Source: Deltaproteobacteria bacterium (GTDB lineage: Bacteria > Desulfobacterota > Desulfobulbia > Desulfobulbales > BM004). From it: a DNA stretch of 40,341 bases. The notes under the pieces were generated by a model. The model did no database searches and was not told the DNA's origin. It worked only from the letters and a program-made list of their open reading frames with translations. Location: assembly GCA_024639555.1 (NCBI GenBank), contig JAHEID010000003.1:1-40341 (forward strand), in the 5' to 3' direction. Made by a program: the position numbers and the translations under genes. Below are positions 1-40,341 of the stretch, one piece after another (within the stretch, counting starts at the first letter, position 1; every line of letters starts with the position of its first letter).

Positions 1-152
1 AAGTGAGGGTAGCAGAAAATTACCCAAATGGAACCTGGGTAAATACAGATGATTTGGGTACTATTGATAATGGTTTACACTTTGATGATGTTGGATATCG
101 ATTACTTGGTGAAAGATTTGCACTCGCAGCAATTAGTTTAATTGACCCTTAA
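1..152 (+). CDS. C-terminal end of an SGNH/GDSL-type esterase (CE6-like), partial
   Basis: An open frame enters from the left edge (first full codon at base 3) and stops with TAA at 150-152. The 49 visible residues include NGLHFDDVGYRLLGERFA, which resembles the last block of SGNH hydrolases of the sialate/xylan O-acetylesterase type (usually DGLHFD..GY..LG.RFA), where the His is catalytic. Here the expected Asp three residues before the His is Asn, with an Asp one position further upstream, so the dyad may be shifted or lost. Without the N-terminal part the substrate cannot be named. It belongs to the accessory segment ending at the tRNA-Glu fragment. Confidence 0.6.
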   Translation, partial: VRVAENYPNGTWVNTDDLGTIDNGLHFDDVGYRLLGERFALAAISLIDP

Positions 153-306
153 AATGAAATAGTTCAGATAAACAACAAAGCCAAGTAACAGACTATTATT
201 GAATTTGTCATTACTGCTGATATGTCTGACAGTGTCAAGTAGAAAAAACCTAGCCATTGCCCGTGTTTTATCGGGAGTTTTTCATTTCATATGCAGGGCA
301 CCGCCA

Positions 307-335
307 ACTGTAAAGATCTGCTATATCTTTACAGT
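307..335. repeat. Perfect 11-bp inverted repeat (hairpin)
   Basis: ACTGTAAAGAT at 307-317 is matched exactly by its reverse complement at 325-335 across a 7-nt loop. No T-tract follows on either strand, so a simple intrinsic terminator is unlikely. It could be an operator or an RNA hairpin. Confidence 0.6.
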
Positions 336-355
336 CGTGAATCATTCCTGAATTA

Positions 356-380
356 TCAAGGTATCCACAATACATCTTAA
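356..380 (-). repeat. 25-bp inverted repeat, family A, copy 1
   Basis: The arms are TCAAGGTAT and ACATCTTAA with a 7-nt centre. On the minus strand the centre reads ATTGTGG, matching the GTGG centre of the other family members. The family form is TCAAGATGT-N7-ATATSTTGA. Confidence 0.65.
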
Positions 381-389
381 CTTTTTTAG

Positions 390-414
390 TCAACATATCT
401 CCCTAATATATTGA
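390..414 (+). repeat. 25-bp inverted repeat, family A, copy 2
   Basis: Arms TCAACATAT and ATATATTGA flank a 7-nt centre CTCCCTA, which differs from the usual centre. The arm sequences and the 9-7-9 layout match the family. Confidence 0.55.
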
Positions 415-476
415 CCCGACTCATAAATCACGATATCTATATCCATCCAGTACTGATATTTTGGATATATCTTGAC

Positions 477-501
477 TTTTGATTGCCAGTGGACATCTTG
501 A
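477..501 (+). repeat. 25-bp inverted repeat, family A, copy 3 (left arm degenerate)
   Basis: The centre CCAGTGG and the right arm ACATCTTGA match the family; the left arm TTTTGATTG has decayed. It lies about 47 bp from the TGGCAAG-core repeat at 526-544, the same distance as in two other modules. Confidence 0.5.
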
Positions 502-525
502 ATCATTTTTTGCAAGATGAAAGTT

Positions 526-544
526 AAGATGTGGCAAGACATCT
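526..544 (+). repeat. Inverted repeat with GGCAAG core, family B, copy 1
   Basis: AAGATGT and ACATCT flank GGCAAG. The arms resemble family A, but the centre is a different conserved word (TGGCAAG in other copies). It sits between family A copy 3 and the operator-like palindrome at 569-581. Confidence 0.6.
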
Positions 545-568
545 ATAATTTTTAAAACCTTTCAAATA

Positions 569-581
569 ACCTCACTGTGGC
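569..581. promoter_or_regulatory. Operator-like palindrome ACCACA-N-TGTGGT, site 1
   Basis: ACCTCA-C-TGTGGC matches the 13-bp consensus at 10 of 12 arm positions. It lies 10 bp upstream of a TTGACT -35 box, the place where an activator usually binds. Sites with the same consensus occur at 1173, 3447, 28067 and 38835. Confidence 0.55.
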
Positions 582-591
582 ACTTCCCCCC

Positions 592-620
592 TTGACTTAC
601 CTTTTTTAGGTTTTAATATT
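592..620 (+). promoter_or_regulatory. Promoter of the small membrane protein gene
   Basis: TTGACT at 592-597 is followed after 17 bp by AATATT, or after 19 bp by TATTTA. The -10 box is weak, which fits activation from the palindrome just upstream. The leader contains ACCTCT (648-653) and AGAGGT (673-678), which can pair before the start codon. Confidence 0.5.
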
Positions 621-721
621 TATTCTTATATAAAAGTAACTCATACAACCTCTACAAAATCTTTTTAAATAAAGAGGTGTACATAGACTAAAAAATTATG
701 GCAAACAACAGGGTGAGAACT

Positions 722-1009
722 ATGTCTGATGTCACTGATGACAACAGCAAGAATCAGCAGGAGTCCGGAGAAGAATCGGAATTGGAAGCATCGAACGATA
801 CTGGGGAAAAAAAAGTACAGACAAAGTCCTATAACCACCTCAGAGGAGCAAGTTATATGGTTCTGCTCATTGCGGCTGTTTTTGTGATATACAAAATAAT
901 GACAAAAAGCTGTTGCGGAGCGTCTTGGTCAACGGTTGTCTTCACAGCTGTCCTCGGTTTTGGACTGCTGGCATATTCTTTCTATCACAAATCCCATGAT
1001 CATGATTGA
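722..1009 (+). CDS. Small two-segment membrane protein of unknown function
   Basis: The frame encodes about 95 residues from the ATG at 722. This start has GGTGAG just upstream, whereas the earlier ATG at 698 has no visible ribosome site. The N-terminal half is acidic and polar (about 45 residues). Two hydrophobic segments follow, around ASYMVLLIAAVFVIYKIM and WSTVVFTAVLGFGLLAYSF, with a CC pair between them. The C-terminus ends in KSHDHD, a possible metal-binding tail. No family is recognised. The gene has its own promoter with the shared operator-like palindrome and an intrinsic terminator at 1046-1069, so it looks monocistronic and expressed. Confidence 0.65.
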   Translation: MSDVTDDNSKNQQESGEESELEASNDTGEKKVQTKSYNHLRGASYMVLLIAAVFVIYKIMTKSCCGASWSTVVFTAVLGFGLLAYSFYHKSHDHD

Positions 1010-1045
1010 TTCTTACAATACCAAAATATCCATTGGATACATTAA

Positions 1046-1069
1046 TCCTGCCTTCGGGCGGGGTTTTTT
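1046..1069 (+). terminator. Intrinsic terminator with TTCG loop
   Basis: CCTGCC and GGCGGG form a 6-bp stem (one T-G pair) around a TTCG tetraloop, followed by TTTTTT. An almost identical terminator occurs at 4576-4599, and both are followed at once by a family A repeat. A degenerate family A copy (centre CCATTGG, right arm ATACATTAA) abuts the upstream side at 1021-1045. Confidence 0.85.
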
Positions 1070-1078
1070 ATTTGATAT

Positions 1079-1103
1079 TTAAAATGTACAGTGGAAATAT
1101 TCA
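1079..1103 (+). repeat. 25-bp inverted repeat, family A, copy 4
   Basis: TTAAAATGT and AAATATTCA flank ACAGTGG. It lies directly after the terminator at 1046-1069, with its centre 47 bp from the family B centre at 1138. Confidence 0.6.
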
Positions 1104-1126
1104 GTCAGATTTTGTATGACAAAACC

Positions 1127-1147
1127 CAAGATGTTGGCAAGACATCT
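1127..1147 (+). repeat. Inverted repeat with TGGCAAG core, family B, copy 2
   Basis: CAAGATGT and ACATCT flank TGGCAAG. Layout and sequence follow copy 1 closely; both are followed by ATA and then, after some 25-30 bp, by the operator-like palindrome. Confidence 0.65.
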
Positions 1148-1172
1148 ATAGTTCATGAAAAATCCCTTTCCT

Positions 1173-1185
1173 AACACATTGTGAC
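1173..1185. promoter_or_regulatory. Operator-like palindrome, site 2 (degenerate)
   Basis: AACACA-T-TGTGAC matches the 13-bp consensus at 9 of 12 arm positions. A TTGATT follows only 2 bp later, so the spacing seen at sites 1 and 3 is shortened here. Order and flanking words still match the other modules. Confidence 0.4.
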
Positions 1186-1243
1186 ACTTGATTTATCCAT
1201 CCACAAAATGTTATTAATAAAACTTAATCTTACCATAAATATA

Positions 1244-1283
1244 AACCTCTAAGAGAGAAGACTCTAGTGAGAGAGGTTTTTCT
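1244..1283 (+). terminator. Early terminator in the leader of the 1440 gene
   Basis: AACCTCT pairs with AGAGGTT across a loop that can itself fold (AGAG/CTCT), and TTTTTCTT follows. It sits about 65 bp after the operator-like palindrome and 160 bp before the next gene. It would release a short RNA or act as an attenuator. AACCTCTA is conserved in the other two leaders. Confidence 0.55.
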
Positions 1284-1439
1284 TAAAATGCCAGTTTAAA
1301 GCCTTCATCGGGAAGTGTTGTTTTCTTTGAAGGCCATTTGTGTTTTTGACAAGGACCGAAAGAAGCGATTACTTATCACCAATGTATAAGTACAATAATT
1401 AGCAACAATCCTTTCTAATCCATCATCATGGAGACAAGT

Positions 1440-2906
1440 ATGCATAGTAAATATATTCGATCAATCTGTGCAGCCGTAGCCTCGGCGTTTCTGTATATAA
1501 ATGCTATGCCTGCTTTCGCCGACTACACCAGAGTTACTGTTACTGGTACTGTCAGTGGCGTAGAAAGTGATTTGGGTGGTGGAACCTTTTTCGATCTCGG
1601 AGTGGACGATACAATTACCGGGCAGTTTGTTTACGGCACCAGCGAGGCGGATGCGACTTCAGTAGATTCAGAGGGCACTTTTAGCAAAGATTACTTTTTT
1701 ACCGGAAACAACTACGGCGCATCCATTACGAGCGCGAGCGGATCGGCAGGTTTTCAGAACGATCGGCTATCGCTTTTTGTCGATAATAATTTTCCGGTCG
1801 AAGCCGAAGATGCCGCTATTGTTGATCTTATTAACGAGGAATTCGGACTGAACATTCAAGTGGGGAACCAGCTGGATGGCTGGGGGATTGACGCAGAGTC
1901 ACCAGACGCAATCTGGGATAATCAGAATGACTGCCTGGTTAATGGTGCAGATTTGGAAATTATATTGCTTGATGTTGATGCAACGATGTATGACGGTCTG
2001 CCAGCAGCCCCCAATCTTCCGGAGCCGCCTGCTCAGAATGTGATCGATGCCCCTTTGTTCTTTATCGAGGAGGCCAGTGGCTCAACAGGCTGCGAAAATA
2101 TAGTCTACTCCGCTTACGGCAGGATTACCGATCTCCAGTACGAGCTGATTGAAAATGTAGCGACTCCCTATAATGATACCCAGGTTGCTATCATCGATGA
2201 TTTCACCATCGTGAAAAACGGCAATACCATCTGGTCGGATTCCTTTGGTGATGGCATTGCACCGATTACCAATGACGACTATCTCGTGAATGGTGCCGTG
2301 GGGCCGGAGTCGGGTGGAAAGCTCGCAATGGATACCTCTGTGGGTTCGGAGATCACTACGGGTACGAGCGGGCTCGAGATCGTTCGCCACCGGGTGCGCA
2401 AGAAGACCTCCACTGGCAGTGATATTACCAAAGGCCTCAGGACCGACGATACCTTTTCGGTGACGGCGACCTTTGACCTGACAGTGCCCGAGTTGCCTGG
2501 TGAGCATTACGGGATCATGCTGGCTGATAGTGTCAGCGGCACACCGGGGAATGACCACCTGGGCCTGGGTGTGCGGCACACATTCAAAGGCGATTTGAAG
2601 ATTCAATTCCGTCGACATGACAATCAGACAGGTACAGTCACCGTAATTGACGAGGTGGCACTGGATACGACCTCAGGTCATGAGCAGATTACCCTGAAAC
2701 TCAACCGGGCGAGTACGGGTACCAATGCCATTACCGCCTCCTATACCTACGGAGCCGGGTCGCCTGTTCCCTTTGCATCTACCGCAACCATCTTCAACGG
2801 GGAGAATTATACCCGGGCACAGTTTATGGCAGTGACGCCTTTGGAAGTGCCGGAAAGCGCCGCGCCCAAGGCCATGCCCTGGTTGTTCTTGCTGCTCGAG
2901 GAATAA
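1440..2906 (+). CDS. Secreted protein of unknown function, C-terminus probably truncated
   Basis: The ATG at 1440 is preferred because GGAG lies 6 nt upstream; an in-frame ATG at 1428 has no ribosome site. The product has about 488 residues. It begins with a signal peptide (basic start, hydrophobic stretch, AFA-D cleavage site) followed by TVTGTVSGVESD and GQFVYGT, a style common in exported PEP-CTERM-like proteins. Two low-complexity beta-rich halves follow; no catalytic motif is recognised. The last residues MPWLFLLLEE look like the start of a hydrophobic sorting or anchor segment, but the frame stops there and a transposase remnant begins at the overlapping TAATG. Its GC-rich codons differ from the AT-rich surroundings, suggesting separate acquisition. 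Confidence 0.6.
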   Translation: MHSKYIRSICAAVASAFLYINAMPAFADYTRVTVTGTVSGVESDLGGGTFFDLGVDDTITGQFVYGTSEADATSVDSEGTFSKDYFFTGNNYGASITSASGSAGFQNDRLSLFVDNNFPVEAEDAAIVDLINEEFGLNIQVGNQLDGWGIDAESPDAIWDNQNDCLVNGADLEIILLDVDATMYDGLPAAPNLPEPPAQNVIDAPLFFIEEASGSTGCENIVYSAYGRITDLQYELIENVATPYNDTQVAIIDDFTIVKNGNTIWSDSFGDGIAPITNDDYLVNGAVGPESGGKLAMDTSVGSEITTGTSGLEIVRHRVRKKTSTGSDITKGLRTDDTFSVTATFDLTVPELPGEHYGIMLADSVSGTPGNDHLGLGVRHTFKGDLKIQFRRHDNQTGTVTVIDEVALDTTSGHEQITLKLNRASTGTNAITASYTYGAGSPVPFASTATIFNGENYTRAQFMAVTPLEVPESAAPKAMPWLFLLLEE

Positions 2907-3079
2907 TGGTTTTTATCAATGAGACAGATGTCATCCGTAAGATCCTGGAGCATCTTGGGCTATGGGAAGACAAGACTCCCCCAGAACGCGCTCCACCCGA
3001 TTCAATTCCCTAAAAGAATTACGAACCGTATGACGACGGCTGGCCGCAGTAAGAGGAACCGTCAGTTACTATCCATTGA
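2906..3079 (+). pseudogene. C-terminal remnant of an IS91-family transposase
   Basis: Reading from the ATG that overlaps the previous stop gives VFINETDVIRKILEHLGLW, then PPERAPPDSIP, an in-frame TAA, NYEPYDDGWPQ, a second TAA, and EEPSVTIH before TGA. This fits the tail of IS91-type (Y2) transposases, in which a VI.KILEHLGLW block is followed by a proline-rich linker. The two stops and the lack of any upstream catalytic part show that it is dead. Similarity is judged from remembered family pattern, not from a search. Confidence 0.65.
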
Positions 3080-3217
3080 GCCTGTCTTTTAAGATTATAT
3101 TTTCAGGCTGGTGGATTATTGCGCTGTTTGTTTTAACCAATAATCTAGATTTATTCCTCGCTTATCTATTTACGCATAACTGCTATATCGTTACACTCTT
3201 GAATAATTCTCAATGTG

Positions 3218-3242
3218 TCAAGATGTACAGTGGATATGTTGA
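3218..3242 (+). repeat. 25-bp inverted repeat, family A, copy 5
   Basis: TCAAGATGT and ATATGTTGA flank ACAGTGG. This is one of the cleanest copies and defines the family consensus. Confidence 0.7.
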
Positions 3243-3257
3243 CTCTCATCAAAGAGT

Positions 3258-3293
3258 AAGGGGACCAACCAATCACGGCTGATCCCCTTTTTT
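3258..3293 (+). terminator. Intrinsic terminator
   Basis: AAGGGGA pairs with TCCCCTT across an 18-nt loop, and the T-run continues to six T. It lies 16 bp after family A copy 5 and before copy 6, with no clear gene ending just upstream, as if transcription starting near copy 5 is stopped at once. Confidence 0.7.
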
Positions 3294-3380
3294 CGTTGAA
3301 TTTCAATGACGACACCCCGGACGGCTTTTTGTTTTTTGCCTCCCTCCATTGGTTTAAAATCGTTAATCTTTCCTATAGAA

Positions 3381-3405
3381 TCAAGGTGTACTTTGGACAT
3401 CTTGA
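3381..3405 (+). repeat. 25-bp inverted repeat, family A, copy 6
   Basis: TCAAGGTGT and ACATCTTGA flank ACTTTGG; the arms differ from perfect symmetry at one position. A TGGCAAG word follows at 3407-3413, closer than in the other modules. Confidence 0.7.
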
Positions 3406-3446
3406 ATGGCAAGCAATCTGAACTTTAGGCTCAATCTCCCCAAGCC

Positions 3447-3459
3447 ACCACATTGTGGT
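3447..3459. promoter_or_regulatory. Operator-like palindrome, site 3 (perfect)
   Basis: ACCACA-T-TGTGGT is a perfect 6+1+6 palindrome ending 9 bp before a TTGACT -35 box at 3469-3474. At site 1 the gap is 10 bp. Confidence 0.6.
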
Positions 3460-3468
3460 ACTTTCTTC

Positions 3469-3497
3469 TTGACTATCTGATTGTTTCTATTTAAGAA
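3469..3497 (+). promoter_or_regulatory. Promoter of the mini-ORF leader
   Basis: TTGACT is followed after 17 bp by TAAGAA. The weak -10 and the palindrome upstream suggest activator dependence. The transcript would carry AACCTCTATGAGG, the mini-ORF at 3536 and the terminator at 3570-3606. Confidence 0.45.
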
Positions 3498-3535
3498 TAA
3501 CAATTACATACATAACCTCTATGAGGAGTTTCGCC

Positions 3536-3568
3536 ATGAAAAGGAGTAAGTTTAAAAAGCTTATATAA
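3536..3568 (+). CDS. Ten-residue mini-ORF, possible leader peptide
   Basis: ATG to TAA encodes MKRSKFKKLI, a strongly basic peptide, with GAGGAG about 8 nt before the ATG. It lies between a promoter and an intrinsic terminator only 2 nt after its stop, the layout of a leader-peptide attenuator or a tiny independent transcript. It is too short for the ORF track and could be chance. Confidence 0.4.
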   Translation: MKRSKFKKLI

Positions 3569-3569
3569 G

Positions 3570-3606
3570 GCCTCGTGGGTATAGTCCACCCCAACGGGGC
3601 TTTTGT
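3570..3606 (+). terminator. Intrinsic terminator after the mini-ORF
   Basis: GCCTCGT pairs with ACGGGGC, with an inner GTGG/CCAC stem, followed by TTTTGTGTTTT. Promoter to terminator is only about 100 nt. Confidence 0.6.
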
Positions 3607-3700
3607 GTTTTATTATCTCAAGAAAAAGCCAAACCTGCCGTGAGACAGGGACGGAAAATTGCGGGTCTTATAGGAGATAGCCGGGTTGCCTTGAAAAGGG

Positions 3701-3735
3701 TTTCGGCACGCCCCAATTATTGGCGCGTGCCGAAA
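3701..3735. repeat. 35-bp near-perfect inverted repeat
   Basis: Two 17-nt arms (TTTCGGCACGC followed by CCCAAT, and its complement) are symmetric around one T, with one C-C mismatch. Poly-A, not poly-T, follows on the plus strand, so it is not a standard terminator for either neighbour. It ends 38 bp before the start codon at 3773. Confidence 0.6.
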
Positions 3736-3772
3736 AAAAATTACTTATCACCCCAATCTTGAGGAAAAGAAA

Positions 3773-4267
3773 ATGAACACAAGCGGAAGACATCGAATCT
3801 ACATCACCCTGCTGCTGGGAAGCTTGCTGATTGCTCCGTCGCAAGTATTCAGCGAGCCACCCCGTCCTGAAGCTGAAGCTCAAGCAGAACTTAAACAAGT
3901 TCTTAAAGCAATTTACGATGATGCTATGTCAGCAAATGTCGAAGGACTTACAACTAGTCATCTTATTTCATCTAAGTTTACTAAATTTGGACCTCGAAAT
4001 TTCAGTAGACAAACAGCCGATGAAACGAATGAATCAGAGGCATCTTTCTTTACTTCAATCAAAGATCTAAAAGTGGAACTAAAAGATGTCAAGATAGATG
4101 TCTTTGGAGAAGTCGCAGTTACAACATTCTATCCTCATTTTTCATTCGTGAAGGATGACCAACTTAAAGAAGGCTCCAGTCGACAGACTCTTGTCTTTCT
4201 AAAAACAGATCAGGGCTGGAAAATCATTCATGAGCATGGAACTCCTAAGAAGTGTTTCACTGAATGA
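3773..4267 (+). CDS. Exported NTF2/SnoaL-like (DUF4440-type) protein
   Basis: The product has 164 residues. The start has GAGGAAAAG directly upstream. A signal peptide is clear: a basic start, the hydrophobic ITLLLGSLLIAPSQVFS, and cleavage before EPP. The mature part looks like one cone-shaped NTF2/SnoaL domain: an N-terminal helix with LKAIYDDAMSANVEGL, a middle strand region, and the closing TLVFLKTDQGWKIIHEHGTP, the typical end of nuclear-transport-factor-2-like and ketosteroid-isomerase-like proteins. Such domains bind small ligands or act as scaffolds, so no activity can be assigned. The gene belongs to the accessory region and shares the word ATTACTTATCACC upstream (3740-3752) with the 1440 gene (1368-1380). 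Confidence 0.7.
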   Translation: MNTSGRHRIYITLLLGSLLIAPSQVFSEPPRPEAEAQAELKQVLKAIYDDAMSANVEGLTTSHLISSKFTKFGPRNFSRQTADETNESEASFFTSIKDLKVELKDVKIDVFGEVAVTTFYPHFSFVKDDQLKEGSSRQTLVFLKTDQGWKIIHEHGTPKKCFTE

Positions 4268-4348
4268 CAGTCAAAACTCTATTTAAAAATAGCAACGAAA
4301 GTGAGTGACCATTTCACGGCCTAATGCTTGAATTAGAATACAAAAGTG

Positions 4349-4548
4349 ATGATTAGAAAGTGGGCACTATTACTTCATATTATCAAGTTAACAGTGTTGA
4401 TTGCGATCCCCATGGGCCAAATCCAGAAAATTTTTATAAAGTTTTTCCAAACGACCCAAGCATAACAGGAGTGCAAAACTCTTCGTATCCGACACCGTCT
4501 TTTTCACTTGGTGAGATCCCCATAGCCTGTTGCGCTCCTGATCAATAG
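4349..4548 (+). pseudogene. Possible frameshifted small exported protein
   Basis: From the ATG at 4349 the frame gives MIRKWALLLHIIKL followed by a hydrophobic stretch like a signal peptide, but stops at 4465. The overlapping frame, tracked from a GTG at 4360, continues to 4548 with DPHGPNPENFYKVFPND and ends in IACCAPDQ, 28 bp before a good terminator. One frameshift near 4400-4450 would join a signal peptide to a mature part. Either frame alone could also be chance; no family is recognised. Confidence 0.3.
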
Positions 4549-4575
4549 AGAGCAGTTCACATACCACAAGAAGAA

Positions 4576-4599
4576 TCCTGCCTCCGGGCGGGGTTTTTT
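4576..4599 (+). terminator. Intrinsic terminator, near-copy of the one at 1046
   Basis: The CCTGCC/GGCGGG stem around a TCCG loop with TTTTTT differs from the 1046 terminator by one loop base. A family A repeat follows in both places. Confidence 0.85.
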
Positions 4600-4607
4600 A
4601 TGTGATA

Positions 4608-4632
4608 TTAAGATGTACGTTGGATATGTTAA
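4608..4632 (+). repeat. 25-bp inverted repeat, family A, copy 7
   Basis: TTAAGATGT and ATATGTTAA flank ACGTTGG. Its centre is 47 bp from that of the family B repeat at 4655-4679. Confidence 0.7.
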
Positions 4633-4654
4633 GTCAGAGCTTGAATTACTAAAC

Positions 4655-4679
4655 TCAACATTATGGCAAGGATATTTAA
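4655..4679 (+). repeat. Inverted repeat with TGGCAAG core, family B, copy 3
   Basis: TCAACATTA and GATATTTAA flank TGGCAAG. It lies midway between two family A copies, 47 and 45 bp centre to centre. Confidence 0.55.
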
Positions 4680-4699
4680 CTTTCAGCGACAGAGAAAAG

Positions 4700-4724
4700 T
4701 TAACATATCCAGTGGATATATTGA
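4700..4724 (+). repeat. 25-bp inverted repeat, family A, copy 8
   Basis: TTAACATAT and ATATATTGA flank CCAGTGG. It is the last copy seen, 90 bp before the tRNA-Glu fragment; none was noticed in the core genome beyond. Confidence 0.65.
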
Positions 4725-4814
4725 ATCTGATTCTGACGGCTTTTAAATCACATAGACGGCGTTAAACGGACATAGCCGGAGGTAAAGTCAGGTAAAGTAC
4801 TCTCAAAATTGGCC

Positions 4815-4858
4815 TTTCACGCCGGCGACACGAGTTCAAATCTCGTTGGGGGCGCCAC
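4815..4858 (+). other. 3' fragment of tRNA-Glu (TTC), probable island attachment site
   Basis: The sequence starts in the anticodon loop (CTTTCAC, anticodon TTC) and runs through the 3' anticodon strand, variable loop, T arm (ACGAG-TTCAAAT-CTCGT), acceptor 3' strand TGGGGGC, a discriminator G and CCA. The 5' half (acceptor, D arm and 5' anticodon strand) is absent: the bases before it (AAATTGG) cannot pair. Such a truncated tRNA 3' end is the classical direct-repeat scar of a tyrosine-integrase element inserted in a tRNA gene; the intact tRNA would lie to the left, outside the window. The core gene purL ends 28 bp further on. Confidence 0.75.
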
Positions 4859-4885
4859 ATTATAGGAGTTAAGGCCGCAAAGTGT

Positions 4886-7800
4886 TTATTCTGTTTCCCT
4901 GCACCACTGGTAAGCATTCTGGAACATCTGCAGCCAAGGGGTAACCCTCAGTTCCTTTTTCATCTCTTCAGGGAGCCAGTGGGCCTGCCATTTCAAAAAG
5001 GAACGCTCAGGGTGCGGCATCATGGCAAGATGTCTTCCATCATTTGAACAGAGTCCGGTTAAGCCCTCAGGAGAGCCATTCGGATTAAAGGGATATTGCT
5101 CGGTCGGCAAGCCTTCATCATCTACGAATGCCAGGGCGGCTAAACCATCGTTGCTGATCTTTTCGTGAATTGTTCCATCCGGGAACTGAAGGCGTCCTTC
5201 CCCATGCGCCACATGAATACCAAAAGTCAAATTTTCCATGCCCCTGAGCATGATTGCCTTGCTGTTCAGTACCTTTACAGTTGACCAGCGGGACTCGAAA
5301 CGGCCTGACACATTCCTGACAAATCTCGGCTGATCGGCAGGTTCAATTCCCTGCCACGGCACCCAGCCGAGAAGGGCGAAAAGCTGGCAGCCGTTGCATA
5401 CGCCCAGGGAAAAAGTATCAGCGCGTGAGTAAAAATCATCAAACATTTTTTTCAGCCGTTCATTGAAGAGAATAGTCGCCGCCCAGCCCTTGGCACTTTC
5501 CGGCACATCGGCATAGGAAAACCCTCCCACTGCTGCCAGTCCCCTGAAGCCTTCAAGCCCTACTTTTCCTGCAAGCAGGTCTGTCATGGCAATATCCCAT
5601 GGCTCAAACCCGGCAGCATAAAATGCTGATGTCATCTCCCTGTCGCTGTTGCTTCCTTCATCTCTTAGGATGGCTACTTGGGGCTTATCGGGACTTTCAA
5701 GAACCTCTTGCGATGTTTCCCTGGGGGTAAAGCCCATGAAATATTGGGGGCCCTGCCGATCATAAATGTTTTGTTTTTCTTCGACAGCGCAAACAGGATT
5801 CATCTGCAACCTTTCAAGCTGATAACTTGTCTCCTCCCAAACCTGGCGAAGCTCCTGCATGCTTTCAGCAAGAACTGGCTCGTTGTTAAACTGTACCTGT
5901 ATGTGCTTTTCAGAAGTCGTCCGGCCAATAACCGCAAAAGGGATGGCCCTTTCCGTGAGCAGGCCTTCAACTTCCTGAACCTTTTCAGGTGTGCACTCAA
6001 CAACCAGGCCCAATTCTTCAGAAAAAAGATGCTCGATAGGGCTCCCGGTTCCCCTTAGGTCAATATCAAGACCACAGTTGCCCCCAAAGGCCATTTCAAG
6101 AAGGGTGGTGATCAGGCCTCCGTCACTTCTGTCATGCCCGGAGAGAACCAGTTCTTGGGCGATGCATTCCTGCAAGGCATTAAACCCTTTTTTCACCAGG
6201 GTCGGGCTATCCATATCCGGTGCAGTATTGCCTATCTGCTTAACGGTCTGGGCAAGAGCTGATCCTCCCAGCCGGTTTTGTCCCTGTCCAAGGTCTACAA
6301 ACAACAGGATACTTCCGCCGGCTCTTTTTAAATCAGGTGTAACAACCCTGGTGATATCCTCCATGGTTGCATAGACGGAAATGACTAATTCTCTTGGTGA
6401 TTTTACCGTTTCTTCATCTACGCGGGTAGCCATGGAAAGGCTGTCTTTACCACCGTCAACTGCAATGCCCAACGATATCATGGCATCACGCATGGCGCAG
6501 GCAGCATCATAGAGCGCCGCTCCCTCACCGGGTAATTTCGGGGCCCACATCCAGTTGGCAGAGCACTTTACCCCTTCCAGGGTATCAATTTGAGCCCACA
6601 CCAGGTTGGTCAGCGCTTCACCGACTGCCATCCGGGCTCCTGCCATGGGGTCTACCAGCATTTTTATGGGTTGCTCGCCAATTGCTGTTGCCGCGCCGCT
6701 CAGTTCAAAATGACTCTGGGCAATAACAGCAACATCAGCAACGGTTGCCTGCAAAGGCCCGCAGCATTGCTGTTGGGCAATAAGCCCGGTGACGCTCCGG
6801 TCGACTTTATTAGTGAGAAAACGCTTGGAACCAACTGAGACAAGGCGCAAAACATTTTTCAAGGCTTCACGCACCGTCAAATTATGCGGCAGTTCCAGGG
6901 GGGCGAGTGGTTCTTGCAGCCGCCTGTCATAAAATGTCTTCTGGGGAATGTTGCCAAGAACTTCATGCAACTCCAGATCTACGGGCGTGGTGTTGTCCTG
7001 CCCGTCGGAAACAACAAAACGACCATCGCCTGTCACTGTGCCCAGAACTTCACAGTTTACCTTTTCTCTTTTACAAATCTCCTTAAATTCTCCGATGTTC
7101 TCCGGACGGATCAGCAGGCCGTTACGCTCCTGGTACTCAGCCACATAGATTTCAAGGACCGACATGGTGGGATCGCCTACCTTGATTTCTCTGATATCAA
7201 TCCTGCCCCCGGATTTTTCTACCAGCTCTTTAAGCACATTTCCCGGTCCGCCGGCTCCCTGGTCATGGATAACATCTATGAGAGACTTTTCCCCCATCTC
7301 TATACAGGTACGGATGGCACGATTCATTTTCTGTTCCATTTCCGCATCACCGCGCTGCACTGCATTGAAGTCAAGGTCCTCTACATTATCTCCCTGCAGC
7401 ATGCTGGAGGCTGCTCCACCGCCAAAACCCACCCTGTAGGCCGGCCCGCCGATCTGGACAATAAACATGTCTTTTTCAGCATCTGCCTTTTCTATATGCC
7501 TGTCATCAATCTGCCCAATACCTCCTGTAAACATGATCGGCTTCAGAAACCCCCAGCGCTCACCGTTGGAAAGACGCATATCAAATGACCTCGTAAAACC
7601 CTGTATAATCGGTTCACCAAACTTGTTTCCATAATCAGAGGCTCCGTTGCTGGCCTCAATTTCAATTTCAAGACCACTCGCCAGATTGGAAGGATAGGCA
7701 AAACCTTTTTCCTCCCAGGGTAAATCATAGTCCGGAATTTGCAGGTTCGCGACGCAGTATGCAGCAGTACCACCCACCACGAGTCCGCCCCTGCCTGTTC

Positions 7801-8701
7801 CCTGGATATCCCTGATCCTGCCGCCTGTCCCCGTTTCAGCCCCGGGAAAGGGGGCGACACCAGTTGGGAAGTTATGGGTTTCAGCAGTAAAGATTATGTG
7901 ATAGGGCAACTTGCGTTTGGTAAAAGGAGAAGGGTTTCCGGGGCTCTCCGGCAGGATGGTGGAAATATCCCGGCCGCGGATGCCGCTGGAGTTGTCCTTA
8001 AAAGCTATAATACTGTTGGTCCCATTGGCTTCCAGGGTAGACTGCACAATTTCCATCAGCGTCTCGGGTTCTTCCTTTTCATCAATAATATGCTTGCCGC
8101 GAAAAAAACCATGGCGTGAATGCTCGCTGTTGGCATTATTTAAGTCCATGATTTCTACGATGGTCGGGTTGCGCCCATGCTTTGCGACAAAGTAGTCATA
8201 ATAGAAATTTCTATCCCACTCATCCATTGAGATGCCAGGTAACTCCTGAAGAGCCGCTGGTCCTTTTTCCATCAGAGGAACATCGAAGACGCCATCAGGG
8301 GCGATGCCGGTTTCAAATGTTGAAAGCGGTTCGGGGTATAGACATTCCGTCATACGGTCATGATGCTCGGCTATAAACTTTTTCCGGTCACTAACGTCTT
8401 TAACAAGATATCTCCGGGAGCGTTCCATGCGGGTAACCTTGTTTAGGCCGGTAGCATGACAGATTGAAACCATGTTGGACGACCAGGCAGTTGCAAAATT
8501 CAGCCTGGGTCCAAGCTCCACCACATCTTTTTCTGCCGCCAGAAAATGTGAGCGTATACCGACTGTTTCCAAAATAAATCCATCTGCAAGAAGAAACTGC
8601 AACCTGGATATTTCCCCATCTGTCAGGGGTCCTGTCGATTCAATATTAAAGCAGAACTCCTTTTCATTGTTTACCTGCCTGTATAAATGTCTGATATGCA
8701 T
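4886..8701 (-). CDS. purL: Phosphoribosylformylglycinamidine synthase, single-chain
   Basis: This enzyme makes FGAM from FGAR, glutamine and ATP, step four of purine synthesis, in the cytoplasm. The protein has about 1270 residues, the long single-chain form in which the PurS-like, ATP-binding and glutaminase parts are fused. Visible landmarks are the N-terminal PurS-like part, NANSEHSRHGFF, the FTAETHNFP loop, DQGAGGPGNVLKE, DGGKDSLSMA, and the C-terminal class I glutaminase with the nucleophile Cys in GVCNGCQLFALLGW and the His/Glu in MMPHPERS. The track begins at a GTG (8746); ATG codons exist at 8713 and 8701, and 8701 has GAGG 6-7 nt upstream, so it is preferred. The gene appears monocistronic. 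Confidence 0.95.
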   Translation of the reverse strand: MHIRHLYRQVNNEKEFCFNIESTGPLTDGEISRLQFLLADGFILETVGIRSHFLAAEKDVVELGPRLNFATAWSSNMVSICHATGLNKVTRMERSRRYLVKDVSDRKKFIAEHHDRMTECLYPEPLSTFETGIAPDGVFDVPLMEKGPAALQELPGISMDEWDRNFYYDYFVAKHGRNPTIVEIMDLNNANSEHSRHGFFRGKHIIDEKEEPETLMEIVQSTLEANGTNSIIAFKDNSSGIRGRDISTILPESPGNPSPFTKRKLPYHIIFTAETHNFPTGVAPFPGAETGTGGRIRDIQGTGRGGLVVGGTAAYCVANLQIPDYDLPWEEKGFAYPSNLASGLEIEIEASNGASDYGNKFGEPIIQGFTRSFDMRLSNGERWGFLKPIMFTGGIGQIDDRHIEKADAEKDMFIVQIGGPAYRVGFGGGAASSMLQGDNVEDLDFNAVQRGDAEMEQKMNRAIRTCIEMGEKSLIDVIHDQGAGGPGNVLKELVEKSGGRIDIREIKVGDPTMSVLEIYVAEYQERNGLLIRPENIGEFKEICKREKVNCEVLGTVTGDGRFVVSDGQDNTTPVDLELHEVLGNIPQKTFYDRRLQEPLAPLELPHNLTVREALKNVLRLVSVGSKRFLTNKVDRSVTGLIAQQQCCGPLQATVADVAVIAQSHFELSGAATAIGEQPIKMLVDPMAGARMAVGEALTNLVWAQIDTLEGVKCSANWMWAPKLPGEGAALYDAACAMRDAMISLGIAVDGGKDSLSMATRVDEETVKSPRELVISVYATMEDITRVVTPDLKRAGGSILLFVDLGQGQNRLGGSALAQTVKQIGNTAPDMDSPTLVKKGFNALQECIAQELVLSGHDRSDGGLITTLLEMAFGGNCGLDIDLRGTGSPIEHLFSEELGLVVECTPEKVQEVEGLLTERAIPFAVIGRTTSEKHIQVQFNNEPVLAESMQELRQVWEETSYQLERLQMNPVCAVEEKQNIYDRQGPQYFMGFTPRETSQEVLESPDKPQVAILRDEGSNSDREMTSAFYAAGFEPWDIAMTDLLAGKVGLEGFRGLAAVGGFSYADVPESAKGWAATILFNERLKKMFDDFYSRADTFSLGVCNGCQLFALLGWVPWQGIEPADQPRFVRNVSGRFESRWSTVKVLNSKAIMLRGMENLTFGIHVAHGEGRLQFPDGTIHEKISNDGLAALAFVDDEGLPTEQYPFNPNGSPEGLTGLCSNDGRHLAMMPHPERSFLKWQAHWLPEEMKKELRVTPWLQMFQNAYQWCRETE

Positions 8702-8746
8702 CACGGTCCTCATCTGTTCGTTCTGTGAAAATGCTTCGAAAAACAC

Positions 8747-9208
8747 AATGATACTGGGGTGTTACGGGAAGCCCTTTTTAAAAGGCCGATCTTCTGTGCT
8801 TGAAGCGTAAAAGATAGCGCGAGACAACAAATAGAACAAGGGTCTTTCAGCAGAAAAGTACCTCTGAAATAAAATTCTGGCGCGGCTCTTCCCGGGCTCT
8901 TAATTTTATGAATAAAGTTGACGGGTTAAAATGAGTCTAAAGACTGCTGAAACTAAACGTTGTATCCTCCAAATACTCGGCGCAGGAGCCAGTACCCCCC
9001 ACTTCTTCTTTTTGCCCTCAAGCTTTGCTTTTTTATAGAAAAGGATATTATTTATTAGCCACTTCGGGCTATAAATGTTCCACTTATATCTGAGAGAATA
9101 TTCTCCTTGACAATTGGTATTGTATTCCATAGGTAATGAAGCTGTTGAAGACAAAATATACCTATTGTTAAAGCCCTAAATACAAACCCGATCAGTAAGG
9201 ATAACCAC
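8747..9208. other. Gene-free divergent region between purL and pilB
   Basis: No protein gene is supported. The minus-strand 82-residue frame at 8906-9154 has no recognisable features. On the minus strand GTACTGGC and GCCGAGTA can form a hairpin near 8975-8996, and AGTCTAAAGACT (8935-8946 region) is a palindrome on either strand. These could belong to a structured purL leader, but no known riboswitch consensus was recognised. Confidence 0.4.
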
Positions 9209-11530
9209 ATGTCAATCCCGGATAAAGACGGCGGTTCAAAAGATGTAAAAGGCCAATCCACAAAAGCTGTGGAGCCGGATTTTCTTATAGAGTTATTGGA
9301 TGGAAAAGAAGAGGCTACTCTCAGCAGTCCTTTTCTGCCTGATGAAAAAAAAATTGAGGTCATTTTATCCCGCAACGGCAAGAAAAAAACCTATGCTCTG
9401 CATGAGGTCTGTTGCATCCTGCAAAAAGACGACCCGAACCATCGCAGCAGCCTGCACAAAGACCATGACCTCATGGAAATCGAAACCCTTGCCGGCTCCC
9501 AACACCTTGTAAGGATTGCCAAGGGGCAATCATTCCAGGAAGGATTTTATGGTTCTTTTCTTGACCTGGACAATCCCTACAGGTCTGTTTTTTTTACCCA
9601 CCTTGGAGTGAAATCAAGCCGGCAGCTCAACTTTCTTGGCACAATACTTGAAGAGCAGGGAATGGTGTCCCGCGAAACTCTGCAGGAGGTTATCCGTGAT
9701 TACAACAGCATAAAGAAAAAAAGGATTGGCGAGACAATTGCCCAGAAGCATAACCTGAACCAGGAGGAGATTGAAAAAATCCTGCGCAAGATGCAGAAAG
9801 CTGGCAAAATTCCTTCCAGTGCACGTGTCGGTGATATTCTCATTGCCTCAAAACTTATTACCCAGGAACAACTGGAAGATGCTATTGCCCAGCAGGTCAT
9901 AGATAAAAAGAAAAAAATCGGGGCATTGCTTGTTGAACGCAAGCATATAAATGCAGACCAGCTCCTCTCAGCACTTGCAATCAAATTCCAGCTTGAGTTT
10001 GTTAACCTTGAAGGTTTGGAGCCGACACAAAAGGCTTTAAATGCAATCCCCCCCCCCCTTGTCTCGCAAATGCAGATACTGCCGCTTAAAGACAAGGGTG
10101 ACCACTTATTGGTAGCCACCTCAAAACCTGCCGAGCATGCGGAGCTTGGGGACCTCCTGCGATTTATTACCAACCGCAGGATAAAATTTGTGGTGGCGCC
10201 CACCGCACAAATCAGTGAGGCCATCGACAAACATTACACCAGAGATGAAGAAAAGGTTCAAGACCTCATCGGCGAAATGACCGAAGAAGCCGTGGCTGTT
10301 GCTGATCCAGCAGACTCAGCAGATATTGATGAAACAGATTCTCAAATCATCAAACTGGTGAATAAAATTCTTATAGATGCATATAACAAAGATGCGTCAG
10401 ACATCCACCTTGAACCGGGGATAGGAATAGACCCCCTCACCGTACGCTACCGAGTTGATGGCATGTGCCATATCAGCCATAAAGTCCCCTTCGGGTATAA
10501 AAAAGCCTTGCTGTCTCGAGTAAAAATTATGTCCAATTTGAATATTACCGAGCGTCGCAAACCCCAGAGCGGCAAGATAGCAATCCGCTACAAAAATAGA
10601 AAAATCGAATACCGGGTGGAAACCACTCCTACAGTTGGCGGCAATGAGGATGCTGTGCTGCGTATCCTGACAAAGGCGGAGCCCATGCAGCTAGAAAAAA
10701 TTGGCTTTTCGGCCCATGGGCTGAAAAAATTTAAGGAGGTGCTTTCGCGGCCCGCTGGAATGATCCTGTGTGTTGGGCCTACAGGATCAGGCAAAACAAC
10801 AACGCTTCATTCTGCCTTAAGTTTTATCAACACGCCGGATCGAAAAATATGGACCGCGGAAGATCCCGTGGAAATCACCCAGAAAGGGTTGAGGCAGGTC
10901 CAGGTCAACCCGCTGATAGGCTTCACGTTCCAGGAAGCACTCCGCTCATTCCTGCGCTCCGACCCTGATGTCATTATGGTTGGCGAGATGCGTGACAGGG
11001 AAACAGCCAAGACAGCCATTGAGGCATCCCTTACCGGCCACGTTGTTTTTTCGACGCTCCATACAAATAATGCCCCTGAGACTCTGGTTCGCCTTGTTGA
11101 AATGGGCATGGACCCCATAAGTTTTTCCGAGGCACTTGCCATGGTTATTGCCCAGCGACTGATTCGCCTGCTCTGCCTAAAATGCAAAAAGGAACACAAA
11201 CCCGGCACTGAGGAATATGACAAGCTGAAAGAGGCTTATGATCCAGTATGGTTTAAGAAACACGGCATGGATAAAATTTATGCAAAAGCGATCTTTAAAA
11301 AAAAGGTGGGGTGTAAAGAATGTGACCAGGTAGGCTACCGGGATCGAAGGGCAATTTTTGAAATACTGGAAAGCACGGCCGATATAAAGCGTGGCATTAA
11401 AGAAAGGGCATCAACCGAAGAGTTAAAAATGATGGCCCTTCAAAACGGCATGCACACCTTGCGCATGGATGCAGTTGAAAAAATTTTTCTAGGTGTAACC
11501 GACCTTAGTGAGGTTTTAAGGGTCTGTTAA
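9209..11530 (+). CDS. pilB: Type IV pilus assembly / type II secretion ATPase (PilB/GspE family)
   Basis: This cytoplasmic hexameric ATPase powers pilus extension or pseudopilus assembly. It has 773 residues, longer than the usual 560-580. Residues 1 to about 140 form an extra N-terminal region of unknown type. Two consecutive MshEN-type modules follow (LGTILEEQGMVSRETL and VGDILIASKLITQEQL). The ATPase core has Walker A GPTGSGKTTTLHS, an acidic box (EDPVEITQKGLRQVQVN), Walker B DPDVIMVGEMRD, the His box TGHVVFSTLHTN, and four cysteines (CLKCKK, CKECDQVGY) that bind zinc. PilB, MshE and GspE cannot be told apart with confidence because no pilus genes are nearby. A run of ten C lies in the coding sequence at 10048-10057. 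Confidence 0.88.
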   Translation: MSIPDKDGGSKDVKGQSTKAVEPDFLIELLDGKEEATLSSPFLPDEKKIEVILSRNGKKKTYALHEVCCILQKDDPNHRSSLHKDHDLMEIETLAGSQHLVRIAKGQSFQEGFYGSFLDLDNPYRSVFFTHLGVKSSRQLNFLGTILEEQGMVSRETLQEVIRDYNSIKKKRIGETIAQKHNLNQEEIEKILRKMQKAGKIPSSARVGDILIASKLITQEQLEDAIAQQVIDKKKKIGALLVERKHINADQLLSALAIKFQLEFVNLEGLEPTQKALNAIPPPLVSQMQILPLKDKGDHLLVATSKPAEHAELGDLLRFITNRRIKFVVAPTAQISEAIDKHYTRDEEKVQDLIGEMTEEAVAVADPADSADIDETDSQIIKLVNKILIDAYNKDASDIHLEPGIGIDPLTVRYRVDGMCHISHKVPFGYKKALLSRVKIMSNLNITERRKPQSGKIAIRYKNRKIEYRVETTPTVGGNEDAVLRILTKAEPMQLEKIGFSAHGLKKFKEVLSRPAGMILCVGPTGSGKTTTLHSALSFINTPDRKIWTAEDPVEITQKGLRQVQVNPLIGFTFQEALRSFLRSDPDVIMVGEMRDRETAKTAIEASLTGHVVFSTLHTNNAPETLVRLVEMGMDPISFSEALAMVIAQRLIRLLCLKCKKEHKPGTEEYDKLKEAYDPVWFKKHGMDKIYAKAIFKKKVGCKECDQVGYRDRRAIFEILESTADIKRGIKERASTEELKMMALQNGMHTLRMDAVEKIFLGVTDLSEVLRVC

Positions 11531-11558
11531 GATCTACCCTGAAGAAATAATTCTGCCA

Positions 11559-11891
11559 TCAGGCCATAATCCTTTCTTCATGCAGCATTTTATCAACGAA
11601 CCGCAGGACAAAGTCGCGCTGTGCCGCTGTCGCATAAGCAATACAGGAACAGTGCAGATTCGCCTGGCTGCGGACCAGCATTTCAAAGCAAACCGCCTCG
11701 GCTTCAAGCACCACGCCAAAGAAGAAGGGGTTGCAGCCCTTATGGGCACGCTGTTCATGACCGAGTAAATCCTGCGGAACCTCAATCCAGTAGACCCCAT
11801 CTACCGGACCGGGCGTCAGGGTCCTTTGCAGATAGCTTTCAATGTTTGCCCTTTCCTCCCTGCTGAGCTCGTCAATCTTATACTGTCGCAC
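11559..11891 (-). CDS. Conserved hypothetical protein
   Basis: The frame encodes 110 residues from a GTG at 11891, chosen because GGGAGG lies 6 nt upstream; the longer track start is a TTG with no such site. The protein starts MRQYKIDELSREERANIESYL, contains VYWIEVPQDLLG and three Cys including CSCIAYAT, and has no signal peptide or membrane segment. No family function is known to me. It is the last gene of a minus-strand series beginning at 14082, separated from the aminopeptidase by about 175 bp, and converges on pilB. Confidence 0.65.
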   Translation of the reverse strand: MRQYKIDELSREERANIESYLQRTLTPGPVDGVYWIEVPQDLLGHEQRAHKGCNPFFFGVVLEAEAVCFEMLVRSQANLHCSCIAYATAAQRDFVLRFVDKMLHEERIMA

Positions 11892-12067
11892 AGCGCGCCT
11901 CCCTTTACAGACATTTCGCTGCAATCCCGCCCAGGCTAGGCTGTTTACCTTTCATCCGGGCAATATAGCTTTTTTATTTGCACCTCTTGCTCGCTTCCTG
12001 CCGGAAAACCTATAGTTGCTTCTTCAATCCTGATATGGGAGCTATCTGTCACGGTTCAAACGGCTGC

Positions 12068-13195
12068 CTACAGATCAAGAAACGTTTTGTCCCGGTTGAG
12101 GATGGTGCATCCTTTCTTTTCAATAACAACCATGTTTTCCAAGCGAACCCCACCCCGGCCTGGAAGATAGATACCCGGTTCCACGGTCACAACCATTCCT
12201 GCCTGGAGTTTATTGCGCCGCATCCTGTTGAGGGACGGTGATTCGTGCACAGCAAGACCAACGCCATGCCCGAGACCGTGCCCAAAGTTTTTCCCATATC
12301 CCGCCCCGGAAATTACCTCCCTGGCCGCCCTGTCTGCCTCCCTGGCCATGATGCCGGCTTTGATGGTTTTGAGGGCAGCGCGCTGGGCCTTGCGCACCAA
12401 ACGTATAATTTTTACAATGCCCTTGTCGGGTTTACCCAGAACAACTGTCCGGGTCATATCAGAACAGTAACCGTCCAGCTTCAAGCCCATGTCAATAATT
12501 ATTGTCTCCCCTTCGCTCATCACCCTATCTGTAGGTACTGCGTGGGGCAAGGCAGCATTCGGGCCGGCAGCAACAATAGTTGGAAATGCCACCGCATCTG
12601 CACCTCTATGCATCATGGTTGACTCAATGTCAAGGGCAACCTCTCTTTCTGTTTTTCCTGGTTTTAAATGAGCAAATACCTCCTGAAAAACAGACTCATT
12701 CAACAAAACAGATTGTTGGATTTTCTGTATTTCTTCCCGGGATTTTCTAATCCGCAGCTTTTCAACCATGCCGCTGACCGGTATCATTTCAATCCCCTGC
12801 TTTTGCCCCAAATCCATGAGCTTTATTGCGGCACCATACAGCAGGTAGTGGCTTTCAAAGGCCAGCCTTCGATGACCGCGCCGCCTCAAAATCCTCTTCA
12901 ATCCTTCCAGCAGGCTGCCCTGCAAGAGCAAGACCTCAAAGCCGACTGCCTCCTTCTCGGCCTGGAGCTGATAACGGGAATCGGTTAAGAGAAGAGGGGT
13001 TCCACGCCCGGGAACAAGCAGGACACCGGCGCTTTCTGCAATGGAGAGGTCGGTGGCTGTAAAGCCACTGAGATAACGCCTGTTTTCTGGCTGGGTAACC
13101 AAAAGGGCGTCAGCACCCTTTCGCCTTATCGCTGCCTGGATTTTATCAAGTGATTTCAAATTGTGAGGAGTTAATTGTTTTTTATAATGGGACAA
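12068..13195 (-). CDS. Xaa-Pro aminopeptidase-like metallopeptidase, family M24
   Basis: It removes N-terminal residues ahead of proline; family members are cytoplasmic dinuclear metal enzymes. A creatinase-type N-terminal domain (ADALLVTQPENRRYLSGFT) precedes the pita-bread catalytic domain. The metal ligands are visible: Asp in IIIDMGLKLDGYCSDMTRT (two), His in GHGLGHGVGLAVHE, Glu in VTVEPGIYL and Glu in GVRLENMV. The track start at 13270 would overlap the upstream gene by 89 bp and encodes an unlikely N-terminus; a TTG at 13195 (about 375 residues, 14-bp overlap) or one at 13159 is more plausible. Neither has a strong ribosome site, so the start is uncertain. Confidence 0.88.
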   Translation of the reverse strand: MSHYKKQLTPHNLKSLDKIQAAIRRKGADALLVTQPENRRYLSGFTATDLSIAESAGVLLVPGRGTPLLLTDSRYQLQAEKEAVGFEVLLLQGSLLEGLKRILRRRGHRRLAFESHYLLYGAAIKLMDLGQKQGIEMIPVSGMVEKLRIRKSREEIQKIQQSVLLNESVFQEVFAHLKPGKTEREVALDIESTMMHRGADAVAFPTIVAAGPNAALPHAVPTDRVMSEGETIIIDMGLKLDGYCSDMTRTVVLGKPDKGIVKIIRLVRKAQRAALKTIKAGIMAREADRAAREVISGAGYGKNFGHGLGHGVGLAVHESPSLNRMRRNKLQAGMVVTVEPGIYLPGRGGVRLENMVVIEKKGCTILNRDKTFLDL

Positions 13196-13445
13196 AGTAG
13201 ATATATGCCTTTGCTCCCAGACGATAGACCCTGGCGTGCAGGTCCCGAATTGCCGCAATAGGATCAACATTGCCCAGACTAACCCGATAGCTGAACGGTT
13301 TTTCCAGTTCCATCATGTGGCCGAAACAGTTTTTGTCATAGCGTATTTCGGCTCCTTCGGCATACCACTCTGCCAGGCGCTGCTTGATCTTTGGGTAATC
13401 TTCCGGTGCGGCTTCTTCTAAATCCAGGTGGATTTCTATTTCCAT
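13182..13445 (-). CDS. Small conserved hypothetical protein
   Basis: The frame encodes 87 residues from an ATG with GGAG 11 nt upstream. It begins MEIEIHLDLEEAAPEDYPKI, has an acidic first half and a central FGHMMELEKPFSYRV, with no transmembrane segment. Its position between the 13495 gene and the M24 peptidase, with a short overlap into the latter, suggests one transcript. No function is recognised. Confidence 0.6.
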   Translation of the reverse strand: MEIEIHLDLEEAAPEDYPKIKQRLAEWYAEGAEIRYDKNCFGHMMELEKPFSYRVSLGNVDPIAAIRDLHARVYRLGAKAYIYFVPL

Positions 13446-13494
13446 GTTTTTTGCTGCTCCAACGTATTCAATATCGGAAAAGTGCCTTGGTCTT

Positions 13495-14082
13495 CTACAG
13501 GGTAACGGAAAAGCTCTGGGCTACCAATTCTTTATGCTGCTGCAGAACTTGATTGTACTGGCCGTCCAGGTCTGACTTCACCTTGGACCACTCCTCCTGA
13601 AACTTGGGATGCGTCCTCGGGTCCATCTTCATGCCCAGGCCCTTTTGGCCTGTCTGCTGGGCCAGGGCCTGCTCCATCTGCTGCCTGAAGGCGTCTTCCA
13701 CCTGCTGGTGAATTTCTTTTTTGTGCTGCTGGTAGTGCTCCAATATTCCTTTCATTTCCCTGAACACCGATTCCAGATCGCCGCTTCCCTTCGCAAGCTC
13801 TAAAAGACCCTGCATCGCCTTTTCGGCTCTTTGCTTTTCATCATCTCTTGGCAGGGTGATATTTCTTAAAAGGACCTGCACCAGGCCTTTTTTTACAAGA
13901 GCTGAAACGCCTGTTGCCTCCAGAATACCAGAAAAATCAACCTCCTTTCCCTGAAGATAGTCAGCAGCCATGCGCATGCCTGCTTTCATTCTTTCTTCGG
14001 TCTGAATTTCTTCCTGGCTGGCGCGGCCCATGGAGGCGGCCCGTTCCATTACTTTTTCAAGTGTGCTTTTTATCTCTGCCAT
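13495..14082 (-). CDS. Conserved hypothetical helical protein
   Basis: The frame encodes 195 residues from the ATG at 14082 (MAEIKSTLEKVMERAA); the upstream 12 codons of the track lack a ribosome site. The protein is almost entirely helical and charged, with a glutamine-rich coiled-coil stretch around YQQHKKEIHQQVEDAFRQQ and no Cys. Proteins with a similar MAEIKSTLE..MERA start are, as I recall, common in Desulfobacterota and related groups but uncharacterised. It heads the minus-strand series that ends at 11559. Confidence 0.6.
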   Translation of the reverse strand: MAEIKSTLEKVMERAASMGRASQEEIQTEERMKAGMRMAADYLQGKEVDFSGILEATGVSALVKKGLVQVLLRNITLPRDDEKQRAEKAMQGLLELAKGSGDLESVFREMKGILEHYQQHKKEIHQQVEDAFRQQMEQALAQQTGQKGLGMKMDPRTHPKFQEEWSKVKSDLDGQYNQVLQQHKELVAQSFSVTL

Positions 14083-14453
14083 TATGGAGCACCTTTTAGG
14101 GGAAGCTTTTGCAAACAATTTCAGCCTGAATTCAACGCCTCATTTCTTATGGCGTGACGAGCTTTATACGCTATATTCGGTCAAGAGACAAGAGAGCAAC
14201 ATAAAGATATTCTTTCTCTGCCTGCCTGTTAACTTTTACTGTCTGCGCTGGACAAAGAAGATCTTTTATCAGGAAGTTTTTTACCCCACTTCGTGTGGCA
14301 CTAAACAGATGTGAAAAAGAACTTTTTACAGTACAGTGCTTCCGTGTAAATCTTGCCCCCGGTCAACAAACATCGAAATATGCGGCGAAAGCCCAATTAT
14401 ATATTTGCATATATCTATAACGCAATTGCTTCTGTTTGAGGAGAATAAAAACA
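14083..14453. other. Divergent intergenic region
   Basis: The region separates the minus-strand hypothetical gene from rdgB. It must hold promoters for both directions, but no pair of -35/-10 boxes with good spacing stands out. No conserved RNA or repeat was recognised. Confidence 0.5.
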
Positions 14454-15137
14454 ATGGTCCACATAATTGTCCTTGCCACAAGAAATGCAGGCAAAGTAAA
14501 AGAGTTTCAACAGCTCTTGAAAGATTTTCCTGTGCAGGTAAAAAATCTCAATGATTTTGGTCCTATTCCAGAGGTTGAAGAGGATGGCGCCACTTTTGAT
14601 GACAATGCCTATAAAAAGGCTTCATTTGCGGCCAAGGTCCTTGGTTTGCCGACTATCGCCGATGACTCCGGGCTTGTGGTTGAGGCCCTTGGCGGGGCCC
14701 CTGGTGTAATGTCAGCCCGTTATGCCGGCGAGAATGCCACAGATCAGGAAAACATTGAAAAACTACTGGGAGAAATGGAGGGGAAAACCGATCGGGGCGC
14801 TGCATTTGAGTGCGTCATATCAATAGCAGTACCTTCCGGCCCGGCCTTGACATACGAGGGGCGCTGTGAAGGAAAAATCTCCACGGAACCGAAAGGTGTT
14901 TCAGGCTTTGGTTATGATCCGGTCTTCTACTTCCCGGAATATGGCAAAACCTTTGCCGAATTAACGAGCGAAGAAAAAAACAGGGTCAGTCACAGGGGAA
15001 AGGCGCTGGCTCAGGTGGCAGCGGAGTTCGATAAAATTCTCGCATGGCTGAAGGCGCGGTTGGCTGAAGTCAGGCCTCCAAAGCCAGACCACACCAAATT
15101 TGAGCATAATGACTGGTCGGAAGACAAAATGGTATAG
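14454..15137 (+). CDS. rdgB: Non-canonical purine NTP pyrophosphatase (RdgB/HAM1)
   Basis: This enzyme hydrolyses ITP, dITP and XTP to monophosphates, keeping deaminated purines out of nucleic acids. It has 227 residues. Family motifs are present: LATRNAGKVKEF near the start, TFDDNAYKKASFAA, ADDSGLVVEALGGAPGVMSARYAG, GFGYDPVF and KNRVSHRGKAL. The start at 14454 has GAGGAG 10 nt upstream; the track start is a TTG inside that ribosome site. About 25 extra residues at the C-terminus (PPKPDHTKFEHNDWSEDK) extend past the usual end of about 200. Confidence 0.94.
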   Translation: MVHIIVLATRNAGKVKEFQQLLKDFPVQVKNLNDFGPIPEVEEDGATFDDNAYKKASFAAKVLGLPTIADDSGLVVEALGGAPGVMSARYAGENATDQENIEKLLGEMEGKTDRGAAFECVISIAVPSGPALTYEGRCEGKISTEPKGVSGFGYDPVFYFPEYGKTFAELTSEEKNRVSHRGKALAQVAAEFDKILAWLKARLAEVRPPKPDHTKFEHNDWSEDKMV

Positions 15138-15283
15138 TTCCTCTCTTCACAGACTTTGTGGGTTTCATAAAGCTCGACCAATTAAACTTGCAATCTGTTC
15201 CTTTTGTTCTCTGTCACCTTTTCAAAGGGGTGTCACTGGTACTCATGATGGCAAACAAAAAAATCCGGATACTAGGCGTGCAC

Positions 15284-15362
15284 ATTTTGCGGAATGAGGC
15301 GTACTGCTGGTACGCCGCAATGACAAAAAATGTAGCACAACAACGTAGACGGACTTTTTTTG
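15284..15362 (-). repeat. Interspersed hairpin repeat, copy 1
   Basis: About 80 bp that align with 37699-37778. The core hairpin GGCGTAC-TGCTG-GTACGCC sits inside an outer stem ACATTTT/AAAATGT and is followed by a conserved GTAGACGGACTTTTTTTG. On the minus strand it begins within 10 bp of the gpsA stop codon. Confidence 0.6.
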
Positions 15363-15369
15363 TTTGTCA

Positions 15370-16395
15370 TTAGTATTGTTCTTCTTTAAGGCTCCTGGCC
15401 AATAGATCCCTGACAGCATCCTTGCATGGTTTATCCTGGTATAAAACCTGATAAACCTGGTCCAGGATGGGCATTTCCACGCCAACTTTCCTGGCAAGAT
15501 TCCAGGCAGAGCGCGTTGTCTTTACCCCTTCGGCAACCATATTCATCTCAGAGAGGATCGTGCTTAATTTTTTGCCCTGTCCCAGCTTCAAACCTACCAT
15601 GCGGTTACGGCTCAGGTCTCCTGTACAGGTAAGAACCAGGTCTCCCAACCCCCCCAGGCCGGAAAAGGTGAGAGGGTCTGCCCCCATTGATACTCCGAGC
15701 CGGCTTATTTCCGCCAAGCCTCTCGTGATAAGCGCTGCCCTTGTATTTGTGCCGTATCCGAGTCCGTCACAGATGCCGGCCCCAATGGCAACAATATTTT
15801 TTAATGCGCCGCCCAGCTCTAAACCGATCACATCTGTTGCGGCATATACTCTGAAAAGAGGGGTGGAAAGAGCCCTTTGGATATAGATGGCCTCTTCCTT
15901 ATTCTGCGAAGCAACCGTAACAGCAGTGGGTAATCCTGCGGCAACTTCCTTGGCGAAACTGGGGCCGGACAGCACCCCTGTCTTAATATTTCTTTCTCCT
16001 GCACCTGCTGCGGATGACAGGACATCCTCCATAACCTGGGTCATGGTGAGCAATGAGTCGTTTTCAATTCCCTTGGACGCGGAAACGACGGACGCTTCAT
16101 TGTGCAGATATGGTTCGAGCCCTGTGAATACTTCGCGAAAAACATGGGAGGGTACAACCATTATGATGATTGTATGACCTTCAACCGCTTCCCTGAGATC
16201 AGCAACCGGCGTAACCGTGTCTGCAAGTGTAAACCCCGGGAGATAGGCCTTGTTCTGGCGGGTCGCTTTGAGCTCTTCAACGTGTTCCTTGCGGTGGGCC
16301 CATAAAGATACTGTTTGGCCCAGGTCACCAATTGGTTTTGTCAGGGCTGTTCCCCAGCTGCCTGCCCCTATAACAGCTATCTTTTCAACTGTCAT
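15370..16395 (-). CDS. gpsA: Glycerol-3-phosphate dehydrogenase [NAD(P)+]
   Basis: The enzyme reduces dihydroxyacetone phosphate to sn-glycerol 3-phosphate for phospholipid synthesis. It has 341 residues, the normal length. The N-terminal Rossmann motif is GAGSWGTAL, followed by VSASKGIE, LSGPSFAKEV, the catalytic lysine region GGALKNIVAIGAGICDGLG and GLGDLVLTCTGDLSRNR. It lies downstream of gyrA with about 100 bp between them, possibly on the same transcript. A hairpin repeat follows its stop codon. Confidence 0.95.
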   Translation of the reverse strand: MTVEKIAVIGAGSWGTALTKPIGDLGQTVSLWAHRKEHVEELKATRQNKAYLPGFTLADTVTPVADLREAVEGHTIIIMVVPSHVFREVFTGLEPYLHNEASVVSASKGIENDSLLTMTQVMEDVLSSAAGAGERNIKTGVLSGPSFAKEVAAGLPTAVTVASQNKEEAIYIQRALSTPLFRVYAATDVIGLELGGALKNIVAIGAGICDGLGYGTNTRAALITRGLAEISRLGVSMGADPLTFSGLGGLGDLVLTCTGDLSRNRMVGLKLGQGKKLSTILSEMNMVAEGVKTTRSAWNLARKVGVEMPILDQVYQVLYQDKPCKDAVRDLLARSLKEEQY

Positions 16396-16502
16396 CAGTT
16401 CGCCACCTGACCTTTCTCCTGAAGAAATTCTTCATAATTATCCCCATCCAGGCGTCAACTACCGCAACTTGCTGGAGGGGCATATCTCACCGCCAGGTTA
16501 GA

Positions 16503-19004
16503 TTAATCCTCGGCTGATGTCTCCGTCCCATTGCTTTCCTTGTCATCAGACGGCTCGGCCATCCGGTCCATGCCGACAACCTTTTCACCCTCGGCCAGCC
16601 TAAAGAGGTTCACTCCCTGGGTGTTCCGGCCGATAACCCGAACATTCTGCATATTGGTCCTGATAATCTTGCCGCCGTTGGTGATCATCATGATCTCATC
16701 ATCATCAACGACCTGAAGAGCACCAATCGCCTTACCGTTCCTTTCGCTGGTCTTGATTGTGAAGACTCCCTTGCCGCCGCGGTTCCTAACCGGATAGTCT
16801 TCGACCGAGGTCCGCTTGCCAAAACCGTTCTCGGTAACAGAAAGGATCGATTCGGTGGTATCATCAACAACCACTACGCCGACTACGATGTCGCCGGGAT
16901 TAAGGGTCATGCCCTTGACTCCTGATGCTGTTCGGCCCATTGGGCGGACTCTCTGCTCGTTAAAGCGGACCGACATGCCGTTGCTGGAGAAAAGCATTAT
17001 ATCGTTATTGCCGCTGGTCATGACCGCAGAGATAATTTCGTCGCCTTCCCTGATCTTCAGGGCGATTTTGCCTCGCCGCATCGACCGCTCATATTCACGA
17101 AGATCGGTCTTCTTGACGATACCGTTCTTAGTGACCATCATTACGTAGCGTTCTTCGCCTTCTTCCAGTTCAAAGCTCTTGACCGGCATGATCGCCGCAA
17201 CCTTTTCACCGGGGGTCAGATCCAGCAGGTTTACCAGCGCCTTGCCGCGCGCGACCCGGCTGGCCTGCGGAATTTCAAAGACTCTTCGGTGAAAAACCTT
17301 ACCGTAGTTGGTCAAGAACAGGAAGGTATCGTGGGTGTTTGCCAGGTAAAGGCTGTTGACAAAATCCTCCTCGTGGGTCTGCATGCCCTTGACCCCTTTG
17401 CCGCCGCGGCGCTGGGACCGGTAAAGGTCAACCTGGTTGCGCTTTATATGGCCCTCATGCGAAACGGTGACCACCATCTCTTCCTGGGCAATCATGTCCT
17501 CAGGCAGAATCTCATCCGGGGCCTCGGTTATCTCGGTACGGCGTTCGTCGCCGTACTTCTCCTTGATCTCTTCGAACTCATCGTGGATGATCTTAAGAAC
17601 CTGTTTTTCGTCTGAGAGGATCTCCTTAAACCGGGCTATCTGACGCATCAGCTCTTCGTATTCCTCAACTATCTTGTCACGCTCAAGACCGGTCAGCCTC
17701 TGGAGGCGCATATCAAGGATCGCCTGAGCCTGAATCTCCGAAAGATCATACTTGTCCATCAATCCCTGCTTGGCCTCTTTCGGACCCGGCGATGCCTTGA
17801 TCAGTTCTACCACCTCATCAAGATTACTGATTGCGATCTTGAGACCTTCAAGGATATGGGCCTTTTCCTCTGTTTTTCTCAAGTCGTAAGCAGTACGACG
17901 ATAGACGATGGTTTTACGATGCAGAAGAAAATGCTGGAGTATCTGCTTAAGGTTAAGTATTTCCGGACGGCCGTTGACAATACTCAGCAAAATCACCCCG
18001 AAGCTCCTCTGCAGCGGGGTCATCTTGTAAAGCTGGTTCAAAACCACTTCGGCGATCTCGTCCTTTTTTAACTCAAGAACGATGCGCATACCGCGCCGGT
18101 CCGATTCATCGCGGACCTCGGAGATCGAATCTATTTTCTTGTCCTTGATCAACAGGGCTATTTTCTCGATCAGGCTTGCCTTGTTCTGTTGATAAGGGAT
18201 TTCGGTGATGATGATCGATTCGCGGTTGGCTTTCTTGCTCTTCTCAACCTCGGTCTTCGAGCGCATGAGGATCGAGCCGCGGCCGGTTTCGTATGCCGCC
18301 CTGATTCCTGCCCTGCCGCAGATGTAAGCGGCTGTCGGGAAATCCGGCCCGGTGATGATATTCATCAGCTGATGGATTGAGATACTGGGGTTGTCGATCA
18401 GGGCTATGAGTCCGTCCATCACCTCGGTAAGGTTGTGGGGCGGAATATTTGTGGCCATGCCCACGGCGATCCCGGAAGAGCCGTTGATTAACAGGGTGGG
18501 AACCTTGGCCGGAAAGACCACCGGCTCCATGTGGCTGTTATCGTAGGTGGGGGAGAATTCGACGGTTTCCTTATCGAGATCGGCGATGATCTCCTGGACG
18601 AGCTTGGTCATCCGCGCCTCGGTATAACGCATGGCCGCCGGCGAATCGCCGTCCACTGAACCGAAGTTTCCCTGGCCGTCAACCAGGAGATAGCGCATTG
18701 AAAAATCCTGGGCCATCCGAACAATGGTGTCGTATGCCGCCGTATCACCGTGTGGGTGGTATTTACCTATCACGTCACCGACAATCCTGGCTGACTTGAG
18801 GTAGGGGCGATTGTGGTAGTTGTTCAGTTCCCGCATCGCAAAAAGGGCGCGTCTATGGACCGGCTTAAGGCCGTCGCGTACATCGGGCAGAGCCCGGCCG
18901 ACTATGACGCTCATGGCATAGTCCATGTAGGATTTTTTCAACTCGGCTTCTATGGATATATCAGGGAACATTTCCCTGAGTATTTCTTTTGTTTCTTCCA
19001 CCAT
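16503..19004 (-). CDS. gyrA: DNA gyrase subunit A
   Basis: GyrA cuts and rejoins DNA in the A2B2 gyrase that introduces negative supercoils. It has 833 residues. The catalytic Tyr is in [10 protein letters not shown], the quinolone-determining region is [17 protein letters not shown] (Thr at the position of E. coli Ser83, Asp at 87), and the GyrA box [10 protein letters not shown] opens the C-terminal beta-pinwheel with repeated GKxI/V.RT strands. The tail [14 protein letters not shown] is acidic, as in gyrases tuned for supercoiling. It lies 81 bp downstream of gyrB on the same strand. Confidence 0.97.
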
Positions 19005-19085
19005 TGTGTGTTTACCTGTCGCTTTTCTTAAACATCTCGTTTGTTAATAGTTATGATACGGTGCATAGGTCAGTGAAGTTGGTTC

Positions 19086-21539
<2,454 letters not shown>

Positions 21540-21643
21540 TTAAAATTCATTTTTTTCTATCTCGCTAAAAGCCGCATTTCTATCTTTGGACGTATTGTCG
21601 GCCAACGAAACAGTCGATGATTGATACGACTTTTATGAAACCA

Positions 21644-22777
21644 TCATATTTTCATGGGCATTATTATACTAATAAACCCCTGATCAGCAGCACCCTCTAA
21701 AAGACATGGACTCTGGTCTGAATTCACATAGGCCCTTACCGTGTCACTCCTCATTACCTGGAGTGTGTCTATGAAATAACGGCAGTTAAATCCAAGCTCC
21801 AACGGTTCACCTTTGTAATTTATTTCCATTTCATCTTTGGCATTTCCGTAATCCATATTTTGTGATGACAGCACAAGCTTATTCTCATCAACAATCAACT
21901 GGATTGCGTTAAATGTGTCTTCGGTAAAAAGGTTTGTTCTTTTCAGGGATTCAAGAAAACCCTGTCTTTCAATTTCTAGAAAATTGTTTTTTTCAATAAC
22001 ATTTACAATACTTCCATAATCTGGAAACTCTCCGTTCATTAGACGCACAATCATCAGAGAATTTTTTGTTTTTACAACAATTTGTTTTTTATCAGAGCCA
22101 ATGGAAAAATTTTTCTGCCCCTCGCAGGCCTTCTTAATTTCTGAAACCCCTTTTCTGGGTATAAGCGTATTTTTTTCTATAATAATATCATTACTTTCTT
22201 TATCTAACTCCTTTTCCATGATAGACAAACGGTGTCCGTCCGATGAAACCATTCTTAAAATATTTTTTTTATCTTCATTTTTTCCTTTTTCGAAAAGAAT
22301 GCCTGTCAGGGTGTAGTTGCTTTCCCTTTCCTGGGCTACTGAAAAAATAGTCTTATCTATAAGTTCCTTAACTAAATCACAGGGTATGGAAATAAGTTTT
22401 TCTTCATTATACTCAGGAAAATCAGGATACTCTTCACTCGCAGTACCTGCTAGGTTATACATACTGGTGCCTGCTTTAATTTTGGCCCAGTTTTTATCCT
22501 TTTCTTCTATTTTTATACTGTCTGATCCTGACTCTTTTACTATTTCATATAAAATTTTAGCCGGTAAGGTAATCGAGCCAGGGTTTATTATTTCAGCAGC
22601 AACACTTTTTTTTATTCCAACTTCCAGATCAGTTGCTATTATTTCAATAAAATTGTCCTGGGTTTGGATAAGTACGTTGGCCAATACAGCCATGGTCCCC
22701 TTTTTGCCGGTGATGCTTTGCAAGGAACTAAGAGCAGGTAAAAAATCTTCTTTTGAAACATTGATTGATAAAGGCAT
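21644..22777 (-). CDS. dnaN: DNA polymerase III sliding clamp (beta subunit)
   Basis: The dimeric clamp tethers DNA polymerase III to template. The protein has 377 residues with the three-fold clamp layout; recognisable pieces are LANVLIQTQDNFIEIIATDLEVGI, a central MVSSDGHRLSIMEKELD and the C-terminal IIMPMKI end. The gene is much more AT-rich than gyrB and gyrA and uses many AAA and ATT codons, continuous with the AT-rich upstream gap, so this may reflect position near the origin. GAGGTC lies about 8 nt upstream of the start. Confidence 0.95.
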   Translation of the reverse strand: MPLSINVSKEDFLPALSSLQSITGKKGTMAVLANVLIQTQDNFIEIIATDLEVGIKKSVAAEIINPGSITLPAKILYEIVKESGSDSIKIEEKDKNWAKIKAGTSMYNLAGTASEEYPDFPEYNEEKLISIPCDLVKELIDKTIFSVAQERESNYTLTGILFEKGKNEDKKNILRMVSSDGHRLSIMEKELDKESNDIIIEKNTLIPRKGVSEIKKACEGQKNFSIGSDKKQIVVKTKNSLMIVRLMNGEFPDYGSIVNVIEKNNFLEIERQGFLESLKRTNLFTEDTFNAIQLIVDENKLVLSSQNMDYGNAKDEMEINYKGEPLELGFNCRYFIDTLQVMRSDTVRAYVNSDQSPCLLEGAADQGFISIIMPMKI

Positions 22778-23103
22778 AATTTGAGACCTCTCTATATTTA
22801 TTATTTATGTAGTAAGAAGAATATTATTATTAAGAGCGGGAATATGTTAATAATAAATATAAAATATTGATTTTTTTATAAAAGTTTTTAAGAAAAAATT
22901 TTTATAAAAAAGGTAAAAAAAAAGAAAATAAAGTTATCAACATTTTATAAAAATAATACCAAACAAAAGAACAAAAAAAAGCAGCAAAAGAACATAATTA
23001 TTATAGTGGAAAAAGAACAAAAGAACAATGTTTTTAAATATTAAAAACAACTATTTTTTCTTTTTAATTACAAACACTTACAATATATAAAAAATAGTAA
23101 AAA
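22778..23103. other. Very AT-rich gap upstream of dnaN, candidate replication origin
   Basis: The 326 bp between divergent dnaN and the hydrolase gene are overwhelmingly A and T. They contain four copies of AAAAGAACA (22965, 22986, 23011, 23019) and two sites one base from the DnaA box TTATNCACA: TTATCAACA at 22934-22942 and TTATTAACA on the minus strand at 22845-22853. This fits an origin unwinding region, but true consensus DnaA boxes and dnaA itself are not in view. Confidence 0.4.
22965..23027 (+). repeat. Four AAAAGAACA direct repeats
   Basis: Exact 9-mers start at 22965, 22986, 23011 and 23019, on one strand only. In so A-rich a sequence some repetition is expected, but the internal G and C are conserved in all four. 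Confidence 0.5.
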
Positions 23104-24249
23104 ATGAAGTGCGGAAAACCCCCTCTTATTATACTGCAAAAGGAGATTAAAAAACTGCTTGAAAAGGGGGCTTTAGAAGGGGTTTTTCCTTCTGCTGCAG
23201 CTGGTATTGCCTGTGGTTTAGGAAAAGGAAAAAAACAAGCCATTGTCCATCATGGCAATGCATCGCTATATCCGGAAAAAAGGAAACTCCATAAAAATAA
23301 TTTTTTTGATCTTGCCTCATTAACAAAACCACTTGCCACAACACAGGGAATCCTTTGCCTTATCAAGGATAAAAAAATTGATGTTGATGAAAAACTATCC
23401 TCTTTACTGGAAAAAAAAATAACAGGAGAAAAAAGCAATATTACCACAAGGCACCTGCTGAGTCACAGTTCCGGATTTCCGGCGCACAGGGAGTATTTTC
23501 ATATTCTGCAGGATATACCCGGAAATAAAAAAAATGAGTTTGTTGAAAACCTTATACTGCAAGAATCCCTGGTATATGCCCCTGGAACCGCTTCTATATA
23601 CAGCGATCTTGGCTTTATTCTGCTTGGTAGAATAATTGAAAAAAAAGCAAGATGTAGCCTGGCGCACTATGTTGAGGAAAAGGTTTTAAAGCCACTTCGC
23701 CTGGAAAAGAAAATTTTTTATAATCCCCTGTATGAAAGAAAAAACAACCGCCCCATTACAGGTTTTGTTGCAACAGAAAAATGTCCGTGGAGAAAAAAAA
23801 TACTCTGTGGAGAAGTCCATGATGATAATTGCTATACCATGGGAGGTGTTGCCGGCCACAGTGGGCTGTTTGGAAACATTGAGGGCGTGACAACATATGC
23901 CGGCGTTATCCTTGACTTGTGGAAAGGAGCGGCGGAACATCCGAATATTAATAAAGAGGACCTGGTAAGCTTTCTGGCCAGGCAGCAACAAATACAAGGC
24001 AGCAGCTGGGCTCTCGGGTTTGATACACCGGCAGCAGAAGAATCGAGCTGTGGCAGCCGTTTATCACCAATAAGCGTAGGGCATCTTGGTTTTACGGGGA
24101 CATCATTTTGGATAGATCCGGAAAAAGAGGTTGTCATTGTTTTACTCAGCAACCGCGTGCACCCCAGCAGGGAAAACATCAGCATAAAGAAATTCAGACC
24201 CTATTTTCATGACAGGATCATGGAAAAATTGTGTCCGGAGGGCAAATAA
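23104..24249 (+). CDS. Serine hydrolase of the beta-lactamase/penicillin-binding family
   Basis: The protein has 381 residues. Class C-type motifs are present: SLTK (Ser nucleophile and Lys, in DLASLTKPLATTQG), YSD in place of YxN (IYSDLGFILLG), RHLLSHSSGFPAHR, and HLGFTGTSFWIDP in place of KTG. This is the pattern of non-lactamase serine hydrolases (esterases or D-aminopeptidases) of PF00144, so antibiotic resistance should not be assumed. There is no clear signal peptide, so it is probably cytoplasmic. Codon use is AT-rich like dnaN. The gene stands alone. Confidence 0.85.
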   Translation: MKCGKPPLIILQKEIKKLLEKGALEGVFPSAAAGIACGLGKGKKQAIVHHGNASLYPEKRKLHKNNFFDLASLTKPLATTQGILCLIKDKKIDVDEKLSSLLEKKITGEKSNITTRHLLSHSSGFPAHREYFHILQDIPGNKKNEFVENLILQESLVYAPGTASIYSDLGFILLGRIIEKKARCSLAHYVEEKVLKPLRLEKKIFYNPLYERKNNRPITGFVATEKCPWRKKILCGEVHDDNCYTMGGVAGHSGLFGNIEGVTTYAGVILDLWKGAAEHPNINKEDLVSFLARQQQIQGSSWALGFDTPAAEESSCGSRLSPISVGHLGFTGTSFWIDPEKEVVIVLLSNRVHPSRENISIKKFRPYFHDRIMEKLCPEGK

Positions 24250-24281
24250 AATTTTTTTATGGCAGAGAGTAAAAATATTGT

Positions 24282-24305
24282 TTAAATGAATGAACATTCA
24301 TTTAA
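24282..24305. promoter_or_regulatory. Perfect 11+2+11 inverted repeat, TetR-type operator candidate
   Basis: TTAAATGAATG and its exact complement CATTCATTTAA flank AA. TGAATG-N2-CATTCA is the style of operator bound by many TetR-family repressors. It lies 33 bp after the hydrolase stop and 136 bp before the cold-shock gene. No T-tract follows, so it is not a terminator. No TetR gene is in the window. Confidence 0.5.
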
Positions 24306-24440
24306 GCGAATGTACTATTTTAGATCGGTGTTTTGTTGGCAGCTGCAGCAGCGTTTCACCAAGAATAAGAATTTCGCATTATTTTCCACCGGAACACCCT
24401 TTGGACAAAACCACAAAAACGAAAAGGAGTTAACAGTACT

Positions 24441-24647
24441 ATGGAAGGCAAGGTGAAGTGGTTTAATGACAAAAAAGGATATGGCTTTATTGAAACAGAT
24501 AGCGATGGTGATATTTTTGTACACTATTCTGGCATTGAAGATTCCGGTGGTTTTCGTTCCCTGCAGGAAGGTGAGAAGGTGGACTTTCAGATAGAACAGA
24601 CACAAAGGGGACCGCAAGCAGTTCAGGTAAAAAAACAGGCCAGTTGA
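24441..24647 (+). CDS. Cold-shock domain protein
   Basis: This is a 68-residue single cold-shock domain, the normal size. RNP1 is KGYGFI and RNP2 is IFVHY, with GKVKWFND at the start, so it binds single-stranded RNA or DNA as an RNA chaperone. AAGGAG lies about 10 nt before the ATG. The roughly 190-bp upstream gap allows a long leader, as is common in csp genes. A strong terminator follows. Which csp paralogue it is cannot be told. Confidence 0.95.
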
Positions 24648-24676
24648 AAGCCTTATTCGATAGATACCTTGTTTGT

Positions 24677-24721
24677 AAAAAGCCGGAGGGTGCAGTTAAT
24701 TACCCCCTTCCGGCTTTTTTT
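24677..24721 (+). terminator. Intrinsic terminator after the cold-shock gene
   Basis: AAAAGCCGGA-GGG pairs with CCC-TTCCGGCTTTT and is followed by more T. The A-run on the other arm means it may also work for the converging ABC transporter genes. Confidence 0.85.
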
Positions 24722-24740
24722 GTAAAGATGGTCCGGCCGG

Positions 24741-25415
24741 TTAAATATCAACCAGCTGGCCCCTGCTCATTCTGTATTTTTTTTGTGCCTTTCCTGCCAA
24801 GCCAAGGTTGTGGGTTATCAGAATGATGGTCACTCCCTGCTTCTTGTTAATTTCTTCAAGCAGGTGCATAATTTCAGCCTCTGTCTCCTCATCCAGATCG
24901 CCAGTTGGTTCATCAGCAAGGATGATATCCGGGTTGTTTAACAGGGCCCTGGCAATTGCAACTCTTCTTTGCTGACCGCCTGAGAGTTGCGAAGGGTAAG
25001 AGTCCAGCTTTTCTCCGATCCCGACCATTTCCAGAAGGCCCCGGGCGGTATTGTCGTTATCTGTTATTTGACCGGGGTTGAATATTCCAGGCAGCAGTAC
25101 GTTTTCTTTGGCTGTAAGAATGGGCAGCAGGCTGGCAAACTGGAACATAAAGCCGATTCTTTTGGCCCTGAATTCAGACAATTTGCTGTCGTCAAGGGTG
25201 CAGATATCCACACCCTCAAGCAATACCCTTCCGGCGGTTGGCTTCAGGATGCCGCCGATGATGGAGACCAGGGTGGTTTTGCCGGAGCCAGAGTGTCCGA
25301 CAATGGATAAAAACTCTCCCCTGTTGATTGAGAGGGAGACGTTGTCCACCCCCATAAGGGTTTCGTGGTCAACAGTATAGGTTTTTGTCAGGTTTTCAAT
25401 GTGTAGAAACGACAC
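24741..25415 (-). CDS. ABC transporter ATP-binding protein (LolD/MacB type)
   Basis: The protein has 224 residues. Walker A is GHSGSGKTTLVS, the Q-loop region FMFQFASLLPILTAKENV, the signature LSGGQQRRVAIARAL, Walker B ILADEPTGDLD and the switch His ITHN. The short single-domain form with DEPTGDLD is typical of LolD/MacB/FtsE-like ATPases that work with FtsX-type permeases, and the permease gene lies just upstream. The start is a GTG with GAGGAAT 5 nt upstream, so the two genes are tightly coupled. Confidence 0.92.
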   Translation of the reverse strand: MSFLHIENLTKTYTVDHETLMGVDNVSLSINRGEFLSIVGHSGSGKTTLVSIIGGILKPTAGRVLLEGVDICTLDDSKLSEFRAKRIGFMFQFASLLPILTAKENVLLPGIFNPGQITDNDNTARGLLEMVGIGEKLDSYPSQLSGGQQRRVAIARALLNNPDIILADEPTGDLDEETEAEIMHLLEEINKKQGVTIILITHNLGLAGKAQKKYRMSRGQLVDI

Positions 25416-25416
25416 G

Positions 25417-26610
25417 TTATTCCTCTTTAATAACCAGCAGCGGTTCCATTTTTTTAATGCGGTTGATCGGCATCATGGCACCGGTCACACAGATTGTGGT
25501 TCCAACAAGAAGACCCACCATGGCGATTACACTTTGCTGGCTGACTGTCAGGCCCGCAGAAATGTTTTTCAGCAGGCTGAACGATCCTGCAAGCATTGCA
25601 GAAAGGTACGTGCCGGCCAACACTCCAATTATGGAGCCCAAAAGGCCCAGTACCAAAACTTCTATAAGGTAGAGTCTGACAATGTGGGACTCTTTGGCGC
25701 CCAGGGCCCGCATAATTCCAATCTCCTTTGAGCGCTCATTGGCAATGGCAGAAAAAATAGCCCAGACAAGAAAGGTTGTCAGAACTGAGGCCAGAATTGT
25801 GGTAAGCAAAAATATTTTGTTAATATCAGCCAGGGTATTGATAAACTTTTCACCCATATCACTTCTAGCCACAACATCAACCTCGGGGATTTCACCCTCA
25901 AGCACCCTTCCCACAAAATCAGGGTCATAGCCTTTTTTAAGCTTGGTGAAAATTATCGATATTTCCCCTTTTTTCAGGGGTGATTTGCCGCTTTCAATGA
26001 TGTTTTTCAGGTTATCTTCGGTCATGAACAGGGCATGATCCAGGCCGGTACCGGTTTGCTCAAGCACGCCTACAATTTTAAAGCGGTTGTCAAAAATTGT
26101 CGCCTCAATATCCAGGAGGCCGAGGCCAAGGTTTTCACTGGTGCCGAAACCTGCTATAGACTCTCCAAGCTGCAGCGGCCTGCCGAGAGACTCCTGCAGC
26201 CAGGGGTTGATGATAAAGTCTGTTTTCGGGTTATAGGCAACAATTCTGGTCGGCATGATATCGCAACAGAGCCCGGAAATTGAAGAAAGGTATGTATGGT
26301 AGGTCAAAGCCTCAATGCCTTCAATTTCCCAGACCTTTTCGATAATGCTTATCGGCATGTAGAAGGAGGTGTTTTTTGATTCAAGAAGAAATTCTTCGGC
26401 AAAGCCCCGGGCACCAACAGGCACAACAACAAGATCAGCCCCCAGGCGATCCGCAGATTTTTTCAGGCTCGACGCAACGCTGACCGTAAAAGAGATGGCA
26501 AATATCAGGAGTGATACAAGCAGGGCTATGGCGAAGACAAGCACCCCTGTGCGGAATGTTTTTCTCTTCAGGTTTTTGAGAGCTACTGAAAAAAAAGAAA
26601 TTTGAGCCAT
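25417..26610 (-). CDS. FtsX/MacB-type ABC transporter permease
   Basis: The protein has 397 residues. One N-terminal membrane segment (VLVFAIALLVSLLIFAISF) is followed by a large periplasmic MacB-PCD-like domain (about residues 45-260) and three C-terminal segments, with NERSKEIGIMRALGAKESHI, the conserved FtsX loop, between the first and second. It forms a mechanotransmission exporter with the ATPase encoded 2 bp downstream. No periplasmic adaptor or TolC gene is adjacent, so the cargo (lipoprotein, lipid or peptide) is unknown. Confidence 0.9.
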   Translation of the reverse strand: MAQISFFSVALKNLKRKTFRTGVLVFAIALLVSLLIFAISFTVSVASSLKKSADRLGADLVVVPVGARGFAEEFLLESKNTSFYMPISIIEKVWEIEGIEALTYHTYLSSISGLCCDIMPTRIVAYNPKTDFIINPWLQESLGRPLQLGESIAGFGTSENLGLGLLDIEATIFDNRFKIVGVLEQTGTGLDHALFMTEDNLKNIIESGKSPLKKGEISIIFTKLKKGYDPDFVGRVLEGEIPEVDVVARSDMGEKFINTLADINKIFLLTTILASVLTTFLVWAIFSAIANERSKEIGIMRALGAKESHIVRLYLIEVLVLGLLGSIIGVLAGTYLSAMLAGSFSLLKNISAGLTVSQQSVIAMVGLLVGTTICVTGAMMPINRIKKMEPLLVIKEE

Positions 26611-26653
26611 GCGATTTATCTTCTAATAAGCTTAAGAAAAATGAGCAGAATAA

Positions 26654-26694
26654 ATAAAAAACGGGCTTCGGATCAAAATAACCCGAAGCCCGTT
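26654..26694 (-). terminator. Strong intrinsic terminator of the heme-propeller gene
   Basis: An 11-bp perfect stem (ACGGGCTTCGG and its complement) is followed on the minus strand by TTTTTT. It isolates the heme protein gene from the ABC permease downstream. Confidence 0.9.
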
Positions 26695-26733
26695 TGTATC
26701 AATATTTACTAACTATTGCAAGACCGGAAAGAG

Positions 26734-27876
26734 TTATTTCCAGTTAGCATCCAGACCACAGAGAATGGCCTTGCCGAGTCCCTCGCCTTTATGGCAGGAA
26801 AAGCAGACAGATTCCGACTTGCCAACGGTATGCCTGTTTTCGATGTCATAAAGCAGGATGGTGCCGTCTACAGAGTCATTGCCCTCAAAGTCCTTGGCTT
26901 TTTCACGCAGGGTCATGACAGCGAATTTCCCGTCAGGCGTGGGAATGATATCATGATTTTCGCCTGGAAGCGGTGTGATCTCGTCGAGCACTTTCAGGGT
27001 TTCGGCATCGATGAGGTAACCACGGTCAGCACCGGACTGCAGGAGGTACTTGCCGTCATTGGTGAAGTACTGCCTGAAGGTGATGGTGCCGCCTGATGCA
27101 TCTTTTGGCTTTCCGGTAATCATCGCTTCGGCAAGCTTGACGGCTTTGCCCTGCTCCAGGGCTGCCATGTCAAGATACATCAGCTTGGTGTTGCCGGTCC
27201 ACTTGGTGAAGCCTGTAGGGGTGTCGTTAACGGTCAAGAGGAATTTTTTCATATCAGGTGTGTTAATGCCGTGGGCAAAGGTGGTCTCGCCGGCCTTGAT
27301 GCCGAGATCATCGAAAAACACCCTGTGCTTCAACTGCATGGTCTTTTTGTCAAACACATCGAGATATCCCTCGTTGGCCATGGAAACAGGGATGTAGGAA
27401 CTGGCGGACTGGCCGGACGCGCAATAGTTGGCGCCGGTCCATGCCGCTCTTTTCGGAGCAGGGAAGGCAGTGTCAGCTACGACTTCGCCGGTCTTGAGGT
27501 TGGTTTTTCCTACATGCAGGTTGCCGCCTTTGGCGTTTTTATCCTTCCACGTGTCGAGTTTGTAGGTTGACCAGTACATGGTATTTCTGTCACTGGCATC
27601 AATTCTGGCGTCGTGGGTAGGGTATCCGGCCCCGCCGATATCTACCATTTCAACACTGTTTACTGTAATGGGTGCAGCTTGGTTGTTGGGATTGATGCTT
27701 ACGTCGGCTTTTGAAAAGTGTCCGCCCATGCCGGCTACGTATAGGGTGCCGGAATAGGTTGGTTGCTTAGGGCTTGATGCGTCAGCAACAGGCGTATAAG
27801 AGTTTACGGTGCTGAGAGTTAGGTAGGCACCTGCTACCAGGGACAGTATCCCGACAGTTGATAATACTTTTTTCAT
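26734..27876 (-). CDS. Exported beta-propeller-like protein with one C-terminal c-type heme motif
   Basis: The protein has 380 residues. It starts with a basic and then hydrophobic signal or anchor sequence (KKVLSTVGILSLVAGAYL), so it is periplasmic or membrane-tethered. The body has repeated strand patterns typical of YVTN/NHL-like propellers (TLYVAGMGG, GYLDVFDKKTMQLKHR, RGYLIDAETLKVLDEI, TPDGKFAVMTLREK, GTILLYDIENR). The only CXXCH motif, CFSCH, is about 20 residues from the C-terminus, and two further Cys exist. A single-heme propeller recalls the architecture of cd1-type or methylamine-dehydrogenase-like redox proteins, but no known family is assigned. It has a strong GGGGGGAAAC ribosome site, its own operator-bearing promoter and a strong terminator, so it is probably abundant and monocistronic. 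Confidence 0.75.
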   Translation of the reverse strand: MKKVLSTVGILSLVAGAYLTLSTVNSYTPVADASSPKQPTYSGTLYVAGMGGHFSKADVSINPNNQAAPITVNSVEMVDIGGAGYPTHDARIDASDRNTMYWSTYKLDTWKDKNAKGGNLHVGKTNLKTGEVVADTAFPAPKRAAWTGANYCASGQSASSYIPVSMANEGYLDVFDKKTMQLKHRVFFDDLGIKAGETTFAHGINTPDMKKFLLTVNDTPTGFTKWTGNTKLMYLDMAALEQGKAVKLAEAMITGKPKDASGGTITFRQYFTNDGKYLLQSGADRGYLIDAETLKVLDEITPLPGENHDIIPTPDGKFAVMTLREKAKDFEGNDSVDGTILLYDIENRHTVGKSESVCFSCHKGEGLGKAILCGLDANWK

Positions 27877-27955
27877 GTTTCCCCCCGTTTTTTAATTGTG
27901 TTTTTTTGTGAATTATTTTTAAGCACGACCAATAAAAATACTTAAGTATTTTTTT

Positions 27956-28012
27956 ACCTCCTCTAGTTCAAATTAATTAAAGCTACCATCTTTGGTGGTC
28001 GCGGTAAGATGG
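27956..28012 (-). promoter_or_regulatory. Structured 5' leader with an orphan Shine-Dalgarno sequence
   Basis: On the minus strand a CCATCTT/AAGATGG hairpin (28012-27986) is followed by GAGGAGGT at about 27963-27956 with no start codon at a usable distance; the gene starts some 80 nt later with its own ribosome site. Such orphan ribosome sites can protect mRNA 5' ends. The palindrome AATACTTAAGTATT follows immediately. Confidence 0.4.
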
Positions 28013-28063
28013 CCTTCCTCTAACTGTTTCAATATGTTGTAAAAAAAAGATTGTAGGTAGCAT

Positions 28064-28092
28064 TAGATACCACACTGTGGTATAGTAGTCAA
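28064..28092 (-). promoter_or_regulatory. Promoter of the heme-propeller gene
   Basis: TTGACT (28092-28087) is followed after 17 bp by TATCTA, or after 19 bp by TCTAAT. The 17-bp operator-like palindrome fills the spacer. The leader is about 180 nt long. Confidence 0.5.
28067..28083. promoter_or_regulatory. Operator-like palindrome, site 4 (perfect 8+1+8)
   Basis: ATACCACA-C-TGTGGTAT is the longest and most perfect copy of the ACCACA-N-TGTGGT motif. It lies between the -35 and -10 boxes of the heme-propeller promoter, a repressor-like or DNA-distorting position, unlike the upstream position at sites 1 and 3. Confidence 0.65.
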
Positions 28093-28152
28093 GAAAAAAT
28101 ATTTTTTTTTGAAACTTTTCTAACCACCTGAAATGAATAAACAAACCCTGCC

Positions 28153-28371
28153 CTATCCTGTAAGAATTTTGGTTTTGAATCCAAGCTTTTCTACTTTTTT
28201 TATTATAGTTTCAACAGCAATTTCGGCAGGCTCAAAGGTAATGGAAAAAACTCCATCCTTGTAATTGACTGAAGCGTCTTCAACCCCATCCATATCAAGC
28301 ATGACAGTTTCCATATCCATGGCACAGCCGGTGCAGACAATGCCCTCAACAAGAAACTTGATCTCGGCCAT
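28153..28371 (-). CDS. Heavy-metal-associated (HMA) domain protein
   Basis: The frame encodes 72 residues from an ATG with AGGA upstream; the longer track start is not supported. It is a single ferredoxin-like HMA domain with the metal site GIVCTGCAMDME, equivalent to GMxCxxC with Ile-Val replacing Met. Such proteins carry Cu(I), Hg or Zn to P-type ATPases or regulators. It stands alone between the heme-propeller promoter and the glycosyltransferase gene, without a metal ATPase nearby. Confidence 0.88.
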   Translation of the reverse strand: MAEIKFLVEGIVCTGCAMDMETVMLDMDGVEDASVNYKDGVFSITFEPAEIAVETIIKKVEKLGFKTKILTG

Positions 28372-28608
28372 GATTTTTTCCTTTGATATCTCCCGAAACA
28401 AAATAATATGCAAAGGATAGGTTTATTGTTTATCCGCATTTAATTGTCAAGATTATAATAAAAAGTCAAAAATACATATAGATGTAGGGTGCGTATCGGT
28501 AGATGTATACCTTGGCAGGGCAACGCGGAACTCAAGCAGCCCTCGCAAAATAATGGACTGATATCAAAGCAAATAAAAGCAGCAGAGAAAGCACAGTACA
28601 GAAAAGAC

Positions 28609-30288
28609 ATGAAAAGAGGCAAAAAAATAGATGTGGATCAGCACCTGTTCATTTTCATCCTGAGCCTGGTTACCCCCCTTGTGCTTTATTTCAACAGACA
28701 CCTTGATGACAACAGGCTTACCAGCTGGAACTGGGTGTTTGATTTTGTTGACCTTTCCCGTGTTGGGCTTATGTTGACCGTGGCATTAATTTTAGCCTGG
28801 CTACTCAGCCGGATTTCCTTTTATGAAAAAAATAAACCACTGGTGCTTTTTGTCACTTCCTGTGTCATGGCTTCATCATTTTGGTCTATACCGGAGGTTA
28901 TTGTCGATGGAGCGCGGTATTTTACACAGGCAAAGCAACTCAGTGTTTACGGGGGTGGCTATTTTGCAAAACAGTGGGGCAGGGAAATTTTTGCCTGGAC
29001 AGATCTGCCGCTCGTTCCTTTCCTGTATGGCTTGGTGTTTAAATTTTTCGGGGAGCAAAGAATTTTCATCCAGGCCCTTAATACATTTTTTTATTCCTCG
29101 ACCGTTGTCTTAACCTACCAGCTCGGAAAAACCCTTTGGGATGAAGATACCGGGTTCCGCTCCGGATTGCTGCTTCTCGGCTTTCCATACGTGTATACCC
29201 AGGTTCCATTGATGTTGACGGATGTACCGACCATGTTTTTTTTCATGCTTGCGGTTGTTGCCACTGTCAAGGCCTTAAAAAATGGCGGAGCAGTCCGTAT
29301 TTTACTGGCCGGTTTCGCATTGTTTTTGGTTTTTTATATAAAATATTCAACCTGGATGCTTCTGACGCTTATACCGATTATTTATGCGTACTTTATATAC
29401 GTAAACCCGACCCAGACAATAAGGCGGGGGCTGGTGTTGGCCCTGTTGGCCCTTGTTCTGACAGGAGCCTTTTTTCTTGTATATAAGGATATTCTGGGTC
29501 CACAGCTTGGCTTTCTGCTAGAGTACCAGAAACCGGGCCTGCATCGCTGGGGCGAGAGCTACATTTCCACTTTTTTATTCCAAATCCATCCCTTTATAAC
29601 TGCAGCAGCCCTTTTTGCAGTTTTTACTGCAGCCAGAAAAATGGATTTCAGGTTTTTAATCGTCAGCTTTCTCCTCTTCCTCTTTTTGTTTCTGCAGGTG
29701 AAAAGAATACGCTATACAATGCCGGTTTTCCCCATGTTTGCCCTGATGGCAGCCTATGGCATGGGCGAGATACAAAACAAAAAAGTGACAAAACAGGTGG
29801 TTTTCTCTATTGTCGTCACCTCCTTTGTTGTGGCTTACATGGGCTTTCTGCCTTTTTTGAATACCCTGGGGGTCCAGAACCTGCAGGCTGCGGGGCACTA
29901 TGTAAATTCAATCCCGGGGGCCAATGTTGAGGTCGTAAGTTTTGCCGGGGACAATGCAGTGGTAAACCCTGCTACAGCTGTGCCTGTTTTGGATATTTAC
30001 ACGCATAAAACGCTTGTTTATGAGTATGAACCGGTAAAGCCGGAGGTTTTGGAACGGGTCAAATCCGCCCCGCTCCGTTTCACCTGGGAATTTTCTCTGC
30101 CCGGATACTATTCCCCCAAACCAGGCACAAAAAATATTGATGCACTGGTCCTAATTTCAGATGATCCAAAGCGGCCCCTGCCGCAAGACATTGATAAGAA
30201 AACGTCACTCTATCCATTTCAAAAAATATTTAATCAGAGTTCCAATATTTTTCAGTACCAGACATTTGTAACGGTGTACCACAAATGA
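28609..30288 (+). CDS. GT39-like (PMT/ArnT-type) membrane glycosyltransferase
   Basis: About 559 residues from the ATG at 28609; the track extends to a GTG at 28489, adding 40 polar residues that look non-coding, and neither start has a good ribosome site. There are about eleven hydrophobic segments and a long periplasmic C-terminal domain. The first loop has the acidic motif region EVIVDGARYFTQAKQL and WGREIFAWTDLPLVPFLYGL, followed by FIQALNTFFY, typical of PMT_2/ArnT-like enzymes that transfer sugars from polyprenyl phosphates in the periplasm. The acceptor is unknown. It may work with the GT2 protein at 36334. Confidence 0.82.
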   Translation: MKRGKKIDVDQHLFIFILSLVTPLVLYFNRHLDDNRLTSWNWVFDFVDLSRVGLMLTVALILAWLLSRISFYEKNKPLVLFVTSCVMASSFWSIPEVIVDGARYFTQAKQLSVYGGGYFAKQWGREIFAWTDLPLVPFLYGLVFKFFGEQRIFIQALNTFFYSSTVVLTYQLGKTLWDEDTGFRSGLLLLGFPYVYTQVPLMLTDVPTMFFFMLAVVATVKALKNGGAVRILLAGFALFLVFYIKYSTWMLLTLIPIIYAYFIYVNPTQTIRRGLVLALLALVLTGAFFLVYKDILGPQLGFLLEYQKPGLHRWGESYISTFLFQIHPFITAAALFAVFTAARKMDFRFLIVSFLLFLFLFLQVKRIRYTMPVFPMFALMAAYGMGEIQNKKVTKQVVFSIVVTSFVVAYMGFLPFLNTLGVQNLQAAGHYVNSIPGANVEVVSFAGDNAVVNPATAVPVLDIYTHKTLVYEYEPVKPEVLERVKSAPLRFTWEFSLPGYYSPKPGTKNIDALVLISDDPKRPLPQDIDKKTSLYPFQKIFNQSSNIFQYQTFVTVYHK

Positions 30289-30393
30289 CAGGTTCATGCC
30301 GTATAGGTATTTCCCCCTAATCGCAGGCCATCCCAGGAAATTTTTTTAAACACAAGGGGTTTTTCAACCACCAGTGACCATGAACCTTTTTTC

Positions 30394-30422
30394 TTGACAT
30401 TTATCATACGACAAATTATACA
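30394..30422 (+). promoter_or_regulatory. Strong sigma-70 promoter of the yeeE operon
   Basis: A perfect TTGACA is followed after 17 bp by TATACA. It gives a leader of about 200 nt in which CTGAAAAC and GTTTTCAG can pair, and a half operator ACCACAG occurs at 30592-30598. The remainder of the 338-bp gap (30289-30626) holds only a weak CCCCT/AGGGG terminator candidate for the upstream gene. Confidence 0.7.
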
Positions 30423-30626
30423 CTCCAAATTATCAAAATGAGTGAGGGTTCATTTTTTTTGTTGCTGAAAACTGCCCGCTACCTTTAAATAAAGAACAAT
30501 GCAGAAGGTTTTCAGGCAGCTTTGTATAGGGTATAGGGAAGACAAACGGTTAATTTATTCATTGAGATTTTGCATTATCAGTTCAAAATGCACCACAGTT
30601 TAATGATTTAACCATAGGGGGGAAGT

Positions 30627-32072
30627 ATGGAAGATCAAAAGAAAAAGAATATACGCAAGGCATACATTATAGCCGGTGTGTTTATCCTGATCACTGTTCT
30701 GTATGCAAGCGCAAGTGCAAATTACATGTACCTGAATGTGTATATCTGGTTTGGGCTCGCGTACGGCATGATGCTGCAATACGGCAGGTTCTGCTTTGCA
30801 TCTGCCTCGCGTGACCTTTTTGCGGCAGGGGTTCCAAGGATGGCGGTCGGGATTCTTATAGCCCTGATTTTTTTCAGCCTTATTCAAGCGTTGCTGATGG
30901 CCACAAACATGAGCACCTTCCACCCGGCACCGGCAGGGATACATACCTTGATCGCCGGGGTCATATTCGGAGTGGGGATGGTTCTTGCCGGTGGTTGTGC
31001 ATCCGGCTCCCTCTACAAAATTGGTGAAGGAAACGGCACCTCCATATTGTCCATTATGGGAATTTCTTTTGGCCAAGCCATTTTTGTAACCGCCGGAGGG
31101 CCGTTCAACAAGCTGCTGCCGCAATCCTGGATTCAGTCTTCCATGTCAAAAACCTGGCTGCCCCGCGAGAACGTCACCTCCTGGTTTGATACTTACATGA
31201 CAGGTTACATTTTTGACCTGGACACAGTCCAGCTGTCGCATACAAAATTGTTTTCAGTCCTGCCCGGCGCCTGGAAGTACTTTATCGGTGACGCACTTGT
31301 CAACGCCATTATTCCGGCGATTCTTGTTGTTGTTGTTATCTACTTCGCCTATATGAAAAAGGGCTTTATCAAGAAACGCAAAAAACATAACAAGAAAAAT
31401 CCCGACGCCCAAATTCCATTATCAGGCATGGGCGTTCATATGACAGGCATCAAGGATATGGTCCTGGCTTCCAAGCGTACCACTTTGATGGGTGTGTTGA
31501 TCGGTTGTACTGCGGGTTGGCACATTTTTGTTATGAAAGGTATGCAGCTCAAATACAATGTAACAAACTTCGGGCAGTTGCTTACCCAAATGGGCCATGG
31601 TTCAGATACAGGGATATTTGGTAACGTCTTTGATCCAGGGTACTGGTATATCACTACCCAGGAAGCCCAGTTTGCCGGTTGGATTATGGAAAAAATAGGC
31701 ATTGATATGCGCCACAATGTCTTTTTCGGCGTGGTCAACGGTTTGCCGGAATTATGGCGCAACCCGGCTCTCTGGATGTCCGTTGGTATTATTTTCGGTG
31801 CCATGATACTCTCTTTGATCAGCAACGAGTTCAAGTTCAAGGCGCCCAAGGGCGAGCTTATCGTCTGGGGTCTTGTGGGCGGCACCCTGATGGGAATCGG
31901 TTCCCGCCCCGGCCTCGGGTGCAACATCGGCGCATTTTTTATCCGGGCGGCCGGCGGCGACCCGGGCGGCTGGCTGTTTGGTCTTGGCATGGTTACAGGG
32001 GCCTTTTTTGGGGTTAAGTTCTTTAACTGGTGGACTGAAAGGAAGATGGCAAAAGAGATGGCAGATTTTTAA
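30627..32072 (+). CDS. yeeE: YeeE/YedE-family sulfur-compound transporter
   Basis: Family members import thiosulfate across the inner membrane by relaying it along conserved cysteines. The protein has 481 residues, longer than the usual 330-400, with a basic cytoplasmic insert near FIKKRKKHNKKNPDA and extended loops. The three hallmark Cys regions are visible: YGRFCFASASRD, LAGGCASGSLYKIGEGN and SRPGLGCNIGAFF with the following GGDPGGWLFG. AGGGGGGAAGT precedes the ATG. tusA follows 50 bp downstream, the natural acceptor of sulfane sulfur, which strongly supports the assignment. A role in selenium transport (the YedE branch) is an alternative. Confidence 0.9.
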   Translation: MEDQKKKNIRKAYIIAGVFILITVLYASASANYMYLNVYIWFGLAYGMMLQYGRFCFASASRDLFAAGVPRMAVGILIALIFFSLIQALLMATNMSTFHPAPAGIHTLIAGVIFGVGMVLAGGCASGSLYKIGEGNGTSILSIMGISFGQAIFVTAGGPFNKLLPQSWIQSSMSKTWLPRENVTSWFDTYMTGYIFDLDTVQLSHTKLFSVLPGAWKYFIGDALVNAIIPAILVVVVIYFAYMKKGFIKKRKKHNKKNPDAQIPLSGMGVHMTGIKDMVLASKRTTLMGVLIGCTAGWHIFVMKGMQLKYNVTNFGQLLTQMGHGSDTGIFGNVFDPGYWYITTQEAQFAGWIMEKIGIDMRHNVFFGVVNGLPELWRNPALWMSVGIIFGAMILSLISNEFKFKAPKGELIVWGLVGGTLMGIGSRPGLGCNIGAFFIRAAGGDPGGWLFGLGMVTGAFFGVKFFNWWTERKMAKEMADF

Positions 32073-32122
32073 TATAGTTTAACTATCGGAACTATCATAA
32101 ATGAATTTGGAGGAAAACTAAA

Positions 32123-32377
32123 ATGGCTGAAATGAAATTTACAAAAACCAGTGATGATACCTATGTATTGGATGTTTGCGGATATGTTTGCCCGCATCCT
32201 CAGCTGTACTGCAAAAAATCATTGGAAAAAATGGAAGAAGGCGACACCTTAAAGCTTATCTTTGACAATGCTTCATCGGGTGAAACCATTATTCAGATGT
32301 GCGAGCAGGCCGGCCACGAAATCCTGGAGCAGGACAAGGAAGGCGGCAAAATCATCTTTATGATCGAAAAAGGATAG
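32123..32377 (+). CDS. TusA-family sulfur carrier protein (YeeD-like)
   Basis: The protein has 84 residues. The family motif CPxP appears as VCGYVCPHPQLYCKKSLEKM; the first Cys of CPHP carries the persulfide. Further Cys are present (DVCGY, QLYC, QMCEQ), as often in YeeD-like partners of YeeE. GGAGG lies 7-8 nt before the ATG. Its position directly after yeeE suggests that it receives or decomposes imported thiosulfate sulfur. Confidence 0.92.
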   Translation: MAEMKFTKTSDDTYVLDVCGYVCPHPQLYCKKSLEKMEEGDTLKLIFDNASSGETIIQMCEQAGHEILEQDKEGGKIIFMIEKG

Positions 32378-32424
32378 GAACTCTTTTTCTTTTGGAGCAT
32401 AAAAGGCTCTAAGGAGGTCAACAC

Positions 32425-32874
32425 ATGAATAAGCCTCTGGCGATAATAATAGTAATAGTGGTTGGAATGCTGGGGTACCTAACTATGTACAGTCAGACCG
32501 GTAAAGTGCCTGAAGTAGAAAAGGTTGGGGAAAGCCAGGAAGGGCAGGATGCACAGCCTTCCGGTGGCTATGGAGCCGCCCCAGCCCCGGCCGCAGGTGG
32601 CTATGGTGCCCCACCACCTCCAGCAGGCGGTTATGGCGCTCCGCCACCAGCTGCAGGCGGATATGGTGCTCCGCCACCAGCTGCAGGCGGATATGGTGCT
32701 CCGCCACCTCCAGCAGGCGGTTATGGCGCTCCTCCGCCTCCAGCAGGCGGTTATGGCGCTCCTCCGCCTCCAGCAGGCGGTTATGGCGCTCCTCCGCCTC
32801 CAGCAGGTGGTTATGGTGCTCCTCCGCCTCCAGCAGGTGGTTATGGTGCTCCTCCGCCTCCAGCGCGGCAATAG
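32425..32874 (+). CDS. Membrane-anchored protein of GGYGAPPPPA decapeptide repeats
   Basis: The protein has 149 residues. One N-terminal membrane segment (AIIIVIVVGMLGYLTMY, about residues 5-21) is followed by a short acidic linker (EVEKVGESQEGQDAQ) and ten consecutive GGYGAPPPPA-type repeats running to the last residues, with no other domain. The orientation is probably N-in with the repeats in the periplasm. Glycine-tyrosine-proline repeats are flexible and tend to self-associate or span cell-wall distances. There is no Cys or His, so it is not a sulfur carrier itself. AAGGAGGTC precedes the ATG at good spacing, and the gene lies between tusA and the stress protein, so it is clearly translated with them. 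No known family is recognised. Confidence 0.8.
   Translation: MNKPLAIIIVIVVGMLGYLTMYSQTGKVPEVEKVGESQEGQDAQPSGGYGAAPAPAAGGYGAPPPPAGGYGAPPPAAGGYGAPPPAAGGYGAPPPPAGGYGAPPPPAGGYGAPPPPAGGYGAPPPPAGGYGAPPPPAGGYGAPPPPARQ
32563..32865 (+). repeat. 30-bp in-frame tandem repeats
   Basis: Ten units (the first 33 bp, the rest 30 bp) encode the decapeptides. The later units are nearly or fully identical at DNA level (GGCGGTTATGGCGCTCCTCC type, then the GGTGGTTATGGT type), which points to recent expansion by slippage or unequal crossing over. Copy changes keep the frame. Confidence 0.9.
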
Positions 32875-32943
32875 AGTATTTGATTACGGGGGCCATCAAA
32901 CAATATGATATGGATTCTCGTTAACCGATAACGGGTGAATGTG

Positions 32944-33405
32944 ATGAATAAAATATTGATCTCAGTTGATGATACGAAAAGTTCGAAAGAAATTTTTGAG
33001 AAATGTACGCAGATGTGCAAATGCATGGCACCTGAAGAAATCATCCTGCTGTACGTTGAAAAATTTGCCGGCAGGTCTCTTATGGACGAGATGCTGGGTG
33101 ATGCTGAGCTGAGTACACTTGCGGATGTGGTCCAAGGCACTGAATTTAAAGAAGCCATGGACAAGAAGGCTGAAAAGATACTGAATTTTTATAAAAGTTC
33201 CCTTGAAGAACGGTCTCCGGTACCCAATATCCGGACAATGGTAAAGACCGGTATACCGGCTGAAGAAATTGTCCAGACAGCCAAAGATGAGGATGTCAGC
33301 TTGATTATCATTGGTTCCAGAGGAAAAAGGGCCCGCCTTTTCATGGGAAGCGTCAGCAGGGAGGTTGCCAATACTGCTGACCGTCCGGTGATGATTGTCA
33401 AATAA
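32944..33405 (+). CDS. Universal stress protein (UspA family)
   Basis: The frame encodes 153 residues from the ATG at 32944 (MNKILISVDDTKSS); GGGTGA lies about 7 nt upstream. The fold elements are present: the first strand ILISVDD, and the nucleotide-binding signature GSRGKRARLFMGSVSREV, which fits G-2x-G-9x-G-S/T, so it probably binds ATP. It closes the yeeE-tusA-repeat protein-usp unit, and a strong terminator follows about 90 bp later. Confidence 0.9.
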   Translation: MNKILISVDDTKSSKEIFEKCTQMCKCMAPEEIILLYVEKFAGRSLMDEMLGDAELSTLADVVQGTEFKEAMDKKAEKILNFYKSSLEERSPVPNIRTMVKTGIPAEEIVQTAKDEDVSLIIIGSRGKRARLFMGSVSREVANTADRPVMIVK

Positions 33406-33494
33406 TATTTTAACTGCTGCCAATGTATCGCAGCACGCTTTTCAGTTCAGATAATACCTGAGCCCGAAATAATCGTGGGTCCGGGAGATATTGA

Positions 33495-33533
33495 AGCCAG
33501 GAGAGTCAGCGTATGGGCTCTCCTGGCTTTTTT
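33495..33533 (+). terminator. Strong intrinsic terminator of the yeeE operon
   Basis: AGCCAGGAGAG pairs perfectly with CTCTCCTGGCT (11 bp) and is followed by a run of T. It marks the end of the yeeE-tusA-repeat protein-usp unit. Confidence 0.92.
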
Positions 33534-33628
33534 ATTTGGCGATGTTGCCTTTACAATTTATTACCAGCATAGAAGCCCTTAAAAGACTATAATAGATATA
33601 AAGAAAAGTAAATTCCCGTGAAAGTTCA

Positions 33629-35080
33629 TTGGAAAATAAGCAAAAGATGAAATGTGCGCTTATAATACCCGCCTGGGCCCCGGAGGATATTTTTTCCACA
33701 AAAACAGCGGGCTCCCAGATTAATTACTGGCAGCCGCTTGGTACACTTTATGTTGCTGCAGCTTTGCAACAGGCAGGCCACAAGGTGCGGTTTTATAATG
33801 GGGCCTTTATGGCTCATGATGAAATAATGCAGCATGTTCAAGAGTATCAGCCGGAATTTGTCGGCCTCTATTCCACCGCCTTTGGCTGGGGAAAGGCCAA
33901 AGTGACGGCAGCTGCCGTAAAACAAAGCCTTACTGATGTTTTCCTGACAGTTGGCGGGCCCTATCCCGTAGCGCTGCAGGAAAAATGTTTTGAGGACTGC
34001 CCGGATATTGATGCTGTAGTAACAGGCGAGGGAGAGATAACGATTGTTGAAATGCTCGCCAGGCTTGACTCTGGAGCAGACCTTGACGGGGTAGAGGGAG
34101 TGGCCTACCGACAGGGCAAAAAAATCAAGAAAAACCCACCCCGTCCCCTTATCACCGACCTGGATGCGCTGCCCTTTCCTGCCCGGGAACTTTTGGGTGA
34201 AGCCGGCAAATATATTCCCCCGCCTGCCACCTACAAAAGAAAGCCTGTTGCCGTCATCATGACCGCCAGGGGCTGCAACCGCAACTGCCTGTACTGTTTT
34301 CAGATAGACAAACACCGCAAAAGCGGCATACGGTATCGTTCAGTGGAAAACGTTATGGCAGAGATCGAGTTTGTCTTGGGCCAGGGCTACAGGGAGATCA
34401 AGTTTATCGATGACACTCTTGCAGCTGATTACAACAGGGCCATGACTCTTGCCAATGAAATAAAGAAGCGTAACCTTGATTTCACCTGGTTCGCCTCAGC
34501 TGTTGTGAACCAGGTTGACAGGCCTTTGCTGCAGGCCTTTAAGGATGCTGGATGCTGGGCTATTTTATTCGGTGCTGAAAGCGGCGTGCAGAAGGATTTG
34601 AATGCCATCCGTAAAGGCATAACACCGAACCAAATCCGTAAGGCGGTGAAGGCTGCCAAAGAGGTGGGACTGACAGTGTATACACCTTTTCTCTTTGGTA
34701 TACCGGGGCAGACCTTCGAGGATGGACTGAAAACCATTGAATTTGCCCTGGAACTCGACCCGGATATTGCCAATTTTCATGCCATAACACCGTTCCCCGG
34801 CACCGAGCTCTATGATAATATCGAAAAATACGGCACAATGTCTGAGGATTTGTCAGACTTCACTTACCAGGGTGCAGCCTTTGTACCGTTTACCATGACA
34901 CGGGAGCAGATTTCCGAGCTGCGGCAGCTGGCCCTCAAGAAATTCTATTCCCGCCCAAAGTTCCTCTGGCGCCGGGTCCTGGCGCTTCGCAGTTTAAACG
35001 ACCTTCTTGCCGCCTGGCAGGGAATTAAAAGCCTGTTTTGGCTGCAGGCAGAAAATAACCTTTTCAAGCGCAGCAGGTAA
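33629..35080 (+). CDS. B12-binding radical SAM protein
   Basis: The protein has 483 residues. An N-terminal cobalamin-binding-like Rossmann domain (PLGTLYVAAALQQAGHKV, FVGLYST, LTVGGPYPVALQE, VVTGEGE) precedes a radical SAM barrel with the [4Fe-4S] site GCNRNCLYCF and FIDDTLAADYNRA, FGAESGVQKDLNAIRKG, FLFGIPGQTFEDG. This is the architecture of Elp3/MiaB-like B12 radical SAM methylases and cyclases; the substrate is unknown. The track start is a TTG; an ATG at 33647 (MKCALIIPAW) is equally possible, and neither has a clear ribosome site. The neighbouring converging GT2 and SPASM genes hint at a cell-surface or lipid pathway. Confidence 0.88.
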   Translation: MENKQKMKCALIIPAWAPEDIFSTKTAGSQINYWQPLGTLYVAAALQQAGHKVRFYNGAFMAHDEIMQHVQEYQPEFVGLYSTAFGWGKAKVTAAAVKQSLTDVFLTVGGPYPVALQEKCFEDCPDIDAVVTGEGEITIVEMLARLDSGADLDGVEGVAYRQGKKIKKNPPRPLITDLDALPFPARELLGEAGKYIPPPATYKRKPVAVIMTARGCNRNCLYCFQIDKHRKSGIRYRSVENVMAEIEFVLGQGYREIKFIDDTLAADYNRAMTLANEIKKRNLDFTWFASAVVNQVDRPLLQAFKDAGCWAILFGAESGVQKDLNAIRKGITPNQIRKAVKAAKEVGLTVYTPFLFGIPGQTFEDGLKTIEFALELDPDIANFHAITPFPGTELYDNIEKYGTMSEDLSDFTYQGAAFVPFTMTREQISELRQLALKKFYSRPKFLWRRVLALRSLNDLLAAWQGIKSLFWLQAENNLFKRSR

Positions 35081-35248
35081 TATTTTCTTCCTGAAAATAT
35101 ACGAGTTGGGGTTGCAGGCTTATTCAAGGAGTCAATATTCCTGCCACTGTGATGCAGTACAACAGCAGGTTTCGCTATATGCGCCAGTTTGCGAAGCCCC
35201 CCTATAAAGATAGAATGCTTTTTCTGAAATGGTCATGAATACTTCGGG

Positions 35249-36337
35249 TTAGAGCTGCAGGTATTCCTTTAACAGGGCAGGGTAGCGGCTGGGATTGAAT
35301 AAAATATTGGTCATGAAATAGCACTCGTGGGTACAGTGGCAGCCCATGTCGTGTATGAATTGAAGAATTTGTCTGGAGCGATCAGATTCCAGCAATTTCT
35401 GCAGGTCATATTCACTCTCCCGCACATTGCCGAATTTCATCTGCTCAGAAAAATCCTCACAGGGGTAGAGGTCTCCGGTTTCGGTCAGCACCAGGTTCAG
35501 CTTTCCGGCATAACAGGGGGCGGTGCGCTTTGATTGGCGGGAAGCCTCATGGATAAGACGGCGCTGGAGAATATCCTGGGCCGCCTTGAGTTTGGCCCCC
35601 CGGAAACGATACATTGATGCCAGTCTTTTTTTCAGGTCTGACTCCAGCCGGTCAATAACTTTTTTGTACTTGTCTAGATCCACCTGCTTCAGGTCATCAC
35701 GGAAGACCTCGCCCCGGATGAGGGAGACCGTATGGGTCTTGACCTGGGGCAGAGTTTGGACCTTGTCTATGACTTCATCAATATATTCCTGGTTGTCCCG
35801 GCAGAATACGGTGTTGATGCCGAGTTCAAAGTTGCCATACCTGTGAACGAGTTTTCCCAGTGCCTTGCAGGTCTTGAGAGTTTTCTGGTAAGCGCCTGCA
35901 ACCCCGCGCAGCTCATCATGGACCTTTTCCGGGCCATCAAGGGAAAGCTTGACCACAATGGAGCTTTTGGGGCACTCCTGCAGGATGGTTTCCACCGCAT
36001 GGTAAATTGTCTCCTGCAGCAGGCCGTTGGTGGGCAGAAGAATGATCGCCGGCCGGTTGATTCTGTAAAAAAGCTGCGTAATTTGAACAAGGTCGGAACG
36101 CAGAAAAATTTCGCCGCCGGAAAATGCCAGCCACAGAAGTTTACCGAGCTGCGGCGCTAATTTTTCTATTTCAGCAAGGGAAAGCTCATTGCGCGACGAA
36201 AGGGGTTGGTCCTTTTGGGAGACATAGAAGCAGAAAGGGCACTTGGCATTACACCTGCGGGTGAGAAAAAAAGTAAACTGGATAGGGCGGCTTTTCCATA
36301 CGATAGAACCAAGGTGCCGGAAAGGGGAAAAGGTCAT
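35249..36337 (-). CDS. Radical SAM protein with SPASM-like C-terminus
   Basis: The frame encodes 362 residues from the ATG at 36337, whose ATGA overlaps the stop of the glycosyltransferase gene; the longer track frame runs inside that gene and is spurious. The radical SAM site is TRRCNAKCPFCFY, followed by AFSGGEIFLRSDL and VVKLSLDGPEKVHDELRG. The C-terminal part has CYAGKLNLVLTETGDLYPCEDF and GCHCTHECYF, Cys clusters that bind extra Fe-S centres in SPASM/twitch proteins. Such enzymes modify peptides or small molecules. Tight coupling to a GT2 enzyme suggests a sugar- or lipid-linked substrate, but this is inference. Confidence 0.85.
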   Translation of the reverse strand: MTFSPFRHLGSIVWKSRPIQFTFFLTRRCNAKCPFCFYVSQKDQPLSSRNELSLAEIEKLAPQLGKLLWLAFSGGEIFLRSDLVQITQLFYRINRPAIILLPTNGLLQETIYHAVETILQECPKSSIVVKLSLDGPEKVHDELRGVAGAYQKTLKTCKALGKLVHRYGNFELGINTVFCRDNQEYIDEVIDKVQTLPQVKTHTVSLIRGEVFRDDLKQVDLDKYKKVIDRLESDLKKRLASMYRFRGAKLKAAQDILQRRLIHEASRQSKRTAPCYAGKLNLVLTETGDLYPCEDFSEQMKFGNVRESEYDLQKLLESDRSRQILQFIHDMGCHCTHECYFMTNILFNPSRYPALLKEYLQL

Positions 36338-37335
36338 GGCCGCAACCCGAAATGTTGGCTGAAAAAACCGCTGCAGACGCCAATGCCCACAGCAAAGGGA
36401 TAGACCAAGGTATAATACAGCACGGCGGGGATTGCAAAAAAAGGACCGCGGACCGCGAAAAAAGCCCGGGCAAGATGCCGGTTGAGGAACAGGTTGCTGC
36501 CAAAGAGCAGCAGGATCGGCAGCACGAAAGTCCAGTTTTTCAGCAGAACACCTGTAAGTATCAGCAGGATATTGATAAAACACGAAAGCACATTAAATTT
36601 GAATTCCTGTGAAGCGGTGCCGGAGTCGGAAAGCAGGTCTTTGTTTTTAATGGAATAGATGGACCAGTATTTTGATTTTTTTATGCCGTTGCGCATTGAT
36701 CCGGCCAGGGTGAAATTAAAAATATGCTGTACCTGGATCTCTGGAACCATGCGCAGTTTAACACCCACTTTTTTCAGGCGATGGCTGAATTCCACATCCT
36801 CCAGTATGGGCATGAACTGTTCATTAAAACCGCCACTTTTTTGAAAAAGGTCTTTTGCGATAAGCATGGCGTGGGTGGCTACATAGTCAGGGTTCCGGGT
36901 GTTTTTTGTTTCAGAATAATGAATGTAGACGGATTGGAAGATGCTGAAGAATTGCTGATCATAGGGCAGCAGGGTATAAGTGCCGCCAATAATAACTCCG
37001 GGCCCCTCTTCCTGATATGCAGCAGCCGCCTTTGCCAGGGTGTCGGATTGCAGGAGGCAGTCACCGTCAATGAAAAAGAGCACATCGCCGTTGCTGTTTT
37101 GGGCCCCGGTGTTTCTTGCCCTGGAAGCACCGCCATGTTCTGACAGGCGCATGAGTCTGCAGGGATATTTCTCTATAATAGTTGTGGAGCTGTCAGCAGA
37201 ACAATCGTCAACGACAACAACTTCAAAGTTGGTATATTGTGAAGCAAAGGCGGCATCCAGGCAGCGGCCGATGGTTTTTTCGCCGTTGTAATTTGGAATG
37301 ATAACAGATATGAAGGGCGTCACGGGGAGATTCAA
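36334..37335 (-). CDS. Family 2 glycosyltransferase with membrane segments
   Basis: The protein has 333 residues. The GT-A fold is clear: ISVIIPNYNGEKTIGRCL, EVVVVDDCSADSS, GGASRARNTGAQ, the DXD motif FIDGDCLL, and the acidic base region MPILEDVEFSHRLKKVG. From about residue 250 there are two or three hydrophobic segments, so it is bound to the inner membrane with its active site in the cytoplasm. It likely transfers a sugar to a lipid carrier. Its stop overlaps the start of the radical SAM/SPASM gene. Confidence 0.9.
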   Translation of the reverse strand: MNLPVTPFISVIIPNYNGEKTIGRCLDAAFASQYTNFEVVVVDDCSADSSTTIIEKYPCRLMRLSEHGGASRARNTGAQNSNGDVLFFIDGDCLLQSDTLAKAAAAYQEEGPGVIIGGTYTLLPYDQQFFSIFQSVYIHYSETKNTRNPDYVATHAMLIAKDLFQKSGGFNEQFMPILEDVEFSHRLKKVGVKLRMVPEIQVQHIFNFTLAGSMRNGIKKSKYWSIYSIKNKDLLSDSGTASQEFKFNVLSCFINILLILTGVLLKNWTFVLPILLLFGSNLFLNRHLARAFFAVRGPFFAIPAVLYYTLVYPFAVGIGVCSGFFSQHFGLRP

Positions 37336-37373
37336 TGACTATCCTGGCCTTGATTCGCATGGGGAGATTAAAC

Positions 37374-37402
37374 AAAAAGAGGCCCCATGGAGAGGCCCCT
37401 TT
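37374..37402 (-). terminator. Intrinsic terminator after the 57-residue gene
   Basis: On the minus strand AAGGGGCC pairs with GGCCTCTT (one G-T pair) across a 9-nt loop, and TTTTTG follows. It separates the sulfur-trafficking genes from the glycosyltransferase gene. Confidence 0.6.
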
Positions 37403-37427
37403 TGTTGTCTAATCTTGTCAAATATTC

Positions 37428-37601
37428 TTACCACCAGCAGATGGTCTGGTCTGCGGCAAAAACCTTGCCTACCAGGGCATCATAATCAGGATTATCTGCA
37501 TTAAGATCAAAGCTGTCGCTGTCTCTTCCTTCGGAAACGATTTCAACGAGTTTTTTCGTGGTTTCAGAAGGCGCTGAACGATATACATGTAAAATTTTCA
37601 T
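37428..37601 (-). CDS. 57-residue conserved-looking small protein of the TusA/DsrE cluster
   Basis: This gene is absent from the ORF track because it is under 60 codons. It has an excellent ribosome site (AAGGAG 9 nt before the ATG). The protein starts MKILHVYRSAPSETTKKLVE and ends DQTICWW, with one Cys three residues from the end. The strand-helix-strand pattern and an I/L-rich first strand ending in YRS resemble the first half of DsrE/DsrH-fold (TusB-like) proteins, suggesting a minimal relative whose C-terminal Cys might carry sulfur; this is inference. It follows the two DsrE-like genes on the same strand after a 189-bp gap with a hairpin repeat. A terminator follows. Confidence 0.7.
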   Translation of the reverse strand: MKILHVYRSAPSETTKKLVEIVSEGRDSDSFDLNADNPDYDALVGKVFAADQTICWW

Positions 37602-37698
37602 AATTATTATCTCCTTCTTGTTTAGCGTGTATTTTTAATATTCTCGTAAAAGTCTCAGGGATGGTTAAGCAAAAATTTTGATATACAAGGAGTAGTGA

Positions 37699-37778
37699 AT
37701 TTTTGAGAGTGAAGCCATACATGCGGTATGCTGCACGAACAAAAATGTGCTACGACGCAGTAGATCGGACTTTTTGCG
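37699..37778 (-). repeat. Interspersed hairpin repeat, copy 2
   Basis: It aligns over about 80 bp with 15284-15362. The inner stem here is CATAC-ATGCG-GTATG, where copy 1 has GCGTAC/GTACGC, so paired changes keep the stem; the outer stem ATTTTTG/CAAAAAT is also kept. On the minus strand it starts 12 bp after the stop codon of the DsrE-like gene. Confidence 0.6.
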
Positions 37779-37790
37779 ATGCCATCATCT

Positions 37791-38096
37791 TTAGTTGCCG
37801 TAGGGAACAATAACGTCCATCTCTCTGAGCTTCTGTCCCACCTCTTCCAGCGTGACAGCAGTTAAACCGTTGGTGTCAATATTGGCCTGCTCAGTCGAAT
37901 AAACATCCCCTTCCATGTCAAGAATCCACTCGACATTTTCAGCGTTGTAGTCATCAAACTTGGCCAGGGTGTGATTCATGATCACAGCATATGAGTAATG
38001 GTTGGCAACGGAAAGCCCCAGGGTGGAGCGGAGGGCATCCAAGGTGTTTTTTTCGTCATCACTTTTATCTAATAGAAACATAACTTTTTTCGGCAT
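37791..38096 (-). CDS. DsrE-like protein without cysteine
   Basis: The protein has 101 residues. It begins MPKKVMFLLDKSDDEKNTLDALRST, with strands KKVMFLL, YSYAVIMN and MDVIVPYGN at the end; the overall pattern fits the DsrE/TusBCD fold. Unlike most members it has no cysteine at all, so it cannot carry a persulfide and may be structural or regulatory. GGGGG lies about 7 nt before the ATG. It starts 10 bp after the preceding DsrE-like gene, so the two products probably form a complex. Confidence 0.75.
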   Translation of the reverse strand: MPKKVMFLLDKSDDEKNTLDALRSTLGLSVANHYSYAVIMNHTLAKFDDYNAENVEWILDMEGDVYSTEQANIDTNGLTAVTLEEVGQKLREMDVIVPYGN

Positions 38097-38106
38097 GGCT
38101 TCCCCC

Positions 38107-38421
38107 TTACAGAGTCATATATTTTTCGCAGTCATCAATGAGATATCCGTGCTTGGCCTGGGTTGACATTTCCTTGGCGGTAAGACCTTCGGGAATGTCA
38201 TTTTCAGGGTCATATCCCATCTTTTTGTAGCTGTCTGCACAGATCGCAACTTCATCAGCAATTTTGCAGATCTCGGGGAACTGGGGATCCCTGGCAAGCA
38301 TCGTTCCTTTCCATGTGAAAAACACTTTGACAGTGGCCCCTTTCGCCTTGGCCGCCTTGGTAACCCCCATGACGTGCGCCATGTTCTTGGGGTTCGTTAC
38401 AAAAATACCTAAATTTGCCAT
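38107..38421 (-). CDS. DsrE-family sulfur-relay protein
   Basis: The protein has 104 residues. It begins MANLGIFVTNPKNMAHVMGVTKAAKAKG, with the strand VKVFFTWKGTM and Cys residues in EICKIADEVAICADSYKKMGY and DDCEKYM. The position of the AICADSY cysteine matches the active-site region of DsrE/TusD-like proteins, which pass persulfide sulfur among partners. AGGAGGTAAAC precedes the ATG, a very strong ribosome site. It lies 75 bp after tusA and 10 bp before the Cys-less paralogue. Confidence 0.85.
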   Translation of the reverse strand: MANLGIFVTNPKNMAHVMGVTKAAKAKGATVKVFFTWKGTMLARDPQFPEICKIADEVAICADSYKKMGYDPENDIPEGLTAKEMSTQAKHGYLIDDCEKYMTL

Positions 38422-38496
38422 GTTTACCTCCTAAACAGAAATTAGGTCGCATCTTTGCTGAAAAAAGAAAGTGCAACAGTTAATGTTTTGTTTGAT

Positions 38497-38733
38497 TTAC
38501 CCCTTTTTAATATAAAACTTAAAATAATTCGTTTCCTCTTTTGCTCCCAGAAAGGCATGCCCAACGCGCTCACACCACCCGGGCAGATCGATTTTGGAAC
38601 CCTCATCAGTGCCGAGGATTTCGAGGACCTGGCCGCTTTCCAGTGTTTCTATAGCTTTTTTTGCTTTCAGGAGAGGCATGGGGCAATCCAAACCTTTCGC
38701 ATCGAGCGTTTTGTCAGCCTTAATGGTATCCAT
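38497..38733 (-). CDS. tusA: TusA-family sulfur carrier protein
   Basis: The frame encodes 78 residues from the ATG at 38733 (MDTIKADKTLDAKGLDCPMPLLKAKKAIE); GGGGA lies 9 nt upstream, so the longer track start is rejected. The CPMP motif holds the persulfide Cys, and a second Cys is in GWCERVGHAFLG. With two DsrE-like genes and a small Cys protein downstream, it forms a second sulfur-relay cluster distinct from the YeeE-linked TusA at 32123. Confidence 0.93.
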   Translation of the reverse strand: MDTIKADKTLDAKGLDCPMPLLKAKKAIETLESGQVLEILGTDEGSKIDLPGWCERVGHAFLGAKEETNYFKFYIKKG

Positions 38734-39068
38734 GTCTAAAATTCCCCGTTCATAAAAAAACAAAACCCGGTCGCCATAAGGAGTCAGGGGTTTTCAGCAT
38801 CATGAGGGGCTCTGCTAAAAGCAAGGATCCTGGCACCACAGCGTGGTAACCGCCTCTCGCTTTAATGATCAAAAAAGACTAGTTACCATAAACAAAAAAG
38901 AAAACCCACAAAAAATGAAGCATAATTCATTTTTTCTTACTTCCGCCATTACATTTTGTCAAGCCCTGGAAAGAAGAAGGGTTTTTTGCTTGCAGACATG
39001 AGGCGAAAAATGCTCTTTTGAGCGTATAAAATTAAAGCCCGGATAATTAACGATGTGAGGGTTGGGGC
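38734..39068. other. Divergent intergenic region with operator-like site 5
   Basis: The 335 bp between tusA (-) and the folate gene (+) hold the palindrome at 38835-38847. Near 39014-39030 GCTCTTTTGAGC can form a small hairpin overlapping GTATAAAAT, a -10-like box for the plus-strand gene. No ORF or RNA gene is supported. Confidence 0.5.
38835..38847. promoter_or_regulatory. Operator-like palindrome, site 5
   Basis: ACCACA-G-CGTGGT matches the consensus at 11 of 12 arm positions. On the minus strand TTGATC lies 17 bp before TTACCA, which overlaps the palindrome, about 100 bp upstream of tusA. Confidence 0.5.
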
Positions 39069-39650
39069 ATGAAAGAAGACCGAGAGGAATTAAGACAAAC
39101 AATATTAGGGGCACGCGATGGATTGAGTGACAAAGACAGACAAGCCAAAAGCATTTCTGTCATGCAGAATTTCTGGACTTTACCGGGTATGCAGCATTGG
39201 TCAACCCTGTTCATTTATGTTAACTTTCGCAGCGAGGTTGAGACATTGGAGTTGATCAAGAACTGCATCAACCAGGATATACACGTGGCTGTTCCCCTGG
39301 TTGATGCTTCTGCGGTTCGCATGATACCGTTTCTTATAAAAGACCCGGAGCTTGATCTTGTGCCCGGTTATTACAACATCCCGGAGCCCGACCCAAAGAA
39401 TTGTCTGCGCCTGGAACCAGGTGAAATTGATGCTGCTGTCATTCCAGGGAGTGTTTTTGATACCCATGGCGGACGTCTCGGGTACGGGGGCGGATACTAT
39501 GACCGGTTTTTGCTAACCGATGCCCCGCAGGCCAAGCGCATAGGGCTTGCCTTTGAGTTGCAGGTCGTGGATAAAGTGCCGCTGGAGCCCCATGATCAGC
39601 CTCTCGATATTCTGATAACCGAAAAAAGGATTGTGAACATTACACGTTAA
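39069..39650 (+). CDS. 5-formyltetrahydrofolate cyclo-ligase (MTHFS)
   Basis: The enzyme converts 5-formyl-THF to 5,10-methenyl-THF using ATP. It has 193 residues, the normal size. The family signature is visible as DTHGGRLGYGGGYYDRFL, with an N-terminal LRQTILGARDGLSDKDRQAKS helix pair that carries the basic ATP-contact residues, and LVPGYYNIPEPDP in the middle. GAGGGTTGGGGC precedes the ATG. The HDAC-like gene follows 16 bp later on the same strand, so the two may be co-transcribed. Confidence 0.93.
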   Translation: MKEDREELRQTILGARDGLSDKDRQAKSISVMQNFWTLPGMQHWSTLFIYVNFRSEVETLELIKNCINQDIHVAVPLVDASAVRMIPFLIKDPELDLVPGYYNIPEPDPKNCLRLEPGEIDAAVIPGSVFDTHGGRLGYGGGYYDRFLLTDAPQAKRIGLAFELQVVDKVPLEPHDQPLDILITEKRIVNITR

Positions 39651-39666
39651 ACAATGGAGCTCTCCA

Positions 39667-40341
39667 ATGCGTAAAACGGTAATTCTTAAAAATGACCTTT
39701 TTCTGGAGCATATTCCGGATTTCAACCATGTAGAATCCCCCGACCGCTTGCGGGTAATTTATGAGCAGCTTGAACAGCCGCCATTGAATAAGCTTTTTCT
39801 GTATCCCGACTTTGAGCCGGCCTCTGTCGAAGCCCTGGAGCTCAACCATACCAAAGAGCATGTCATGCGAGTGGCCGGGACAGCGGGCAAGACATTCAGC
39901 AGCCTTGACCCGGATACGCAGGCCTCGCCAAAATCATTTGATGCGGCCTGCCTTGCAGCCGGGGCCGTTATCAGTGGTATGGAGATGATTCTCCAGGGTG
40001 AAGCAGACAATGGTTTTGCCCTGGTGCGCCCGCCCGGGCACCATGCCGAGGTAAGCCGCGCCATGGGCTTTTGCCTCTTTAACAATGTTGCTGTTGGAGC
40101 CCGCTATGGCTTGCAGAATCTTGGGCTGCAGCGCATAGCCATCATCGATTGGGACCTGCACCATGGCAACGGCACCCAGAACAGCTTTTATTCCTCTAAT
40201 CAGGTCCTTTATTTTTCAACCCACTCCTATCCTTACTATCCCGGTTCGGGAAGCCTTGACGAGGTCGGCGCCGGGGAGGGAGAGGGGTTTACGGTAAATG
40301 TACCCCTGTCCGGAGGCCAGGACGACCGGGCCTTTGCCAGT
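39667..40341 (+). CDS. Histone deacetylase-family hydrolase (AcuC-like), partial
   Basis: The frame is open from the ATG at 39667 (GGAG 7 nt upstream) to the right edge, 225 residues, and is not in the track because it has no stop. The zinc-hydrolase core is clear: the paired His in VRPPGHHAEVSRAMGFCLFNNVA and the metal site IIDWDLHHGNGTQ, then VLYFSTHSYPYYPGSG. The family removes acetyl or related acyl groups from proteins, polyamines or small amides. The C-terminal third with the last metal Asp and the catalytic Tyr lies outside the window, so activity cannot be judged. Confidence 0.9.
   Translation, partial: MRKTVILKNDLFLEHIPDFNHVESPDRLRVIYEQLEQPPLNKLFLYPDFEPASVEALELNHTKEHVMRVAGTAGKTFSSLDPDTQASPKSFDAACLAAGAVISGMEMILQGEADNGFALVRPPGHHAEVSRAMGFCLFNNVAVGARYGLQNLGLQRIAIIDWDLHHGNGTQNSFYSSNQVLYFSTHSYPYYPGSGSLDEVGAGEGEGFTVNVPLSGGQDDRAFAS

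Follow-up and report, generated by a model that had tools for sequence, protein, structure and literature searches.

A displaced tRNA-Glu 3' end beside purL as the probable attachment scar of an old genomic island

Tycheposons and other cargo islands are anchored at tRNA genes and bounded by tRNA remnants. Islands of this sort at tRNA genes are mentioned in PMC11389934 and PMC10872708. Genomic islands in tRNA genes have been catalogued by Islander, which requires an integrase gene in the interval (PMC4383910), and tRNA fragments in prokaryotic annotations, together with the 44-bp tRNA-Gln repeat of PYG1 of Pyrococcus yayanosii, are treated in PMC9897764. The displaced tRNA end that we describe is of a known kind, bearing the Islander signature. 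As in Islander islands, a regenerated tRNA gene stands at one end and a displaced 3' fragment at the other, and the crossover lies in the anticodon loop, as at sub-site A (PMC4383910). Unlike Islander islands, this one has yielded no integrase gene of its own, and its ends lie on separate contigs.

What lies beside purL in this genome? The window, the whole stretch of 40,341 nucleotides analysed here, is located on contig C219 of the source assembly, G000, a metagenome bin of 233 contigs that is 85% complete. A sequence-only reading of the window had reported a tRNA-Glu 3' piece, from the anticodon loop to CCA and without the 5' half, at 4815-4858. A search of the genome against itself, the Rfam tRNA model and ARAGORN all bear this out; the site was correct, and the edges had been set 4 nt late on the left and 1 nt late on the right, the actual span being 4811-4857. 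These 47 nt match the 3' portion of the gene for intact tRNA-Glu(TTC) in G000 at 98% identity (E 1.4e-16, own-genome search), which is far beyond chance. The span begins with the last three bases (GGC) of the 5' anticodon strand and continues through the loop CTTTCAC, the 3' anticodon strand, the variable loop, the T arm and the 3' acceptor strand to CCA, the 5' half being absent. The sole mismatch (46/47 identical) falls within the acceptor strand, where the fragment reads GGGGGC for GGGGAC. Because the Rfam tRNA model gives it 26.4 bits against a gathering score of 29, and the D arm is missing, we regard it as a fragment and not a gene; ARAGORN called no tRNA in the window. The end of purL, at 4886, is 28 bp to the right. 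To the left lies accessory DNA, as the same reading had described, comprising repeats of about 80 nt, three ORFs (one with a Pfam match), a 35-codon remnant and a riboswitch (Table 1).

Table 1. Coordinates of the island features and of the flanking core gene in the 40,341-nt window
Feature	Position	Strand	Evidence
Dispersed repeat, full copy	476..562	+	nhmmer 56.7 bits
103-aa orphan cargo ORF, hydrophobic segments	698..1009	+	no Pfam or PHROG match
Dispersed repeat, full copy	1079..1166	+	nhmmer 71.3 bits
492-aa orphan cargo ORF, signal-peptide-like N-terminus	1428..2906	+	no Pfam or PHROG match
Dispersed repeat, half copy	3213..3245	+	nhmmer 21.1 bits
Putative internal relic of the island left end: terminator-like hairpin and GACGGCTTTT at 3320-3329, without tRNA	3246..3410	+	
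c-di-GMP-I-GGC riboswitch aptamer, preceding the SnoaL-like ORF	3619..3694	+	Rfam RF03167, 69.5 bits, gathering 59
164-aa cargo ORF, signal-peptide-like N-terminus, SnoaL-like domain	3773..4267	+	Pfam SnoaL_3 E 5.9e-16
Dispersed repeat (attC-like), full copy ending TGGCAAG	4603..4685	+	nhmmer 56.9 bits; model R1 59.5 bits
Dispersed repeat, half copy (left core)	4699..4736	+	nhmmer 15.6 bits, model positions 7-44
Island right end (putative attP arm region): GACGGCTTTT at 4735-4744, related direct repeats GACGGCGTTAAACGG	4733..4810	+	homologous in G001, G008
Displaced tRNA-Glu(TTC) 3' end, probable attR core, 47 bp	4811..4857	+	98% to C156 copy; sub-threshold Rfam, no ARAGORN call
Beginning of the original intrinsic terminator of tRNA-Glu (CACATTATAGGAGTTAAGGCCGCA); 3' half deleted	4858..4881	+	alignment to G004, G005, G008
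purL, core gene flanking the scar	4886..8746	-	1286-aa ORF; genus orthologues 83-94%

An intact tRNA-Glu(TTC) gene with a matching 3' end had been expected elsewhere in the genome, and it is present on a separate contig (C156:13085-13162), directly after tRNA-Lys and followed by accessory DNA of the same kind as that in the window. A relative in which tRNA-Glu and purL are neighbours had likewise been anticipated. In the congener G004, the tRNA-Lys/tRNA-Glu pair and purL are convergent on one contig (C6), 2.2 kb apart, with a single 719-aa ORF and no island between tRNA-Glu and purL. Aligned to G000, this contig matches the window first in purL (window 5371-4901) and then over window 4881-4811, which is the fragment plus 24 bp past CCA; from the final base of CCA it matches C156 across tRNA-Lys and on into the core genes that follow. 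These two alignments share exactly 47 bp, in the single tRNA-Glu gene of G004, and G004:C6 is an empty site that aligns to both G000 junctions. The tRNA's own terminator (GGAGTTAAG...) begins with these 24 bases past CCA; G005 and G008 retain it whole, and half of it is deleted in the window. The 24-base segment (4858-4881) aligns with the bases 3' of the intact G004 tRNA-Glu as well as with the complete terminators 3' of the G005 and G008 fragments. The terminator after the intact C156 gene is a different one. Since the native terminator adjoins the window fragment and a different one adjoins the C156 gene, it is the native 3' end that lies beside purL, and incoming DNA completed the working gene. 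By these alignments the window contains the native 3' end in its displaced position (attR), and the 3' half of the working gene came from the element (attL). The orientation and flanking core genes of the two G000 ends fit the G004 locus; C156 and C219 are unjoined in the assembly, where the island is seen as two ends and not whole, and we presume that they are physically continuous.

We propose that 4811-4857 is the right attachment site (attR) left by an old element, which a tyrosine integrase would have inserted at the anticodon loop of tRNA-Glu(TTC), and we put the probability of this at about 0.93. First, an attP with a copy of the tRNA 3' half would have been recombined with the chromosomal tRNA-Glu(TTC) gene by a tyrosine integrase. 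Second, the element's 3' half and a new terminator would have completed the functional tRNA-Glu gene now on C156, and the native 3' half and native terminator would have been displaced to the far side of the insert, beside purL. The sequence-only reading had already taken the displaced tRNA end for an attachment scar at the edge of an island, and the two halves, the G004 empty site, the terminator and the motifs at the island ends all support that view.

These end motifs are copies of the 10-mer GA[CG]GGCTTTT, which is found at the C156 left end and the window right end, on one strand throughout. The variant GACGGCTTTT is present at both G000 island ends and, in two copies on that strand, at the right end of G008. 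The variant GAGGGCTTTT is present on one strand at both inner ends of an element in G026, a member of the same order but of another family, and also in the sequence after tRNA-Glu(CTC) on C28 of G000. Positions 3320 and 4735 are the only two occurrences of the 10-mer in the 40-kb window (0.34 copies expected), and as 6 of 100 shuffles of the window reach two copies, the number alone is only mildly unusual. Attachment sites are expected to have direct repeats common to both inner ends, and GA[CG]GGCTTTT provides them; we read it as a candidate arm-type binding site. In G026, a gene for a 351-aa integrase begins 16 bp past tRNA-Glu, a phage-like region with a Zot-like gene follows, and the tRNA-Glu 3' fragment recurs about 12 kb away. 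It is from this element, together with the att architecture of our locus, that we infer the role of an integrase in G000. Two further genomes carry inserts between tRNA-Glu and a 3' copy: that of G011 is about 1 kb long with one NYN-domain ORF (L102 2160-3140), and that of G035 is about 2.3 kb long with ORFs of 337 and 251 aa (L104 1040-3290). Neither insert contains an integrase, and both G035 ORFs are without a Pfam match; they could be a defence or toxin-antitoxin pair.

Might the tRNA gene instead have been partially duplicated by ordinary homologous or illegitimate recombination, with no integrase involved? No integrase gene accompanies the fragment, and its one mismatch to the intact copy also suits such an event. 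Against a duplication, however, the anticodon stem-loop holds the breakpoint and CCA is the exact end of the match, both as in an att site, the native terminator is directly to the right of the fragment, and the direct repeats of the island end are found again at the integrase-bearing element in the same tRNA. We therefore consider duplication very unlikely and retain integrase-mediated insertion.

An integrase gene next to the intact tRNA-Glu had also been predicted, and none lies there in the assembly. The five tyrosine recombinases of G000 are XerC, XerD, the integron integrase IntI and a tandem XerC-like pair, and the 85%-complete assembly contains no integrase of the tRNA type. The integrase of the element would be either gone or unassembled. 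Because no tRNA-type integrase remains in the assembly, the scar is taken to be old; because no tyrosine integrase gene lies inside the island in this 85%-complete assembly, we class it as a degraded island and not as an active one of Islander grade; and because the contigs are unjoined as well, we speak of a scar and not of a mapped active island. The insert is presumably immobile now, since the acceptor strand is mutated and half of the native terminator is deleted. That the fragment is the still-active attR of a mobile island seems improbable. The core is intact at 46 of its 47 bases and the G004 site is perfectly restored, as clean excision would leave it, but the cognate integrase is absent from the assembly, the native terminator is damaged, and in relatives the core is reduced to 16 nt (G005) or lost from the purL flank (G003).

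The relatives place the insertion in the history of the genus. G001 and G008 have the fragment and the native terminator at the same place beside purL, and about 85 bp to the left of the fragment, containing GACGGCGTTAAACG-type direct repeats, are homologous in G000, G001 and G008. The same fragment beside purL in relatives that lack the island had been named as a finding that would speak against an island edge; G001 and G008 carry the same island end left of the fragment, so that they have the insertion in common with G000 and do not count as relatives without it. In G005, a 16-nt tRNA 3' stub and the terminator remain at purL, and the flank beyond the stub contains a TPR-protein region and then a copy of the dispersed repeat at the assembled end. 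The fragment is lost from the purL flank in G003 and adjoins a different gene in G002. A misassembly that joined an accessory contig to purL might be suspected in a bin as fragmented and incomplete as G000, but it is refuted by the same junction in the independently assembled G001 and G008, and by the junction with the stub in G005; its likelihood is negligible. That the fragment serves the host, perhaps by terminating purL or in the form of a processed small RNA, could be argued from its retention beside purL in three species. In the window, however, the acceptor strand is mutated and the terminator half deleted, and the fragment is shortened in G005 and absent in G003, yet purL is intact. 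Common descent of the insertion accounts for the conservation beside purL, and a host function is scarcely credible.

The purL tree, (G008,G002),(G004,((G000,G005),(G001,G003))), gives moderate support (85/89) for a position of G004 inside the group. As the insert-free G004 nests among insert carriers, either the island would have been lost from G004 by clean excision or the others would have gained the insert more than once.

Window 3246-3410 aligns to the sequences that follow tRNA-Glu(TTC) on C156 and tRNA-Glu(CTC) on C28, and such an internal copy of a post-tRNA end suggests a composite island. A 35-codon remnant at window 2906-3010 is 85% identical to the terminal part of a 285-aa frame located on C205; it is probably what the sequence-only reading called a transposase remnant, and a Pfam search with these transposase-like 35 aa returned no matches. 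The SnoaL-like protein encoded behind the riboswitch is probably secreted.

The less ordinary part is the repeat-punctuated cargo, which is worth a separate look. The repeat is about 80 bases long (consensus AAGTATCAAGATGTACAGTGGATATGTTGAGTCAGATTTTGTATGACAAAACTGTAGATGTTGGCAAGNNATCTG), with two palindromic cores and a near-invariant TGGCAAG, and its copies alternate with single-gene units, ORFs without core function, in the window, L006, L025, L026 and other loci. On G000 contigs with multiple copies, the full repeats have one orientation per contig. A model search found 43 copies in G005, 30 in G000, 21 in G007, 15 in G001, 8 in G008 and 7 in G003; G004 has no copy, and hardly any lie beyond the genus. 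A strict pattern across 84,980 genomes returned only 13 stretches, almost all of them from genomes with the label of Desulfobulbaceae or their relatives, and viral contigs gave none. The open-access literature yielded no account of the repeat; one may exist elsewhere. At tRNA-Glu(TTC), tRNA-Glu(CTC) and tRNA-Pro(GGG), and at tRNA-Asn of G005, the first repeat lies 133-147 bases past the tRNA 3' end, and an integrase relic is found between a tRNA and the first repeat in G003, G007 and G008. Among 83 copies, no pair keeps homology on both sides, with the exception of one self-overlap inside the window. For example, C226 and its orthologous G005 counterpart are 99% identical upstream and diverge right after GGCAAG, and several other pairs match downstream only. 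Because 11 copies share an extended upstream module (terminator and hairpin), part of the upstream similarity belongs to the repeat itself. From these alignments, the break of homology at the repeat looks like cassette exchange.

Among the well-studied systems of bacteria, only integrons are known to use a dedicated site for the shuffling of single-gene cassettes. A canonical attC can be rejected for the repeat: the R''/R' boxes (RYYYAAC...GTTRRRY) are present in 0/58 full copies, RNAalifold finds no consensus pairs, and IntI is located not beside an array but on C178, where the 15 kb examined contain no dispersed repeat. IntI itself (TIGR02249, 469 bits) lies at a contig end (L030 50-2340, G000:C178); upstream of it, on the minus strand, a SOUL-like ORF occurs together with a sequence that looks, on visual inspection, like a classical attC but fails the strict R-box pattern. 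A dif/Xer module was likewise considered for the repeat, which resembles one in one arm only. Nor is the tandem XerC-like pair on C200 supported as the recombinase of the repeat. Its distribution mismatches that of the repeat, since close relatives of the pair are confined to G000, to G005 in part and to the distant G017 and G024, and G007 and G001 carry many repeats without it. The pair (L007 1960-4400, G000:C200) has inverted ends ATACGTAACAAAA and repeated AGCTGCTATCT, and it looks like an insertion inside the hairpin upstream of a repeat; window 180-360 is homologous to the C200 site and is without the pair. In G005:C166, a 6.5-kb island with four repeats and no integrase (L171 3816-10338) is flanked by an 18-bp direct repeat TGGCAATCACTCCAGGTG, with one mismatch at the right end, and G000 has the corresponding empty site. 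We raise tentatively, as a possibility that we consider rather doubtful, that an undescribed integron-like system of Desulfobulbaceae exchanges cassettes at this repeat, with a non-canonical site, a putative recombinase, and arrays that directly follow tRNA genes in islands that have decayed or lack an integrase. If it were a true exchange site, the repeat would gain in importance.

The scar places the boundary of a lineage-specific island at single-base resolution and, with the empty site as control, offers an insertion that can be dated. It further shows that tRNA-Glu is a recurrent integration target across the order, with an integrase in G026 and with integrase-less inserts in G011 and G035. 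The filamentous-phage-like G026 element resembles the G000 island in its tRNA, crossover region, GA[CG]GGCTTTT end motif and orientation; it differs in that it keeps its integrase along with Zot-like and other phage-like genes, spans about 12 kb and has no dispersed repeats. Similarly, the PYG1 repeat is a partial 3' tRNA copy of nearly equal length that was formed by integration, whereas here the host is bacterial, the integrase is lost and the native terminator can be recognised beside the displaced copy. Like tycheposons, the island carries tRNA-anchored cargo bounded by tRNA remnants, and integrase relics lie beside tRNA genes of its congeners. Unlike tycheposons, its assembled parts have so far yielded no tycheposon recombinase, replication or packaging genes, and in G000 its cargo is punctuated by a dispersed repeat. 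Finally, the repeat arrays differ from integron cassette arrays without an integrase (CALIN) in lacking the attC boxes and a consensus fold and in the distance of IntI from any repeat. In the manner of CALIN arrays, they consist of single-gene units between repeats that keep one orientation per array, and homology between genomes stops at the repeat.
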